Assembly (NCBI RefSeq): GCF_009795805.1
Contig: NZ_WTEY01000003.1
Span: 62,001 to 126,000 of the forward strand
Direction of reading: 5' to 3'
Length of the DNA: 64,000 bases
From: Gilliamella sp. Pra-s52
Lineage (GTDB): Bacteria; Pseudomonadota; Gammaproteobacteria; Enterobacterales; Orbaceae
Shown here in pieces: positions 1 through 64,000 of this stretch. The notes below the pieces were generated by a model that was not told the DNA's origin, did no database searches, and was given only the letters and a program-made list of their open reading frames with translations. Made by a program: the position numbers and the translations under genes. How positions within the stretch are numbered: the first letter of the stretch is position 1; each line of letters opens with the position of its first letter.

Positions 1-2
1 TT

Positions 3-197
3 TCAATATTATTTTTTTGGTGGATATATTTTACTATTTTTATAATTGGTATAATTATATTATATATATGTAAAAATAAACTTCTTAAATCAATTGGCTA
101 CATATTAGTAATAGTACCAATAGGTTGTTACCTCGTCTTTGCAGTTAATTATTTATTGTGTGTATTGATTGTTTCTAAAACGGTAATTCATTTTTGA
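3..197 (+). CDS. C-terminal end of an unidentified membrane protein (partial)
   Basis: The frame is open from the window edge to a TGA and encodes 64 residues. It is almost entirely hydrophobic, with two probable membrane spans separated by a short Lys-rich turn (CKNKLLK). The start lies outside the window. No family is recognisable from this tail. A weak hairpin about 140 bases downstream could end its transcript. It could be a real gene end or chance AT-rich hydrophobic coding. Confidence 0.45.
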   Translation, partial: SILFFWWIYFTIFIIGIIILYICKNKLLKSIGYILVIVPIGCYLVFAVNYLLCVLIVSKTVIHF

Positions 198-610
198 TGA
201 TTAATAATTTGTGTTAGGCTATTTCCACACCAATAAAGGTGCAAAAGTTAAGTGATGATAAGTCAAATTTAAACAGTCTGTGCAAAAATTTTTTGGAAAA
301 ATAAGTCATGAAAATGCTAGACTAGAATAGCTAAAGGATGTCAACTTCGGTTGTTGATTTTTAATAAAGACATGTTGTATTAATCAATTTGTTGTAAGTG
401 AGTCCCCTTGTAACTAACTTTAAAAATCTTCCTTTGCTAGCGTTAATAGTATCCATTTTATTTTTCTGTCATAATTTTCATGTCAAAATAAAGTAACAAA
501 ATGTTATTTTTATCTATTAATGTTTAACAGTAAATTAGTGATTGATTGTTTTAAAATTTCAACCTAATTTTGGATAGTTGGTTTTTTATTTAACGATTAT
601 AGGCATTAGA
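198..610. other. Intergenic region before the SMR exporter
   Basis: No coding frame is convincing here. The stretch is AT-rich. Around 339-363 a short stem (TCAAC...GTTGA around a TTCGGTT loop) is followed by five Ts and resembles a weak terminator for the upstream partial gene. No guanidine riboswitch motif was found, although such elements often precede SMR exporters. Confidence 0.5.
339..363 (+). terminator. Possible weak terminator
   Basis: A 5-bp stem TCAAC/GTTGA with a TTCGG-containing loop is followed by TTTTT. It is short for an intrinsic terminator, but its place behind the truncated first gene fits. Confidence 0.3.
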
Positions 611-943
611 ATGAACTCATATTTATTACTTTTTTTTGCAATTATTTGTGAAGTTATTGCAACTTCTTCATTGAAACTATCAAATGGATTTACTAACCTT
701 ACTTATTCCATCATTACCATTGTGGGTTATAGTACTTCGTTTTATTTACTCTCATTAGCATTAAAAAACATTCCTGTTGGTATCGCTTATGCTATCTGGT
801 CTGGAATTGGAATAGTGTTAATAAGTTTAATTGCATGGATCTTCTTAAAACAAACTTTGGATCTTGCAGCTTTAGTAGGTATGGGGTTTATTATGTTTGG
901 TGTTGTGATTATTAATTTATTTTCGAAAGTATCTGGACATTGA
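611..943 (+). CDS. Small multidrug resistance (SMR) exporter, EmrE/QacE type
   Basis: The 110-residue protein matches the usual SMR length. SMR proteins are inner-membrane dual-topology dimers that exchange protons for cationic drugs or guanidinium. Four hydrophobic segments are visible. The proton/substrate-binding Glu is at residue 14 in the motif CEVIATS, and Tyr40, Tyr60 and Trp63 (in AIWSGIG) sit where EmrE has its aromatic binding residues. The ATG at 611 was chosen because it places Glu at position 14; an in-frame upstream start would add an unneeded leader. Whether it is a guanidinium exporter (Gdx) or a broad drug exporter cannot be decided from sequence reading alone. Confidence 0.85.
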
Positions 944-991
944 TTAATAAAGCTTGACCCTCGCCAAAATATTAGACAGTGCCCACCTCTA

Positions 992-1843
992 TCATTTTTT
1001 CATTTTGGTAATATTGTTGTTCATATTGTTCAGGTGATACCCAGCCATTGGCTGAATGACGGCGTATCCGATTATAATAGATTTCAATATATTCAAATAG
1101 TGCTTTATTAGCCAGTTTTCTCGTTTTGTAGTAACAGTCATGAATAATATGTGTTTTGAGTGTATGAAAAAACTTTCAACAACCGCATTATCAAAGCAGT
1201 TCCCTCTTCGACTCATGCTTTGCCTTAGCTCGTATTGTAACAATAATTGCTTGAAATCAGCGCTGCAATATTGGCTGCCTTGGTCACTATGGATGAGTAC
1301 ATTTTTAGGAAATTGACGCCGAAATAAGGCTTGTTTTAATGTATTACACACTAAATGGCGGTCTATGTAGCGACTCGTTTGCCTAGCAATCACTTTTCGT
1401 CCATATAAATCGATAATCACCGACAAATATAACCCACCTTCACCCGTTTTAATATAAGTAATATCGGTTACCCATGTCGTATTCGGCTTATCAGGGTTAA
1501 ATTGCCTATCTAACGTGTTGGGCGCAATATTGTGATGAACCGTATCTGTTTTATACTTGAATTTACGTGCTGCTTTACTCCGTAATCCCAATTATTGCAA
1601 AACACGGCTAATTGTCCTTTCTGAAACTTGATAGCCCGCTTCTCTTGCATCATGAAGCAGGCTTGGCGCACCCAAACGGGCTTTATGTTGCCAATACTGC
1701 TTTTGGATATACTCGCTGAGTTTGGTTGATTTGTTTGCTCTTTTTAACCAAGCATAATAACCCGATGAACTGACACCAAGTAATGAGCATATCCTAGTAA
1801 CGGGATAGCAGATTAAATGGTTTTTCATATAAACGTACTTCAC
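992..1843 (-). pseudogene. IS3-family transposase OrfB (DDE integrase), broken
   Basis: The N-terminal part (HTH_21-like, ending VSERTISRVLQ) is separated from the rveq/DDE core by an in-frame TAA. The other copy near 36.5 kb has CAA there, so this is a C-to-T change. The catalytic core is recognisable: TWVTDITYI holds the first Asp, LIHSDQGSQY the second, and NAVVESFF the Glu. Right after that Glu, a run of six Ts instead of seven shifts the frame and garbles the C-terminal part; adding one T restores the expected tail (RIRRHSANGW...PEQYEQ). The gene is non-functional unless the lost base is an assembly error. Confidence 0.85.
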
Positions 1844-2121
1844 CGACTTGGATTGTTGATGAAGTACACATGCGCCTTTTTTAGTATATCATTGGCCATT
1901 TTCAGTTCTTTAATCTCTTTTTCTAACGCCATAATCCGTTGTTGCTCAGCCGTTAACTCTCGACGGCTGGTTTTATTCGGGGAAAGTTGCCTAATCCATT
2001 TATCTAGGGTTGATTTACCCACACCTAGATGGTTGGCAAGTTCGTTGATAGAAAGGTCTGCATTAGATAACGCATAATCCACTGATTGTTGTTTGAATTC
2101 GATACTAAATTTTTTGACCAT
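1840..2121 (-). CDS. IS3-family transposase OrfA
   Basis: The 93-residue protein has an N-terminal helix-turn-helix (SINELANHLGVGKSTLDKW) followed by a leucine-zipper-like coiled coil (LEKEIKELKMANDILKKA), the standard OrfA layout. It binds the IS ends and joins OrfB by -1 frameshifting at the A-run in the ILKKA codons. This frame is intact and ends in the overlap with the orfB frame. Confidence 0.85.
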   Translation of the reverse strand: MVKKFSIEFKQQSVDYALSNADLSINELANHLGVGKSTLDKWIRQLSPNKTSRRELTAEQQRIMALEKEIKELKMANDILKKAHVYFINNPSR

Positions 2122-2423
2122 GATATTTGTCTCCTATGATTTTTGTTTATATCATAGAGGCGACTTTTGTCCACTTTTTTGGCGAGGATCAACTACCTTC
2201 ATAGTCAACTTATCGACGCTATCTCAAAATTTAATAATTCTATTTTTTTATATCTGTCATTATAACAACTGAAATAGCTCGTTTTTGTCTTTTAATTGAC
2301 TTAAAAATATTAATTTAACCAATATTATAATATAGTTTTTTGCTTTTCTGGAATAATAGCATTAATAGTTTGTCCTATGTATACAACTAGATGCATTTCA
2401 TTTAATTAAAATGTCATTTCCAT

Positions 2424-2783
2424 AGTTTTAACCGTGGTGTGTTAGCCCGATGTGCTTATACTATTGAATGTGTTTACTCCGATAACGGACGTGAATTTCA
2501 AAGCATAAGTGAACACTAATTTTTAAAATATGTGGTAACCATTGTATCATCAATCAAAAACTTACCCAATCCAACCTGTCTACAAACCAATGGAAAAGCT
2601 GAAAAAGTGATATGAAATTTAATGAAAATATGGCACAATCAACAAATATTTAGCGATGTAAAAGAGAGAAAACAAAGCTTAGATGCTTTATTAATTTTTA
2701 TAATATCGTTTAACTCCATAAAAGGATTTTGAGAAAAACACCTTATGAGTTTTTAGAGGATTATTTTAATCACAAAGTGTAAA
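2424..2783 (+). pseudogene. IS481-type transposase remnant (C-terminal half)
   Basis: Reading through stops shows the end of an IS481-like integrase core: YSDNGREFQ (second Asp region), then TNGKAEKVI (catalytic Glu region), then a Lys/Arg-rich tail near SFNSIKGF. It has several nonsense changes. The 3' end matches two further fragments near 3.33-3.40 kb and 27.77-27.83 kb, which share the terminal sequence TGTAGGAAAACGTCG or a close variant. Confidence 0.65.
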
Positions 2784-2849
2784 CAACCCGACGTTTACCT
2801 ACAAATAATTATTATAGCCAATCTCTTTTTTACATATAAATTAGACAAA

Positions 2850-2880
2850 TTAAAACCTCGTTCCTTAACGAGGTTTTAAT
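2850..2880 (-). terminator. bamE terminator
   Basis: A near-perfect stem AAAACCTCGTT/AACGAGGTTTT with a CCTT-type loop overlaps the last codons and stop of bamE and runs into T-rich sequence on both strands, so it could work in both directions. Confidence 0.75.
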
Positions 2881-3245
2881 TTGTATTCATTCATTTCTTC
2901 TAGAGATTTTGATCCAGCTAATTCTGAGGCTTTAATATCCTTTACAACACCCATTTCATTGAAATAGACAGCATAACTTTTTTGGCTAACTTCATCATGT
3001 TGAGGTTGTTGGCGGAAAATATAATACCAAACATTATCACCAAAAACAGAGGTTAACATTGGTGAACCCATAATAAACACAACTTGTTCTTTACTTTGTC
3101 CTACTTGTAATAGCCCAATAGCATCTGGTGTCACATAATTACCTTGATTGATATCTGGTCTATAGACCCAACGTTCAACAACAGAACAACCCGTTAATAA
3201 AATACTAGTTACAATTGCAAGTACGGAAAATTTACGAAACTGCAT
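2865..3245 (-). CDS. bamE: Outer membrane assembly lipoprotein BamE (SmpA/OmlA)
   Basis: BamE is a periplasmic lipoprotein subunit of the BAM complex that folds beta-barrel proteins into the outer membrane. The 126-residue protein has a signal peptide with lipobox LLTGC (Cys20). It continues with the SmpA/OmlA fold, including GLLQVGQSKEQVVFIMGSP and the WYYIFRQ strand; family members are usually 110-120 residues. It is monocistronic here, flanked on both sides by IS481-type relics whose ends point towards it. The stop codon lies inside its terminator stem. Confidence 0.92.
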   Translation of the reverse strand: MQFRKFSVLAIVTSILLTGCSVVERWVYRPDINQGNYVTPDAIGLLQVGQSKEQVVFIMGSPMLTSVFGDNVWYYIFRQQPQHDEVSQKSYAVYFNEMGVVKDIKASELAGSKSLEEMNEYKLKPR

Positions 3246-3327
3246 CTACACTTAATCCATTCTCTAAAATTTGATGGTCTGTATTATCGCTGATCTTTTA
3301 ATTAAGTGCTAGCCAAATTAATAAATT

Positions 3328-3406
3328 ATTTGTAGGAAAACGTCGAGCTGTTTACGCTTCAGGGTTAAAATAATCCTCTAAAAAATCATAAGGTGTTTTC
3401 CTACAT
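3328..3406 (-). repeat. IS481-type element end, relic
   Basis: It starts with TGTAGGAAAACGTCG and is the reverse complement of the last part of the transposase relic near 2.7-2.8 kb, including the stretch that would encode the tail just before the stop. The homology ends near ACCTTATGAT. Together the two form an inverted pair around bamE. Confidence 0.6.
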
Positions 3407-3412
3407 ATTAAT

Positions 3413-3689
3413 GATTTTTTCGTTCTTGAGGATCTGTACCTTGGCTTACTAATGTTCTATATTCCTCTCGTTTTTGCCTAGCCTGCTGTAATGTAACTTT
3501 AGGATAACTACCAAAACTAACCAAAATCCTATTATTAGAGACTAGATTAATAAATTAAATCACCATATCTTTGAGCTATTCACTTTGATGAGTATACAGT
3601 CCATTGCCATCGGACAAAGTGTAATGCTTATCCTTTAGTTTGGGCGTTTTAATTTGAGTATCATTTAAAGGTTTTATTATCTCTGCCAT
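3413..3689 (-). pseudogene. Tyrosine recombinase (phage/island integrase) N-terminal remnant
   Basis: From an ATG the frame reads MAEIIKPLNDTQIKTPK, then LSDGNGLY, then after two stops VSFGSYPKVTLQQARQKR. This is the signature of the DUF4102 arm-binding domain found at the start of island integrases. The catalytic domain is absent. It begins about 145 bases beyond the 3' end of tRNA-Arg and runs away from it, the usual position of an integrase next to its attachment site. It marks a lost genomic island. Confidence 0.7.
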
Positions 3690-3833
3690 GTTATATGTTA
3701 TATATGAGCGTATAATATAGAAACTTGAATTTTGCTAAATCTTATTGAATTTAGATGAACCTTCAAATCATTATAAAGCTTGTTTCTATTGCTTTTTTTG
3801 AACGTTTTTGAATTTTATTGAATGGTATAATTC

Positions 3834-3905
3834 TGACCCCAGCAGGAATCGAACCTGCAACTAGCCCTTAGGAGGGGCTTGTTATATCCATTTAACTATG
3901 AGGTC
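3834..3905 (-). tRNA. tRNA-Arg, anticodon CCT
   Basis: The cloverleaf is complete: acceptor GACCTCA/TGGGGTC (one T-G pair), D-arm GTTA/TAAC, anticodon stem AGCCC/GGGCT with loop CTCCTAA giving CCT, and T-arm GCAGG-TTCGATT-CCTGC. It resembles E. coli argW, a known prophage and island integration site. Unlike the two tRNAs near 38 kb, no CCA is encoded: the discriminator A is followed by GAA. Confidence 0.93.
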
Positions 3906-4031
3906 ATAGGGGCGCTCATTTTAATAAATTTATAAAGATAATGCTATTTAAATAACGAAAAATTTTTTATTTTGAGTAATCATGATACAATTACACCATA
4001 TTTAATCTTATCACTTTTAAACGAAGATATT

Positions 4032-4790
4032 ATGAAAAAACGAATAGTTAGTATGATGTTTTCTGTGATGGCACTAACGAGTTGTGCCACTTATCAGGCC
4101 GAAACTAATTCCTATAGTGATCCGTTATCTGGCTTTAACAAAACCATGTTTGATGTTAACTACTATGCGCTTGATCCTTATGTCTTACGCCCTGCTGCAG
4201 TAGCTTGGAAAGATTATGTCCCTACTCCTATGCGTACTGGTGTGGTTAACTTTTCATCTAACCTTTCTGAACCCGCTTCGATGGTGAATAATCTATTACA
4301 AGGTGATGTTCATAAAGCAGGCACACATTTAGCACGATTCTTTTTAAATACTGTTTTCGGTTTTGCTGGTTTAATGGATGTTGCTAGCATGTCTGATCCA
4401 CAATTACAAAAAGGTGGAAAACGAAGTTTTGGTGATGTTTTAGGTCATTACGATGTCCCTTATGGCCCTTATGTTGTGCTACCATTTTATGGATCAGCAA
4501 CGTTAAGAAACGAAGGTGGTCACGTAGTTGACACCCTTTACCCACCGCTTGTTTGGTTAGACTGGCAATGGGCATTAGTGCGAGGTGTGTTTGATGGAGT
4601 TGAAGCGCGTGCTGTTGCAATCGAATATGAAGATTTAATTAAAAACAGCGATGACCCTTACAACTTTATGCGCAATGCCTACTTCCAACGTAACGACTTT
4701 GTAGCATCAGGCGGTAAAGTCGATGAAAGTAAGCAACAACAACGTGAAGAAACCATTAATGATTTTATTAATGATATCGATTCACAATAA
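4032..4790 (+). CDS. mlaA: Phospholipid-binding lipoprotein MlaA (VacJ)
   Basis: MlaA is the outer-membrane component of the Mla system, which removes mislocalised phospholipids from the outer leaflet and passes them to periplasmic MlaC. The 252-residue product starts with a lipoprotein signal (MKKRIVSMMFSVMALTSC, Cys18) followed by the VacJ signature DPLSGFNKTMFDVN and the PYGPYVVLPFYG block. An upstream in-frame TTG would place a non-signal leader before the lipobox, so the ATG was preferred. The gene stands alone and has its own terminator. The other Mla genes are not in the window. Confidence 0.93.
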   Translation: MKKRIVSMMFSVMALTSCATYQAETNSYSDPLSGFNKTMFDVNYYALDPYVLRPAAVAWKDYVPTPMRTGVVNFSSNLSEPASMVNNLLQGDVHKAGTHLARFFLNTVFGFAGLMDVASMSDPQLQKGGKRSFGDVLGHYDVPYGPYVVLPFYGSATLRNEGGHVVDTLYPPLVWLDWQWALVRGVFDGVEARAVAIEYEDLIKNSDDPYNFMRNAYFQRNDFVASGGKVDESKQQQREETINDFINDIDSQ

Positions 4791-4807
4791 CTTTTATTAA
4801 ATTAAAT

Positions 4808-4838
4808 AAAAACCGCGCTAATAATAGGCGGTTTTTTT
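4808..4838 (+). terminator. mlaA terminator
   Basis: Stem AAACCGC/GCGGTTT with an AT-rich loop, followed by a run of seven Ts, starts 18 bases after the mlaA stop. Confidence 0.8.
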
Positions 4839-4972
4839 ATTAGTGCTGATGCTATTTGATTCATCAATAGAAAACATATCACTTACTTGTGAACAGCGTT
4901 AATTTTATTTTTTGTATATTTATTTTTCAAGTTACTGTAAGTCATATCTATAAACCATTTTAGTTAAATGTT

Positions 4973-5797
4973 TTATTTTAATACTGGTCTCATTTCTGGC
5001 AGATAATGCCAAAATCGACTTGGCATCTGTTGTCGTTGTAATTTAGGATTGATACGTTCTTTGATAGTTAACGCATTGCAATAGCGTTGCCACATGGTTT
5101 GAAATAATGCTTCTTCTTTAGTTAGATACTGCTGATTAACTTGGTTGTGAATAATCAAATCATCCTTATTAATAAGCGAAACAGGCTCAACAGTGTGTAA
5201 ATTATAAAAATAACCATATTCACGCTTTTCGTCATATATCGCCCATTTTTGATCGGCAAAGCGCGCTTTAAAAAAGCTAAGTACTAATGGCAATACATTA
5301 TAAATAGGAGCGATAACCGAAAAATACACTTTATCATTATTATCATTGTTATCATGATGCTCAAACTCACTATTAAGTGGATTACTAATAGCATTAAAGC
5401 GTACAAATTGCATCACACGATGCCGTTCTCGACTTACTTTTTTTGCAATATCATGCACGGTTAACACATCATGATCAGCAAAATCGGTTTCGATTGATTG
5501 AGATGATTTAAATACCTTACAAATATAACGAAAAACAGTCAAATCGCTTTCGGGTAATTCTGATAGCCACACATACATTAAATGGCGAAGTGCAATTTTA
5601 CTGACCTTTTTAATTAATGCTACACGCACTCGCTGATATTTAGACTCGCTAAATTCGACATGATGCCTGTCAGATACTAACAACGGCTCAATCTGCTCTA
5701 CCGTTAACAAGCATTCGGGCATTTTTTTCAGTTTAAACGCATCAAACACCGCACATAACAGTCCTTCAAAACTTTTATCGTAGTAAAACGCTAACAC
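4973..5797 (-). CDS. TIGR03915/DUF4130 family putative DNA metabolism protein
   Basis: The 274-residue protein opens with AFYYDKSFEGLLCAVFDAF, typical of the family that accompanies a radical-SAM DNA repair/modification protein. The C-terminal half holds the DUF4130-type region (RHRVMQFVRFN, then FKARFADQKWAIYDEKREYGY). The family is thought to act with its partner on DNA, but I know of no proven reaction. The start is one base from the stop of the upstream radical-SAM gene, so the two are translationally coupled. No membrane segments are seen. Confidence 0.8.
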   Translation of the reverse strand: MLAFYYDKSFEGLLCAVFDAFKLKKMPECLLTVEQIEPLLVSDRHHVEFSESKYQRVRVALIKKVSKIALRHLMYVWLSELPESDLTVFRYICKVFKSSQSIETDFADHDVLTVHDIAKKVSRERHRVMQFVRFNAISNPLNSEFEHHDNNDNNDKVYFSVIAPIYNVLPLVLSFFKARFADQKWAIYDEKREYGYFYNLHTVEPVSLINKDDLIIHNQVNQQYLTKEEALFQTMWQRYCNALTIKERINPKLQRQQMPSRFWHYLPEMRPVLK

Positions 5798-5798
5798 C

Positions 5799-7079
5799 CT
5801 ACCACCCCATCACCAATTGCTGAGGAACATTATTTTGCTTATCTTCTAATAAAGATCGTTCTTGCAAAGGCTGCTCTTGCAAAGTAAGTCGGATATAATC
5901 GGCCGAAGAATCAAGTAATTTAAACTGTTTCATTTCGTGACACACAACAAAAAACTTGGCACGCTTTAAAACCACCCCAATACGCTTAAGTGCCTCAAAA
6001 GTCAGTTTACGATGACGTCTTGCCATCACAATTAACTTTGCTGATTTAACCCCAATACCCGGAACACGCAAGATTTTTTGATAACTATCACGATTAACAT
6101 CAACAGGAAAATACTGTGGATTACGAATTGCCCAAGCCAGTTTAGGATCAACCGCTAAATCAAGATCAGGATACTGATCGTTCACAATTTCATCGACATT
6201 AAAATCATAAAAACGTAATAACCAATCCGCTTGGTATAAACGGTTTTCACGCACTCTGGGTACGTCTTGGACAACGGGCAAACGTTTATCGTAACCATTT
6301 ACAGGAATAAAACCCGAATAATAAACTCGCTTCATGCTTGGTCTTTTATAGAGTTTAGAAGTTAATTGCAAAATTTGCTTATCTGATTCATCTGTCGCAC
6401 CTATAATCACTTGTGTACTTTGCCCTGCGGGTACAAATTTAGGGGTGGATCGAAATTTTTTGCGATCTTCGATATTTTCTAACAAATTTTGATGAATTTG
6501 GCGCATTGGTTGATAAATGCTTTGATGATCTTTATCGGGCGCTAATAATTTAAGATTTTCTTCGGTTGGAATTTCTAAATTAACACTCATTCTATCAACC
6601 AACAAACCTGCTTGATCAATAAGTTCATTACTTGCACCAGGGATCGCTTTCATATGAATATAACCATTGAAGCCATGCTCATTACGCAAAATTTTTACCA
6701 CTCTAATCATCTTTTCCATCGTATGATCAGGGCTTCTTACAATGCCAGAACTAATAAACAAACCTTCAATATAATTACGGCGATAAAATTCAATGGTCAA
6801 ATCGGCCAGTTCTCTTGGTGTAAAGCCTGCTCTTGGTATATCGTTACTTTGTCGATTAATACAATAAGCGCAATCAAACATACAATAATTGGTCAGCATA
6901 ATTTTAAGTAACGAAACACATCGACCATCAGCAGTAAATGTATGACAGATACCAGATTTATGCGCATTACCAATACCTTTACCTTTGTTGCTTCTTGACG
7001 CACCACTTGACGAACAGGAAATATCATATTTTGCCGATTCGGCTAATATTTCAAGCTTCGCTACCATTTTTTCATTCAT
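5799..7079 (-). CDS. Putative DNA modification/repair radical SAM protein (TIGR03916 type)
   Basis: The 426-residue protein has a radical-SAM CX3CX2C cluster (Cys66, Cys70, Cys73 in NYCMFDCAYC) after an N-terminal segment rich in Ser, Gly and Cys. Near residues 330-370 it has a helix-hairpin-helix DNA-binding motif (LRVPGIGVKSAKLIVMAR). This combination defines the TIGR03916 family. The family is predicted to do radical chemistry on nucleic acid; the substrate is unknown. It forms an operon with the DUF4130 gene directly downstream. Confidence 0.85.
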   Translation of the reverse strand: MNEKMVAKLEILAESAKYDISCSSSGASRSNKGKGIGNAHKSGICHTFTADGRCVSLLKIMLTNYCMFDCAYCINRQSNDIPRAGFTPRELADLTIEFYRRNYIEGLFISSGIVRSPDHTMEKMIRVVKILRNEHGFNGYIHMKAIPGASNELIDQAGLLVDRMSVNLEIPTEENLKLLAPDKDHQSIYQPMRQIHQNLLENIEDRKKFRSTPKFVPAGQSTQVIIGATDESDKQILQLTSKLYKRPSMKRVYYSGFIPVNGYDKRLPVVQDVPRVRENRLYQADWLLRFYDFNVDEIVNDQYPDLDLAVDPKLAWAIRNPQYFPVDVNRDSYQKILRVPGIGVKSAKLIVMARRHRKLTFEALKRIGVVLKRAKFFVVCHEMKQFKLLDSSADYIRLTLQEQPLQERSLLEDKQNNVPQQLVMGW

Positions 7080-7337
7080 ATAAAAACCACCAACAATACT
7101 GTTTATAAATACAGTATTATAGCAATATTACTATTCTATGCAACCTGATAGTAGTCTTAAACCAAATAGTCTTTATTTGACAAATAACCAAATTAACTAT
7201 TTTTATATAAAAAAACCAATTGGATAAAACATTATTAGAAATAAAAAAAGAACCAAGGTATTGTTCAGCTTACAAGCGTACGCTATAATTAGCACACTTT
7301 CTGTATGAAGCCAAATAACTTAGGAGCTAAATAGTAA

Positions 7338-8549
7338 ATGAAACGTGTTGTAATTACAGGGTTAGGAATTCTTTCTAGTATTGGGAATAATACTAAAGAA
7401 GTTTTAGAATCACTAAAAATAGGTCGTAGCGGTATTACTTTTTCCCAAGAAATGAAAGACAGCGGAATGCGTAGCCATGTATGCGGAAATGTTAAACTCG
7501 AAACAACCGGACTGATTGATCGTAAAATTGTTCGCTTCATGAATGATGCTTCTATTTATGGTTATTTAGCTCTACAACAAGCTATTGAAGATGCCAAATT
7601 AACACCAGAGCAAGTATCTAATCCTCGTACTGGGTTAATTGCCGGTTATGGTGGCTCAACCAAAACGCAATACAATGTTGTTGCAGGTATGAAAGAAAAG
7701 GGATTACGTGGCGTAGGACCTTATGCGGTAACCAAATCAATGTCATCAGCCATTTCAGCTTGTTTAGCAACACCATTTAAAATCAAAGGCATTAGCTATT
7801 CAATGACATCAGCTTGTGCAACATCAGTTCACTGTATTGGACATGCAGCAGAGCTTATTCAACTTGGCAAACAAGATATTGTATTTGCAGGTGGTGGTGA
7901 AGAACTTTGTTGGGAAATGTCATGCGAATTTGATGCCATGGGTGCTTTATCAACCAAATATAACGACAACCCAGAAAAGGCATCACGCGCTTATGACAAA
8001 AACCGTGATGGTTTTGTTATTGCGGGTGGTGCAGGCATGGTTGTAGTTGAAGAATTAGAGCACGCGCTTGCTCGTGGTGCTCATATTTATGGCGAACTTG
8101 TTGGCTATGGCGCAACATCAGATGGTCATGACATGGTTGCCCCATCGGGTGAAGGCGCAATGCGTTGTATGCAACTTGCGATTCAAGATTTAGATGTTCC
8201 TGTTGATTATATCAATACTCACGGCACATCAACCCCAGTGGGTGATGTTAAAGAATTATGGGCAATTAAACAAGTATTTGGCGATAACATTCCAGCTATT
8301 TCATCAACTAAATCAATGACCGGTCACTCACTAAGTGCAACTGGTGCGCAAGAACTTATCTATTCATTGTTAATGTTAGAGCATGGCTTTATTACCCCAA
8401 GTATTAATATTGATGAATTAGATGATGCTGCAATTGGCATGAACATTATTACTGAACCAACTGAGCGTGAATTAACAACTGTCATGTCAAATAGCTTCGG
8501 TTTTGGTGGTACAAATGCCTCAATTGTCATGAAAAAATACAAAGCTTAG
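7338..8549 (+). CDS. fabB: Beta-ketoacyl-ACP synthase I
   Basis: FabB condenses malonyl-ACP with acyl-ACP and is needed for unsaturated fatty acid synthesis. The 403-residue protein carries the catalytic triad: Cys160 in TSACATS, His295 in NTHGTSTP and His330 in [11 protein letters not shown]. The C-terminal FGFGGTNAS motif is present. A weak Shine-Dalgarno sequence (TAGGAG, 12 bases upstream) supports the start. The gene is monocistronic with its own terminator, as in enteric bacteria. Confidence 0.96.
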
Positions 8550-8578
8550 TAAGCAAATTTAATTGATATCAAACAATA

Positions 8579-8612
8579 AAAAAACCGTTCTAGATTGAAC
8601 GGTTTTTTTATT
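8579..8612 (+). terminator. fabB terminator
   Basis: Stem AAAAAACCGTTC/GAACGGTTTTTT with loop TAGATT, ending in a T-run; strong intrinsic terminator. Confidence 0.88.
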
Positions 8613-8973
8613 TTTAATAATCAAGCACAAAATAGTTATAGTACTTTACTTAAGAATAACTGTATTCGTTCATTTTTTGGATTTTTGAAAATCTGTTCTG
8701 GTGAATCTTAGGCTTTGGGTGAATAGAATAATTACAGTGACTACGTTTGAGTGAGGAAATTACAGCGAATGCTTTTAGCAATTCACGCTTTAAGTTTTTT
8801 TGTAAATTGCTTTTGCTTTTTACTTTTTTATTAAAAAACAACGCAATTACCACTCAAAAATAGGTCAGGGAAGGTATTGATTTTATTGAAGTTTTTTGGG
8901 GTTCGAAAGCACCTGTTTTAACTAATATAAGAGGGTTCAATCCCCCTTAATAATAAAAAGCAGATGATAATAA
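8613..8973. other. Non-coding gap between fabB and yhhQ
   Basis: No convincing gene. A 67-codon frame on the minus strand has unstructured Lys/Ser-rich content and no clear ribosome-binding site. The gap contains one copy of a dispersed repeat (8856-8898) and, behind it, a GGGTTCGAA...AGGGTTCAATCCCCCT stretch that superficially looks like tRNA T-arms but does not fold into a tRNA. Confidence 0.5.
8856..8898 (+). repeat. Dispersed intergenic repeat, copy 1
   Basis: Two blocks, TCAGGGAAGG and ATTGATTTTATTGAAGTTTT, are shared with copies near 25.2 kb (inverted) and 59.6 kb. All three copies lie between genes. Confidence 0.65.
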
Positions 8974-9654
8974 TCAGTTAGCTTTATAATCTGCCACTAA
9001 TCTTTTTAAAATAAAATTCAAAATCACCCCATAAAGTGGTAAGAAGAATAATCCACAAATTAGAATTTTAAAACTATAGTCCATTAACGAAATTTCGGCC
9101 CAGTGGTTTGCCATAAATTCGTCACTACTTTGATAAAATGCAATAGCAAAAAAGACAACGGTATCAATAGCATTTCCAAAAATTGCCGATGCTGTTGGGG
9201 CAACCCACCATGATTTGTTTTTTCTTAAATAGTTAAAGACAGTAATATCCATCAATTGTCCAACTAAATAAGCTGCAAAGCTAGCTAATGCAATACGAAA
9301 GACAAAGCTATTAAATTCCGCTAATGCCGATAACCCAACCCAATGGGTTTCAAAAAATAATACCGAAATAGAGTATGAAAATAGCAAGGCTGGAATCATT
9401 ACTACAAAGATAATCTTTCTTGCTAAACTTGCACCATAAATTCGAATGGTTAAATCGGTAGTTAAAAAGATAAACGGAAATGTAAAAGCTCCCCATGTGG
9501 TGTGAAAACCAAAAATATCAAACGGGATTTGGACTAAATAATTGCTTGAAGCAATAACTAAAATATGAAAAAAGGCCAACCAGTAAAGGGCTTTTTGTTG
9601 TTGTTTACGAGTAAAGTTTGTTTCTATCGATTCTGAATGAGTGTTCAAATACAT
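8974..9654 (-). CDS. yhhQ: 7-cyano-7-deazaguanine/queuosine precursor transporter, YhhQ (VUT) family
   Basis: YhhQ-family (COG1738) proteins are inner-membrane importers of preQ0/preQ1 for queuosine synthesis. The 226-residue protein has about six hydrophobic segments. It carries family motifs such as FPFIFLTTDLTIRIYG after the second helix and the FGNAIDTVVFF block. It follows queC by 46 bases on the same strand, so salvage and synthesis are probably co-transcribed. A hairpin in that gap may be a second preQ1 sensor. Confidence 0.9.
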   Translation of the reverse strand: MYLNTHSESIETNFTRKQQQKALYWLAFFHILVIASSNYLVQIPFDIFGFHTTWGAFTFPFIFLTTDLTIRIYGASLARKIIFVVMIPALLFSYSISVLFFETHWVGLSALAEFNSFVFRIALASFAAYLVGQLMDITVFNYLRKNKSWWVAPTASAIFGNAIDTVVFFAIAFYQSSDEFMANHWAEISLMDYSFKILICGLFFLPLYGVILNFILKRLVADYKAN

Positions 9655-9694
9655 CTTTTTTCCTTTTTAATGGGGTGAGAGAACCCAGTTGTTC
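9655..9694 (-). promoter_or_regulatory. Possible second preQ1-I-like hairpin in the yhhQ leader
   Basis: The 46-base gap between queC and yhhQ reads, in the mRNA sense, CTGGG-TTCTCTCAC-CCCAT followed by an A-rich stretch into AAGGA, the yhhQ ribosome-binding site. The TGGG/CCCA stem, the loop ending CAC and the A-rich tail that reaches the Shine-Dalgarno resemble small preQ1-I aptamers. The tail is shorter than usual, so the call is tentative. Confidence 0.35.
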
Positions 9695-9700
9695 ATTAAT

Positions 9701-10357
9701 TTATCTAGTCTTAGCCATATATTCCTGTAAGCCCTTATCACGTAGTAGGCAACTAGGGCATTTACCACATCCCCCTTCTACACCGTAATAACAGGTGTGA
9801 GTATGTTTTTGAACATAATCAAGATAACCTAGTTTATCGGCCATTTCCCACGTTTGGGCTTTGGTTAAATACATCAGTGGCGTAATAAGATTAAAGGTAT
9901 AATCCATAGCTAAATTCATCGATACATTCATTGATTTTATAAAGATATCGCGACAATCTGGGTACCCACTAAAATCGGTTTCGCAAACGCCAATAATAAT
10001 GTCACAAATGCCTTGTTGCTTAGCATAACAGCCAGCTAAAAGTAAAAAGAGCATATTGCGCCCGTCAACAAAGGTGTTGGGGTAGTCGCTATTTTGAGCA
10101 GCTTTGATCTCTTGAGTGTTATCAATAAGTGCATTGTTAGTGGTTTGTTTAATTACTGATGTATCAATGACGGTTTGCTTTATGCCTAAATCTTTGGCAA
10201 TCCATTCGGCTTTTTCAAGCTCAATGGCGTGGCGTTGACCATAGTGAAAGCTGATTGCTTGGACGTTTTCACGCCCATAATCAGCAATGGCTTGTAGCAA
10301 GCAAGTGGTTGAGTCTTGCCCGCCCGAAAATATAACGAGTGCTTTGCGAGTTTGCAT
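9701..10357 (-). CDS. queC: 7-cyano-7-deazaguanine synthase
   Basis: QueC converts 7-carboxy-7-deazaguanine to preQ0 using ATP and ammonia. The 218-residue protein has the PP-loop SGGQDS at residues 11-16, the [13 protein letters not shown] substrate region and a C-terminal zinc-binding cysteine set ([15 protein letters not shown]). It sits between queF and yhhQ in one operon. QueD and QueE are not in the window. Confidence 0.95.
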
Positions 10358-10386
10358 TAACGGTTCCTGTTTAGATAAATTATAGA

Positions 10387-10860
10387 TTAGCGATTATCGA
10401 CTTTTTCAGGATAAAGATCGTGATTAGCTAAACGATTTAGTGCAATTTGTTCCCAATTAGTGTCAGCTTTACCATAGTTAGCATATGGATCGATTGAGAT
10501 CCCACCGCGTGGTGTGAATTTGCCCCAAACTTCAATATATTTAGGATCCATTAGTTTAATCAAATCTTTCATAATGATATTAATGCAATCTTCGTGGTAA
10601 TCACCATGATTGCGGAAGCTAAATAAGTAGAGTTTTAGCGATTTGCTTTCGACCATTTTGATATTAGGTACATACGAAATATAAATCGTTGCAAAATCAG
10701 GTTGTCCTGTTATTGGGCAAAGACTGGTAAATTCAGGACAGTTGAATTTAACAAAATAGTCGTTATTTGGGTGTTTATTGTCGAATGTTTCTAGTATTTC
10801 AGGACAATAGGTCGTTGGATAGCGAACGGACTGATCGCCTAATAGTGTAATTTTACTCAT
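10387..10860 (-). CDS. queF: NADPH-dependent 7-cyano-7-deazaguanine reductase, short (unimodular) form
   Basis: QueF reduces preQ0 to preQ1. The 157-residue protein is the short YkvM-like form; E. coli QueF is a bimodular protein of about 280 residues. It has the catalytic Cys48 and Asp55 ([11 protein letters not shown]) and the QueF signature ESKSLKLYL at residues 71-79, followed by NHGDYHED. It is the first gene of the queF-queC-yhhQ transcript. Its ribosome-binding site is the 3' tail of a preQ1-I riboswitch, so translation is probably shut by the end product. Confidence 0.95.
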
Positions 10861-10867
10861 GCTGTTT

Positions 10868-10903
10868 CCTTAGTTTTTTAGCGTGGGAGGTTTACGAACC
10901 ACG
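10868..10903 (-). promoter_or_regulatory. preQ1-I riboswitch upstream of queF
   Basis: In the mRNA sense the element has stem CGTGG/CCACG, the loop TTCGTAAACCTC with a C just before the 3' strand, and the tail CTAAAAAACTAAGGA. The A-rich segment followed by CTAAGG is the hallmark of preQ1-I aptamers, where it folds back on the hairpin as a pseudoknot. AAGGA is also the queF Shine-Dalgarno, 8 bases before the ATG, so ligand binding should block translation. Confidence 0.88.
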
Positions 10904-10978
10904 TAACAAGCCGCACACCATACTCTTTTTAAATAAAAAAGTCTAGTAAGGCTAAGATATTATGCAGAAGCCTAAATA

Positions 10979-11010
10979 TCCCCCAACACTAGTCGCTAGT
11001 GATGGGGTTT
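10979..11010. terminator. Strong hairpin between the DUF1090 gene and queF
   Basis: CCCCAACACTAG/CTAGTGATGGGG forms a long stem with loop TCG (one A-A mismatch). It lies downstream of the DUF1090 gene on the minus strand. The T-run is weak on either side, so it may be an attenuator or mRNA-end hairpin rather than an efficient terminator. Confidence 0.45.
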
Positions 11011-11033
11011 ATGATAAAAACATTATTGCAAAA

Positions 11034-11486
11034 TCAGTGCGACACGCTGTTAGTTGACTTATTTTTTTCGAGTTCTTTATAAAATTTAGCTAATTCAGCT
11101 TTGACTTCATTAAGTTCTTGCTTGGCATCGATTAATTTTGTTTGTTGTTTGGTAATTTTTTGTTTATTACCTTTTGTTTTTGCCTGCCCCAATTCGTGGG
11201 TTATTTGGGTAACTTTATCTGTTTTTTCTTGGACTCTTTTTTTGTATTTTTCTTCTAAATCATTATTTGAACAATGATTATTAATATCTTCTAATGCCTT
11301 TTGAAGACCTTCAACTTTGTGAGTGTTGGAGTGATTTTTGGCTTGTTCAATTTCGACTTCAATAGCCTGTTTTTTGCCTTCACAGGTTAGCCCTTCTACA
11401 TGGTCATAGGCATTAGCACCAATTGAAAATAAAATAGCCAAAGTGGTTATGCTTAATTTAGTCGCTAATCGAATTACTGATTTCAT
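11034..11486 (-). CDS. DUF1090 (YqjC-like) periplasmic protein
   Basis: The 150-residue protein has a signal peptide ending near GANA (residue 26). Family motifs follow: GLTCEGKKQAIEVEIEQAK and KVEGLQKALEDINNHC. The rest is a long charged helix predicted to form a coiled coil. E. coli YqjC is about 120 residues and its function is unknown; this one has a longer C-terminal coil. It starts 16 bases after the coaA stop on the same strand and could be co-transcribed with it. Confidence 0.8.
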   Translation of the reverse strand: MKSVIRLATKLSITTLAILFSIGANAYDHVEGLTCEGKKQAIEVEIEQAKNHSNTHKVEGLQKALEDINNHCSNNDLEEKYKKRVQEKTDKVTQITHELGQAKTKGNKQKITKQQTKLIDAKQELNEVKAELAKFYKELEKNKSTNSVSH

Positions 11487-11502
11487 ATAGACTCCTATTA
11501 AT

Positions 11503-12438
11503 TTATTTTCTTAACTGAATCAAATCAACTTTATGATCTTTACCTTTAGTTAAAATTAAGCTTGCCCTTTCTTTGGTTGGTAGGATGTTTTCAATTAGAT
11601 TTAATTCATTAATTTCACGCCAAAGGCGATTAGCAATATCGATCGCTTCTTGTTCTGGTAGCTGTGAATAATGGTTGAAATAAGAGTTAGGGTCACTAAA
11701 AGCGCCTGCTCTAAATTTTAAAAACCGGTTCACATACCAATCATGTAACAATGGTAATTCAGCATCAACATAAATTGAAAAATCAACATAGTCAGACACA
11801 AAAACACGGTTATTAGCTTGGGTATAATTTATGGTGCCTTGTAAGACATTTAATCCTTCAAGAATCAAAATATCAGGGCTATCAATAACAATTTCTTCCC
11901 CTTCAACAATGTCATAAACTAGATGAGAATAAACTGGCGCTTTGACTTTATCTTGTCCTGATTTGACATCAGCAACAAAATTAATGAGTTTTTTAATATC
12001 ATAAGATTGTGGAAACCCTTTTTTATTCATAATACCACGTTCTTCAAGGTATTTATTGGGGTATAAAAAGCCATCAGTTGTCACCAATGCGACTTTGCGG
12101 TGTTCTGGCCAGCGAGTTAATAATGCTTGCAATACACGAGCAGTCGTACTTTTACCCACCGCAACACTACCAGCTATACCGATGATGTAAGGAATTTTTT
12201 GGCTTTTACCTAAAAATTTAGATAATACCGCCTGCCGACTAAAACTGTTACTGATATAATAATTTAATAATCTTGATAGAGGTAAATAAATTTCACTGAC
12301 CTCATCGATTGATAAGTCTTCATTAATACCTTGTAAAGAGGTGATCTCTTCCGATGTTAGCGTCATAGGTACCGCATTACGCAAACCTGCCCATTCTTGG
12401 CGATTAAACTGCATATAAGGGCTTAAATGATTTTTCAT
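11503..12438 (-). CDS. coaA: Pantothenate kinase, type I
   Basis: CoaA phosphorylates pantothenate, the first and feedback-regulated step of coenzyme A synthesis. The 311-residue protein has the P-loop GSVAVGKST (residues 90-98). It also has the conserved block [21 protein letters not shown] and the C-terminal [17 protein letters not shown]. Length and order match E. coli CoaA (316 residues). Confidence 0.95.
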
Positions 12439-12608
12439 TTTATTGTGTTCTCTAATTAAATCTAACTAATTTATTGCGCTCAGATTATACATGAATCTCT
12501 TTTTTTACAATCATAAATTATGCATAGTGTGTCTATCATAGCTATATTTTAGACTTACTGATAAAATATGCTTATTGATAAGTAACCCTAATATTAGACC
12601 GAGATTGT

Positions 12609-13109
12609 ATGTTAAAAAATAAATCAAAACAAAAAACCAAAAAAAGCCGTCAAGAGATCAATGAAGAGTCTCGTGAACTGAAACGTAAACGTAAGCATAA
12701 GGGATTGCCAAGCGGATCACGTTTTAATAATGGCGAATCCAACAAGAATAAAAACACGTCAAAAGTGGTAAAGGATCCGCGTATTGGTAGTAAAAAACCG
12801 ATTTCTTTAATTGCTGAAGATTCTAGTAATAGAGTAAAACCAGTTAAGCAATCTAAACCCATTAAAATGGTTTTATCGCCACAACAAGAATTAGAACAAT
12901 TAGAAAACGATCCAAAATTAGATATGTTACTTGATTTAGTCGAGCAAAATAGCAAACTAACTAAAGAGCAACAAGCTTATCTTGACAGCAAATTAAATCG
13001 AATTGATGAGTTAATGCAAGAACTTGGTTATACCGATGACGATTTTGATGAGCTTGAAGATCAAGACGAAAAGAAAGAAGATATTGTCAGTTTGTTAAAA
13101 CGTAACTAA
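12609..13109 (+). CDS. yihI: Der GTPase-activating protein YihI
   Basis: YihI stimulates the GTPase Der in 50S ribosome assembly. The 166-residue protein has the strongly basic N-terminus (KNKSKQKTKKSRQEIN, then RKRKHKGLPSGSR) and an acidic C-terminal half (YTDDDFDELEDQDEKKED), as in the family. It lies upstream of hemN, as in E. coli, but here a small membrane ORF lies between them. Confidence 0.9.
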   Translation: MLKNKSKQKTKKSRQEINEESRELKRKRKHKGLPSGSRFNNGESNKNKNTSKVVKDPRIGSKKPISLIAEDSSNRVKPVKQSKPIKMVLSPQQELEQLENDPKLDMLLDLVEQNSKLTKEQQAYLDSKLNRIDELMQELGYTDDDFDELEDQDEKKEDIVSLLKRN

Positions 13110-13236
13110 TGATAAAATATAAAACCATCTGTAATAGTGTTTTTCAATATGGGCAAGATGCTAACTTTAACAACGGTTAAATATTTTCCCGCAATTCAAA
13201 CCTGTAAATTAATAACCTAAAAGCGAGCCAACCATA

Positions 13237-13404
13237 ATGCTAATGTTAATTATGTTAAGTTTATATTTTGGGTTATTAATTTGTACATTGTTATATTTAA
13301 ATAAAACAAATCGCATTAAAATTAAAACTAAGATTAGAACTCAGCAAAAACCACTATTAAAACGACATAAAAATAACAACAACTATAGACTTAAACGGAA
13401 GTAA
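13237..13404 (+). CDS. Small membrane protein between yihI and hemN (55 residues)
   Basis: The frame encodes 55 residues: a hydrophobic helix at residues 2-21 (MLSLYFGLLICTLLYL) and then a very basic tail (NKTNRIKIKTKIR...KRHKNNNNYRLKRK), giving an N-out, C-in single-span topology. Its stop is four bases before the hemN ATG, suggesting co-translation. A weak GCGAG-type ribosome-binding site lies about 11 bases upstream. I recognise no family. Pasteurellaceae have an unrelated-looking DUF2489 gene at the same place. Confidence 0.55.
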   Translation: MLMLIMLSLYFGLLICTLLYLNKTNRIKIKTKIRTQQKPLLKRHKNNNNYRLKRK

Positions 13405-13408
13405 TTAG

Positions 13409-14779
13409 ATGAGCAATACGCAATTATGGGATCAAGCATTAATTGAAAAATATAACTATTCTGGTCCAAGATATACTTCTTACCCGACAGCACTTGAATT
13501 TAATGAAAATTTCAATGAGCAGGATTTTTTATCAGCAGCAACAGCTTATCCTACAAAGCCATTATCGCTTTATGTGCATATTCCGTTTTGCCATAAACTT
13601 TGTTATTTTTGTGGTTGTAATAAGCTCATCACTCGTCAAACGCAAAAAGTTACCAAATACCTTGATATTTTAGAGATTGAAATTGCCGAACGTGCAAAAT
13701 TATTTAATAATCGCACAGTCACACAGATGCATTGGGGTGGGGGTACGCCAACATTTTTAACAAATGATGAAATATCTCGTTTAATAGCATCATTAAGAAA
13801 GCACTTTCATTTTGCTCATGACGCTGAGCTATCAATCGAAATCGACCCTCGTGAAATTACCCCCGAAACGATTGATCATTTAGCCCATGTTGGCTTTAAT
13901 CGATTAAGTATGGGAATTCAAGATTTTAATGATGAAATACAAAACCTAATTAATCGAAAGCAGGATGAAAACTTAATCCGTGCACTAATTGAGCAAGCGC
14001 GTAAAAATCATTTTCATTCAATTAGTTTAGATCTTATTTATGGTTTACCCAAACAAACCGTTGCAAGTTTTACTGAAACATTAAATAAAGTCATTGCTAT
14101 TTCGCCCGATCGGTTAAGTGTCTTTAATTACGCCCACTTGCCTAGCCGTTTTGCAGCACAACGTAAAATTAAAGATGATGATTTGCCTAATGCCCATCAA
14201 AAATTGCAAATTTTACAAACCAGTATTGAAAAACTCACTAATGCTGGTTACCAATTTATCGGTATGGATCATTTTGCTAAACCTACTGACGAATTGGCTG
14301 TTGCCCAACAAGAAAATAAATTACATCGTAATTTTCAGGGATATACCACGCAAGGAGATGCCGATTTACTTGGGCTTGGGGTTTCTTCCATTAGTATGCT
14401 TGGTGATAGTTATGCACAGAATCAAAAGGATCTAAAACAGTATCAAAACCAAGTAGAAAATTTGGGTAATGCACTATGGAAAGGGTTTAATTTAAGTTTA
14501 GACGATAAGATCCGTCGTGATGTAATTAAACAACTTATCTGCCATTTTCATTTAGATAAAAATGTTATTGAACAGCAATACCAAATTCAATTTGATGATT
14601 ATTTTGCTGAAGATTTAAAATTACTAGCGCCATTGCAAAAAGATGGCTTAGTCGCAATGAATAAGCAAGTGATTGCAGTCCAACCTAAAGGACATTTGCT
14701 AATACGTAACATTTGCATGTGCTTTGATATTTATATGCGGAAAATGGCACGGCAACAGCAGTTTTCTAGAGTTATTTGA
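13409..14779 (+). CDS. hemN: Oxygen-independent coproporphyrinogen III oxidase
   Basis: HemN is the radical-SAM enzyme that decarboxylates coproporphyrinogen III to protoporphyrinogen IX without oxygen. The 456-residue protein has the cysteine cluster Cys61, Cys65, Cys68 and Cys70 (HIPFCHKLCYFCGC), the GGGTPTFL motif and the C-terminal HemN domain; E. coli HemN is 457 residues. It supports heme synthesis in an anaerobic niche, consistent with the anaerobic heme degradation genes near 54 kb. Confidence 0.96.
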   Translation: MSNTQLWDQALIEKYNYSGPRYTSYPTALEFNENFNEQDFLSAATAYPTKPLSLYVHIPFCHKLCYFCGCNKLITRQTQKVTKYLDILEIEIAERAKLFNNRTVTQMHWGGGTPTFLTNDEISRLIASLRKHFHFAHDAELSIEIDPREITPETIDHLAHVGFNRLSMGIQDFNDEIQNLINRKQDENLIRALIEQARKNHFHSISLDLIYGLPKQTVASFTETLNKVIAISPDRLSVFNYAHLPSRFAAQRKIKDDDLPNAHQKLQILQTSIEKLTNAGYQFIGMDHFAKPTDELAVAQQENKLHRNFQGYTTQGDADLLGLGVSSISMLGDSYAQNQKDLKQYQNQVENLGNALWKGFNLSLDDKIRRDVIKQLICHFHLDKNVIEQQYQIQFDDYFAEDLKLLAPLQKDGLVAMNKQVIAVQPKGHLLIRNICMCFDIYMRKMARQQQFSRVI

Positions 14780-14918
14780 TTATCATTAAACATTACAATA
14801 ATTTATTCTAGATAAATACAATAAAATTAATAATTTATTACTATTAAAGATTAACTTTTAAGTTAGCAACTTAGTATTTAATCATTAAGTTTCAATTATA
14901 ATAAATAAGGAATATAAA

Positions 14919-15728
14919 ATGGAATTGAGAAATAAATTAGTAGAAGTATTTCCTACTCGCCCTTTAAAGGTTATGAAACTAAAGCAAGAAGGAAAATTGC
15001 AGCAATTAAAATTAATGTTTGCGGCAATGTTGTTCTTTGTATTAGCTATGTTTACAGCCCTGACATATTATCCTGGATTAATTGATACTTATAGAATATC
15101 ACGTAACCCCGTTGTGGTTAACTACCATGTAGAAGGGAAATGTCGTGTAAAGAGTATGATTGATAATTGTTCAGTAAAAATTACCACTAAAACAGGAAAA
15201 GTTATTAAGCGTGATTACATTCTCATTGGCGGAAAAAAAGCAAATTACCGAGTTGTAACTGTGGCTTCAGCTAATAACCCATCACTAGTAACCATCAATT
15301 TAGCCATTGAGAATATGCGGACTCAATTTGTGATTACGACTATTATTATTCTTTTTTTTACATCACTTATATGGATGGGGTTAGTAAGTATTTTAAGAAT
15401 ATATAAAATGTTAAAAGTTATCGATGAAATTAATGGGCAAAAATTAACACCTGTCGTTGTTCCAATTAAATTAAAATCTTACGGTAAAATAGTAGCAGCT
15501 TTATATAATGTGAAAAATTTGCAAGGCGTCAATGTTAAATATGTAGCCAATTTTGATAAAAACTCAAATGATGGACCAATCATTATAGGTGATGTGATTA
15601 AAAATAAATGTAATGCTTTGGCCGTAATAGGAGAAAATAATCCCGTTCCTATTATTCTTAATCAAAACTTTACACGCTGTGATTTTACCGATTATGAAAT
15701 ACAGGCATTAAAAGAGGCGCTTTCTTAA
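14919..15728 (+). CDS. Hypothetical two-span membrane protein
   Basis: I do not recognise this 269-residue protein. It has membrane helices at about residues 31-53 and 136-160. They enclose an outside domain of about 80 residues with two cysteines (CRVKSMIDNC) that could form a disulfide. A cytoplasmic C-terminal domain of about 105 residues follows (LTPVVVPIKLKSYGKIVAALYNV...). An AAGGAA ribosome-binding site fits the ATG. The gene is single, with its own strong terminator. Confidence 0.7.
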   Translation: MELRNKLVEVFPTRPLKVMKLKQEGKLQQLKLMFAAMLFFVLAMFTALTYYPGLIDTYRISRNPVVVNYHVEGKCRVKSMIDNCSVKITTKTGKVIKRDYILIGGKKANYRVVTVASANNPSLVTINLAIENMRTQFVITTIIILFFTSLIWMGLVSILRIYKMLKVIDEINGQKLTPVVVPIKLKSYGKIVAALYNVKNLQGVNVKYVANFDKNSNDGPIIIGDVIKNKCNALAVIGENNPVPIILNQNFTRCDFTDYEIQALKEALS

Positions 15729-15786
15729 TCCAGATACTATATCAATAGTAGTGAAATCAGTTTAAGTCTAAATATTTACATTTTAT

Positions 15787-15818
15787 AAATAGGGCGATAC
15801 CATCGCCCTATTTTTTTA
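15787..15818 (+). terminator. Terminator after the two-span membrane protein gene
   Basis: Perfect stem AAATAGGGCGA/TCGCCCTATTT with loop TACCA, then a T-run. It may also serve rsmC on the other strand. Confidence 0.85.
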
Positions 15819-15843
15819 AACAAAATAAACAAACTGCACTTAA

Positions 15844-16884
15844 TTAATGGCTTGCTAAATAAACCTTAAATTTAGTCGTTTGTGCAATCACTTCAACGCT
15901 TTTGAATGTTTCATCTAAAATGGTTTGATACGGTAAAAATGAATTTGCCACAATGCACAAATAGCCATTTAATTTTAGATGTTTTTTTGCTTCTTTGATT
16001 AACGTATTGACTGCCGTGTAATCGGTCTGTTTTCCATCATGAAAAGGTGGATTAGAAACAATTAAATGATATTTATCATTTAAGTTAGAAAAAACATCAC
16101 TCGCCACAACGGTTGCTTTTACGTTGTTATTATTTAGTGTCGCTTGACTTGAAGCAATTGCTGCACTGCTAACATCTGATAAAGTTAATGTAATTTCGGG
16201 ATATAATTTACCAATAACCGTTGATAGTATACCAGAACCACATCCCACATCTAATACATTACCTTTTATAATGTCTGAATGTTCGATTAATGCATTTAAA
16301 AGCAGTTCACTACCAGTATCCAAGCTTTTTTGACTAAACACGCCTGGTAAACTTTTAATTTCGATATCTTGATTTTCGATCGTTAAATGATAGCTTAACC
16401 ACCATTCATTAAGATCAAATGCCAAACGATCTTCAGCTTGAAAATGGTATAAACCACAACGCCTTGCACTATCTATTTTTTGGATTGTGCCAAATTCATT
16501 TAATAACGCTTCAACACTTTTTACGCCCGTTCTATTTTCACCAATAATAAAAATATCACTGCCTTTTGGCATATTGTTTAATAAATAAGAGAGTTGAAAC
16601 TGTGCTTCACTTTTTGTTTTTGGCCAATAGTAAATCAGTGTATCCATGCCGGCATATAGTTCAGCTTCTGGCAACAATGAAAAATAGGTATACTTGCCAC
16701 GAGCACTATTTTTTAAACGTAAATAAGTATGAAATTGTGTGCAATGAATCTTAACTTGATTTGCCGACATCATAGCCGGATAACTGTCTTGAATGTCACC
16801 AGCGATGATCACATTTTTATCGTAAAAAAATTCTTGATGACGCTCAAGTACTTGACTTGCTGGAGTAAAAGCGGATGTGGACAT
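15844..16884 (-). CDS. rsmC: 16S rRNA (guanine1207-N2)-methyltransferase
   Basis: RsmC methylates G1207 of 16S rRNA using S-adenosylmethionine. The 346-residue protein has the duplicated architecture of RsmC. A degenerate N-terminal domain lacks a SAM site, and the C-terminal domain has the SAM-binding motif VLDVGCGSG (near 214-218) and the catalytic NPPF at 278-281. It is divergent from holD, matching the E. coli rsmC-holD arrangement. Confidence 0.93.
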   Translation of the reverse strand: MSTSAFTPASQVLERHQEFFYDKNVIIAGDIQDSYPAMMSANQVKIHCTQFHTYLRLKNSARGKYTYFSLLPEAELYAGMDTLIYYWPKTKSEAQFQLSYLLNNMPKGSDIFIIGENRTGVKSVEALLNEFGTIQKIDSARRCGLYHFQAEDRLAFDLNEWWLSYHLTIENQDIEIKSLPGVFSQKSLDTGSELLLNALIEHSDIIKGNVLDVGCGSGILSTVIGKLYPEITLTLSDVSSAAIASSQATLNNNNVKATVVASDVFSNLNDKYHLIVSNPPFHDGKQTDYTAVNTLIKEAKKHLKLNGYLCIVANSFLPYQTILDETFKSVEVIAQTTKFKVYLASH

Positions 16885-16972
16885 ATTTCCTCAATGAAAA
16901 ACCTTTATAAATTGATGCGTTGATTATACAATTAACTATCTTTAATCTCTAATAAAAAACAGTAAGTCGATA

Positions 16973-17374
16973 ATGACGCAACAAGATTGGTATCTAAAGC
17001 AGTGTAATATTACACAATATGTTTTGCGTAATACAAATGCCTTTAAAGGCGAAATTGCCACCCAGATTAGCAATAAAATCCGTTTGATTGTTGTTGCCAA
17101 AGCGCAGCCAACTCAAAAAATCTATTTGGATATATTAAATGCGATTCGTCTTACTCAAGATCAGGTGTTAGTATTAACACCATCTCAGCTTATTGTACCA
17201 GCAAGTGATATTAAAACCGTAGTTTGGTTTATTGATATAAAACCAGAAGAGTCTTGGCAAAATCCATTAACCATTCAAACCGCTAGCTTAGATCAGCTTG
17301 CTAAAACACCACAACAAAAACGCCAACTTTGGCAACAATTATGTCAATATGAAAACTATTTCCACCCTAACTGA
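16973..17374 (+). CDS. holD: DNA polymerase III psi subunit
   Basis: HolD bridges the clamp loader to the chi subunit. The 133-residue protein has the usual psi length and the short N-terminal segment that contacts the clamp loader (QQDWYLKQCNITQYVLRN). Family sequence is poorly conserved, but the position directly before rimI and divergent from rsmC is diagnostic. Its 3' end overlaps rimI by 26 bases. Confidence 0.85.
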   Translation: MTQQDWYLKQCNITQYVLRNTNAFKGEIATQISNKIRLIVVAKAQPTQKIYLDILNAIRLTQDQVLVLTPSQLIVPASDIKTVVWFIDIKPEESWQNPLTIQTASLDQLAKTPQQKRQLWQQLCQYENYFHPN

Positions 17375-17810
17375 GCATGATTTAACAAAAGCTTTTGAAT
17401 TAGAGCAAATTTGTCATGCTATTCCTTGGTCAAAACAGACATTCTTTTCAAACCAAGGTGATCGTTATTTAAATTTTAAAATAACGGTTAATAAGCAAAT
17501 TGTTGGATTTTGTATCTGCCAACAGGCTTTTGATGAAGCTAATCTATTTAATATTGCCATCCACCCCGATTTTAGAAAGCAGGGATTGGCAAAGGCTTTG
17601 CTCAATCATTTAATTGAAGCGTTACTCACTATAAAATCACCCTGCCCGATTTCAACGCTTTGGCTTGAAGTTAGGCAATCAAATAGCCCTGCAATTGAAC
17701 TGTATCATACACTAGGTTTTAACCAAATAACGGTTCGAAAAAACTATTACCCAACAATCGATGGCCATCAAGAAGATGCTATCATCATGGCTTATACACT
17801 CGCTTCATAA
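17349..17810 (+). CDS. rimI: Ribosomal protein S18-alanine N-acetyltransferase
   Basis: RimI acetylates the N-terminal alanine of ribosomal protein S18. The 153-residue GNAT protein has IEQ-type HAIPWSKQTFFSNQGDRYLNF at its start and the acetyl-CoA loop RKQGLAKALL near residues 75-85. I chose the ATG at MKTISTLTEHDL because E. coli RimI starts with the same motif; a longer in-frame start would run far into holD. Confidence 0.92.
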   Translation: MKTISTLTEHDLTKAFELEQICHAIPWSKQTFFSNQGDRYLNFKITVNKQIVGFCICQQAFDEANLFNIAIHPDFRKQGLAKALLNHLIEALLTIKSPCPISTLWLEVRQSNSPAIELYHTLGFNQITVRKNYYPTIDGHQEDAIIMAYTLAS

Positions 17811-17830
17811 ACAGATAAAAGGAAATAGTC

Positions 17831-18472
17831 ATGAAAAGCAATACCGCACTGTTATTTGTCAATGGTGAACCACCCAAGTTTTATCCAACAGATATAGATG
17901 ACTATACCTATATTGCCGCAACCGATGGTGCTTACCATAACTATTTATCAACATCGTCAATCGAACCTGATTTTATTATTGGTGATTTGGACAGTTATAA
18001 CCCTAATAGCACAATTCCCTCTAAAACCAAAATCATCCATACCCCCGATCAAAGTAAGACTGATTTTGAAAAAGCTATTTTATTTTTAGCTAGTAAAGAA
18101 ATAACAAAATTTGATATTTATGGTGCGAGTGGTCATGCTAGCGATCATTTTTTGGGAAATATTTCTGTCGCAATTAAATATTACTGTCAGAATCAAATCA
18201 CTTTTTATGATAATTATTGCCGTTTTTTTCTTGCCAAACATGAGCAAAAAATTGATAACGTAAAAGATCATACTATTTCATTAATACCATTTTCTAAAGT
18301 AACTCAATTAACCATCACTGGTTTTCAATATCCTTTAATTAATCAAACACTATCATTAGGAGGAATAGTTAGTTTACGAAATAAGGCAATTAATGACTCG
18401 GTTAAAATATCTTTTGAAGAAGGTTATCTCATGGTTTTCATTGAAAATTTACGCAATTATGACCTACGTTGA
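17831..18472 (+). CDS. thiN: Thiamine pyrophosphokinase (thiamine diphosphokinase)
   Basis: The enzyme transfers pyrophosphate from ATP to thiamine to make thiamine diphosphate. The 213-residue protein has the TPK motifs AATDGAYHNYL, DFIIGDLDS and DQSKTDFEKAI in order, then the C-terminal beta domain (GFQYPL...LSLGGIVSLRNKA). A ribosome-binding site (AAAAGGAAATAG) precedes the ATG. It follows rimI by 20 bases and is probably in the same transcript. Confidence 0.9.
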   Translation: MKSNTALLFVNGEPPKFYPTDIDDYTYIAATDGAYHNYLSTSSIEPDFIIGDLDSYNPNSTIPSKTKIIHTPDQSKTDFEKAILFLASKEITKFDIYGASGHASDHFLGNISVAIKYYCQNQITFYDNYCRFFLAKHEQKIDNVKDHTISLIPFSKVTQLTITGFQYPLINQTLSLGGIVSLRNKAINDSVKISFEEGYLMVFIENLRNYDLR

Positions 18473-18542
18473 CATTAATATTTACATTACTTTACAATAG
18501 CCGTCTAAATAATTAGTTTAATTATGGTCAAAAGGACTAACC

Positions 18543-19328
18543 ATGTTTTTAAAAAAAATTTCTGTGCTTGTTTGTGCTTCACTTTTTTCTTGTGTATCTT
18601 TTGCACAAACTAATAATGAGTATATTGAAACAGATCAGGTAATAGACACCTTTCTACAATGTGATAATCAGTTTTACACGCAACTTGATAAACATCAAAA
18701 GTCGATAAAACAATATGTCGATTTAGCAACCACAACTGATAATGTCACTTATATCCCCGTCGAATCGATTCATCAGGCCGATAAGAACAAAATTATGTTT
18801 AAAAAGCCATTAGAGTATCAAGGTTTGAAAATTATTGGTTATCAAAACATCTATGTTCCAACTGCATTATCTGGTCATTACCTTTACTGGGGTTTTATTT
18901 TTGATAATCAAGAAGATGAAGTTAAAAACACTTTAAATAATATTAACTGGTTAGCCTACAATACTAATACTTATATAGCAAACGCTAAAATTTATGACTT
19001 AAATGCAAAATCATCAGAATGGAAAGACGATCCTTATGCTATTGATGGAGTTGCACCAAGATTTGGAACAATTAATAAAGCACTTTATCTAGAAAAGTTT
19101 GCTACTAATCAAAGTAGTGTTTTTTGTTCTATTCAAGGCGATTTAAAAAAAGAAATCCTTCTTGAGGATCGCCCAGATTTAAAAATAATCATAGAAAAAC
19201 AAGAAGCTGAACAACAAGAACGTATTAAAACATATAAAGAAAAAATGCAAAAAGAAAAAGAAAATCAACAATCTCAACCACAAACTAATACGACAGAAAC
19301 GACTTCAAAAGATGGAGATAATATTTAA
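18543..19328 (+). CDS. Hypothetical secreted protein with a charged C-terminal tail
   Basis: The 261-residue protein has a clear signal peptide ending at VSFAQ (about residue 21). A globular region follows with two cysteines (FLQCDNQ and VFCSIQG), then a long Glu/Lys/Gln coiled-coil tail (residues about 215-261). I recognise no domain. The stop directly abuts the start of the next gene, so the pair is one operon and the products may act together in the periplasm. Confidence 0.7.
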   Translation: MFLKKISVLVCASLFSCVSFAQTNNEYIETDQVIDTFLQCDNQFYTQLDKHQKSIKQYVDLATTTDNVTYIPVESIHQADKNKIMFKKPLEYQGLKIIGYQNIYVPTALSGHYLYWGFIFDNQEDEVKNTLNNINWLAYNTNTYIANAKIYDLNAKSSEWKDDPYAIDGVAPRFGTINKALYLEKFATNQSSVFCSIQGDLKKEILLEDRPDLKIIIEKQEAEQQERIKTYKEKMQKEKENQQSQPQTNTTETTSKDGDNI

Positions 19329-19835
19329 ATGAAAAAGATCAGTTTATTTTTAATTCTCTTTTCTTTTGCAACATTCAGTCATGCAGTTGAAGAAAAAAAC
19401 AGTACGGATACCCAAACAAATACAGCAGTTGAAAGTTTAAAAGATCCTAGAGTAGGTAAACAATTTATTCCTACCTCCAAATCGAAAGAAGATAACATTA
19501 TTGGTTATTCGTTTTTAGATAGACAATCAATTAAATTTCATCCTTTTAATAACCGAATTCGTGTATTTAGTGAAGTGACCAATTACAGCCCTGAACTCAG
19601 ACAAAAAAATGATGATGGTACTGAAACACTCTATAATTCTATCAAAATTGATTATTATGCTAACTGCGACAAAATGGAGTTGGCAAAAGGTAAATTAAGT
19701 ACTATCAAAAATAACTTTGGTGACGGCGAATTAGTTAATACAATTGAAATACCAAATCGCTGGAGATCAATAACACAAGATAATGAACAACGTAAGTTGC
19801 TTGTTATTGCCTGTTCTTTACCTCTTGCTAATTAA
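19329..19835 (+). CDS. Hypothetical secreted protein
   Basis: This 168-residue protein has a signal peptide (MKKISLFLILFSFATFSHA) and then a compact domain with YSFLDRQSIKFHPFNNRIRVFSEV. Two cysteines (YYANCDK and VIACSLP) could form a disulfide. Its layout resembles small exported adhesin-E/CNP1-like proteins, but the match is too weak to name. It starts right after the upstream secreted protein gene with no gap. Confidence 0.7.
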   Translation: MKKISLFLILFSFATFSHAVEEKNSTDTQTNTAVESLKDPRVGKQFIPTSKSKEDNIIGYSFLDRQSIKFHPFNNRIRVFSEVTNYSPELRQKNDDGTETLYNSIKIDYYANCDKMELAKGKLSTIKNNFGDGELVNTIEIPNRWRSITQDNEQRKLLVIACSLPLAN

Positions 19836-19857
19836 TAACAATTAAATCTACACTTAT

Positions 19858-19892
19858 TTTACTCTAGCCACCTTGCTGTGGCAGAGTATATC
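19858..19892 (+). terminator. Possible terminator hairpin
   Basis: Stem ACTCTAGCCAC/GTGGCAGAGT around CTTGCT follows the secreted-protein pair; the downstream sequence is AT-rich but has no clean T-run. Confidence 0.4.
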
Positions 19893-19940
19893 CATTTATA
19901 CTAACATCACACCATTATTTATTAGAATGATTATACTTTT

Positions 19941-20252
19941 ATGAACATTACACAATTCCATACCCTGACCGACCAATTATTTAATAAAATTGAGCTATTT
20001 TTAGATAATTATGCAGATGAACATGATATTGATTTGGACTATGAAACCAATGGTAATGTCATTACTGTTAGTTTTCCTAATGGCAGCAAAATCATTGTTA
20101 ACACTCAAGAACCCCTATTCCAAATTTGGTTAGCTACACGAAAGCAAGGTTATCATTTTGATTATATAAATGATAATTGGCTTTGTAACCGAACCGATCA
20201 ATCATTCGACCTGATTTTTTCTGAATCAGTAAAAGATCAAGCAGATCAATAA
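19941..20252 (+). CDS. cyaY: Iron-sulfur cluster assembly protein CyaY (frataxin)
   Basis: CyaY binds iron and regulates IscS during Fe-S cluster assembly. The 103-residue protein has the acidic first helix (YADEHDIDLDYET) and the frataxin sheet motif NGSKIIVNTQEPLFQIWLATRKQGYHF. It is convergent with uvrD, the last gene of the lptM-uvrD block; in E. coli cyaY is divergent from lptM-dapF at the other end of that block. Confidence 0.93.
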   Translation: MNITQFHTLTDQLFNKIELFLDNYADEHDIDLDYETNGNVITVSFPNGSKIIVNTQEPLFQIWLATRKQGYHFDYINDNWLCNRTDQSFDLIFSESVKDQADQ

Positions 20253-20257
20253 AACAG

Positions 20258-20300
20258 ATAAAAATGGGAATTTAACTACCAATTCCCGTTTAATCACTTA
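20258..20300. terminator. Hairpin between cyaY and uvrD
   Basis: Stem GGGAATT/AATTCCC between the two convergent genes with AT-rich flanks; plausible bidirectional terminator. Confidence 0.45.
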
Positions 20301-20323
20301 ATAGTACAATAGCTTAATAGCGT

Positions 20324-22528
20324 CTACAATAAAGTTAAATTTGCTAATTTAATAACTAACCATTTAATTCCTTCATTAACGAAAGCAATTTGTGCTCGCT
20401 TATGATCACCTTCACCATCAATATTAACAATAGCTCCTTCACCAAAACGGCTATGTAATACTTTACGACCTAATCTATAACCATCATCATTTTGATTTGA
20501 TTTTTTAGAGTAAACCTTTTTACTGTCATTATATTCTTTTCGATCGGATGCTCTGATAAAGTTTTGATGACTGATTTCGTTTAATACATCAACCGGTAAT
20601 TCATTTAAAAAACGTGAAGGTAAATTGCGTTCTTCACGTCCATATAGACGCCTTATCTGAGCTAATGATAGTGTTAGGCGTTGACGTGCTCGAGTAATGC
20701 CGACATAAGCAAGACGCCGTTCTTCTTCCATTTTTTCAGTATCTTGTGCTGAGCGTTGGTCTGGGAATAACCCCTCTTCTAGTCCAACAATAAACACATT
20801 ATCAAACTCAAGACCTTTCGCTGAATGTAATGTCATTAATTGAATTGAATCTTGTTCATTAATTACATCTCCGCTTTCTAGCGAAGTGTATGCCAAAAAT
20901 GATTCTAGAATAGTCAATGGCTTACCTGTTTCACTATCTTGAATAACCGTATTTTCATTAGAATGATAAAATTGCTCAGCCGCTGATACTAATTCTTCAA
21001 GATTTTCTAGCCTTGATTGTCCTTTTATACCGGGTTCTTGTTCATACATTTGCAATATACCCGATAATTTAATAATCATATCAAGTTGCTTATAAATTGG
21101 TTGCGATTCCACTTTATCAAAGATAAATTCCATCAAATCCAAAAAACGACTTAAACCAGAGCATTGCCTTTCGCTCAATGCATTGGTTTGGATCAACATT
21201 AAACAAGCATCCCACAATGAAATACCATGTTGCTTAGCGACAGTTCTAACTCTATCTAGCGTAATACTACCAATTCCACGCGTTGGAGTATTAACCGTCG
21301 CTTCAAATGCCATATCATTATTGTGATCATACAATAATCGTAAATAAGCAAGCGCTAATTTAACTTCTTGACGTTCATAAAAGCGAATTGAGCCATAAAT
21401 TTGGTAAGGTAATCCAGCTTGTAATAATGTATCTTCAAATATACGTGATTGTGCATTACTTCGGTACAAAATAGCACAGCTTGAGTAATTATCACCTTCT
21501 TGATGACGCTTTTTAATTTGACCTGTAACAAACCTTGCTTCATCAATATCATTATAACCAATATAAAGCAAAATCTGTTCGCCATCGCCTCTATCTGTCC
21601 ATAAATTTTTACCCAACCGTTTGGTATTTTGTGCTATCAACTTATTTGCAGCATCTAAAATATTATTGGTTGAACGGTAATTTTGTTCTAATCGAATAAT
21701 TTCAGTTTCAGGGTAATCATTGATAAACAATTGAAGATTATCTGCATTCGCTCCACGCCAACTATAGATAGATTGGTCATCATCCCCCACAATCATCACA
21801 TTAGCGGTATTACCTGCCAATTTTTTTACCAATCGGTACTGGATTTTGTTAGTATCTTGAAATTCATCAATTAAAATATTACAAAAACGGCGGTGACAGT
21901 AATTTAAAACTTCTTCATTTTGACAAAGGAGTTCATAGGTTCTTAGAATTAACTCCGAAAAATCGAGATAACCAAGCTTATCACAAATAACTTGATAGTC
22001 GTGATAAATTCTTTGCCACATAACTTGTTTAGGATCTTCAGGAACAATATCATCGGCACGAAATCCCTTTTCTTTCTGAGCAGAAATAAAAGCGGCACAC
22101 TGCTTAGCTGACCACTGTTTTTCATCGATTTTCAGCTCACGAAAAATTCTTTTAATGAGGCGAACTTGGTCTTCTGTATCAATCAGTTGAAAATTAGGTG
22201 GCAATTTAGCCTGCTCTGAAAACATACGCAATAAGCGATGAGCCAAACCATGAAAAGTGCCCACCCACATACCATTAAAATACCCTTCACCAACTAATGC
22301 TTGAATACGTTCTTGCATTTCGGCAGCGGCTTTATTGGTAAAAGTAACCGCAAAAATAGAACCCGGGGAATATTGCTTTTCAATACAAAGCCAAGCAATA
22401 CGATGAACTAAAACCCGAGTTTTACCACTCCCTGCACCAGCAAGAACAATAGTATATTGATTATCAGTGGTAGTAGCATTTCGTTGTTCGGTGTTTAGAT
22501 CTTCTAATAATGATTGATTAATTTCCAT
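20324..22528 (-). CDS. uvrD: DNA helicase II
   Basis: UvrD is the 3'-5' SF1 helicase of nucleotide excision and mismatch repair. The 734-residue protein has all helicase motifs: AGAGSGKT (31-37), TFTNKAAAEM, DEFQDTN, GDDDQSIYSWRGA, the LEQNYRST motif, LMTLHSAKGLEF and VGITRARQRL. I set the start at MEINQSLLEDLN, which aligns with E. coli UvrD; an upstream ATG would add 11 residues. It is the last gene of the lptM-to-uvrD cluster. Confidence 0.95.
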   Translation of the reverse strand: MEINQSLLEDLNTEQRNATTTDNQYTIVLAGAGSGKTRVLVHRIAWLCIEKQYSPGSIFAVTFTNKAAAEMQERIQALVGEGYFNGMWVGTFHGLAHRLLRMFSEQAKLPPNFQLIDTEDQVRLIKRIFRELKIDEKQWSAKQCAAFISAQKEKGFRADDIVPEDPKQVMWQRIYHDYQVICDKLGYLDFSELILRTYELLCQNEEVLNYCHRRFCNILIDEFQDTNKIQYRLVKKLAGNTANVMIVGDDDQSIYSWRGANADNLQLFINDYPETEIIRLEQNYRSTNNILDAANKLIAQNTKRLGKNLWTDRGDGEQILLYIGYNDIDEARFVTGQIKKRHQEGDNYSSCAILYRSNAQSRIFEDTLLQAGLPYQIYGSIRFYERQEVKLALAYLRLLYDHNNDMAFEATVNTPTRGIGSITLDRVRTVAKQHGISLWDACLMLIQTNALSERQCSGLSRFLDLMEFIFDKVESQPIYKQLDMIIKLSGILQMYEQEPGIKGQSRLENLEELVSAAEQFYHSNENTVIQDSETGKPLTILESFLAYTSLESGDVINEQDSIQLMTLHSAKGLEFDNVFIVGLEEGLFPDQRSAQDTEKMEEERRLAYVGITRARQRLTLSLAQIRRLYGREERNLPSRFLNELPVDVLNEISHQNFIRASDRKEYNDSKKVYSKKSNQNDDGYRLGRKVLHSRFGEGAIVNIDGEGDHKRAQIAFVNEGIKWLVIKLANLTLL

Positions 22529-22734
22529 TATATCCAAACCTATTTTGATAACCAAAAACACTAACCAGCATTAATGTTGAAAATGTTAAGATTTTTATCA
22601 TATTTAAAGATATTTTGTTGACTGTAATCAAACAGGAATATAAAAACAAAGCTATTAAGCGCAATACAGCATTACACTTAGCACAATTTATTGTTATACA
22701 GGTTTACTGTCCATCTATACAGGTAAAAGTAAGA

Positions 22735-23448
22735 TTATAGCAGATTATCCAATTCTAGCAATTGCGTTATTTCAATGTGAGGTAAACATCTTGTATCATC
22801 AAGTTGAAAAATATCATGTTTATAGATATTAATAAAACAAGCCAAGAAGCCATTATTGATAGCACCATTAACATCAGTCAATAAATTATCACCTACATGT
22901 AAAATATGATGCGGTGAGATAGACAACTTGTCAGAAGCCAACTCAAAAATCTCAGGAAAGGGTTTTGAGCGCCCGTCTTCACCACCTCGTAGTGAAAATT
23001 GAAAATAATCCCCTAAACCTATTTGATGAACATCTACATTACCATTAGTAATTACAGCTAAAGGGTATTTAGTGGCTAGTTTTGTCAATAACATATGTGT
23101 TGACTCTAGGACTTGCATTTTGTGCCGCCAAAAATTAAAACATGTCATTGATTCATCAATAACATCTGCAAATTTTTGTACTGGAATATCAGTTTTATTT
23201 AACAGCGATTTGATAGTTTGAGATCGCCAGACATTAACATCGTGATAAATTTCTGGCTCCGATACAAGTACAGTGTGCTTTTCGGACAAATACTCGGATA
23301 TTGTAAGTGTGTGCAATTGTTCATAACTTTGAAGTGTTTTGAGCATTTCTTCTTCTGCTTTTTCAACGATCATGCTGTTATCGTATAACGTGTCATCAAG
23401 ATCGAAAGTCAATGCTTTAATCGTATTCATCGTTCGATAAAAGTGCAT
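22735..23448 (-). CDS. yigB: HAD-family phosphatase YigB
   Basis: YigB dephosphorylates 5-amino-6-(5-phospho-D-ribitylamino)uracil in riboflavin synthesis, and FMN. The 237-residue protein starts MHFYRTMNTIKALTFDLDDTLYDN, with the HAD nucleophile motif DLDDT; further motifs are VITNGN and HVGDNLLTDVNGA. E. coli YigB starts with the same spacing, so the first ATG is kept. Its start lies three bases past the xerC stop, so the two are coupled. Confidence 0.92.
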   Translation of the reverse strand: MHFYRTMNTIKALTFDLDDTLYDNSMIVEKAEEEMLKTLQSYEQLHTLTISEYLSEKHTVLVSEPEIYHDVNVWRSQTIKSLLNKTDIPVQKFADVIDESMTCFNFWRHKMQVLESTHMLLTKLATKYPLAVITNGNVDVHQIGLGDYFQFSLRGGEDGRSKPFPEIFELASDKLSISPHHILHVGDNLLTDVNGAINNGFLACFINIYKHDIFQLDDTRCLPHIEITQLLELDNLL

Positions 23449-23450
23449 CG

Positions 23451-24371
23451 TTATTTTCTCCTTTTAGCTCGTGGATGAGCTGAATCGTAAACTTCAGATA
23501 GATGTGAAAAATCCAAGTGCGTATAAACTTGCGTCGTTGATAAATCAGCATGACCAAGCAGCTCTTGTACTGCTCGCAAATCTCCGCTTGATTCAAGCAT
23601 ATGAGTTGCAAATGAATGGCGTAATTTATGGGGATGAACATGACTGCTTAACCCTTGTTTAATACCCCATTGTGCAAATCGTTTTTCGACATTACGCGGT
23701 GAAATTCGTTTACCCAATTTTGAAATAAACAGCGCATCATCTTGAGGAACAAACAAATTTCGCATTGACAGCCAATGCTTAATCCATTTAATTGACTCTC
23801 GACCTAATGGTAATTTTCGTTCTTTATTACCCTTACCCATTACGCGAATTTCGCCATCGGTAAGGTTTAATTCACGACAATTCAATCCCACTAATTCGGA
23901 AAGACGCAATCCTGAACCATACATCACTTCAAGCATCGTTCTGTCACGAACAGAAAGCGGATCATTATATTCAATATCAAGAAGCTGGTTGATTTCATCA
24001 ATATCAATATTTTTAGGAAGATGTTGCCCCAATTTAGGATTCAAAACCCCACGCGCTGGGTTTGCATTAATAAGATCATTTTTAACCATCCAATCGCAAA
24101 AGCTCCGCAATGCCGATAGTCTTAATGATAAACTTCTTGCCTGTAAACCGGTGCGTTTACTGCGACTAATCAATAATCTTACCGCTGATGAGTCTAAATC
24201 TTGCCATGTTGAAAGTTCTATTTCTTTCGCTAACGAAATGAGCGCATACAGTTGTCTTTGATAATTAATTTGAGTATTTAAGCTGAGCTGTCGTTCTGAC
24301 TTTAAATAATTTAAAAACTGATCAACGGGTAATGTTAATGCAGTATTGTCAGTTTGATTAGGCTGTTCCAT
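23451..24371 (-). CDS. xerC: Tyrosine recombinase XerC
   Basis: XerC with XerD resolves chromosome dimers at dif. The 306-residue protein has an N-terminal SAM-like DNA-binding domain ([18 protein letters not shown]). The catalytic set is visible: Arg in [11 protein letters not shown], Lys in [12 protein letters not shown], HxxR in [12 protein letters not shown], His in [11 protein letters not shown] and Tyr in VYTHL. It sits in the conserved DUF484-xerC-yigB-uvrD order. Confidence 0.95.
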
Positions 24372-24380
24372 CGCGTTTCC

Positions 24381-25115
24381 TTATTTTTTCCGCATAATCC
24401 ATCTGCTAATTAAAATAGGCAAAATTTCACTCATTTTTTCAAGTAATAATGTACCTTGCCCAGCTTGGTAATGTTGTGGATTAGTGCTAGTAAACATTAG
24501 CAATCCTAAATCACCAAATTGCCCCAATAAAGATAAAGCGACCGAACCAACATAACCGTGTTGAGGTAATAAAAAATCGAGTTCAGTTGAATTTAATGAT
24601 CCTAAATATTGTTGGTTATACTGCAAATGCCTAACACGAATAAAATCAAACTGTGATGAATTTAACGCTAAGTGATGATAATTTGATGGCGCACTAAGCA
24701 ACCATTTATCGTCAAAAAGATACAGATAAGCACCGCTAAGACCTAACGATTTTGCCCATGTGTTTAATAACGCTATCAATTGATTTAGATCCTGAGATTT
24801 AATCAACTCAATTTGTAGATCCATTAGTTGGTTAAACAGCAATTCGTTGGCGCTGGCATGTTCCATTAATAATGAGATTTCACACTCTAACTGATTAATT
24901 TTGTTACGCTGACGAGCCATATTCCATTCAGGTAACGAAATAATCCCCCGCACTGGATGAGGGACTCGCATGTATTCAACATGTCTAGCATTTCGTATAA
25001 AAAAATCTGGGTTATCAATAAGATATTGCGCCACAATTTCGTCATTTAATTTTGCTGATGAAGGCTTTTTCCGAGCTTTTTTAGCGCTTAAACTTCGTGT
25101 ATTTTTACCAACCAT
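24381..25115 (-). CDS. DUF484 (GAF-like) protein
   Basis: The 244-residue protein has the DUF484 signature VAQYLIDNPDFFIRN and then VPHPVRGIISLPEWNMARQRNK (family hallmark), followed by a coiled coil and a GAF-like domain. Its function is unknown, but it almost always precedes xerC in gammaproteobacteria, as here (9-base gap). The N-terminus is Lys/Arg-rich. A dispersed repeat copy lies in the gap between dapF and this gene. Confidence 0.85.
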   Translation of the reverse strand: MVGKNTRSLSAKKARKKPSSAKLNDEIVAQYLIDNPDFFIRNARHVEYMRVPHPVRGIISLPEWNMARQRNKINQLECEISLLMEHASANELLFNQLMDLQIELIKSQDLNQLIALLNTWAKSLGLSGAYLYLFDDKWLLSAPSNYHHLALNSSQFDFIRVRHLQYNQQYLGSLNSTELDFLLPQHGYVGSVALSLLGQFGDLGLLMFTSTNPQHYQAGQGTLLLEKMSEILPILISRWIMRKK

Positions 25116-25202
25116 AATTAACGTCTATTATATTATCGTATTATCACATTACGTTATGTTTCTACTGCTTTTTTGCTTTAATTAAAACGCTAAAAACACA
25201 AA

Positions 25203-25247
25203 TAAAAACTTCAATAAAATCAATATCTTTCCTGAACGATTTTTGCG
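25203..25247 (-). repeat. Dispersed intergenic repeat, copy 2
   Basis: Read on the minus strand it contains TCAGGAAAG and ATTGATTTTATTGAAGTTTT, nearly identical to copies near 8.86 and 59.62 kb. It lies inside the dapF-DUF484 gap, in an otherwise tight gene cluster. Confidence 0.65.
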
Positions 25248-25304
25248 TTGTTATTTCTACCAATTTAACCAACAAATGCAAGTGCTTATCAATGAATATG
25301 GAAT

Positions 25305-26129
25305 TTAAATTGCAATAAAACCATCATAAACATGTGTTGCAGGTCCTGTCATATAAAGTGGCTGATTGTTGCCTTTCCATTCAATCAATAATTTACCACC
25401 TGGTAAATTAACATTAACGCCTTCATTTAATAATCCTTGTTTGATGCCAACGGCAACTGCTGCACAGGCTCCTGTACCACAAGCTTGTGTTTCGCCAACG
25501 CCTCGTTCAAATACCCGTAAGTTAATATTATCGCGATCAATAATATGCATAAACCCGATATTAGCTCGTTCAGGAAAGCGTTCATGCTGCTCTAATAGTG
25601 GTCCTAGTGTTGCAACTTCTGCTGTTACAATATTATCAACTTGAATTACACAATGCGGATTCCCCATTGAGGCTACACCACATAAGACTGTCTGTTCTTG
25701 TGCACGGATGATATAGGTCTTTTCTTCTTTAATAGCTTTGAAGGGGATTTTACTGGGTTCAAAAATAGGTTCACCCATATTAACACGTACGGTTTCGTCA
25801 TCATTTACTGTTAAAACAATATTACCTTTCATTGTGCTAACTTTTAATACCCGTTTTCGGGTCAATCCTTTTAAACGGACAAAGCGTGCAAAACAACGAG
25901 CACCATTACCGCATTGCTCAACTTCAGAACCATCAGAATTAAAAATACGATAATGAAAATCGCTATCTGGCACATAAGGTGGCTCAACAATAAGCAGTTG
26001 ATCAAAGCCAATACCCGTATATCTGTCCGCCATACGTTTAATCATTTCAGTAGAAAGATGAACATTTTGCGTTACGGCATCAATAACCATAAAATCATTC
26101 CCGAGCCCATGCATTTTTGAAAAGTTCAT
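25305..26129 (-). CDS. dapF: Diaminopimelate epimerase
   Basis: DapF interconverts LL- and meso-diaminopimelate for lysine and peptidoglycan. The 274-residue protein has both catalytic cysteines: Cys73 in EQCGNGARC and the second in [10 protein letters not shown]. Start [15 protein letters not shown] is the family start. It follows lysA on the same strand. Confidence 0.96.
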
Positions 26130-26253
26130 CGTTAATTTACCTTCTATTGTCGAACATTTTTATTTCGTTACTTTTAGTTTTGACTGTCAACCAGCATCCA
26201 CTTAAATCGGAAATACTATTATCATTAAGCATTCCCGATACAATTTACCAATA

Positions 26254-27507
26254 TTATAAAACAGCCTCACCACGCCATAAATCATCAAAGGATTCTCGCT
26301 GACGAATTAATTTATGTTGTTGTTCGCCTACAAGCATCACTTCCGCTGGTCTTGGGTGACTATTGTAATTTGATGCCATACTAAAACCATAAGCGCCTGC
26401 GCTACAGATAACAAGTAAATCATCTTGCTTAACTGAAAGTTCTCGCTGATAAGCCAAAACATCGCTCGATTCACAAATCGGACCAACGACGTTATATACA
26501 AAAAGTTCATCGTCAGATTTTGGTTGTCTTTCAGGTAAAACATTCATCCAAGCATCGTAAAGTGCAGGTCGAATTAAGTCGTTCATACCAGCATCAACGA
26601 TCGCAAAATGGTTACCCTCTTGATGTTTGGTATACTCAACTTTAGTAATTAACACACCAGAATTAGCTACAATAGATCGCCCTGGTTCAAACAAAATTTC
26701 AATATCAGGGTAGTTGGCCAATTTGTTTTTCAATTCTGTCACAAGTTGCGATGGCGTTGGTGGTTGTTCGTTATCATAACAAACACCTAAACCGCCCCCA
26801 AGATCAATATGTTCAATTGCAATATTATCAGCTTGCAGTTGGTCCACTAAAGTAAGTATACGATCAGTAGCATCAATAAACGGCGATAACTGTGTTAACT
26901 GCGAACCAATATGACAATCAATACCAACAATATTTATATTTATTAATGCGCGCGCCTTTTGATAAACTGATAATGCTAACGGATAGCTAATCCCAAATTT
27001 GTTTTCGCGTAGACCAGTTGAGATATATGGGTGTGTTTTAGCATCGACATCAGGGTTAATTCTTAATGAAATCGGTGCAATTTTACCTAATCTTTTAGCA
27101 ACTTCATCAATTCGATACAATTCAGCCTCAGATTCAACATTAAAGCATTTAATACCCACTTCAAGTGCCCGCTCAATTTCAATGATTGATTTAGCAACAC
27201 CAGAAAAGACTATTTTTTTAGGATCCGCACCGGCTTTTAATACTCGTTCTAATTCACCTTGTGAAACAATATCAAAACCTGCGCCGAGTTTTGCAAGCAA
27301 ACTTAAAACAGCCAAATTACTATTCGCTTTAACGGCATAACAGATTAAGTGATTTGTATTAACCAAAGCCTGTTCATAGGCTAAAAACTGCTCACGAATA
27401 TGCTCGGCTGAATAGACATATAAAGGGGTACCATACTGCTTAGCAAGATCAGCAATCGCTATTTGGTTAGCAAATAAGCGATCATGTTGATAATCTAAAA
27501 AATCCAT
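26254..27507 (-). CDS. lysA: Diaminopimelate decarboxylase
   Basis: LysA is a PLP enzyme that decarboxylates meso-diaminopimelate to lysine. The 417-residue protein has the PLP lysine Lys60 in CYAVKANSN, the GGGLGVCY glycine loop, FEPGRSIVANSG and CESSDVLA with the active-site cysteine. It lies between lptM and dapF, so both last steps of lysine synthesis are adjacent. Confidence 0.96.
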   Translation of the reverse strand: MDFLDYQHDRLFANQIAIADLAKQYGTPLYVYSAEHIREQFLAYEQALVNTNHLICYAVKANSNLAVLSLLAKLGAGFDIVSQGELERVLKAGADPKKIVFSGVAKSIIEIERALEVGIKCFNVESEAELYRIDEVAKRLGKIAPISLRINPDVDAKTHPYISTGLRENKFGISYPLALSVYQKARALININIVGIDCHIGSQLTQLSPFIDATDRILTLVDQLQADNIAIEHIDLGGGLGVCYDNEQPPTPSQLVTELKNKLANYPDIEILFEPGRSIVANSGVLITKVEYTKHQEGNHFAIVDAGMNDLIRPALYDAWMNVLPERQPKSDDELFVYNVVGPICESSDVLAYQRELSVKQDDLLVICSAGAYGFSMASNYNSHPRPAEVMLVGEQQHKLIRQRESFDDLWRGEAVL

Positions 27508-27519
27508 CGTTTTATTCCA

Positions 27520-27687
27520 TTATGCAATTTTAATAAATAAATCAGATTGAATTGAGGCAGTTATTGTTAGCTTGTTTTGTTGAGTTGCCGCTTTTTCATC
27601 TGGACGATAAAGTGGACCTTTTAATCCACATCCCTCTAATGCCAATATGACAAAAAAGACAAAGAGTAATTTTATAATTAATTTCAT
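27520..27687 (-). CDS. lptM: Small LPS-transport lipoprotein LptM (YifL)
   Basis: The frame encodes 55 residues: a signal peptide with a lipobox-like site LEGC (Cys20), then GLKGPLYRPDEK, the diagnostic LptM/YifL motif (LKGPLYxP). LptM assists maturation of the LPS translocon LptDE at the outer membrane. It precedes lysA by 12 bases, matching the lptM-dapF type neighbourhood in related bacteria. Confidence 0.88.
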   Translation of the reverse strand: MKLIIKLLFVFFVILALEGCGLKGPLYRPDEKAATQQNKLTITASIQSDLFIKIA

Positions 27688-27772
27688 AAAATATTCACAA
27701 TTTTTTTATTTTTTAGAATGCCATCTATATTACACGATAGGCACAATGCTGCAAAGCGCAAATAATAACATG

Positions 27773-27828
27773 TAGGAAAACGTCGAATTGTTTACACTTC
27801 ATAATTAGAATAATTGGCTAAAAAACAC
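27773..27828 (-). repeat. IS481-type element end, third relic
   Basis: The stretch begins TGTAGGAAAACGTCG and, on the minus strand, reads through a degenerate version of the same transposase tail seen at 2.7 and 3.35 kb. It is cut off by the left end of the IS3-family element. Confidence 0.55.
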
Positions 27829-27897
27829 TGTAACGGTATACTTTTCTTGTAGACATTCTTAGCGGTATGATAAATCCTCAACAAAGGAGATTATCTG

Positions 27898-28197
27898 ATG
27901 ACAAGACAACTAAGTAGTGAATTTAAACGAGAGTGTGCAGAATTAGTTCTGAATTATGGTTATGCACATAAAGATGCCGCAAAAACAATGAATGTTAGTA
28001 TTTCATCAATCCAGCGTTGGGTAACGCAATATAGAAAAGAACGACAAGGTATTACGCCTAAAAGTAGTGCGCTGACACCTGAGCAAAAACGAATACAAGC
28101 TTTAGAGAAACAAGTTAAACAGCTGCAAAGTGATAATCAATTATTAAAAAAAGCTTCAGCCTTCTTCGCAATGGAAATGACAAGCGGCAACAAATAG
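27898..28197 (+). CDS. IS3-family transposase OrfA
   Basis: The 99-residue protein has a helix-turn-helix (HKDAAKTMNVSISSIQRWVTQY) and a leucine-zipper region (RIQALEKQVKQLQSDNQLLKKA). An A7G slippery run in the LLKKAS codons fits -1 frameshifting into the OrfB frame. A good ribosome-binding site (AAAGGAG) precedes the ATG. Confidence 0.85.
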   Translation: MTRQLSSEFKRECAELVLNYGYAHKDAAKTMNVSISSIQRWVTQYRKERQGITPKSSALTPEQKRIQALEKQVKQLQSDNQLLKKASAFFAMEMTSGNK

Positions 28198-29042
28198 CGT
28201 TAATGTTGAAGAAGGCAGGAAATAAACCATCTCAAATCTGCCGATGTTTATTAGTGTCGCCCAGTACTTTTTATTATTGAACTAAACATCGTGCATTTAA
28301 ATTGATTAATACTAGGCTTGAAATAGCCATGAAATCAATTCATAACGAAATGGATGGCATATATGGAAAAAGAAGAATGCTCGTTGAACTGATTAAAAAA
28401 GGGGTTAAGCTTGGTTTAGATAAGGTCAGACGCTTAATGAAGACATTAGGTCTCGTTGCAAAAAGACCGAAACAACATGTCTATCCTAGCGGTGATAAAT
28501 CATCGATACTTGCACCAAACCATTTAAATCGACAATTTAATCCTGCGACAATTAATCGATATTGGACTGGTGATATTACCTATATTCGAACAAGGCAAGG
28601 CTAGCTCTATCTGGCTGTTGTCATGGATTTATGCTCTCGGCGTATTATTGGATGGGCCTTTTCTGACAAGCCTAATAGTAACCTTACGGTTAAAGCATTA
28701 AATATGGCAATACAGCGGCGTAAAGGAGAAAGCCCAACTTTATTTCATTGCGATCAGGGAATTCAATATCGCAGTGAACAGTCCCAACGGATATTAGCAT
28801 CTTATCAAATTACCTTTAGCATGAGCCGAGCAGGAAATTGCTTAGACAATGCCGTGACTGAGCGATTTTTTAGATCATTAAAATCAGAAAGGAGCAACTA
28901 TCGAGATTATGTAACCAGAGAGCAAGCAATAGCTGATATTATTGATTATATCGAACCTATTTATAATCAAAAAAGAAGACATTATAAACGGGAATTTATT
29001 TCACCTGCAGAATTTGAATACAAATTACTAAAAACGGCCTAA
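28150..29042 (+). pseudogene. IS3-family transposase OrfB with two nonsense codons
   Basis: The frame reads through the HTH_21 part (SQICRCLLVSPSTFYY) to a TGA, then MDGIYGKRRM...YWTGDITYI, then a TAG in TRQG*LYLAVVMDL, then the core LFHCDQGIQYRSE and NAVTERFFRSLKSE. Both stops stand where related proteins have Trp, so both are probable G-to-A changes of TGG. The catalytic Asp and Glu residues remain. The element is inactive by itself. Confidence 0.8.
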
Positions 29043-29086
29043 GATTGTCTCCAAGTTTTGTTGACCGTTACAGTAAAGATATTGTC

Positions 29087-29428
29087 CTAAGAATTTTTTA
29101 AACTAATTTTGCATAAGTTAATAATTTTTTTAGAAATGTTTTTTCTATAGAAAACGCTTTTTTTTAATCCTAAAGATCCATTCTTAATGCATATAATTAA
29201 ATCGCTATCATCAATCGGAAAATCATTATCTTCAAGGAAAATATCAACAACCGCTTCAGCAAATGAATTTGGAATTCTACTCAATGCCATATTAAATATA
29301 TTACTTTTTACTTTTAAATGTTTCAATTTTGACTCTATTATAATAGATGAATTTTCTTCCCATCTCTTTGAAAATATAACAAAATCTTGTTCATCCATGT
29401 TTTCTCTAAGTATTATTTTAGCAACCAC
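29087..29428 (-). CDS. Putative immunity protein of Rhs tip 5
   Basis: The 113-residue protein is not recognised by family. It lies seven bases after the stop of an Rhs C-terminal tip and has a typical immunity profile: small, soluble, moderately acidic (MDEQDFVIFSKRW, IFLEDNDFPIDDSDLIICI). A GTG start with AAGGAG upstream is used; an ATG ten codons later is an alternative. Confidence 0.6.
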   Translation of the reverse strand: MVAKIILRENMDEQDFVIFSKRWEENSSIIIESKLKHLKVKSNIFNMALSRIPNSFAEAVVDIFLEDNDFPIDDSDLIICIKNGSLGLKKSVFYRKNISKKIINLCKISLKNS

Positions 29429-29434
29429 GTTTCT

Positions 29435-30152
29435 TTAACTCCTTTTTCCATAATTTGGTATCTTTTTAGATAAGGAATCAACTTGAGAACCATTATGAGC
29501 TTTAAAAATATTACCATCCTTATCAAGGATAAGATTTTTATCATAAATATGACCATGTGGTGTACTTTGCCAAGGATCTACATCATTAGCATGAACACGA
29601 ATGATATAGCCACCAATTTTAACAGTCCATAAACCAAATGGGTCTATATGTGTCATCGCATCAGACGCATACTGATACAGATTAAACCCACCCAGCAACC
29701 CAATTGGGTCAGGCTGGATAAAGCGTCCTATATCCGGATCATAATACCTAAAGGTATTGTAATGCAAGCCAGTTTCTCTGTCTAAGTATTATCCCTGATA
29801 TCTGAGGTTCTATTCTATGGGTTGGTGCTCAATTTCATGAATATGTTTACCCCATAGCTGGTAGCTGCATTCCCACAGTATGTCACCGTTTTCGTTGGTC
29901 AGTTCTTCCGGACAGCCGTTCAGGTCGGTGTGGTAGTAGCGGATATGTTGTTCTTGGTTGTTGTCGGTGTCTATGCGCGCCAGCGGTTCTTAGCTCTTCT
30001 GGTCGGTGTAGAGATAGACACTTTGCTGTTTGTCGTAGTGGGTTTCCTGCAATAGTCTGAGTCCGTCCCACAGGAAGCGGGTGCGGTTGCAGGGGTTACC
30101 ATTGCGGTCGAGTTGGTGTTTTTCGATACGTCGGCCGAGGGCGTCGTAAATA
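29435..30152 (-). pseudogene. Rhs core C-terminal fragment with toxin tip 5
   Basis: The fragment starts inside the Rhs core (DALGRRIEKHQL...TRFLWDGLRLLQE) and carries three in-frame stops (after YTDQKS, HQPIE and LRYQG). The core end [21 protein letters not shown] and junction IDPFGL are followed by a tip of about 70 residues ending [17 protein letters not shown]...YGKRS, with a [12 protein letters not shown] segment. The part from the last stop on (110 residues) is open. The toxin activity is unknown. It is a displaced, truncated Rhs tip, not a full effector. Confidence 0.75.
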
Positions 30153-30182
30153 ATATAAATATGTAAAAATATATTTTTTATT

Positions 30183-30455
30183 TTAATTTTTTATATTTAA
30201 ATAATCTAAAAAAATTCTAAATATAGATAGTAATTCATTAAACGAAGTAAATTCTTCCCTTTTATTAATTTTATATTGATTAGTATTTAAATCTATTATT
30301 TCAGACATGCAACTTAGATCATCCCAAACAGTAAATCGGCCAATATAAATATCATTTTCAAAATCGATAACGATACTTTCTGATGAATCATTTTTATTAT
30401 AAATATAAGAGTAGTTAGTATTTTTGGATATCCAAAATTTAAATTTATTTAACAT
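30183..30455 (-). CDS. TriTu-like immunity protein
   Basis: The 90-residue protein has the pattern IVIDFENDIYIGRFTVWDDLSCMSEIIDL, which resembles the TriTu immunity family that protects EF-Tu-modifying Rhs toxins. It directly follows, and overlaps by seven bases, a fragment resembling the matching TreTu toxin, which supports the call. Naming is from memory of the families; a profile search would settle it. Confidence 0.6.
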   Translation of the reverse strand: MLNKFKFWISKNTNYSYIYNKNDSSESIVIDFENDIYIGRFTVWDDLSCMSEIIDLNTNQYKINKREEFTSFNELLSIFRIFLDYLNIKN

Positions 30456-30754
30456 TTTGATTGTATTTCCTCATTAATTTTTTCTGCCTTAACACGAATG
30501 TTGCTTGCTTTAGGCATCTCAGGCACGGAGAGTCCTTTACGTTGCGCTAAGCGACCTTCTAAAGAATTTTGTCCTACTATTTTTGCCCATCCTTCATTTG
30601 TGGGAATTATAGATTTTTTAGAAATATCAAATTCAACATATAAAGCTCCATTTTTTGCTTGTTTACCAAAAGCATTAACATCTGCGCCCAAATTTAGCGT
30701 CAATAAGCCTAAATGTGTTGTAATGTAAACTAGGTTACAGTCAATGTATTGCTC
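30449..30754 (-). pseudogene. TreTu-like ADP-ribosyltransferase toxin, C-terminal fragment
   Basis: The open frame (about 101 residues, no upstream Rhs core) contains LNLGADVNAFG, YVEFDISKKS and WAKIVGQNSLEGRLAQRKGLSVPEMP, like the end of the TreTu toxin of Rhs effectors, which ADP-ribosylates EF-Tu. A TAA precedes it in frame and the N-terminal part of the domain and the Rhs cage are missing, so it is probably inactive. The overlap with the immunity gene keeps the original toxin-immunity layout. Confidence 0.55.
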
Positions 30755-30793
30755 TTAGAATTGCTATCTCTATGACAAAATTTGACTGTAACA

Positions 30794-31012
30794 TTATCTG
30801 ACGCCATTTTCGTAATGATAGTGTTCAAGCATTTGTTCTTTATTTTGAATGCACCACTCATAACCGCCAATATCTATGGGCATTTTTGTTAATACCCCAG
30901 TTAATTTATTAAGTTTCAACTAATTGTCCGCATTTTCAAGAGAAGAAAATACAGCAGAAACCATTGGAATACCATCTTTCTTAAAAACCCATACCCAACT
31001 GCTATCTTTCAT
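30794..31012 (-). pseudogene. DUF7710-like small protein, interrupted
   Basis: The frame reads MKDSSWVWVFKKDGIPMVSAVFSSLENA, a TAG, and LNKLTGVLTKMPIDIGGYEWCIQ then EQMLEHYHYENGV. This W-V-F-x-x-D-G, L-T-G-T-L and EHYHYE-ending pattern matches small DUF7710 proteins often found beside Rhs genes. One nonsense codon replaces a residue near position 31. It was probably an immunity-like gene of the array. Confidence 0.55.
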
Positions 31013-31108
31013 AATATGTCACCTAATTAGTTTATTTACCTTAATATAGTTAGCAAAGAAATAAAAGCTATGAAGATTTAGATATACGATCTTTTTTACA
31101 TTTATTAA

Positions 31109-31402
31109 TTACTCTAATAATGAGAAAGCATGATGAAATTCTTCGTTTTTTATCAAATCCTGTATCGTTTTGTTTATCACTTTGTCATTTAAATTTTCAA
31201 CAATAATCATATCTGATGCCCCAAAATATAAGCCATTACAACACTCTTTTGTCTCTTTATACTTATTTAAAATAGAAATTATATTTTCGATAGTGAAAAA
31301 TGTTGCAGCATACCGCTTTCCATTGTCTAAAAAAACTTCAACATCAACATTGTCAGTTACCTGATTAAGATCTTGATCATATTTTAAAATTTTAATATTC
31401 AT
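31109..31402 (-). CDS. Putative immunity protein of Rhs tip 3
   Basis: The 97-residue acidic protein (MNIKILKYDQDLNQVTDNVDVEVFLDNGKRYAATFF at its start, split here by description only as a beta-rich region) starts five bases after the stop of the Rhs tip with a RelE-like toxin. No family name can be given. Its position and size are those of a cognate immunity gene. Confidence 0.6.
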   Translation of the reverse strand: MNIKILKYDQDLNQVTDNVDVEVFLDNGKRYAATFFTIENIISILNKYKETKECCNGLYFGASDMIIVENLNDKVINKTIQDLIKNEEFHHAFSLLE

Positions 31403-31407
31403 AATAT

Positions 31408-32421
31408 TTAAGCACCTCTACCAAATACTTTTAAAACTTCATTGATAACTGTTTGCTGGTTAGCCTTATCAGATTTACCTAATATTACAATTATACTATC
31501 ATTTATTTCCCTGAAATGAACACGTGCCCCATCTCGAGCTCTAACTTCAGAAATTCCATGACCTATGGGTTTGGTTCCAATACCCGAATTTTTATTATTC
31601 AAAGAAAGTTGTTTTGTTAAATGATCGATACTTGATTGATGCGATTTTCCTGTAATCTCGGCTTCTTTAACAAGTTTATTACTTTCTTTTATTCGCGAAT
31701 GAATTTTGAAACAACTCAATCCCCACGGATCCACCCAAGTGAACCCATCAGGCGCATACTGATACAGATTCAAACCACCTAGCAGCCCAATCGGATCCGG
31801 CTGGGTAAAGCGTCCTATATCTGAATCATAATACCTAAAGATGTTGTAATGCAAGCCGGTTTCCCTGTCTAAATATTGTCCCTGATATCTGAGGTTCTGC
31901 TCTATGGGTTGGTGTTCGATTTCATGAATCCGTTTTCCCCATAGCTGATAGCTGCATTCCCACAGTATTTTACCGTTTTCATCAGTCAGCTCTTCTGGAC
32001 AGCCGTTCAGGTCGGTGTAGATATAGACACTTTGCTGTTTATCGTAGTGGATTTCCTGCAATAGTCTGAGTCCGTCCCACAGGAAGCGGGTGCGGTTGCA
32101 GGGGTTACCGTCGCGGTCGAGTTGATGTTTTTCGATACGTCGACCGAGGGCGTCGTAGAGGTAGCGGTATCGTTCGGTTGTGTTGAATCGTTCGATGTGT
32201 ACTTCGCTCAGGCGGTGTTCGGCATCGTAGTGGTAGTACTGGGTACCGCCTGTGGTTTGTTTGTTCTGGACTCTGCCATGCTGATCGTAGTGGTAGTGGT
32301 GGTTTCTGAAGTTGAGCAGTTGGTTAAAGCGGATAAGGTTGTGGTTGTGGCTTTGTTCGTGTCTGCTGTGATATTTGCTGACTAGGCGGTCGAGGTTGTC
32401 GTATTCGTAGGGCAATATCAT
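31408..32421 (-). CDS. Truncated Rhs protein with RelE-like C-terminal toxin (tip 3)
   Basis: The 337-residue frame is the longest uninterrupted Rhs piece. It has YD-repeat core (YHYDQHGRVQNKQTTGG, RYRYLYDALGRRIEK), then [14 protein letters not shown] and junction WVDPWGL. The tip is about 100 residues and ends GHGISEVRARDGARVHFREINDSIIVILGKS, a RelE/ParE-like pattern of an mRNA interferase fold. It lacks the N-terminal 1000 or so residues of a full Rhs cage. Between YTD and LNGCPEE it lacks 26 residues that tip 5 keeps. Confidence 0.75.
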   Translation of the reverse strand: MILPYEYDNLDRLVSKYHSRHEQSHNHNLIRFNQLLNFRNHHYHYDQHGRVQNKQTTGGTQYYHYDAEHRLSEVHIERFNTTERYRYLYDALGRRIEKHQLDRDGNPCNRTRFLWDGLRLLQEIHYDKQQSVYIYTDLNGCPEELTDENGKILWECSYQLWGKRIHEIEHQPIEQNLRYQGQYLDRETGLHYNIFRYYDSDIGRFTQPDPIGLLGGLNLYQYAPDGFTWVDPWGLSCFKIHSRIKESNKLVKEAEITGKSHQSSIDHLTKQLSLNNKNSGIGTKPIGHGISEVRARDGARVHFREINDSIIVILGKSDKANQQTVINEVLKVFGRGA

Positions 32422-32555
32422 TTTTCCCTACTAAATATTCTTTAAATATATTAATGGCATAAACAGTCAAAACGAAAATATTTACTTGATTTAGGCAATT
32501 AAATAAGTGTAATTTTATTTCTAGAATAAACTGAATGTTTAAATCTAATTAAAAT

Positions 32556-33008
32556 TTATAAAGTTGGAGTCTTTAACTTATTTAATATAATTGCTGGTGG
32601 TAAATCGGTATCCTGATAAATTATAGTACTTCCACTACAGAAACATATTTCTATTTGTTCTATATTATTTATATGATTTATTTTATACTCTGGTAATAAT
32701 TGGATGATATTGGACTGTAATATATTATTAAAATTCATTGTCATTATTCCATACATATCATTAATAGCTATATTATTATAATCCTTTCTATTGTCAGATA
32801 AATTAATTATTTCGTAGTTATTATACTCCTTTTTATAAATACCTATTTCTATATCAAAGGATCCTATTTTAACAGTATACAAAGTTGCTGATTTCATCGG
32901 TTCTATTTGACAACAATGAAAAAAATAGTCTCTCTTTAAAGACGGTAGACACTTTAAAAACCCGCCATTGTTAATAATATCAATAATATCTATATTTAAT
33001 ATTTCCAT
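32556..33008 (-). CDS. Putative immunity protein of Rhs tip 2
   Basis: The 150-residue protein is unknown. It follows Rhs tip 2 with its start within the last bases of the tip region. It is acidic, with a VKIGSFDIEIGIYKKEYNNYEI beta-rich centre. The ATG at MEILNIDIIDI is preferred over an upstream GTG because an AGGGTG sits about 12 bases before it. Confidence 0.55.
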   Translation of the reverse strand: MEILNIDIIDIINNGGFLKCLPSLKRDYFFHCCQIEPMKSATLYTVKIGSFDIEIGIYKKEYNNYEIINLSDNRKDYNNIAINDMYGIMTMNFNNILQSNIIQLLPEYKINHINNIEQIEICFCSGSTIIYQDTDLPPAIILNKLKTPTL

Positions 33009-33010
33009 AT

Positions 33011-33643
33011 TTAACACCCTATCTTTTTCATTTTGCCAAGTTTTCCCTTTACTATGTCATGTTTTTTCAATGCTTTTTGTAAATGGTTCCATTCAGCCCC
33101 CTTACGTGACCACCTGATCTTGGCATTTTCCAAATAGTCGACAACTTTTGCTTTATTTCTAGGGTTGGATAAATAATCATCTAATTTATTAGTAGCTTTT
33201 TTCCAAGCAATTGATTCTTCATTCGTATTGCTAAATACAGGTTTGTAAATTATGTCGCCATTTTTTCGAGGTTTTATTGCAATCTCCATTTTGTCAATAT
33301 GAGCATATGCACCTTTAGTTGCCCAGTCATCAGCGAGAACATCAATTCCGTGTGATACATGCAACCCAAGTGGATCGACCCAAATCAACCCATTAGGCGC
33401 ATACTGATACAAATTAAACCCGCCAGCTAAACCAATCAGGTCAGGCTGGGTAAAGCGTCCTATATCTGAATCATAATACCTAAAGGTGTTGTAATGCAAG
33501 CCAGTTTCTCTGTCGAAGTATTGTCCCTGATATCTGAGGTTCTGCTCTATGGGTTGGTGTTCGATTCCATGAATGTGTTTACCCCATAGTTGGTAGCTGC
33601 ATTCCCACAGTATTTCGCCATTTTCATCGGTCAGTTCTTCCGG
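33011..33643 (-). pseudogene. Rhs core C-terminal fragment with toxin tip 2
   Basis: Open frame without its own start, beginning at PEELTDENGEILWECSYQLWGKHIH and continuing [43 protein letters not shown] and junction WVDPLGL. The tip (about 115 residues) contains VLADDWATKGAYAHIDKMEIAI, WSRKGAEWNHLQKALKKHD and ends in KMKKIGC. I do not recognise the toxin. Homology to the other Rhs fragments stops abruptly upstream, showing a recombination junction. Confidence 0.7.
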
Positions 33644-33677
33644 CTTTATTTCTAATACATCTGTTGCTGTATTTATG

Positions 33678-34037
33678 TTAAAATGGTTCTAAGTAAAAGT
33701 CACTATCTATGAAACAATACTCTAGCCAATATCCAGATTCTTTACTGTATCCCTGTAATATAAGATTATTACTTTCAATAGATATTTTCTGAATATATTC
33801 AAAAAACTCTAATTCATGTCCGAATAACTTTTTTTGTACAAAACTATTATTTAAATCATTGACAATAAAAACTTTCGCTTCAAAAAATGACCAATTAAAA
33901 ACTGTCAAACTAATATTACTGATGTACTGTTTTTTCTCTAGATCGTAAACTGAATCAAAATATATCTTAATTTCATTAGAAAATATTTTAGTATCCAAAA
34001 TATTACAATCTGCTGTTTCTATATGTTGTATATTCAT
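33678..34037 (-). CDS. Putative immunity protein of Rhs tip 1
   Basis: The 119-residue protein (start MNIQHIETADCN) is acidic and soluble, with a beta-rich centre and the C-terminus YWLEYCFIDSDFYLEPF. It follows Rhs tip 1 at once (start 3 bases after its stop). I use the ATG rather than an upstream TTG. No family is recognised. Confidence 0.6.
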   Translation of the reverse strand: MNIQHIETADCNILDTKIFSNEIKIYFDSVYDLEKKQYISNISLTVFNWSFFEAKVFIVNDLNNSFVQKKLFGHELEFFEYIQKISIESNNLILQGYSKESGYWLEYCFIDSDFYLEPF

Positions 34038-34039
34038 TT

Positions 34040-34666
34040 TTAACAACCTATTTTGTTATGAGCAGCCAGTGACTTTCAATCAACAATGTTACCGTTAATA
34101 TTTAAAGAGTTTCCTGCCTTATCATACAGATGAGCATGATGGTATAAAGTCACTTTATCAGGCGGATCTAATCTAACGGCTGTTGTTCCAGTATCTGTAT
34201 ATTTCCACTGTGCAAACGCCCCATCAGGAGATCCTCCTTTCCATGAAATGTTTTCAGATTTTGATAAAATATCGCTAATCTATTCTCTTGTCATATTTGC
34301 AAGATCCAATCCAACGAGTGGATTGTCAGATAGCTCCCACGGATCAATCCAAGTCAACCCATCAGGTGCATACTGATACAGATTAAAACCACCAGCTAAG
34401 CCTATTGGATCTGGCTGGGTAAATCTACCAATATCTGGATCATAGTACCTGAAGGTGTTGTAATGCAAGCCGGTTTCTCTGTCTAGATACTGTCCCTGCT
34501 ACCTGAGGTTTTGTTCTATGGGTTGGTGCTCGATTTCATGAATGTGTTTACCCCATAGCTGGTAGCTGCATTCCCACAGTATTTCGCCGTTTTCATCGGT
34601 CAGTTCTTCCGGACAGCCGTTCAGGTCGGTGTGGTAGTAGCGGATATATTGTTCTTGGTTGTTGTC
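34040..34666 (-). pseudogene. Rhs core C-terminal fragment with broken toxin-24-like tip 1
   Basis: Core sequence (from DNNQEQYIRYYHTDLNGCPEEL to LTWIDPWEL) has a TAG in place of the Tyr codon in [13 protein letters not shown]. The tip carries two more stops. Read through, it contains WKGGSPDGAFAQWKYTDTGTTAVRLDPPDKVT, HHAHLYDKAGN and LNINGNIVD, resembling the Bacterial toxin 24 family of polymorphic toxins, putative nucleases. It joins a truncated insertion element upstream. Confidence 0.65.
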
Positions 34667-34796
34667 GTGTAAATACCAGCTTCAGCTTCTTTTAAAATAG
34701 CTACGATTTGATGTTCAGTCATTTTTTTCATAATTAAATCCCCTTTACTTTTATCATAGAGAATTTTCTACTTTTTTGCTGTGCAATTTTAGGGGA
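34667..34796 (-). mobile_element. Truncated IS3-family (IS407-like) element end
   Basis: One IS end (CCCCTAAAATTGCACAGC) is followed by an ATG and MKKMTEHQIVAILKEAEAGI, the start of an IS407-group OrfA. The rest of the IS is gone; the frame joins Rhs core sequence directly, so the junction arose by deletion. Confidence 0.6.
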
Positions 34797-35008
34797 TAGT
34801 TACATATTGAATATAAAACACGAAAATAAACAATATCATTATCTACGTTAGTTTTGTACTAAAAATAGGATATTTATAATCATTAAAATGTTAGTTGAAA
34901 GTTATTTTAAAACTGAGAATAGAGGGTTAGATAAAATAGTTAAGAACAAGGAGCTGAATATAGAGGAAACTAGACGCCCTTCACCATGCGGAGTGAAGAC
35001 GTATTTTA
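34797..35008. other. Non-coding stretch
   Basis: AT-rich, no supported gene. A short GC-richer patch near 34970-35000 (GACGCCCTTCACC...GTGAAGACGT) contains a small inverted repeat, a possible terminator for the DUF805 gene. Confidence 0.4.
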
Positions 35009-35389
35009 CTATTTTGACAATATTCTTGGGTTAGACCCGTATTGGTTGTCTCCTGAAGTTGGTTTTATTATTAAAGATGCACCTATTATAGCTCCTGGAC
35101 AGAGAAGATAAACAAAACACCACAGACCGCTTGTACCTATATCATGTAATCGTCTAATATTGTAAGACAACATTGTAAGAAAAGTAACGATAAAAATTAA
35201 CATTACGCAGATTCCTAATATAGCATCTGGTAATATTTTGTCCATACTGAATAGCAGTGCAAAAGAGAGCCATAGTATTATAATTTGAATAAGAATAAAA
35301 AATCCAAACTCGCTACGAGTCGAACGTCCTTTATAACAAAACATTTTTCTATAGCCATCAAACCATGAATTAATTGCTTTACTTAACAC
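35009..35389 (-). CDS. DUF805 inner-membrane protein
   Basis: The 126-residue protein has three to four membrane helices. The DUF805 hallmarks are YKGRSTRSEFGFF at the N-terminus and YNIRRLHDIGTSGLW before the last helices. Family function is unknown; YhaH/YhaI in E. coli are members. It lies alone inside the accessory island. Confidence 0.85.
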   Translation of the reverse strand: MLSKAINSWFDGYRKMFCYKGRSTRSEFGFFILIQIIILWLSFALLFSMDKILPDAILGICVMLIFIVTFLTMLSYNIRRLHDIGTSGLWCFVYLLCPGAIIGASLIIKPTSGDNQYGSNPRILSK

Positions 35390-35633
35390 TTAATACTCCC
35401 TATGTATTAAAATTTTAGTAAATATATAATAAATTAAAAGTTATCTCAAATATTTTATATTGATAAGGTAATAGAAATAGCTAAAACAATTCAACAAGAT
35501 TTATTTTCGTCAATTAAATGCCTGCCGCTATTATTTTGTAGTTTTGATAATATTGTTATTTATAATTAGTTTGTATTACTTATAAGTATTTTCAATTTAT
35601 TTTTCAATAAGGTATATGTGTTTAATTAATTGT

Positions 35634-35912
35634 AACAAAATCACTTAATTTTATTCTCCACCGTTGTTCAACATATTCTAATAACTCATCGAAATTAGAA
35701 AAAACATATTGTTCAAATGAAGTTATTGATTGAATCCACTATCATTATCAGTTAATGTAGGATATGCATAATATGTACGGAGCTTATATAGAAAAAACTC
35801 CTCTTCTTCATCTATTACTGGTCTTATAAGTTGATCTATATAAAGTGAATACAAGGAAAATTCCCATTCGTCATCTTCTTCCTCTGGTTTCTCATATTCA
35901 ATAGATAATCCT
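35634..35912 (-). pseudogene. 3' part of an unidentified acidic protein gene, IS-truncated and frameshifted
   Basis: The frame reads YEKPEEEDDEWEFSLYSLYIDQLIRPVIDEEEEFF to TLTDNDS, then needs a shift to continue SITSFEQYVFSNFDELLEYVEQRWRIKL to a stop near 35634. The N-terminal part is cut by the insertion element at 35905. Its acidic nature and surroundings suggest an immunity gene or Rhs accessory. Confidence 0.5.
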
Positions 35913-36751
35913 CGCCAAAAAAATGGACAAAAGTCGCCTCTATGATATAAATAAAAATCATAGGTGGCAAATATCATGGTCAAAAAATTTAGTATCGAAT
36001 TCAAACAACAATCAGTAAATTATGCGTTATCTAATGCACACCTTTCTATCAGCGAACTTGCCGACTATCTCGGTGCGGGTAAATCAAGCCTAGATAAATG
36101 GATTAGGCAACGTTCCCCCCCAATAAAACCAGCCGTCAAGAGTTAACGGCTGAGCAACAACGGATTATGGCGTTAGAAAAAGAGATTAAAGAACTGAAAA
36201 TGGCCAATGACATATTAAAAAGGTGCATGTGTACTTCATCAACAATCCAAATCGGTGAAGTACGCTTATATGAAAAACCATTTAATCTGCTATCCCGTTA
36301 CTAGGATATGCTCATTACTTGGTGTCAGTTGATCGGGTTATTATGCCTGGTTAAAAAGAGCAAACAAATCGGCCAAACTTAGCGAGTATATCCAAAAGCA
36401 GTATTGGCAATATAAGACCCATACACCAAACCTGCTTCATGATGTAAGGAAAACGGGCTATCAAGTGTCAGAAAGGACAATTAGCCGTGTTTTGCAACAA
36501 TTGGGATTACGGAGTAAATCAGCTCGTAAATTCAAGTATAAAATAGACACGACTCATCGTAACATTGAACCCAACCCGTTAGATAGGCAATTTAATCCTG
36601 ATAAGCTTAATACGACATGGATAACCGAGATTACTTATATTAAAACGGGTGAAAGTGGTTATATTTGTCGGTGATTATCGATTTATATGGACGAAAAGTG
36701 ATTGCTAGGCAAACGAGTCGCTACATAGACCGTGATTTTGGCGAGGATCAT
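35904..36751 (+). mobile_element. Internally deleted copy of the first IS3-family element
   Basis: Left end AATCCTCGCC and right end GGCGAGGATCA keep the terminal repeats of the 954-2192 element. The orfA and 5' orfB homologues are present in opposite orientation to the first copy. Sequence then jumps from the codons for RYIDR directly to the right terminal repeat, deleting the catalytic half of orfB. The orfB part also has a TCA-to-TGA stop. It is a non-autonomous derivative. Confidence 0.8.
35973..36660 (+). pseudogene. Transposase OrfA/OrfB remnants of the deleted IS copy
   Basis: OrfA starts MVKKFSIEFKQQSVNYALSN with the helix-turn-helix and then runs out of frame after WIRQRSP. OrfB fragments include VSERTISRVLQQLGLRSK, where the other copy has a stop instead of the first Q, and TTWITEITYIKTGES, where the first catalytic Asp is replaced by Glu. 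The copy therefore helps reconstruct the ancestral transposase. Confidence 0.75.
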
Positions 36752-36771
36752 GGAAAATAGAACGGTTATCA

Positions 36772-37023
36772 ATGAAAAAAATAATACAAAGAATATTTTT
36801 CTATTGGAAGAATTTACCAGAAGATCAAACTATTGTTTACGTCGGTAAAAAGTGGGGAGATTTATCATTAAATGAAACCTACCTACATATAAAGAATTAT
36901 ACTAATTTAATTGGTAAAACAGAGAAAGAAAAAATCAATTTAGCTATATTAAGAATAAAAGAAGAAGATAATTTTTTAGAAAATAATCTGTTTAAATTTG
37001 TTGATATTTTATATGAAATATGA
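36772..37023 (+). CDS. Hypothetical protein (83 residues)
   Basis: Short, Lys/Glu-rich soluble protein with WKNLPEDQTIVYVGKKWGDLSLNETYLHIKNY. No family recognised. It begins 20 bases after the IS end and might be the surviving part of an immunity-type gene. Weak upstream ribosome-binding site. Confidence 0.35.
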   Translation: MKKIIQRIFFYWKNLPEDQTIVYVGKKWGDLSLNETYLHIKNYTNLIGKTEKEKINLAILRIKEEDNFLENNLFKFVDILYEI

Positions 37024-37106
37024 ATTGTTAGATGAGTCTTTTTTTTAAAAATAAAATATGGTACAGATAATTCAGTAAAAATTACTTTTAAAAAAATGGT
37101 TTTAGC

Positions 37107-37337
37107 TTGAATTTAACAGATTTAATGTTATCTGAACATTATAAGAATGATCTAGTTATAGAAAATAATAGCGCTTATATAAAAAACTCTGCAATAACAA
37201 AAATGAAAGAAAATAATGAGGATCTTTTGTTATTTTTGAGGCGGAATTATATATTAAGTAAATTTAATCATCTGAGATGTAGAAACCAATTTGACATTAA
37301 AAACAATATAAATCAAATAATTAAATATAAAACTTAA
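37107..37337 (+). CDS. Doubtful small ORF (76 residues, TTG start)
   Basis: Highly charged, Asn/Lys-rich frame (LRRNYILSKFNHLRCRNQFD). No ribosome-binding site, AT-rich composition and no recognisable motif. It may be a relic of a longer gene or chance. Confidence 0.2.
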   Translation: MNLTDLMLSEHYKNDLVIENNSAYIKNSAITKMKENNEDLLLFLRRNYILSKFNHLRCRNQFDIKNNINQIIKYKT

Positions 37338-37403
37338 AAACTCGCAGGACTATTACTTTCAAATGAATTGATCAATTCATTCAATCTCTCGTAATTAATT
37401 TTC

Positions 37404-37958
37404 TTAAAAGAACAATTTAATTCTAATTCTTTTGTATACATTTGTATTAACGGCCTTAATATCTCTATCTTTAGGTAATAGATCTAGATTCTTATCTTTT
37501 GATATTCTTTGTAATATAGCGGGAATTGCAGATGAATAATCAGTGATATCAAATAATGCCATTAAAGTATTTAAAATCACTAATAGATCTTTTCTAATAG
37601 GATGGAGTATTTTTTTGCCTTCGTTATTATTTGTTCTATTTTCTCTATTACTCTGTGTCGTACTATCATAATTGGTACTTAATGGATTAAATAAAGGTAA
37701 AGGAGCTTCATTTATAAGAGTAAGCCATTTTTTAGCAGCATCATCACCACAATAAAAGAATCCAATCTTGTCTTTAGAGTTAACAAGTCTAAATTCAAAG
37801 CAATAATAATTTGTTGTTATTTTTTGATTAAAGTAGCCTGTTTTTTGTTGATTCGGCAGAAGAACACCATGAAATACAGGTGTTATTTTATATTCTTTTA
37901 TTGCTTGTTCCCTAATATAATCACCTTTACGTGCATATTTTTTAGGCCACTTCAACAT
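37404..37958 (-). CDS. Hypothetical protein (184 residues)
   Basis: The protein has no signal peptide or membrane span. The N-terminal half is a plausible compact domain (YKITPVFHGVLLPNQQKTGYF, FEFRLVNSKDKIGFFYCGDDAAKKWLTLINEAPLPLFNPL). An Asn/Thr/Ser-rich linker (residues about 98-110) leads to a C-terminal helical part. A ribosome-binding site AAGGAAA precedes the ATG. It lies at the edge of the accessory island beside tRNAs and may have been acquired. Confidence 0.55.
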   Translation of the reverse strand: MLKWPKKYARKGDYIREQAIKEYKITPVFHGVLLPNQQKTGYFNQKITTNYYCFEFRLVNSKDKIGFFYCGDDAAKKWLTLINEAPLPLFNPLSTNYDSTTQSNRENRTNNNEGKKILHPIRKDLLVILNTLMALFDITDYSSAIPAILQRISKDKNLDLLPKDRDIKAVNTNVYKRIRIKLFF

Positions 37959-38115
37959 TATTTTTCCTTTTTATCAGCATAAAAATTATCATAATAATAT
38001 TGAATTAATTTCAATGAGTTGTAATAGTCTTTATTTAATCTGACATTTTAGTACATTCAAATGCCTTGATTCCATGTAACTTACAAACGTTACTGGACGT
38101 CTGTAGATAAATATC

Positions 38116-38191
<76 letters not shown>

Positions 38192-38203
38192 ATAGGTAAG
38201 AAG

Positions 38204-38291
38204 TGGTGCCCGGGGCGAGACTTGAACTCGCACGGCCAAAAAGGCCGAGGGATTTTAAATCCCTTGTGTCTACCGATTTCACCACCCGGGC
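38204..38291 (-). tRNA. tRNA-Leu, anticodon TAA
   Basis: Class II tRNA with acceptor GCCCGGG/CCCGGGC and encoded ACCA, anticodon loop TTTAAAA in stem AGGGA/TCCCT, and a long variable arm CGGCC-TTTTT-GGCCG. Transcribed ahead of tRNA-Gly, 12 bases apart, so a two-tRNA operon. Confidence 0.96.
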
Positions 38292-38516
38292 CCAAAACTA
38301 ATTACAAAGAAGTAATTGCGTTTTGAATGCTGTGCATTTTACTCATCTTAAATTTATCGTCAACAAAAAAATTCAAATTATTGTTTAACTGCTCAATGTT
38401 TGTCACATTTTGTGTGGTTTGTTAACCTTTTGCTTTAAAAGTTAAAAAAATAGAATTTATTGTTAACTATAAAAATGGTTAGCCTTTAATAAAAGGCTAA
38501 AGTCTAATTTTATAAA

Positions 38517-38855
38517 TTAAACACTAAATGATGAACCGCAACCACAAGTGGTTGTTGCGTTAGGGTTGTCAACCACAAAGCGAGAGCCTTGTAAACCTTC
38601 AATATAATCGATTGTACCACCAACAAGATATTGCAAACTCATTGGGTCGATAACGAGTGATACGCCGTTTTTTTCGATTGCCAAGTCATCTTCGTTTACT
38701 TTTTCATCAAACGTAAATCCATACTGAAATCCACTACATCCCCCACCTGTAATGTAAACTCTTAATTTAAGGTTCGGGTTTTCTTCTTCGGTGACAAGTG
38801 ACTTAACTTTATTGGCGGCTGCATCAGTAAAGTTGATTGGTAAGGCATCGCTCAT
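38517..38855 (-). CDS. erpA: Iron-sulfur cluster insertion protein ErpA
   Basis: ErpA is an A-type carrier delivering Fe-S clusters to apo-enzymes, including those of isoprenoid synthesis. The 112-residue protein has the three ligand cysteines: Cys40 in [11 protein letters not shown], then Cys104 and Cys106 in [11 protein letters not shown]. It is divergent from hemL, as in E. coli (hemL and erpA are neighbours there too). Confidence 0.95.
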
Positions 38856-39014
38856 GTTCTTCTCCTAATATAGTGATCTTCGTATTATATACCTTTGCTA
38901 AATGAAAATACAAAATAGAAAACTTCTATTAAATAAATTTTTGTTAGCTAGCTTGAATTTGTTTTGATTTTATGAATAAATACAACAAATTTTTTTAGAG
39001 AGATTATCTCAACT

Positions 39015-40310
39015 ATGCTAAATACTTTTAAATCAGAAGCGCTTTACCATCAAGCCTTATCCGTTATGCCCGGTGGTGTTAATTCACCTGTTCGTGCTTT
39101 TAATGGTGTAGGCGGTACACCTTTGTTTATTGAGCGTGCAAACGGTGCATATCTTTATGATGTAGATAATAAAGCCTATATTGATTATGTCGGTTCTTGG
39201 GGACCAATGATTCTTGGACATAACGATCCCGATGTTGCCAATGCGGTCATTAATGCAGTGCATAATGGGCTGAGTTATGGCGCACCAACCGAGATTGAAA
39301 TAAAAGTGGCTAATTTGGTTTCACAATTAATGCCGTCCATTGAAATGGTGCGAATGGTAAATTCAGGAACCGAAGCAACCATGAGTGCTATTCGTGTTGC
39401 GCGTGGCTTTACAGGGCGAGATAAGATTATTAAATTCGAAGGTTGTTACCATGGGCATGCCGATTATTTATTAGTTAAAGCCGGTTCTGGCGCCCTTACG
39501 TTTGGTCACCCAACATCGCCCGGAGTACCTAGTGATTTTGTTAAACATACCTTAGTTTGTGACTATAACAATTTAGAATCAGTCAAAAAACAATTTGCAC
39601 AATATCCTAACGATATCGCTGCCATTATTATTGAGCCAGTTGCTGGCAATATGAATTGTGTGCCAACCAAGAAAGCGTTCTTACAAGGCTTGCGTGCGCT
39701 TTGTGATGAATATGGTGCGTTGTTGATTATTGATGAAGTGATGACAGGCTTTAGAGTCGCGCTAGGTGGTGCCCAAGATTATTATGATGTTGTACCCGAT
39801 TTGACTTGTTTAGGTAAGATTATTGGTGGTGGTATGCCTGTTGGTGCATTTGGTGGTCGTGCAGATATTATGAAACAATTAGCACCAACTGGACCAATCT
39901 ATCAAGCAGGTACGCTTTCAGGTAATCCTGTTGCAATGGCAGCAGGATATGCGACGTTAACAAAGTTGATGGAAGTTGGTATATATCAGGAGTTAGAAAA
40001 TAAAAGCGCATCGCTTGCCAATGGTTTATTGGCAGTAGCTAAACAGCATAATGTGCCATTAGTGGTGAATTATGTGGGTGCGATGTTTGGGTTGTTTTTT
40101 ACAACTGCTACTGAAGTAACCAGTTATCAAGATGTGATGCAGTGTGATGTTGAATTATTCAAAAAATTCTATCATCATATGCTTACAGAAGGTGTCTATT
40201 TTGCACCGTCTGCATTTGAAGCAGGCTTCATGTCACTTAAACATACAGATAAAGAGATCAATCACACAATTGATGCTGCAAACCGTTTTTTTAGTAATTT
40301 AAAAAGATGA
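39015..40310 (+). CDS. hemL: Glutamate-1-semialdehyde 2,1-aminomutase
   Basis: HemL makes 5-aminolevulinate from glutamate-1-semialdehyde in the C5 heme pathway. The 431-residue class III PLP aminotransferase has [13 protein letters not shown], the [13 protein letters not shown] cofactor region, [10 protein letters not shown], and the PLP lysine in [16 protein letters not shown] (about residue 270). A good fit over the full length. Confidence 0.96.
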
Positions 40311-40376
40311 TGCTGTTTTTAGTATACCCAAAGAAATAACAAATTAAACGACTTAACTTAAATAGGTAATAATTAT

Positions 40377-40853
40377 ATGGTTAATCCACTTAAAGAAGGT
40401 GCACAAGCGCCTCAATTTTCGTTACCAGACCAAGACGGAGAGCTAATGGGTTTAAAAGACTTTAAAGGTCACCGTGTTTTAATTTATTTTTACCCAAAAG
40501 CCATGACGCCAGGTTGTACTGTGCAAGCTTGTAATTTACGAGATTGTGCTGATGAGTTTAAAAAGTACAATGTAGCAATTCTTGGTATTAGTACTGATAA
40601 ACCAGAAAAATTATCTCGTTTTGTTGAAAAAGAGTTATTAAATTTTACATTGCTTTCTGACGAAAATCACGAAGTCGCCCAAGCATTTGGTACTTGGGGT
40701 GAAAAAGAATTTATGGGTAAAACCTATGATGGTATTCACCGTATTAGCTTTTTAATTGGTAAAGACGGTAAAATCGAAAAAGTGTTTAATGATTTTAAAA
40801 CTGCTAACCATCATGAAGTGGTTTTAGAGTATCTGAAAAACCACACTAAATAA
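40377..40853 (+). CDS. bcp: Thioredoxin-dependent thiol peroxidase (bacterioferritin comigratory protein)
   Basis: Bcp is an atypical 2-Cys peroxiredoxin that reduces peroxides. The 158-residue protein has the peroxidatic Cys47 in YPKAMTPGCTVQAC and a second Cys52 for the intramolecular disulfide; the family signature NLRD follows. It lies 66 bases after hemL. Confidence 0.95.
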   Translation: MVNPLKEGAQAPQFSLPDQDGELMGLKDFKGHRVLIYFYPKAMTPGCTVQACNLRDCADEFKKYNVAILGISTDKPEKLSRFVEKELLNFTLLSDENHEVAQAFGTWGEKEFMGKTYDGIHRISFLIGKDGKIEKVFNDFKTANHHEVVLEYLKNHTK

Positions 40854-40862
40854 CCCTGTTGA

Positions 40863-40894
40863 ATAAAAGCAGATTAGCCATTAATCTGCTTTTA
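40863..40894. terminator. Shared terminator between bcp and perM
   Basis: Stem AAAAGCAGATTA/TAATCTGCTTTT with loop GCCAT between the convergent genes; its right arm covers the perM stop and last codons. It can act in both directions. Confidence 0.8.
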
Positions 40895-41966
40895 CTTCAC
40901 TATTTGCGTTATTCAATTCGTCGAGTTTTGGCCAAGCATTGATAATAGCTTTGACTAATGTGGCTAATGGTATTGCAAAAAATATCCCCCAAAATCCCCA
41001 TAACCCGCCAAAAACAATCACAGCTAAAATAATAACAAGTGGATGTAAGTTGAGCTTTTCAGAAAACAAGCACGGTACCAATAAGTTACCATCTAATGAC
41101 TGTATTAAAATATAGAAAAATAATAAATAGCCAAATTGAGCGGTTAATCCCCATTGAAAGAGTGCAATAAGCACAACAGGGATACTTGAAATAATAATGC
41201 CAACATAAGGTACCAATACTGACAGGCCAACAATCACCGCTAATAAAAGCCCATAATCTAAACCAAAATACCAAAAAGGAATGTAAACGCAAATGGTTAA
41301 AATAATAATATGCAGCACATTACCAACAATATAATTGGCTATTTGCATATCCATTTCAGTGGCAACTTTGTCTAAAATTGAGCGGTTTTTAGGTAGGATT
41401 TTTGAGCAATACCCCCATATTTGGGCTTTGTCTTTTAATAAAAAGAACATCATAATTGGTACCAATACCGCATTAATCGCAATCGAAACTAATCCTAATA
41501 AAGAGACAATTGAAAACTGCAACAATGAATTACCTGTTTGTACTACTTTACTGGTAATACCTTGAATAATAGAATCAAACAAGCCTACATCAATCAACTC
41601 TGGATAATGTTCAGGCAAAGTAGTTAAAAAATTGTTAGCAAAATTTAGCATGTTTGGAATATTGGTGATCAAACTAATACTTTGTTGCCAAATTAGTGGT
41701 AATAAGATCATAAATCCTACCAATACTACAAGAATAAAAAGCAACAATACAATTACAACAGCCAGCGTTCTTGGGATATTTTTTTTGTGTAGAAAGTTAA
41801 CAGGACTATCAAGCAAATAGGAAAGCACAATAGCAATAAAAACAGGCAAAAGAATTTTATTGAAAAAATAGATGATAATAAATAAACCAATAATAACCGC
41901 CATTAGTGATACGACATGCGGATCGCTAAAGCGCTTTTTATACCATTCAATAAACATTTTTAACAT
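40881..41966 (-). CDS. perM: AI-2E family transporter (PerM-like)
   Basis: The 361-residue protein has about seven to eight membrane helices. Family motifs include LPVFIAIVLSYLLDSPV at the N-terminus and GLSVLVPYVGIIISSIPVVLIAL near residues 240-265. The family includes TqsA and PerM; this copy next to bcp matches the E. coli bcp-perM neighbourhood, so PerM is the best name. The substrate is unknown. Confidence 0.85.
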   Translation of the reverse strand: MLKMFIEWYKKRFSDPHVVSLMAVIIGLFIIIYFFNKILLPVFIAIVLSYLLDSPVNFLHKKNIPRTLAVVIVLLLFILVVLVGFMILLPLIWQQSISLITNIPNMLNFANNFLTTLPEHYPELIDVGLFDSIIQGITSKVVQTGNSLLQFSIVSLLGLVSIAINAVLVPIMMFFLLKDKAQIWGYCSKILPKNRSILDKVATEMDMQIANYIVGNVLHIIILTICVYIPFWYFGLDYGLLLAVIVGLSVLVPYVGIIISSIPVVLIALFQWGLTAQFGYLLFFYILIQSLDGNLLVPCLFSEKLNLHPLVIILAVIVFGGLWGFWGIFFAIPLATLVKAIINAWPKLDELNNANSEVKAD

Positions 41967-42015
41967 TAAAACACTCCTATTTTGCTAACTTTTAAAGGTT
42001 ATAAATTCAGCACAA

Positions 42016-43539
42016 TTATTTTTTAAAACTGCCTAATATACCACGAGTAATCTGCTTGCCAATTTGATTAACGACTTGTCTTGTTGCGCTTTTGGCAATT
42101 TGTTGGGTTATGCCATCATGTTGTTCACCTTTTGGTCCTTTTGAGCCAAAAAGAAGCGTGCTTAAAAAGTTAAGCAACCCGCCATTATTTTGTTTATTGT
42201 TGGTATCTTCATCGTCTTTTTTATCACTCTTATCAGTATTTTGATTAGACATATTATTTAACGAAAATCCCGCTTTTAATACTTCATAGGCCGATTTCCT
42301 GTCTAAAGTTTGTTCATATTTCTTATAAAAATAAGATTGGTGCATAATCAATGATTGGTTATCTGGTGACATTGCCCCCATTTTGGAACTGGGTGCAATA
42401 ATATAACCACGCTCAACCATGTTTGGGCGGCCTTTTTCGTCTAGAAATGAAATAAGCGCTTCACCAACACCAAGTTCCATAATTGCTTTTTCGGTGTCAA
42501 AATTTGGGTTAGCTCGCATAGTTTGAGCGGCTGTTTTGACTGCTTTTTGATCTTTAGGGGTAAATGCTCGTAAGGCATGTTGCACACGATTGCCTAATTG
42601 TCCTAAGATTGTATCAGGGATATCGGTCGGATTTTGAGAGGCAAAATAAACACCAACACCTTTAGAACGAATTAAGCGTACAACTTGTTCTATTTTTTGT
42701 AATAATGCAGGGGAAATATCGTTAAAAAGAAGATGAGCTTCGTCAAAGAAGAAAACAAGTTTAGGCTTATCAAGATCGCCTACTTCAGGCAAGTGTTCAA
42801 AAATTTCGGACAATAGCCATAATAAAAAGATAGAATATAATTTTGGTGAATTATATAATTTTTCTGCCGATAGTATGTTAACGACACCACGACCTTGATC
42901 ATTGACTTGTATTAGGTCTTGAATATCTAACATCGGTTCCCCAAGAAAAAATTCAGCACCTTGTTGTTCAAATGTTAATAATCCTCGTTGGATTGCACCA
43001 ATTGATGATGACGAAATATTGCCGTATTGGTTTGTGAAAGTTTTTGCGTTATCTCCCACAAATTGAATTAATGTACGAAGATCTTTAAAATCAATTAATA
43101 ATAAGTTGTTGTCATCAGCAATTTTAAATATCAGCTGTAATACACCTGATTGAACATTATTTAAATCGAGTAATCGACTAAGTAAAATAGGTCCTATATC
43201 TGACACTGTACTGTGAACGGGGATTCCCTTTTCAGCAAACACATCCCATAATTCAATCGGTGATGAATCGGGTTGCCAATCATTTACTTCAATGCTAGCT
43301 AAGCGAGCTCTTAACTTTTCAGATAATATGCCCTGTTCACCAATGCCGGTCAGATCACCTTTTACATCGGCAAGAAAGACGGGTACACCAATTTTCGAAA
43401 AACCTTCAGCCATTTTTTGCAATGTTACTGTTTTACCCGTACCTGTTGCGCCAGTAATTAATCCATGACGATTAGCTAACGCCGCTATAATAGATAAATT
43501 TTTGCCTTGGCTTTTGGCAATTACAATCGATTCACTCAT
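42016..43539 (-). CDS. HerA-like ATPase, DUF853 (YjgR family)
   Basis: The 507-residue protein has the Walker A GATGTGKT at 30-37, Walker [13 protein letters not shown] and the family block [31 protein letters not shown]. The family is a HerA/FtsK-type hexameric motor of unknown substrate. A Lys/Asp/Asn-rich linker near residues 412-430 precedes the C-terminal segment [20 protein letters not shown]. Single gene. Confidence 0.88.
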
Positions 43540-43697
43540 GGGTTTACCCCTTATTAATTTGTGTTTAAAAGATATCGTTATACTGTTAAATCTGTCACAA
43601 AAACAATTTCTCTATGAAAACAGCTAATAATATTGTATTCTGAATTAGCGACAGTCGCTATTGTTATTATTCCATCTTGCCTATATAAGGAGGCGTT

Positions 43698-43919
43698 ATG
43701 TTTCCAGAATATCGAGAAATCATTTCTAAATTAAAAAATACCGATTTACGTTTTCAAAAATTGTTTGATCAACATAATGAGCTTGATCAAAAAATCAAAA
43801 ATATTGAATCTGGCATTATTATCAATACAACTGAAACGATAGAAGCATTAAAAAAACAAAAACTAAAAATTAAAGATGAAATTTATGAAATTTTGAAAAA
43901 GGTGTCTAATACGGATTGA
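43698..43919 (+). CDS. DUF465 protein (YdcH family)
   Basis: The 73-residue coiled-coil protein has the family pattern FPEYREIISKLKNTDLRFQKLFDQHNELDQKIK and ends LKIKDEIYEIL. Function unknown. A strong ribosome-binding site (AAGGAGG) lies eight bases before the ATG. Its terminator follows within 60 bases. Confidence 0.88.
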   Translation: MFPEYREIISKLKNTDLRFQKLFDQHNELDQKIKNIESGIIINTTETIEALKKQKLKIKDEIYEILKKVSNTD

Positions 43920-43964
43920 GCCATATAATCCAATATTTTAATTAATTTATTATAAAAAGAGCAA

Positions 43965-43994
43965 ATAAAAACCCCAATAGCTGGGGTTTTTTAT
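43965..43994. terminator. Terminator between the DUF465 gene and the mgtA region
   Basis: Stem AAAAACCCCA/TGGGGTTTTT around ATAGC; T-rich on both strands, so it may end both the DUF465 gene and the mgtA transcript. Confidence 0.8.
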
Positions 43995-44032
43995 TATCTT
44001 TAAACCTAATTGTTTATACTAACCTTTTGGTT

Positions 44033-44113
44033 TTAATTGTTTAGCTGCGCTTGTGCTTTTTTTTGTTTTCGGCTTTTAAGCAACATAATTAAATTTTTAT
44101 GTGGTTTTTTCAT
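44033..44113 (-). CDS. Small basic ORF downstream of mgtA (26 residues)
   Basis: ATG preceded at 9 bases by AAAGGAAA. The predicted peptide MKKPHKNLIMLLKSRKQKK plus seven residues is strongly basic with a short hydrophobic centre. It lies between the mgtA stop and the shared terminator, so it may be translated from the mgtA mRNA. No family recognised; could be chance. Confidence 0.35.
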   Translation of the reverse strand: MKKPHKNLIMLLKSRKQKKAQAQLNN

Positions 44114-44247
44114 AGATTATTTCCTTTTGTTATAATTATATGGTTAATAAATTGATTTTTTAATAATTTTTACTATATAAATTTTAGAATCGCTAAGCGA
44201 TATTGATATCGCTTAGCCGTTATTGTTAATCAGTTGTCATTGGTGCA

Positions 44248-46956
44248 TTAAAACCATTGTCCGAAGCGTTTAATATAAATCCGTTTCATCAATTGTGCAA
44301 CACAGCAATAACTAAATAGGGTTGCTAAAAGCCATGGAAAGTATGACCAAGGTAATGGTTCTAATCCAATTACCCCACCAAGTGGAGAAAACGGAATATA
44401 AATACCCACAGCCATAATTAGCAATGTCATCACAATTACGGGGAATGCCGCAGTGCTTTGCACAAATGGAATTTTTTGTGTTCTAAGCATGTGTACCACT
44501 AACGTTTGTGATAGTAACCCTTCAATAAACCACCCCGAATGGAATAATGATTGCATTTCAATACTATTAGCACTGAAAACAAACCACATTAAAGCATACG
44601 TTGAGATGTCGAAAATAGACGACGTAGGTCCAATCCAGATCATAAATCGTTTAATATTTAACGCATCCCATTTACGTGGTTTTTGTAAAAACTCATCATC
44701 CATTTTGTCCCATGGTAATGATAGTTGTGAAATATCATACAGCAAATTTTGAATGAGTAAATGTATCGCTAGCATAGGTAAAAATGGTAGAAACGCACTA
44801 GCCACCAATACTGAAAAAATATTGCCAAAATTTGAGCTTGCTGTCATGTTTAAGTATTTCATGATATTACCAAAGGTTTCACGTCCACATATTACACCTT
44901 CTTCTAACACCATTAAGCTCTTTTCAAGCAAAATAATATCGGCCGACTCTTTAGCGATGTCAGTTGCGGTATCAACTGATATTCCAACATCGGCATCACG
45001 AAGGGCTGGCGCATCATTAATACCATCCCCTAAAAATCCAACGGTATGACCATTATCTTGCAATAATCGAATAATTCGTGATTTTTGCAATGGCGTTAAC
45101 TTAGCAAAAATAGTACGTTGTTCGATTTGTATTTTAAGTTCAGCATCATCCATCTTTTCAATTTCAGTACCGAGTAATGGTGTACCTGGTTCTAAACCGA
45201 CTTCTCGGCACACTTTGATAGTGATGATTTCGTTATCACCTGTTAACACTTTAACGCCAACACCATGTTCACTCAATGCCGAAATAGCTTCAAATGCGCT
45301 TTCTTTTGGTGGATCTAGAAAGGTCAAAAAACCACGAATCGCAAGGGCTGTTTCGTCTTGTACAGTGTATTGTGCTTTTGTTTCGCTAGCGGGAATGTCT
45401 TTTATACCAACGGCTAATACCCTAAAACCATCTTTGTTATAGTCATGCGCTAAAGCAATTAATGCTTGTTTACGTTTATCATCTAATGGTAAATATTCGC
45501 CATTTTCATAAACATGACTTGCAATAGATAACATTTCCTCAACGGCACCTTTGCAAATCATCAAATGATTATCACTTCCATTTTGTACTACTACTGATAA
45601 ACGACGACGTACAAAATCAAACGGTAATTCGTCAATTTTTTTGTATAGGCCGGTACCTACCTTTTTCATACGGGTCTTTTCTTCGGTAAAACGGATTATG
45701 GCTTTATCCATTAAGTTTTTCATACCGCTTTGATAATAGCTGTTAAGCCAAGCTAGCTCTAAAACGGATGAATCAACTTGTCCATTAATATCAAGATGAT
45801 GCTCTAAAATAATTTTATCTTGCGTTAAAGTGCCTGTTTTGTCGGTACATAAAATATCCATTGCGCCAAAATTTTGGATAGCGTTAAGGCGTTTAACAAC
45901 CACTTTACGTTTTGCCATACCAACCGCGCCTTTGGCTAGGTTGGCACTTACAATCATTGGTAACATTTCTGGTGTTAAACCAACAGCAACCGCTAGTGCA
46001 AACAGTGCCGCATCACCCCAATCATTTTTTGAAAAACCGTTAATAAAAAAGACAATTGGTACCATAATTAACATAAAGCGAATAAGCAACCAACTCACAC
46101 TGTTAACACCACGATCAAACGAAGTTTCAGCACGGGAACCAACAATTGACTTTGCCAACGAACCAAAATGCGTATCAGCACCTGTGGCAACTACAATGGC
46201 AGTAGCAGTACCACTAACCACATTGGTGCCCATAAAACAGATATTATTGACATCAAGAGCATTATCTTTGTCGATGTTTGATTGTTCAATGTTATCTGTC
46301 GTTTTTTGCGTTACAGCACCTAAAGTGTCATACTTTTCAACAGGAATTGATTCCCCTGTTAACACCGCTTGGCTAACAAATAAATCCCTAGATTCAATCA
46401 ATCGGATATCTGCTGGAATCATGTCCCCCGCTGATAAATAAACAATATCCCCCGGAACAATTTCACTTAATGGAATTTCAATGCGCTCTGGGGTCATATC
46501 TTTATGCGCACGACGCAATACGGTTGCTGTTGTGCGAATCATTGATTTTAAGGCTTCAGCCGCTTTGTTCGAGCGAAACTCTTGCCAAAAACGCAATAAC
46601 CCACTGAGTGAGACCATCGTTAGAATAATAATAATCCCCGTTAAATCGGTCTCTTCACCATTTTGCAAAGGTAACCAATAGTCAGTCACAAAACTAACAA
46701 TAGCTAACGCTAATAATACAAATATAAATGGATTATTAAATGCCATTAATAATTGCACTAAAATTGACGGCGCCTTTTCGCGAGCAACTTCATTTTTACC
46801 ATATTGTTCAATTCGTGATTTTGCACTCTCTTGCGTTAAACCAGAAAGGCTAGATTGAAATTTAGATAAAATACTATCAAGGCTGCTTTGCGCTTCGTTG
46901 ATAGCTTTGATATCTGCACTATTTTGTGCTTTATTTTTTGATACATTTTTTGTCAT
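44248..46956 (-). CDS. mgtA: Magnesium-translocating P-type ATPase MgtA
   Basis: MgtA imports Mg2+ across the inner membrane under magnesium limitation. The 902-residue P3B-type ATPase has the TGES motif (VLTGESIPVEKY), the phosphorylation site CTDKTGTLTQDK (about residue 370), GDGINDAPALRDADVGISVD and the C-terminal helices. The N-terminal soluble extension matches MgtA. The upstream region is long and holds a possible regulatory leader ORF. PhoP/PmrA-type genes occur elsewhere in the window. Confidence 0.95.
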   Translation of the reverse strand: MTKNVSKNKAQNSADIKAINEAQSSLDSILSKFQSSLSGLTQESAKSRIEQYGKNEVAREKAPSILVQLLMAFNNPFIFVLLALAIVSFVTDYWLPLQNGEETDLTGIIIILTMVSLSGLLRFWQEFRSNKAAEALKSMIRTTATVLRRAHKDMTPERIEIPLSEIVPGDIVYLSAGDMIPADIRLIESRDLFVSQAVLTGESIPVEKYDTLGAVTQKTTDNIEQSNIDKDNALDVNNICFMGTNVVSGTATAIVVATGADTHFGSLAKSIVGSRAETSFDRGVNSVSWLLIRFMLIMVPIVFFINGFSKNDWGDAALFALAVAVGLTPEMLPMIVSANLAKGAVGMAKRKVVVKRLNAIQNFGAMDILCTDKTGTLTQDKIILEHHLDINGQVDSSVLELAWLNSYYQSGMKNLMDKAIIRFTEEKTRMKKVGTGLYKKIDELPFDFVRRRLSVVVQNGSDNHLMICKGAVEEMLSIASHVYENGEYLPLDDKRKQALIALAHDYNKDGFRVLAVGIKDIPASETKAQYTVQDETALAIRGFLTFLDPPKESAFEAISALSEHGVGVKVLTGDNEIITIKVCREVGLEPGTPLLGTEIEKMDDAELKIQIEQRTIFAKLTPLQKSRIIRLLQDNGHTVGFLGDGINDAPALRDADVGISVDTATDIAKESADIILLEKSLMVLEEGVICGRETFGNIMKYLNMTASSNFGNIFSVLVASAFLPFLPMLAIHLLIQNLLYDISQLSLPWDKMDDEFLQKPRKWDALNIKRFMIWIGPTSSIFDISTYALMWFVFSANSIEMQSLFHSGWFIEGLLSQTLVVHMLRTQKIPFVQSTAAFPVIVMTLLIMAVGIYIPFSPLGGVIGLEPLPWSYFPWLLATLFSYCCVAQLMKRIYIKRFGQWF

Positions 46957-47667
46957 CTTTAGTACCTATATTCATAATTTCGGCAAAAGCATGCCAACTC
47001 ATTGTTATCAAATAACGATAAGTGATTAAATTTTGTGATAAGCTAAAATTTTATTGCATAGCAAAACTAGCCTATAAAGCTACTTTGTATAGCTAGCCCT
47101 AAGCATTAAATTTAATTAGCAAAAGTGTTAATTAAGAATTTAGATACAACTCGGTGGTTCTAAATGTTTTTCTGAAAGGTGCAAAATACACTGCATAAAG
47201 CTGTGTGCGCATTGATGTTTTGAATTTGTGTGATAGCGTGTAAAAAAATGCATATCGTTCACCATTACCGTTTTATCAATTTCGGTTTGTGAACTGAAAA
47301 AATGATGATTTAGACAGGTTCATTAACCGATAATGATGTGTTTAAATTTATCTCCCCCACATTTGGGGTGACCCGATTGAGTGTCCATATTTCTCCTGTA
47401 AATTGAACTCTTCACTTTATATTTCAACTTCCCTTCACCCTCGTTTTTAACTTCCATAATAGCTAAAAAAGGAAGAAAAGCTCAAAAGGCGGGCAATTTA
47501 TACGCTTTTAAGAGAAAAAAGTCAACTCATAAAGAAAAAAGAAAGTAGTGATTGTTGGAAAACAGCACTTTTCGTCTTTTTCATACTCATTTTGATGCGC
47601 AATTAATACCGATTTTATCCAATATAAGATAAAATCGTAACACAATTAATTAATGAGAATATTTAAA
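46957..47667. other. Long mgtA leader / intergenic region
   Basis: About 700 bases without a long gene. It has one well-started short ORF with a CCCC/GGGG hairpin on the mgtA strand (47323-47388) and, nearer to mgtA, AGCTA/TAGCT-type inverted repeats around 47055-47100. MgtA mRNAs of enteric bacteria have a Mg2+-responsive leader, and the length here fits such a leader. Confidence 0.5.
47323..47388 (-). CDS. Possible leader peptide of mgtA (21 residues)
   Basis: The ATG is preceded by AGGAGAAAT, the best ribosome-binding site in the leader. The peptide is MDTQSGHPKCGGDKFKHIIIG. The Pro-Lys-Cys-Gly-Gly codons lie in a CCCC-AAATGT-GGGG hairpin, so ribosome position could change the fold. It is unlike the Pro-rich MgtL of Salmonella. 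It lies about 365 bases before mgtA on the same strand. Confidence 0.4.
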   Translation of the reverse strand: MDTQSGHPKCGGDKFKHIIIG

Positions 47668-48339
47668 ATGGATATTTCTGAATTACTCCATGAAAATTGG
47701 TTCAATTTAATCACTATTTTTGTGCTTTCTTTAGTCACGTTTATTTATAAAAAACGTCCACAAAATGATGTTTTTGACAATATTATTAAATATGCTGATA
47801 TTTTAGCAAAAACACCCCATCCCCAATATCAAACAGATTATTTAAATAATATCAAAAAGAAACTTATTTGGAACAAGGTTTGCTTTTATAAAGCGGGTAA
47901 TGTTGATAAAGAAAATATTGCTATTTCGTTAATTAATGCTGACGTTCATAACCTTATAGAACTAACTCAATTGGATTTATTAACACAATATTTTAGTATT
48001 AAAAATAATAGCATAATACCAATAAAACCTTATTTAATTAAAGAAGTTATACTTAGCGGTGCAGCATTTACATTTGCCTTTATTGTGTTGTTATCTAATA
48101 TAATTACGATCTTTAGTTCTTCTTGGATAATCAATGTTATGGTTGCTATTTTAACTATTTTTATCATCATCATAGCATTGTTTCGCTTTGCATTAGCACC
48201 AATAAAACGATTCAAAATTTATCTTTTAATTTTAAAAGATAACAGCTTTTTACAAAGAGCAAATAATGAATTGGCTAAAGTAATAAAAGATAAAAATAAC
48301 ACCTCAATGTTAGAAGAAACAACAGAATCAGAAAAATAA
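47668..48339 (+). CDS. Hypothetical membrane protein (223 residues)
   Basis: Three hydrophobic segments: near residue 10-27 (WFNLITIFVLSLVTFIY) and a pair near 128-176 (GAAFTFAFIVLLSNIITIF and WIINVMVAILTIFIIIIALF). A cytoplasmic region between them has KRPQNDVFDNIIKYADILAKTPHPQYQ. The C-terminal tail is charged. I recognise no family. The ATG at MDISELL is preferred over one five codons upstream because GAG lies 10 bases before it. Confidence 0.65.
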   Translation: MDISELLHENWFNLITIFVLSLVTFIYKKRPQNDVFDNIIKYADILAKTPHPQYQTDYLNNIKKKLIWNKVCFYKAGNVDKENIAISLINADVHNLIELTQLDLLTQYFSIKNNSIIPIKPYLIKEVILSGAAFTFAFIVLLSNIITIFSSSWIINVMVAILTIFIIIIALFRFALAPIKRFKIYLLILKDNSFLQRANNELAKVIKDKNNTSMLEETTESEK

Positions 48340-48359
48340 CCAATCCATAACAATTCAAT

Positions 48360-48402
48360 CGACAGGGTGAATTATAGTCATGACTTTTCATCCTGTTTTT
48401 TA
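48360..48402 (+). terminator. Terminator after the hypothetical membrane protein gene
   Basis: Stem ACAGGGTGAA/TTCATCCTGT with a long loop, followed by TTTTTTA. Confidence 0.65.
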
Positions 48403-48424
48403 GATAACAACTAATAGATAACAA

Positions 48425-50317
48425 CTAAGCACGAATGTTTAATCTTGTGTTTTTTAACTGATTAACAAGATCTAATAGTGATGAATTGAGTTGATGCATG
48501 AATTGCTGATACGAAAATGCTTTTTTACTAATTTCATCCAATTGTAATTCCCAATGGGCTGTCATATCGGGCATGGACATTATATCGGGTAGCGATAAAA
48601 TTAGGTTTTTACCTACCTCGGTTGAGCGTATTGTTTTACCTTGACGGGTTAAAAACTGTCGTTTGAATAACAATTCAATAATCCCTGCCCTAGTTGCTTC
48701 TGTGCCTAGTCCATCAGTTTCACGCAGTATTTTTTTTATTTCGGGATCTTTAACAAATCGAGCAATTCCCGTCATTGCCGACAATAGTGTTGCATCGGTA
48801 AACGGCCTTGGTGGTTGCGTTTCTTTGCTAACCAGTTCAGTATCAATACATTGCACTGTTTCGCCTTTTTTAACTAATTTAGTTAATAAACCATTACTTT
48901 CATTATCCTCGTTATTAGCTTCTATTTGGTTGTTTTTACTTCGAAACAAAACTTTCCAACCTTCATCAAGCATTTGGTTAGCTTTAGAAACAAATTTACC
49001 ACCTTTGATATCAACATCAATTTGTAATTCAGCGTACTTGTAAGCGGGGTAAAATTGCGCTAAATATTGCGTTGCAATGGCTTGATAAACAGCTTTTTCG
49101 TTAACAGTTAGGTTATCCATTTTTGCTTTACGTAAAGTTGGAATAATAGCGTGGTGCACCTCTACTTTTTTGTCATTCCACGCTTTAGTGCGTAAAGTAT
49201 AATCGGCATTACTAATTGCGGTTTGCAGTTCTGGACAATTATTTTCAATGGAAGATCTTATACCAGCAATCTGCTTTAAATGCTCTTCAGGCAAAAATCG
49301 ACAATCTGATCTTGGATAAGTAATTAATTTGTGTTTTTCATATAACGATTGACAAACATCAAGCACATCTTGAGCACTCAGTCCATTTTTTTTAGCCATC
49401 TCAATTTGCAGTGCCGATAAATTAAATGGCATTGGCGGGGCAAGCTCTTTCTTTTTATTGCTGACTTTATCAATAGTTCCAGGTTGGTGGTTAATACGCT
49501 GACAAACGTTTTCGGCTAATTTTTTGACTAATACTCGCCCTTCTTCATCTTGATAAGGGGCACAAGCTTCGCTTGGTTGCCATTTGGCTTTGAAAATTTC
49601 ATTATCTTTGGTTTGCAGAACAGCGAACACATCATAAAATGGCTTTGGTACAAATTGTGCTATTTCCAAATCACGCCTAACAACTAGCCCTAAAATAGGC
49701 GTTTGTACTCGCCCTATTGACAATACACCCCGATAACCGTTTTTTTGCCCAACAATAGTACAAAGTCGGCTCATATTGATACCATAAAGCCAATCGGCTC
49801 GTGCTCTTGCCAAGGCTGATGTAGACAAAGGGATAAAATCTTGGTTACTGCGTAATTGCTGTAATGACTTTTCAACAGCGCTAGCATTTAAATCACTAAT
49901 CAAACAGCGCTTTATTGATTTGCGTTTATCTAGTGGTAATTGGCAATAATTTAAAACTTCATCAACCAACAACTGCCCTTCCCTATCCGGATCACCAGCA
50001 TGCACAATTTGATCGGCCGATTTAATGAGATCCACCAAAATATTAAATTGTTTTTCTGTCGTATTTTTTGGCGTCAATATCCACTTTTCAGGCACAATGG
50101 GTAAATCGTTAATTACCCACTTTTTATATCGCTGATCATAAACTTCTGGGGTGGCTTGTTCAAGCAAGTGCCCAATACACCAGCTAACGACATCACCATT
50201 ACTTGCTTTAATAAAACCATTACCTTTTTGATGAGGTTTTGGTAACACATCAGCAATGGCCCGAGCTAAACTGGGTTTTTCAGCAATAAATAAACGATAG
50301 GGCTGATTAGACTGCAT
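48425..50317 (-). CDS. topB: DNA topoisomerase III
   Basis: TopB decatenates replicating DNA as a type IA topoisomerase. The 630-residue protein has the Toprim motifs (LFIAEKPSLARAIADVL, HAGDPDREGQLL) and the active-site Tyr in LITYPRSDCRFL. The C-terminal part ends soon after GLGTEATRAGIIELLF and MTAHWELQLDEI. The protein is close to E. coli TopB (653 residues). Confidence 0.94.
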   Translation of the reverse strand: MQSNQPYRLFIAEKPSLARAIADVLPKPHQKGNGFIKASNGDVVSWCIGHLLEQATPEVYDQRYKKWVINDLPIVPEKWILTPKNTTEKQFNILVDLIKSADQIVHAGDPDREGQLLVDEVLNYCQLPLDKRKSIKRCLISDLNASAVEKSLQQLRSNQDFIPLSTSALARARADWLYGINMSRLCTIVGQKNGYRGVLSIGRVQTPILGLVVRRDLEIAQFVPKPFYDVFAVLQTKDNEIFKAKWQPSEACAPYQDEEGRVLVKKLAENVCQRINHQPGTIDKVSNKKKELAPPMPFNLSALQIEMAKKNGLSAQDVLDVCQSLYEKHKLITYPRSDCRFLPEEHLKQIAGIRSSIENNCPELQTAISNADYTLRTKAWNDKKVEVHHAIIPTLRKAKMDNLTVNEKAVYQAIATQYLAQFYPAYKYAELQIDVDIKGGKFVSKANQMLDEGWKVLFRSKNNQIEANNEDNESNGLLTKLVKKGETVQCIDTELVSKETQPPRPFTDATLLSAMTGIARFVKDPEIKKILRETDGLGTEATRAGIIELLFKRQFLTRQGKTIRSTEVGKNLILSLPDIMSMPDMTAHWELQLDEISKKAFSYQQFMHQLNSSLLDLVNQLKNTRLNIRA

Positions 50318-50390
50318 AACAACAATTATTCATTAAAAATACTAAAAATTATAAACGCTTATTCGTTTTTTACAAAAAAGATTAGCCTAA

Positions 50391-51392
50391 TTACCACCAT
50401 TTTTTATATTTAAGCCAAATAACCGAAATAATACAAATAATAACAAGTAACAATATTAATCCAACAAAAGACCAACCTTCACCACTAAAAGGAATACCTG
50501 CTAAATTGACCCCAAGTAAACTGGTTAAAAACGTAATTGGTGTGAAAATAATGGTAAATAGTGACATTAAGTAAATTCGTTTATTGGTTGATTCGGCCAA
50601 AAAGCTATTAATCTGCTCCATAATTGAAGCTAACCGCAACAAACAGCTATCAATATCTGATACATAATGATTTTGTTGATAAGAAATATCATGCAACCTT
50701 TGACGATCATTATCGTCAATCCATGATATTCTTTCAGTCGAAATTTTTACAAAAATATCACGTTGTGGCGACAATAATCGGCGTAAAACGATCAATTGTT
50801 TACGAACTCGACCGATCTCTTTATAAGAAAAGATACGTTGATTTAATACAGAATCCTCTAGCTTAATAATTTTATTGTGGACACTATCAAAAGATAAGTT
50901 AACTTGATCACTTATTAAATCAGACATTTGAATCAACCAATCCGCCACATCCACAGGACCAATACCCTTTTCTAGATGATCTTTTAATTCAGCAATAGCA
51001 GAAATTTGTTGATGTCGAGTTGAAATGATCATGTTATCGGTAATAAAAAAACGGAAGGTAACAATAGGATCAGGAAGCTCATTGGGAATAAAATTAACGC
51101 CTTTTAATACTACTAAAACCCCCGAATCAAAACGGATTTCTTTGGATATTTGATTTGGCTTTACTAACTCAATTTTAATTAAATCAGGAATTAGGGGAGT
51201 GGTGTTTATCCAATTGACCGTTTCTTGTTTAGCAAAGTCTAAATGAATCCAAAAGGGTTGTGAAACAGAAGGAATGCTATGTTCATTAAGCGGTATAGCT
51301 TTGCCTTTACCATCTAATTGACAACAAAATGCTGGATTAGCCTCTAAAAGATGAGAAACAGAAATAACACTTTCACTATTTTGATTCGTCAT
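50391..51392 (-). CDS. zntB: Zinc transporter ZntB (CorA family)
   Basis: The 333-residue protein has a large cytoplasmic N-terminal domain and two C-terminal membrane helices. The GxN motif between them reads SLLGVNLAGIPFSGEGW. The GVN...GIP form and the length match ZntB rather than CorA (GMN). ZntB couples Zn2+ movement to protons. Single gene on its strand; the next gene starts the heme cluster. Confidence 0.9.
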   Translation of the reverse strand: MTNQNSESVISVSHLLEANPAFCCQLDGKGKAIPLNEHSIPSVSQPFWIHLDFAKQETVNWINTTPLIPDLIKIELVKPNQISKEIRFDSGVLVVLKGVNFIPNELPDPIVTFRFFITDNMIISTRHQQISAIAELKDHLEKGIGPVDVADWLIQMSDLISDQVNLSFDSVHNKIIKLEDSVLNQRIFSYKEIGRVRKQLIVLRRLLSPQRDIFVKISTERISWIDDNDRQRLHDISYQQNHYVSDIDSCLLRLASIMEQINSFLAESTNKRIYLMSLFTIIFTPITFLTSLLGVNLAGIPFSGEGWSFVGLILLLVIICIISVIWLKYKKWW

Positions 51393-51477
51393 TATAACCC
51401 CATTTGTTATGGTTTTTTTAAATTATATACTGAATTTAGATTAAAATGGAGCTACTAATTAGTGTTTATATTCTACC

Positions 51478-52251
51478 CTAAGGCATTAAATAAATTTGTG
51501 GAATACAAGAATTGTCAGGATGATGATAAATACCCAATTCCACACCATACCAACGCTCAACATTATCAGCGGTTAAAACGTCTTTAGGAGAGCCTTCCTC
51601 AACAATTTTTCCTTGATTAATTAATAGGATTTTGTCGGCATATAATGCTGCTAAATTAAGATCATGCAAAACACAACACACTGCTAATTTTTGTTTGCAC
51701 GCAAGTTGTTTTAATAATCTTAAAGTCTGTTGCTGGTGATATAAATCAAGTGCAGAGGTCGGTTCATCTAAAAACAGCAATTTTTCGGTTGGCTTCGGTT
51801 GCCACAATTGTGCCAAAACTCTAGCTAACTGTACACGTTGCTGTTCCCCCCCTGACAAACTACGGTAATCACGCTCAGCTAGCTTTAGGCAATCAGTTTG
51901 TGACATTGTTTCCTGAACAGCTTGATTAAAATCGGCCTTGCCATAAGGAGAACGCCCCATTGCAACCACTTCCTTCACTTTGAAAGGAAAGGTCAAGTGG
52001 CTTTGTTGTAACATCACCGTTCTGACCTTAGATAACTGCTTTTCTGACCATTGTGATAACGGCTTATCAAATAAATAGCACTCTCCCGATGATGGTTTTT
52101 GGTACCCAGTTAACAAACGCAACAGTGTTGATTTACCTGCACCATTTGGTCCAATTATAATTATAATTTCACCAGCTTTTATCGTTAAAGACACATCATT
52201 AATTAAAGTGCGATTTGCATAACTAAAAGTCAAATGTTCAGCAGTTAACAT
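51478..52251 (-). CDS. hmuV: Hemin ABC transporter ATP-binding protein
   Basis: HmuV powers heme import across the inner membrane. The 257-residue ABC ATPase has Walker [10 protein letters not shown] (34-42), signature [18 protein letters not shown] and Walker [13 protein letters not shown], followed by [15 protein letters not shown]. It lies 16 bases behind hmuU and is the last gene of the operon. Confidence 0.93.
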
Positions 52252-52267
52252 AATCAGATTCCATCTA

Positions 52268-53269
52268 TTATTTATGTTTTAAGATTAACCATAGAAAATA
52301 AGGACCACCAATCAAACTTGTAAAAAGCCCAACAGGGATTTCGGTAGGAGCGACTAACGTTCGTGCAAAAGTATCTGCAAGTAGCAACAAACAAGCACCA
52401 CCCAGTGTAGAGGCAGGTAATAACCAACGATGATTTGCCCCTACTTGCAAGCGAATCATATGCGGAACAACTAAACCAACAAAAGCAATAATACCACTAA
52501 CTGCGACCGAAGTTCCTATTAACACTGCACACAGTAATAACAGATAACGTTTTATTCGCTGTACATTAATACCTAAATAATGCGCATCTTCATCACCAAG
52601 TTGAAGAATATTAAGCTCATGAGACAATTTAAAAACACAAAACAGAGCAGGAATAATCAATGATACTGCAACTAAAACCAGATCCCACGACCCTTTACCC
52701 AAGTTACCCATCGACCACAACGAAATTTGCCGTAATTGGATTTCATCACCAATATAACTTAAGCATCCCATAATCGCACCAATAATGGCATTAATCGCCA
52801 CGCCTAACAAAACCATTTTGGCCAAATTACATTGCGCATTTAAGCTATAAACATAAATCAACAGACAAATAAACAAACTACCAGTAAACGCAGCAACCAT
52901 CTTACCGTAAAGCATCATAATAGGAGGAAAGACCGTAGGAAACAAAATCGATAATCCAACCATTAAAGATGCACCACTACTAATACCCAATAAACCTGAA
53001 TCGGCCAATGGGTTTCTAAACAAACCTTGCATCACCGCCCCAGAGCTGGCTAACGCCATACCAACAATAACTGCTAACATAATGCGTGGCATACGAACAT
53101 TAAGCCAAATATTCCACAAAGGATCATCAAATGGCTTACTTATTAAATGTGTGATAGACAACTTCAAAGCACCTAAATTGGCAGAAAACAAAACAAGTAC
53201 CAAAAGTAGACCGATTAATCCCCATAACAACGAACGATGGCGATTGGAACGATGATCATTATTTTGCAC
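52268..53269 (-). CDS. hmuU: Hemin ABC transporter permease
   Basis: The 333-residue FecCD-family permease has nine to ten membrane helices, with [43 protein letters not shown] and the Gly-rich coupling-helix region near [17 protein letters not shown]-terminal [23 protein letters not shown] is typical. It pairs with HmuV and with the HmuT binding protein encoded divergently. Confidence 0.93.
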
Positions 53270-53315
53270 CCACTAACCTCTTTTTTGTTTCGATTGATTC
53301 ACGTCATGCCACCCA

Positions 53316-53954
53316 TCAATAAGTCACATTCAAACTAGGATCAACAACACTATAAGCACGTTGTTCAAACTGATTTGTGGCGATTTTGTCAATAATTATT
53401 TTCGCTAAATCAATACGATAAACAAATCCATGAACTTCTTGTTGATAATAACACTCGGCATGTTGTGTCATTTCACCATCTCGCAAACCACCTGGTCTTA
53501 AAATAACAAAATTTAACGTACTGGTTTGCAACCATAGTTCAGCTAATGACTTTTCCCTTACAGCATTACCAAAAGCCTGTTTAGCTTTATCTGATAAAGT
53601 AGACCACGAATCGCCGCACCCTAACGAAGTAACTAAAACCATCTGCTTAATACCAACTTGCTCGGCACAATCAATAATGACGCGTTGTGCTTGATAGTTT
53701 CCTGTTTCGCCACCCAAGGTTGACACAATCGTAGCATCCGCTCTTGCTAACTCACATAACTGCTTTACAAGTGAAACATCGGTTGCATCGCCGACATAGC
53801 TTTCAACACCTTGACTTGATAATTGCTTGGCAAAATCATTATCTCGAACTAAAACAATATAGCGCCAATTAGGATAAATTTGCTTTGCTAACTGTAAAAC
53901 TTGATAGCCCGTTCCAAGTTTTGAGCTTACCCCAAAAATCAATAATGTTTTCAT
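53316..53954 (-). CDS. NAD(P)H-binding protein, ChuY-like anaerobilin reductase
   Basis: The 212-residue protein is an SDR/NmrA-like Rossmann protein (LLIFGVSSKLGTGYQVLQLA at the N-terminus, VTSLGCGDSW, LRPGGLRDG). In E. coli O157 the corresponding gene chuY, between chuX and chuU here and there, reduces the anaerobilin made by ChuW. Position between hutX and hmuU supports the same role. By family alone it is only an NAD(P)H-binding protein. Confidence 0.75.
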   Translation of the reverse strand: MKTLLIFGVSSKLGTGYQVLQLAKQIYPNWRYIVLVRDNDFAKQLSSQGVESYVGDATDVSLVKQLCELARADATIVSTLGGETGNYQAQRVIIDCAEQVGIKQMVLVTSLGCGDSWSTLSDKAKQAFGNAVREKSLAELWLQTSTLNFVILRPGGLRDGEMTQHAECYYQQEVHGFVYRIDLAKIIIDKIATNQFEQRAYSVVDPSLNVTY

Positions 53955-53972
53955 AGTATTAACTTCTTAAAA

Positions 53973-54473
53973 TCAATCAATTATTTTAGATAATGCTCTG
54001 AATTTTTCTAGTTGGTCAGCTTTTAATTGATGTTTTTCATCACGGCCAACAAAAATTTTAAACATTGCTTGCCCCTTATGATTAAGGAATATCATTGACG
54101 CTGTAGACATTTTCATAAATTTGCGTTCAATAAAAGCAATATATTGACAATGATCTGCTTTGATATGACCACTTAACCCTGTCTGATGACGTAAATTAAA
54201 ATATTTTTGGCTATACGATCCCGGTGGCAATTCGCCCGAAATTTCAGCGATGACATCACCGGTATGCACTAAAAACAGCACTTCTCCCCAAGTTGTCACT
54301 TCATTCCAAATTGTATCAAAATGACAACCTTCAACGATTTTTGCATCTGGCAATGCTTGAATAACTTGTGTCAAAGTAACATGATGATCCTGAGCAATTT
54401 TTTCTAATAACTCTTCAGGGTTGGTTTGCATATAAGCTGCTAAGTTGGCTAAAAGTGATTGTTTATCTACCAT
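53973..54473 (-). CDS. hutX: Heme utilisation cytosolic carrier HutX/ChuX
   Basis: HutX binds heme in the cytosol and hands it to the degradation enzyme. The 166-residue protein has the family start PEELLEKIAQDHHVTLTQVIQALPDA and the core YIAFIERKFMKMSTASMIFLNHKGQAMFKIFVGRDEKHQL. It lies 17 bases after hutW. Confidence 0.9.
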   Translation of the reverse strand: MVDKQSLLANLAAYMQTNPEELLEKIAQDHHVTLTQVIQALPDAKIVEGCHFDTIWNEVTTWGEVLFLVHTGDVIAEISGELPPGSYSQKYFNLRHQTGLSGHIKADHCQYIAFIERKFMKMSTASMIFLNHKGQAMFKIFVGRDEKHQLKADQLEKFRALSKIID

Positions 54474-54490
54474 AATAATTCCTTTAATGA

Positions 54491-55942
54491 CTAAATGTTA
54501 TGTGGATTTTTTACTGTTTTAACAGCAGAATGAGGCATTACAACTTGACCATGTTTTGATTGTTTTGATTGTTTTGCTTGTGCTATTTTTTGTTGTAATT
54601 GGATATATTCAGGGTTATTAAGTTGTAACAATAATTGTTGCAAGGCTTGCAAAATATTGCTTGACCAAAAACGACCCGATAACGTCAAAAGCATACAATA
54701 GCTTTTATTTTGCAAAAGCCCAACTTGATACCATTGATGAATCAAAGGATCAAACAATTGAAAATGTTCAGTTAGCTGAGTTAAATCAATACGCCCTTTT
54801 TCAATACCGGCTTGTAATTGATACAACCATTCACCTACCAACGGTTTCCCCGTTAGCATCATTATGGGTTTTCTTCCTTGATCGAGCTGCGCATAGTAGG
54901 TGTTCAAATCACGTTGTATCATAAACGATTGCCCGCCTAAGCGCCCACCAGCACAAGATCCAAAAGCAAAAAAATTTGAACCTTGCTTAATTAAAAAATT
55001 ATACAAATTACGTTCGCGACTATTTTTTGCCCAATGCGCATTAGTCAAATGAACCCAACCTTGCTTAGCAAGAAACTCAGCGCCTTGATGGTAAAAGTCA
55101 CACTTATCAGTGACAGACGGGATCTCGATACGTTTATTCTCAACGCCCTTAGCTAATGGCGTTGTCGGTAACAAATTTAGCGAATAAAGATCAACACCGT
55201 CTAATGGCAAATCGTTTGCAATATCTAAATCTCGCTGCCAAGTTTGCGTGGTTTGATTGGGTAAACCAAACATTAAATCACATACCAAAGCAACACTATC
55301 GCGCAATGCAATGCGCTCAAAGCGTTTAATAATTTGAGCTTCGTTTGATTCACGACCTAACCGCTGCCTAATTTCAGAATTAAACGTTTGCACTCCTATT
55401 GAAAACCGATTTGCACCAGCTTCAATATAACTATCAACCCGCTCATCATCAAAATCAGAAATGCGCCCTTCTACTGTAATTTCACAATCGGGAGCCAAAG
55501 GAGCATGTTGTTTAAAATAACGAATCACTCGTGCAATTTGCCCAGCGGCTAAAGCCGATGGCGTACCACCGCCAAAATAGATAGCATGAATAGGAGCTGA
55601 TTGCATCGCTTTACTATGGATTTCTAGTGATATTTCTTTCAATAGATAATCAATATAAGTTTCGGTATTAAACTTCCTTAACGGATTTTGATAAAAACCA
55701 CAAAATTGACAGTGAATATCACAAAAAGGAATATGAATATAAATTAATCTTTTTTTACCGACTAAAGCAGTATTTTGGATAACTTCCCATTGAGGCACAA
55801 CATCTTGTGGAGATAAAGGTAAACTGGCTTGTAAAGGCATGACTGCCCAACGATTTTTAAAAGGTAACGCGGCGTTTTCTGCATAAAACGCACTAACATC
55901 TAATGATCTCATAACAACATTTCTTGAACAAATAATCTCCAT
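54491..55942 (-). CDS. hutW: Anaerobic heme-degradation radical SAM methyltransferase HutW/ChuW
   Basis: ChuW/HutW opens the heme ring without oxygen and releases iron. The 483-residue protein has the radical-SAM cluster Cys74, Cys78 and Cys81 (HIPFCDIHCQFCGF), GGGTPSALA and the HemN-like C-terminal part. Two start codons are possible; the second, ten codons in (MRSLDVSAFYAEN), fits the family start better, while the first overlaps the Fur site region. The gene leads the hutW-hutX-chuY-hmuU-hmuV operon. Confidence 0.92.
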   Translation of the reverse strand: MEIICSRNVVMRSLDVSAFYAENAALPFKNRWAVMPLQASLPLSPQDVVPQWEVIQNTALVGKKRLIYIHIPFCDIHCQFCGFYQNPLRKFNTETYIDYLLKEISLEIHSKAMQSAPIHAIYFGGGTPSALAAGQIARVIRYFKQHAPLAPDCEITVEGRISDFDDERVDSYIEAGANRFSIGVQTFNSEIRQRLGRESNEAQIIKRFERIALRDSVALVCDLMFGLPNQTTQTWQRDLDIANDLPLDGVDLYSLNLLPTTPLAKGVENKRIEIPSVTDKCDFYHQGAEFLAKQGWVHLTNAHWAKNSRERNLYNFLIKQGSNFFAFGSCAGGRLGGQSFMIQRDLNTYYAQLDQGRKPIMMLTGKPLVGEWLYQLQAGIEKGRIDLTQLTEHFQLFDPLIHQWYQVGLLQNKSYCMLLTLSGRFWSSNILQALQQLLLQLNNPEYIQLQQKIAQAKQSKQSKHGQVVMPHSAVKTVKNPHNI

Positions 55943-55948
55943 AAATTA

Positions 55949-55967
55949 AATAATAATTATTATCATT
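55949..55967 (-). promoter_or_regulatory. Fur-box-like site before hutW
   Basis: AATGATAATAATTATTATT on the minus strand approximates the 19-bp Fur consensus (GATAATGATAATCATTATC) with its inverted-repeat symmetry. It abuts the hutW start, consistent with iron repression. Confidence 0.7.
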
Positions 55968-56112
55968 TAGCAACATTTTTTATTAGTTATTTTTATAACC
56001 ATTTGATATTTATATTGATAAATGTCTTATAAAAATAAAAAAAATCTTTAAAGATCAATTTAATTGTTCTTAATAAAGTAACAAAATGTAAATAAACACC
56101 ATATTTTTTATT

Positions 56113-56131
56113 GATAATGATTATCATTTTA
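56113..56131 (+). promoter_or_regulatory. Fur-box-like site before hmuT
   Basis: GATAATGATTATCATTTT is close to the Fur consensus and has a TGATAATGATTATCA core with dyad symmetry. It lies about 50 bases before the hmuT start, on the divergent side of the heme locus. Confidence 0.82.
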
Positions 56132-56181
56132 ATTATAGTGATTGGTGTTTTTTTCAAAAACACAAGGATAGAGATTAACCA

Positions 56182-57030
56182 ATGAAAAAAAATTTTATAT
56201 TAAAAATCGGGCTATTTTTATTCATATTCGCCCTTAACAGCTTTAATAACAGTTTTGCCAATGAACGAATTGTAATTGCAGGGGGGGCATTAACTGAAAT
56301 CGTCTTTGCCCTTGGTGCAGGTGATCAGATTGTGGGGGTTGACAAAACAAGTAGTTACCCTGATTCAGTAAAAAAACTCCCACAAATTGGCTATTGGAAA
56401 TTACTCAATATTGAAGGGATCTTATCTCTAAAACCTACATTATTTATTACATTAAGCGATGTCGAACCGGATAACATAATCAGCCAAGTCAATCAAGCTA
56501 AAGTTGATGTACTATCGTTACAGCGTGTACCAGGTACACTTGATTTACTCTATACTAATATTGAAAAAATTGCTGACAAACTAAATAAACAAACTCAAGG
56601 GCAACAACTAATCAATAAAATCAAAACTAACATAACTAAAATTCAAGAAAAAACCAACAACCATCCTAATAAAGCAAAAGTGCTTTTTTTAATGAGCATG
56701 GGGGGGACTAATTCAGTCGCCGGTAAAAATACCACAGCTGATGCCCTAATCACCATCGCAGGAGGGGAAAATCTTGCCAAACATACCAGCTACAAAACTT
56801 ATACCGCAGAATCTTTAATTGCTATGAATCCTGAAATTATCGTATTAAATAAATATTCAATTGAACAATTAGGCGGGATCGAAAAACTAAATACCATTGC
56901 GGGAATTACCGAAACATCAGCATTTAAAAATAATCGCATCATTACCATCGATGACAGCTACCTATTTGGTATAGGACCAAGAGTTGACGAAGTAGCGCAA
57001 ATATTTTACCAACATTTTTACCCTAAATAA
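56182..57030 (+). CDS. hmuT: Hemin ABC transporter substrate-binding protein
   Basis: HmuT binds heme in the periplasm and delivers it to HmuUV. The 282-residue protein has a signal peptide ending near SFANE. The conserved start RIVIAGGALTEIVFALGAGDQIVGVDKTS and C-terminal GIGPRVDEVAQIF follow. A ribosome-binding site (AAGGA) precedes the ATG. The gene is Fur-boxed and followed by the receptor gene. Confidence 0.93.
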   Translation: MKKNFILKIGLFLFIFALNSFNNSFANERIVIAGGALTEIVFALGAGDQIVGVDKTSSYPDSVKKLPQIGYWKLLNIEGILSLKPTLFITLSDVEPDNIISQVNQAKVDVLSLQRVPGTLDLLYTNIEKIADKLNKQTQGQQLINKIKTNITKIQEKTNNHPNKAKVLFLMSMGGTNSVAGKNTTADALITIAGGENLAKHTSYKTYTAESLIAMNPEIIVLNKYSIEQLGGIEKLNTIAGITETSAFKNNRIITIDDSYLFGIGPRVDEVAQIFYQHFYPK

Positions 57031-57136
57031 TATTGGTGAAATGGTTTATAACATAATAATTATATTTGATTTATAACAATTTTAAGCGAAGCAATTGAAG
57101 CGTATTATTTAATTTATTATGTTTGAAAGGAATAAA

Positions 57137-59440
57137 ATGCTTAACTTTACTCATTTAAAAAAAACTAGTGCATTAGCTTTTAGTTTATCCTTTGCCATGC
57201 CAACAATTGCAGCAGAAAATAATGACAATGAAAAATACAATGACGTCATGACAGTTACTGCGCACGAAGCAACAAAAAAGCCCGGCAGCAAAACGGAAAT
57301 ATCAGAACAAGATATCAGACGCGATGGTGGCACTAATTTTGGCACACTCATGCGTTATCAACCACTCATTTCGGCACCGGGCAACATTTCTGGCTCAGGC
57401 AGTGGCAAAAGTAGTTGGGATCGTGGAGGGTTTACAGGTTATAACATCCGTGGATTAGACGCCAACCGAGTTTCTATTGACATTGATGGCATGCCTTTAC
57501 CCATCGCACAAGGACGCGTCAACTCAGTGGGTAGAGCTGGTTTTGGGACTTATGGTATTGGTCGCGATTATATAGATACCTACATGTACAACAACGTTGA
57601 TATCCAATCAGGTGCAACATCGGTTAGTAACGCCAATAATGCATTAGGTGGTTCGGTATCATTCCAAACAAAAACTGCTAGCTACTATCTATATCCAGGT
57701 AAAACAAGTTACTTTGGTTACCAAAACAATTATGACAGTACTGATAGAAGTTACCATCAAGGACTAACTATGGCTGGTGGTGATGACGACTTAAATGGTA
57801 TCTTAGTATTAAGCCGACGCGATGGTCAACAAGGCCGTAATCATGGCGACTCAATCAACAACTACCCAGAAAACTGGCACTCAAATTCACTATTAGCGGG
57901 TTTTGGTTGGCAAATAAATAGTGAACACCTTTTCAATACTACTATTGATTACAACACAAAAACAAAAAATGCTCATTACAACACATGGGATAAATACGGC
58001 AAAAAAATTGAATCTCTTGATCACCAAAAAAGCAAAAATAATCGCTTTAATCTAGCCTTCAAAGATCAATGGAAACCAACTAACATTAGCTGGATTGATA
58101 CCCTAACGACTCAAATCAACTACCAACAAACTCACGTTTACGATAACACAGACCTAAAACATATATCTAGAGGCAATTTCAACACACAAACACACTACAA
58201 CACAAAAACCTACAACTTCATCACCACCTTACTAAAAAGCTATGACAACCAAAAAATCAGCGCAGGCTTAAATGCAAAATGGGGCAAAGACGAATCACCA
58301 TTTTATACATCAGCAAAATCACAATATGGAAATTTCTTCCCTGATGGTGATTACACAAAACCACAAGCAGACAGCCGTAGTTATCAACTAGGTGGATTTA
58401 TTGAAGACCGTATTAGTTTTAATATCAACAGCAGCAACAACTTTTATTTAGTTCCGAGTGCAAGAGCAATATACCAAAACACAAAACCTCAACATCTTGA
58501 AAACATGAGCGTAACTAATATCAACGCAAACCAACTTGGCAAACAGTACAGCAGCAACAGTGACTTCAAAATCCTACCATCGCTGTCATTCATGTACGAC
58601 ATTACCCCCAACTTCACCACTTACTTACAATACAAACGTGGTGCACAAATGCCAAATCAAAACCAATTATATGGCTCATATTTAGCACATAGCCAAATGT
58701 ATGTACTTGTGGGGGATTCAAATCTAAAAACTGAAACCAGCGATAACTTTGAACTAGGCCTAAAAGGACAACCGACAGCGGGCATTACATTATCGACAGC
58801 GGCTTTTTATAATAAATACAAAAACTTTATTGCTTATTCTCGTTACAAAAAAAACTTTGTAGGAGTCGGTAACCGAATCGTCTACCAATCTGAAAACCGA
58901 GATAAAGCCTACATTTACGGTGCAGAACTAAGTAGCGAATTTAACATCGGAACGTGGTTTGAATCAGTCAATGGCTTAAGTGCAAGATTTGCCATCGGCT
59001 ACAACCAAGGCAAATCAAAATCAAGTTATTTGGGCGACAAATACATTGAAATGGACACCATAGCGCCATTAAAAAGCACTATTGGACTCGCATGGGATGA
59101 CCCTAACCAATACTACGGTTTTGCATTGACAACAACATTCCAAAAAGGCAAAAAAACTGACGGTACAACTCGTGAAACATATAACAACGATGGTAAACCA
59201 ATTAAAGACTCAACTGATGATTATTTTAGAATTGCAGGCCATGGAATTATTGATTTAACGGGTTATGTTAATATCACTAAAAACGTAAAATTAAGTGGTG
59301 GTATTTATAACCTTACCGATCAAAAATACTGGGATTACCTGAGCAATAATAAATTATACAAAACATCAAATTATAAATACCTAGAAATGTTTACCGCACC
59401 AGGTAGGACATTCCAATTAGGGATGGATATTGATTTTTAA
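57137..59440 (+). CDS. TonB-dependent heme/hemoglobin receptor
   Basis: The 767-residue outer-membrane receptor has a signal peptide, a TonB-box-like segment DVMTVTA and the plug domain (IRRDGGTNFGTLMRYQP, NIRGLDANRVSIDIDGMPLP). The 22-strand barrel ends in a C-terminal Phe (GMDIDF). The plug motif GR..SWDRGGFTGYNIRGLD is typical of heme/hemoglobin receptors. The ATG with GAAAGGAAT upstream was chosen over an in-frame ATG six codons earlier. HmuR, HutA or HasR subtype cannot be fixed here. Confidence 0.88.
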   Translation: MLNFTHLKKTSALAFSLSFAMPTIAAENNDNEKYNDVMTVTAHEATKKPGSKTEISEQDIRRDGGTNFGTLMRYQPLISAPGNISGSGSGKSSWDRGGFTGYNIRGLDANRVSIDIDGMPLPIAQGRVNSVGRAGFGTYGIGRDYIDTYMYNNVDIQSGATSVSNANNALGGSVSFQTKTASYYLYPGKTSYFGYQNNYDSTDRSYHQGLTMAGGDDDLNGILVLSRRDGQQGRNHGDSINNYPENWHSNSLLAGFGWQINSEHLFNTTIDYNTKTKNAHYNTWDKYGKKIESLDHQKSKNNRFNLAFKDQWKPTNISWIDTLTTQINYQQTHVYDNTDLKHISRGNFNTQTHYNTKTYNFITTLLKSYDNQKISAGLNAKWGKDESPFYTSAKSQYGNFFPDGDYTKPQADSRSYQLGGFIEDRISFNINSSNNFYLVPSARAIYQNTKPQHLENMSVTNINANQLGKQYSSNSDFKILPSLSFMYDITPNFTTYLQYKRGAQMPNQNQLYGSYLAHSQMYVLVGDSNLKTETSDNFELGLKGQPTAGITLSTAAFYNKYKNFIAYSRYKKNFVGVGNRIVYQSENRDKAYIYGAELSSEFNIGTWFESVNGLSARFAIGYNQGKSKSSYLGDKYIEMDTIAPLKSTIGLAWDDPNQYYGFALTTTFQKGKKTDGTTRETYNNDGKPIKDSTDDYFRIAGHGIIDLTGYVNITKNVKLSGGIYNLTDQKYWDYLSNNKLYKTSNYKYLEMFTAPGRTFQLGMDIDF

Positions 59441-59470
59441 TCGCAAATTAAAGACACGGTATTTTTTGAG

Positions 59471-59500
59471 ACTAACCCGCTTAAGCGGGTTATTTTTTAT
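59471..59500 (+). terminator. Receptor gene terminator
   Basis: Perfect 20-base palindromic hairpin TAACCCGCTTAAGCGGGTTA followed by a T-rich tract; self-complementary, so it can also act on the opposite strand. Confidence 0.82.
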
Positions 59501-59700
59501 AAAAAGAAGCTAGGGATTAACAGCTATAAAAAACATCAATAAAATCAATCCTCATCCAAAATTTTATCAGAACAATAAATAAGATCGACACTATAATTTC
59601 AGACATTTTAATTTTACCCTAAAAATCAGTCAGGAAAGGCATTGATTTTATTAAAGTTTTTATTTTAATGTTTTTTACAAAAAACTCACTCAAACCAAAT
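59501..59700. other. AT-rich intergenic stretch with repeat copy
   Basis: No gene is seen. It holds a copy of the dispersed repeat (59621-59665) and, about 90 bases before it, a shorter inverted match (CATCAATAAAATCAAT) that could pair with it. Confidence 0.5.
59621..59665 (+). repeat. Dispersed intergenic repeat, copy 3
   Basis: Sequence blocks TCAGGAAAGGC and ATTGATTTTATTAAAGTTTTT match copies near 8.86 and 25.2 kb. It lies next to the 3' end of the group II intron region. Confidence 0.65.
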
Positions 59701-60961
59701 CATTGATGCCATCCTACCCGTTTTGCTTTCCCGACGGTATGAATAACCGCCAACGTAACTACCCACGCTACATGTGGTAGTTATTCAGTAAATCAAATAC
59801 TCTACCACTTTGTAACACGGTTAATGATTGAGTTTTGAGCTTGGCGAATGTTCACAGGTGGACTATTTTTCCCGATAATCCACAACTGCTCAGCATTCGC
59901 TAGCTCATCCCTCGCCTAACATAATTTCATTGGAAATTACCCACCAAAGGATTAGCCTAACATCTTGCGACGAAAGACCAGTTAGAAGTCTGCACCCTTT
60001 CGAGTTAGGTCATGTTTCATACCCTATATTGACCATTACAGCCAATCATTCGCTTTCTCTAACCTCCCTTACCTGCACATTCATCAGCATCACTTACGCT
60101 TTGCCTGCCAACCTCAATCTTTGCACTCTATATATAATATCGATTGCTGAATTGTGGACGGCAAACGTACAGGCTTACCAAGTTCCATTATTATCACACG
60201 AGTAGTTAAGATGTAGACTGTTCGCCGATAGTCTTTTTGATGACGTATTCCCACGATAAACAGGAATATCCGACTATATTACCTTTTGGTCAAAGCCTAT
60301 CAGTAGTTTTGGCTTTTTCAGCATTACGACGTTTATTATCTATTCACTTACGTTCATCTTTCTACTCAGTCTAGCCCCTCATGACATACTACTTGCCATT
60401 ACTTAATGTTACCTCACAGTACGCATTAACCTTGCTATTCCTCAAGGGGGTACATTGTCAGGAAGCTCCGCACCAGACCGTTGCCAGTCTCGCACTATCC
60501 CTAGACTACTGTTAGCCATATAACAGGTTGAACTCTCATTCTTGTATAATGTTGCTACAATCCTGATTCAACAATGATAATAATAGCTTTTGCACTTATC
60601 ACTACACACACTTCATCAATTTCAGCTTAAACTATATGCTGATTGGAATTCTCTCCTCTCCTTCCACGATTACAATAATATCTATTGCATCCTGTTGGAA
60701 AGTACCAGAATTTATCAGATGTGTTTAAATTGAATTGTAAAAAGAGAGTTAGTTCTCTATAATAGTTGAGGTATCTCAACTAGATTATATTACCAACTGT
60801 ACCTTTGGAGGGTTATATACACAGTATCCTTTCGGACACTATATATAATGTCCTACTTAGATACTGTGTAGAGACACTTAGGGCTTTTGACCCTAAGTAT
60901 CCACCTAAAATATTGATAAAAATCAATAAGTTAGGTGTGGTAAGCACGACCCTTGTCGCAC
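59700..60961 (-). mobile_element. Group II intron (no protein gene found) inserted directly after the rpsI stop codon
   Basis: The first intron bases GTGCGAC follow the rpsI TAA without a gap and match the group II 5' consensus GTGYG. The next 350 bases fold into a chain of long perfect stems (for example TAGTTGAG/CTCAACTA, ACACAGTATC/GATACTGTGT), typical of domain I. EBS1 (TTATCGT, 60253-60259) and EBS2 (GCTGAA, 60317-60322) pair with the rpsI end (ACGATAA and TTCAGC). A domain III-like hairpin lies near 59840-59910. I could not find domain V, so the 3' boundary is a guess. No reverse-transcriptase frame is present; it must rely on a protein in trans, or be dead. Confidence 0.78.
60138..60160 (-). 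repeat. Near-copy of the rpsI 3' exon inside the intron
   Basis: On the minus strand CGTCCACAATTCAGCAATCG and the following ATA match the last 23 bases up to the rpsI stop with two mismatches. It includes the EBS2 target TTCAGC and a close version of the EBS1 target. Confidence 0.7.
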
Positions 60962-61357
<396 letters not shown>

Positions 61358-61365
61358 CTATCCCC

Positions 61366-61794
61366 TTAAATATCTAATACTTGCGGTTGTTGTGCCGCAT
61401 GATTGTGCTCATTACCAGCATAAACTTTTAGTTTACGGTACATTGCACGACCAAGAGGACCTTTCGGTAACATGCCTTTTACAGCAATTTCGATGACTTG
61501 TTCAGGATGACGTTCAATCATTTCTTTAAAAGTCGCTTCTTTAAGTCCACCAATGTAACCAGTATGACGATAATAAATTTTATCAGTGCGTTTTTTGCCT
61601 GTTACAGCAACTTTTTCTGCATTGATAACGATAATATAATCACCTGTATCAACATGTGGTGTATATTCTGCTTTGTGTTTACCACGCAAACGGCTTGCGA
61701 TTTCAGTAGCTAAACGACCTAACGTTTTACCTGCTGCATCAACAACATACCAGTCGCGTTTAACTGTTTCTGGTTTAGCTGAAAAAGTACTCAT
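61366..61794 (-). CDS. rplM: 50S ribosomal protein L13
   Basis: L13 is an early assembly protein of the large subunit. The 142-residue protein has the family start [18 protein letters not shown] and [27 protein letters not shown], and ends with [15 protein letters not shown]. First gene of the rplM-rpsI operon. A long structured 5' leader precedes it. Confidence 0.97.
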
Positions 61795-62071
61795 TCGTAA
61801 TTATCCAATTTTAAATTAATCTCACGTTAATAAATCATTTTGATTTATTTACACTTTTTGATTGTATCTATTAACCAACTCACCCCTTCGAGTGGTTATA
61901 TTAATATCGACAACCGCAAACAACGTTGGGAAAAACATTGTCGTAACGTGGGTTGCGATATTATACAGAAATAATATAAAAGCGCTAGAGTAAAAAAGAA
62001 AAAATCATAGCGAGAAGGGACGCTTGCTGATAAACTAAAAAATAATATTGAATGACAGAATATTTTAATAA
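61795..62071. promoter_or_regulatory. rplM leader and divergent yrbL promoter region
   Basis: In the rplM direction a stem AACCACTC/GAGTTGGTT (one bulge) with loop GAAGGGGT occurs about 80-100 bases before the start. It is a candidate autoregulatory site of the ribosomal protein operon. No gene is seen in the gap. Confidence 0.35.
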
Positions 62072-62692
62072 ATGAACAATACAATTCAACTTTCAGAAGA
62101 AGATTATATTAGCAGAGGATTGCATCGAAAATGTTATCATTATCCGAATGATCCAAGTAAGTGTATCAAAGTAAATTATAATGTTGGTGCCGACGAGGAA
62201 ACAAATCGAGAAATTTCCTATTATAAACATCTAATTAGACGAAACGTTTCATTTGATGCGCTAGCAAAATATTACGGTCCAGTTTCAACGAGTTATGGTA
62301 AAGGTCATGCTTTTGAACTTATTCGGGATTATAATGGTGAAATAGCTATACCGCTTGAAAGATACCTCGCTGATGAAAAATTAACTATGCAATATTATGA
62401 TGGTTTAGTGCTTGCTTTAAAAACGCTAAAATCAGCTTTATTAAAAGACCGCATTATTACAATGACAATAAAAAGCAAAAATATTTTATTTCAACACTTA
62501 AGTACTCAAAAAAGCCGATTAGTTATTATCGATAATATTGGTAACTCAACCTTAATTCCAATTGCCAATTACATTCCATTTTTTGCTAAAGCTAAAATTG
62601 AACGAACTTGGCAACGTTTTTTAATATCAATAATTAAAGAAAATAGCGACAACCAATTGATCACACGTTTAGTTGACGATCTGAATCAATAA
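62072..62692 (+). CDS. yrbL: PhoP regulatory network protein YrbL family
   Basis: The 206-residue kinase-like fold protein has the family start EEDYISRGLHRKCYHYPNDPSKCIKVN and further KYYGPVSTSYGKGHAFELIRDYNGE. YrbL in enteric bacteria belongs to the PhoPQ regulon and responds to low Mg2+. It is placed tail to tail with pmrB, overlapping it by 32 bases at the 3' ends. Confidence 0.87.
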   Translation: MNNTIQLSEEDYISRGLHRKCYHYPNDPSKCIKVNYNVGADEETNREISYYKHLIRRNVSFDALAKYYGPVSTSYGKGHAFELIRDYNGEIAIPLERYLADEKLTMQYYDGLVLALKTLKSALLKDRIITMTIKSKNILFQHLSTQKSRLVIIDNIGNSTLIPIANYIPFFAKAKIERTWQRFLISIIKENSDNQLITRLVDDLNQ

Positions 62693-63764
62693 TTCGAAAT
62701 TGTGCAATAACACCGTTCGCTTTATCAGGCCTATTTTTTAAGGTAAATAGGCCATGATGCAATTTGGCAATACGATTAACAATACTTAAGCCAAGCCCGA
62801 TACCATTATGCTTACGATCCATACGAAAGAAGGCTTGGGTCAATTGTTCGCTTTTAGATTCATCGATCCCTTTACCATCATCTTCGACCGTAATAACAAT
62901 GTCTTTTTTGTCTTGATAACAACTTACCATAATTTTGGTGTTATCTGGACTGTAACGATAACTATTTTCGACTAAATTACGCACTAATAGCCTTATCAAA
63001 GTCACATCACCATTAAAAACAAGATTTTTATTAACCATATACCATTCAAGGCGTTGCTGTTTTTTTGAGGTTAATTCTGTTAGCTCGTCGGATAACGGAA
63101 TCATAATATCATTATAAAAATTAATATGTTGATATTGTCCTATTGTAAATTTTTGACTAGCTCGTGCAAGCATTAATAGTTGTTCGACAGTATTAACTAA
63201 ACGATCTATACGACTAATTAATTCACAACAATCAATATTATGTTTATTTTCTAATAATTCTAAATGCAAACGGATACCCGCTAAAGGTGTTCGCATTTCG
63301 TGAGCCACATCAGCGGTAAAAAGACGTTCTTGAGATAATGTATTATTCAATCTAACAAAAAGGTTATTTAATACTGACGTAATCGATTTAATCTCACGCA
63401 TATCACTAATTGGTGCAATGGGGTTTAGGTTTTGTTCGGTACGCTGATTAAGATCTTTTTCTAAAATTTCGAGAGGTTTTGTTATTCGTTTGATGGCTTG
63501 GTATGCTAAAAAGAGTGTTACTAACATCATTGAAAACGCAGAGCAAAATAAAACAAAAATGGCTTCTAGCTCTTCTTGTTCAACAACTTCATCAATTTTA
63601 TTTTGACTTAGAGTTAAATTAACCAATGCATCAATTTGTTCTTTACTTTCATGCCATAGCCAAAAAACAGTAATAATCTGACAAACCAACATAATAAAAC
63701 CTAAAGTAAAAAAGAGGTTCCAACGAATGCTATGACGTATATTATTGAGTGATTTTGAAATCAT
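62661..63764 (-). CDS. pmrB: Sensor histidine kinase PmrB (BasS)
   Basis: The 367-residue kinase has two membrane helices (about 17-37 and 66-90), with FWLWHESKEQID between them as in E. coli BasS. A HAMP region (ITKPLEILEKDL), the phosphorylated His155 in TADVAHEMRTPLAG, and ATP-binding boxes (NLVENSYRYSP, DDGKGID, GIGLGLSIVNRI) follow. PmrB senses Fe3+, acidity or polycations and controls lipid A modification. It lies 44 bases behind pmrA. Confidence 0.9.
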   Translation of the reverse strand: MISKSLNNIRHSIRWNLFFTLGFIMLVCQIITVFWLWHESKEQIDALVNLTLSQNKIDEVVEQEELEAIFVLFCSAFSMMLVTLFLAYQAIKRITKPLEILEKDLNQRTEQNLNPIAPISDMREIKSITSVLNNLFVRLNNTLSQERLFTADVAHEMRTPLAGIRLHLELLENKHNIDCCELISRIDRLVNTVEQLLMLARASQKFTIGQYQHINFYNDIMIPLSDELTELTSKKQQRLEWYMVNKNLVFNGDVTLIRLLVRNLVENSYRYSPDNTKIMVSCYQDKKDIVITVEDDGKGIDESKSEQLTQAFFRMDRKHNGIGLGLSIVNRIAKLHHGLFTLKNRPDKANGVIAQFRIIDSDRQLNV

Positions 63765-63808
63765 AATCTAATTGTCTAATTTAAACTAATTTTAAATTAA
63801 TCGGCTTA

Positions 63809-64000
63809 TCAACATCCATCATTAAGTTGATAACCATATCCTCGTACTGTACGAATAAAATTTTTACCTAATTTATTACGTAATCCATGAATATAAACTT
63901 CTAAAACATTCGAACTTGGATCACTTTGCCAATCATAAAGATCATTTTGTAATAAATCTCGGTGTACCTTTTCGCCAGCTTTTAGCATTAATCGAGACAA
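63809..64000 (-). CDS. pmrA: Response regulator PmrA (BasR), C-terminal part
   Basis: The 63 residues at the window edge are the winged-helix DNA-binding end of an OmpR-family regulator: [23 protein letters not shown], then [26 protein letters not shown]. The order and wording closely match E. coli BasR. The receiver domain lies outside the window. Confidence 0.9.

Follow-up and report, generated by a model that had tools for sequence, protein, structure and literature searches.

A truncated group II intron behind rpsI in Gilliamella and the exon mimic of its rpsI-specific relatives

The 5' part of a group II intron lies directly behind the stop codon of rpsI in Gilliamella sp. Pra-s52. It was analysed within a 64,000-nucleotide stretch of contig NZ_WTEY01000003.1 (the window). 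We consider it probable that this copy is what is left of the 5' half of an intron from a retrohoming group II lineage directed at stop codons. The rpsI-specific copies of the lineage carry an imitation of their own 5' exon (the exon mimic), for which a role in target recognition is tentatively favoured, a relic being nearly as likely. The window copy is by itself ordinary and was filed as a remnant of a known kind.

The intron fragment and its exon-binding sites

The following features were assigned at the locus.

60962 to 61354, minus strand: rpsI (ribosomal protein S9), the 5' exon (PF00380, E 1.1e-50)
59738 to 60961, minus strand: group II intron, 5' portion, beginning with GTGCGAC and breaking off within domain IV (identity with L154)
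60374 to 60527, minus strand: match to RF02012, group-II-D1D4-7 (98.7 bits, E 1.9e-19, gathering threshold 34)
60317 to 60322, minus strand: exon-binding site EBS2, GCTGAA, exact complement of TTCAGC in rpsI (sequence)
60253 to 60259, minus strand: exon-binding site EBS1, TTATCGT, exact complement of ACGATAA at the rpsI end (sequence)

The end of rpsI reads ...CAGTTCAGCAAACGATAA, with the TAA ending at 60962 (minus strand), and the first base 3' of it, 60961, is the start of GTGCGACAAG. The domain I-IV structure was supported by the Rfam covariance model RF02012, domain IV being assigned by its position before the start of the intron-encoded protein (IEP). The copy shows a 5' GUGYG and EBS/IBS pairing with the 5' exon. 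The initial annotation had placed a group II intron exactly behind the rpsI stop codon; the RF02012 match and the start at 60961 after the TAA agree with this. Its exact complementarity of EBS1 and EBS2 to the rpsI end was likewise confirmed, with a spacing of 57 nt from EBS2 to EBS1. A second GCTGAA is present in the window copy at 60626-60621 (minus). Elsewhere in the window, a PreQ1 riboswitch was matched at 10908-10864 on the minus strand (RF00522, 53.9 bits).

Covariation of EBS1 with its target was scored in 28 chosen related copies, with G-U pairs allowed. The loop was readable in 27; the grcA row was left out, its loop having been missed by the pattern. Against their own EBS1 loop the last 7 exon bases paired at 7/7 in 19 copies and at 6/7 in 8 (n = 27), several of these copies being near-identical and hence non-independent. 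When exons were exchanged between target genes, 7/7 was reached in 0 of 504 combinations and 6/7 in 113 of 504. The EBS1 loop thus changes with the target gene, beyond chance.

Orthologue and empty sites in the genus

A complete orthologue (L154) occupies the same site in the congener G028, in the order rpsI, intron with a 600-aa IEP frame, domain V. Pfam domains RVT_1, RVT_N, GIIM and HNH were assigned to the IEP. The frames downstream of this intron are presumably sspA and then sspB. The full-length Gilliamella rpsI introns, L154 and L027 (in Gilliamella sp. Choc5-1), share with the window copy the site, the places of EBS1 and EBS2 and the mimic. Unlike the window copy, both are complete with domain V, and the IEP frame is open in L154.

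Thirty rpsI loci of the genus were compared, with the intron present in 6 and the site empty in 24. In the empty loci (L110 and L116 among them) the TAA is followed directly by the 3' flank and a terminator-like hairpin, which, with its T run, was judged by eye. One further intron-bearing genome is G019 (L156). By nucleotide search 12 of 99 genomes, the window genome included, matched the intron at all, 3 of the 12 marginally. Left out were L158, whose contig ends before the hairpin, G004 and G011, with an rpsI match and no locus, and G025 and G031, with no rpsI match. The initial annotation had named two signs as speaking together against an intron, the lack of any domain I or V match and the lack of an empty allele. 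This combination does not apply here: the window copy has a domain I match and empty alleles are common, although domain V is absent from the window copy.

Stop-codon insertion among relatives

Eighty IEP-relative loci were sorted by insertion site. Fourteen insertions lie exactly after a stop codon and 7 within it, where the first intron G completes UAG; these 21 of 80 are a lower bound, L024, behind grcA, having been missed by the pattern. The remainder comprise 34 loci with a TANNAT hexamer, 5 that fit neither type and 20 without a site found (L024 among the 20). Target genes, assigned by Pfam from one representative each, were rpsI, gapA, tuf, groEL, pflB, grcA (glycyl radical domain), etf-QO and a PPIC-type PPIase, and relatives sit exactly behind or inside the stop codons of these housekeeping genes. 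The targeted genes are highly expressed. A benefit from riding on a highly expressed mRNA is, as in the initial annotation, a supposition.

Among 394 genomes of the order, one per species, the flanking pattern was present in 12, of which 7 belong to the window's family and 5 to family f9. Family f9 was taken for Pasteurellaceae because the named IEP-relative loci have its sequences. The Pasteurellaceae copies sit at rpsI, gapA and tuf, with the flanking pattern in 17 of 140 genomes. Three further rpsI insertions (L213, L216, L228) came from a second scan, over 140 f9 genomes; the hairpin could be read in none of them. The initial annotation had suggested looking for further copies behind rpsI in relatives, and such copies were found both in the genus and in Pasteurellaceae. 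Two groEL-stop copies are present among the relatives (L055, L084). The 2 groEL-stop Vibrionaceae rows, together with two other Vibrionaceae rows, formed their own branch in a midpoint-rooted IEP tree that did not include the Azotobacter vinelandii IEP.

Insertion at stop codons is a habit of the lineage. In complete relatives, EBS1 and EBS2 of the intron RNA would recognise the last ~15 bases of a housekeeping gene. The RT/maturase/HNH protein, judged by its domains, would insert the complete intron at the stop codon, and the host protein would be terminated before the intron, with or without splicing.

Three other arrangements were observed. The TANNAT relatives (34 of 80, within L050-L102) are mostly from Burkholderiaceae (Cupriavidus, Ralstonia, Paraburkholderia); the -10-like hexamer ends 10-12 nt before the intron, in differing surroundings, and these copies are placed as if inserted near transcription starts. 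In Haemophilus (L035, G198:C8:408449-415339) three rpsI-type intron copies lie close together, one of them starting directly at the apparent 3' end of another in a tandem array. One Pasteurellaceae genome has two separate rpsI ends with intron (G154:C1, positions 1246 and 2230306), which may reflect an rpsI duplication or overlapping contig ends.

An exon mimic in the hairpin after domain I

Two further features were assigned within the intron fragment.

60104 to 60167, minus strand: hairpin 3' of domain I (domain II by position), which holds the exon mimic (sequence comparison)
60139 to 60160, minus strand: exon mimic, CGTCCACAATTCAGCAATCGAT, 20/22 identical to rpsI bases -24 to -3 (sliding comparison)

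For each intron, exon bases -24 to -3 were slid along the first 1700 bases or the available part. The window copy scored 20/22, and 200 shuffles of its exon reached at most 15/22. Scores of 18, 19, 17 and 20 were obtained in G028, G020, G010 and G019, and of 17-20 in the rpsI copies of Pasteurellaceae. The best of 200 exon shuffles in the mimic rows was 15-17, and the 17 of G010 is no higher than the best shuffle of its exon. In one of the gapA rows, L036, a score of 19/22 was obtained from a shuffle. The rpsI copy L184 (G110) scored 14/22 and has no mimic.

The mimic was present in 12 of the 13 rpsI genomes with a readable hairpin (6/6 Orbaceae, 6/7 Pasteurellaceae). The six Orbaceae are the window genome, G028, G020, G010, G017 and G019; G017 was counted though its rpsI end and intron fall on separate contigs (C39, C69) which abut at the junction. 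In copies at other genes no mimic was found in the hairpin in any of 20 (gapA 9, tuf 6, pflB/grcA 5), and a short loop stands where the rpsI copies carry it. The tuf copy L177 was counted among the 20 with a broken hairpin; L163, with its exon outside its contig, and L164, with its hairpin outside its contig, were left out. Over the first 1700 bases or the available part, copies at other genes scored 12-14/22, without a mimic except for L046. This copy, at the etf-QO stop codon, reached 18/22 to its own exon at intron position 592; the match lies within an ordinary domain I hairpin and is probably due to chance.

The mimic is family-specific. It reads CAATTCAGC in Orbaceae (exception G010) and CAATACTC in Pasteurellaceae, as in the rpsI of the host. 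Over 17 positions in 12 copies (L184, having no mimic, was excluded from the family comparisons), the mean match of the mimic was 16.2 and 15.3 to the rpsI of its own family versus 12.7 and 12.0 to that of the other. The first nine mimic bases, GTCCACAAT, are identical in 36 of 36 Orbaceae-Pasteurellaceae pairs (12 copies). From base 15 on, the loop is 0.54 alike between families versus 0.52 when shuffled, and 0.81 and 0.61 alike within Orbaceae and Pasteurellaceae. The match to the exon fades in the would-be IBS1 part of the mimic.

A scan for hairpin and mimic together across 369 genomes of the class returned the window copy and one match in each of four other genomes. These four matches, judged by their letters alone, were taken for chance. 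The strength of the mimic evidence lies in its fixed place and its repetition.

Origin and possible role of the mimic

An IEP tree was computed from 41 of the 62 scanned loci. In it the Orbaceae rpsI copies stand beside pflB/grcA, and the Pasteurellaceae rpsI copies (94/87) beside tuf and gapA. Two labels are weak: the grcA label of L023 was assumed with the exon out of view, and L049 is labelled promoter-type though without hexamer. L023 is probably a pflB copy, another contig piece from its genome standing behind pflB; this leaves the tree groups unchanged. The tree does not decide between one gain with two losses and a further loss in L184, and two gains with a loss in L184; on either history the mimic goes with the rpsI target. 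It is not needed for that target, since L184 has none, and in both families it is absent from relatives at other genes.

In the rpsI-specific copies the mimic corresponds to 5'-exon positions of about -24 to -9, with the IBS1 part spoiled. Being in the top-strand sense, it could base-pair, in complete copies, with the bottom strand of the distal 5' exon in the target DNA; alternatively it could occupy EBS2 or the IEP in the free RNP. The distal 5' exon region is read by the IEP in the introns studied. That the mimic takes part in target recognition in complete copies is put forward tentatively, as the slightly favoured reading. A more specific proposal is held with greater reserve. It would make the mimic a second recognition element that pairs with the bottom strand while EBS1 and EBS2 pair with the top strand, so that the RNP opens the site from both strands, or one that blocks EBS2 or the IEP until the RNP encounters its proper site.

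Pairing with EBS2 may explain the mimic only in part. In G010, EBS2 pairs at 6/6 with the target and at 5/6 with the mimic; in 4 of 6 Pasteurellaceae copies neither target nor mimic pairs at more than 4/6 with the presumed EBS2 stretch; and the most conserved mimic bases lie upstream of IBS2. For these reasons simple EBS2 pairing is disfavoured.

Nearly as likely as a role in recognition is a relic of a template switch or of rpsI capture, without function and kept by recent ancestry or by repeated capture. The tree permits two separate gains and one rpsI copy has no mimic, as such an origin would allow, and the rpsI end is so well conserved between both families that separate captures would look alike. 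A passive relic is less easily reconciled with the six Pasteurellaceae copies compared, in which mimic bases 1 to 13 do not vary at all and likeness drops to 0.61 in the loop from base 15 on. Nor does it sit well with a loop that is at the shuffled level between families from base 15, or with the lack of a mimic in copies at other genes in both families. A chance resemblance arising from hairpin pairing is scarcely credible: the ordinary hairpin of L046 does reach 18/22 with an exon, but the mimic stands at one place in 12 of 13 rpsI genomes, it follows the family-specific rpsI sequence, and its predicted pairing differs between the families (mean unpaired 0.12-0.26 versus 0.55-0.73). In the window copy the mimic, whatever its role elsewhere, cannot matter for mobility.

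Loss of the 3' half in the window copy

The right-hand border of the intron fragment shows the following features.

59738 to 59743, minus strand: TTCATA, a 6-nt microhomology common to the intron side and the yfiH side (sequence)
59686 to 59737, minus strand: 3' end of a yfiH-like gene remnant, ending in ...YRRESKTGRMASMIWFE and a stop (longer open copy at G000:C9, L004)
59621 to 59683, minus strand: one copy of a ~60-bp dispersed repeat (of 51 listed matches, 48 fall within or overlap it; scoring covered 40 of 138 candidate places)

The window and G028 (L154) are 96% identical from 61400 to 59738, rpsI included, and the identity then stops. The right end had initially been set at 59700; the intron-like sequence ends at ~59738 instead. 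The sequence behind the join belongs to a gene that we take to be yfiH, and window positions 59746-59601 are 90% identical to the C9 copy. Some matches of the dispersed repeat face each other as inverted pairs at a distance of a few hundred bases, in the manner of small mobile element termini.

Covariance searches found no domain V or VI in the window at the gathering threshold, and none in 59400-61400 at E<=10. Domain V was detected by the same search in full-length relatives. No minus-strand ORF of >=60 aa was found in the intron remnant, and the copy is without IEP, domains V/VI and 3' splice site. The initial observation that no reverse transcriptase is encoded holds for the window. The site-specific group II intron with matching EBS/IBS that it described also stands, although not as a complete intron, domains V/VI being absent. 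The idea of a working intron in need of a partner protein alone is not supported, since the window copy has neither domain V nor domain VI nor a 3' splice site. For the same reason neither splicing nor mobility is expected of it.

The simplest reading is an illegitimate join at 59738 of the intron to the end of yfiH, which would have removed the IEP, domains V/VI, the 3' splice site and the native rpsI terminator. The window copy would then be a dead 3'-UTR passenger, neither splicing nor moving by known chemistry.

Over the whole genome one domain V and one RT were found, both in a copy behind pflB. The RT is listed here.

L021, 1138-2865: RT of the pflB intron, interrupted after the RT domain (sole RT found in the genome)

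This IEP frame has an in-frame stop after 391 codons and the homology runs on to 573 residues; the shortened product matches RVT_1 and RVT_N, not the maturase domain (Pfam). The genome has a third copy, behind grcA, which breaks off close to where its contig begins, beside a reading frame that looks like the end of what we take to be an IS3-type integrase. No intron relic was found in the 1500 bases before sspA, which is on another contig of the same genome. With one domain V, one RT and no relic before sspA, a missing intron half elsewhere in the genome was rejected.

A truncation produced by the assembly, with a complete intron standing behind rpsI in the strain, is improbable. The genome is a draft of 65 contigs and the dispersed repeat lies beside the join, both of which could favour a misjoin. 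Against it, no second domain V or RT was found although the genome is rated 99.97% complete, and the sequence past the join matches the C9 copy at 90% rather than 100% identity. Moreover sspA, which is 3' of the intron in G028, is here on a different contig and has no intron relic in front of it. Less probable again is that the window copy works as an ORF-less intron for which domain V/VI or maturase comes in trans. Its domain I, EBS1 and EBS2 are intact and the copy behind pflB has a domain V, but no domain V/VI was found in cis, the sole IEP frame found in the genome is interrupted, and the right border is the end of yfiH.

Relation to described introns

Insertion at a stop codon has been described for the groEL intron of Azotobacter vinelandii, which belongs to a monophyletic subset sharing a large 5' insertion (PMC4465626, citing Michel et al. 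2007), according to the accessible part of that account. The window copy is likewise inserted at a stop codon; it differs in its target gene and in being 3'-truncated. An exon mimic is unmentioned in the accessible part of the A. vinelandii account (PMC4465626). The groEL intron was the only case of stop-codon insertion found in the accessible literature.

Three target specificities of bacterial introns are named in the accessible text of PMC4424553: homing sites, positions after terminators, and attC. ORF-less bacterial group II introns are called rare in the same text. Such introns lack an RT, as does the window copy, but they are taken to splice, whereas the window copy has no domain V/VI; a splicing-competent ORF-less intron was rejected on this ground. 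Class C introns behind terminators are also bacterial and also spare coding sequence. They are inserted after the terminator hairpin, whereas here the insertion lies between stop codon and terminator. A class C terminator-associated intron was rejected by site, the empty alleles having a terminator-like hairpin downstream of the insertion point.

Nothing on stop-codon insertion or mimics was found in the accessible text of PMC8919778, PMC3073962, PMC4028801 and PMC13372188. No description of an exon mimic in a group II intron was found in the literature searched, a weak absence given that most subscription journals lay outside its scope. The mimic-bearing rpsI introns were regarded as a new form within a known kind.

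Significance

Introns placed at stop codons have a clear way to live in housekeeping genes without depending on splicing. If the mimic works in recognition, the rpsI-specific copies would reveal a hitherto unknown part of how these retroelements find their target.
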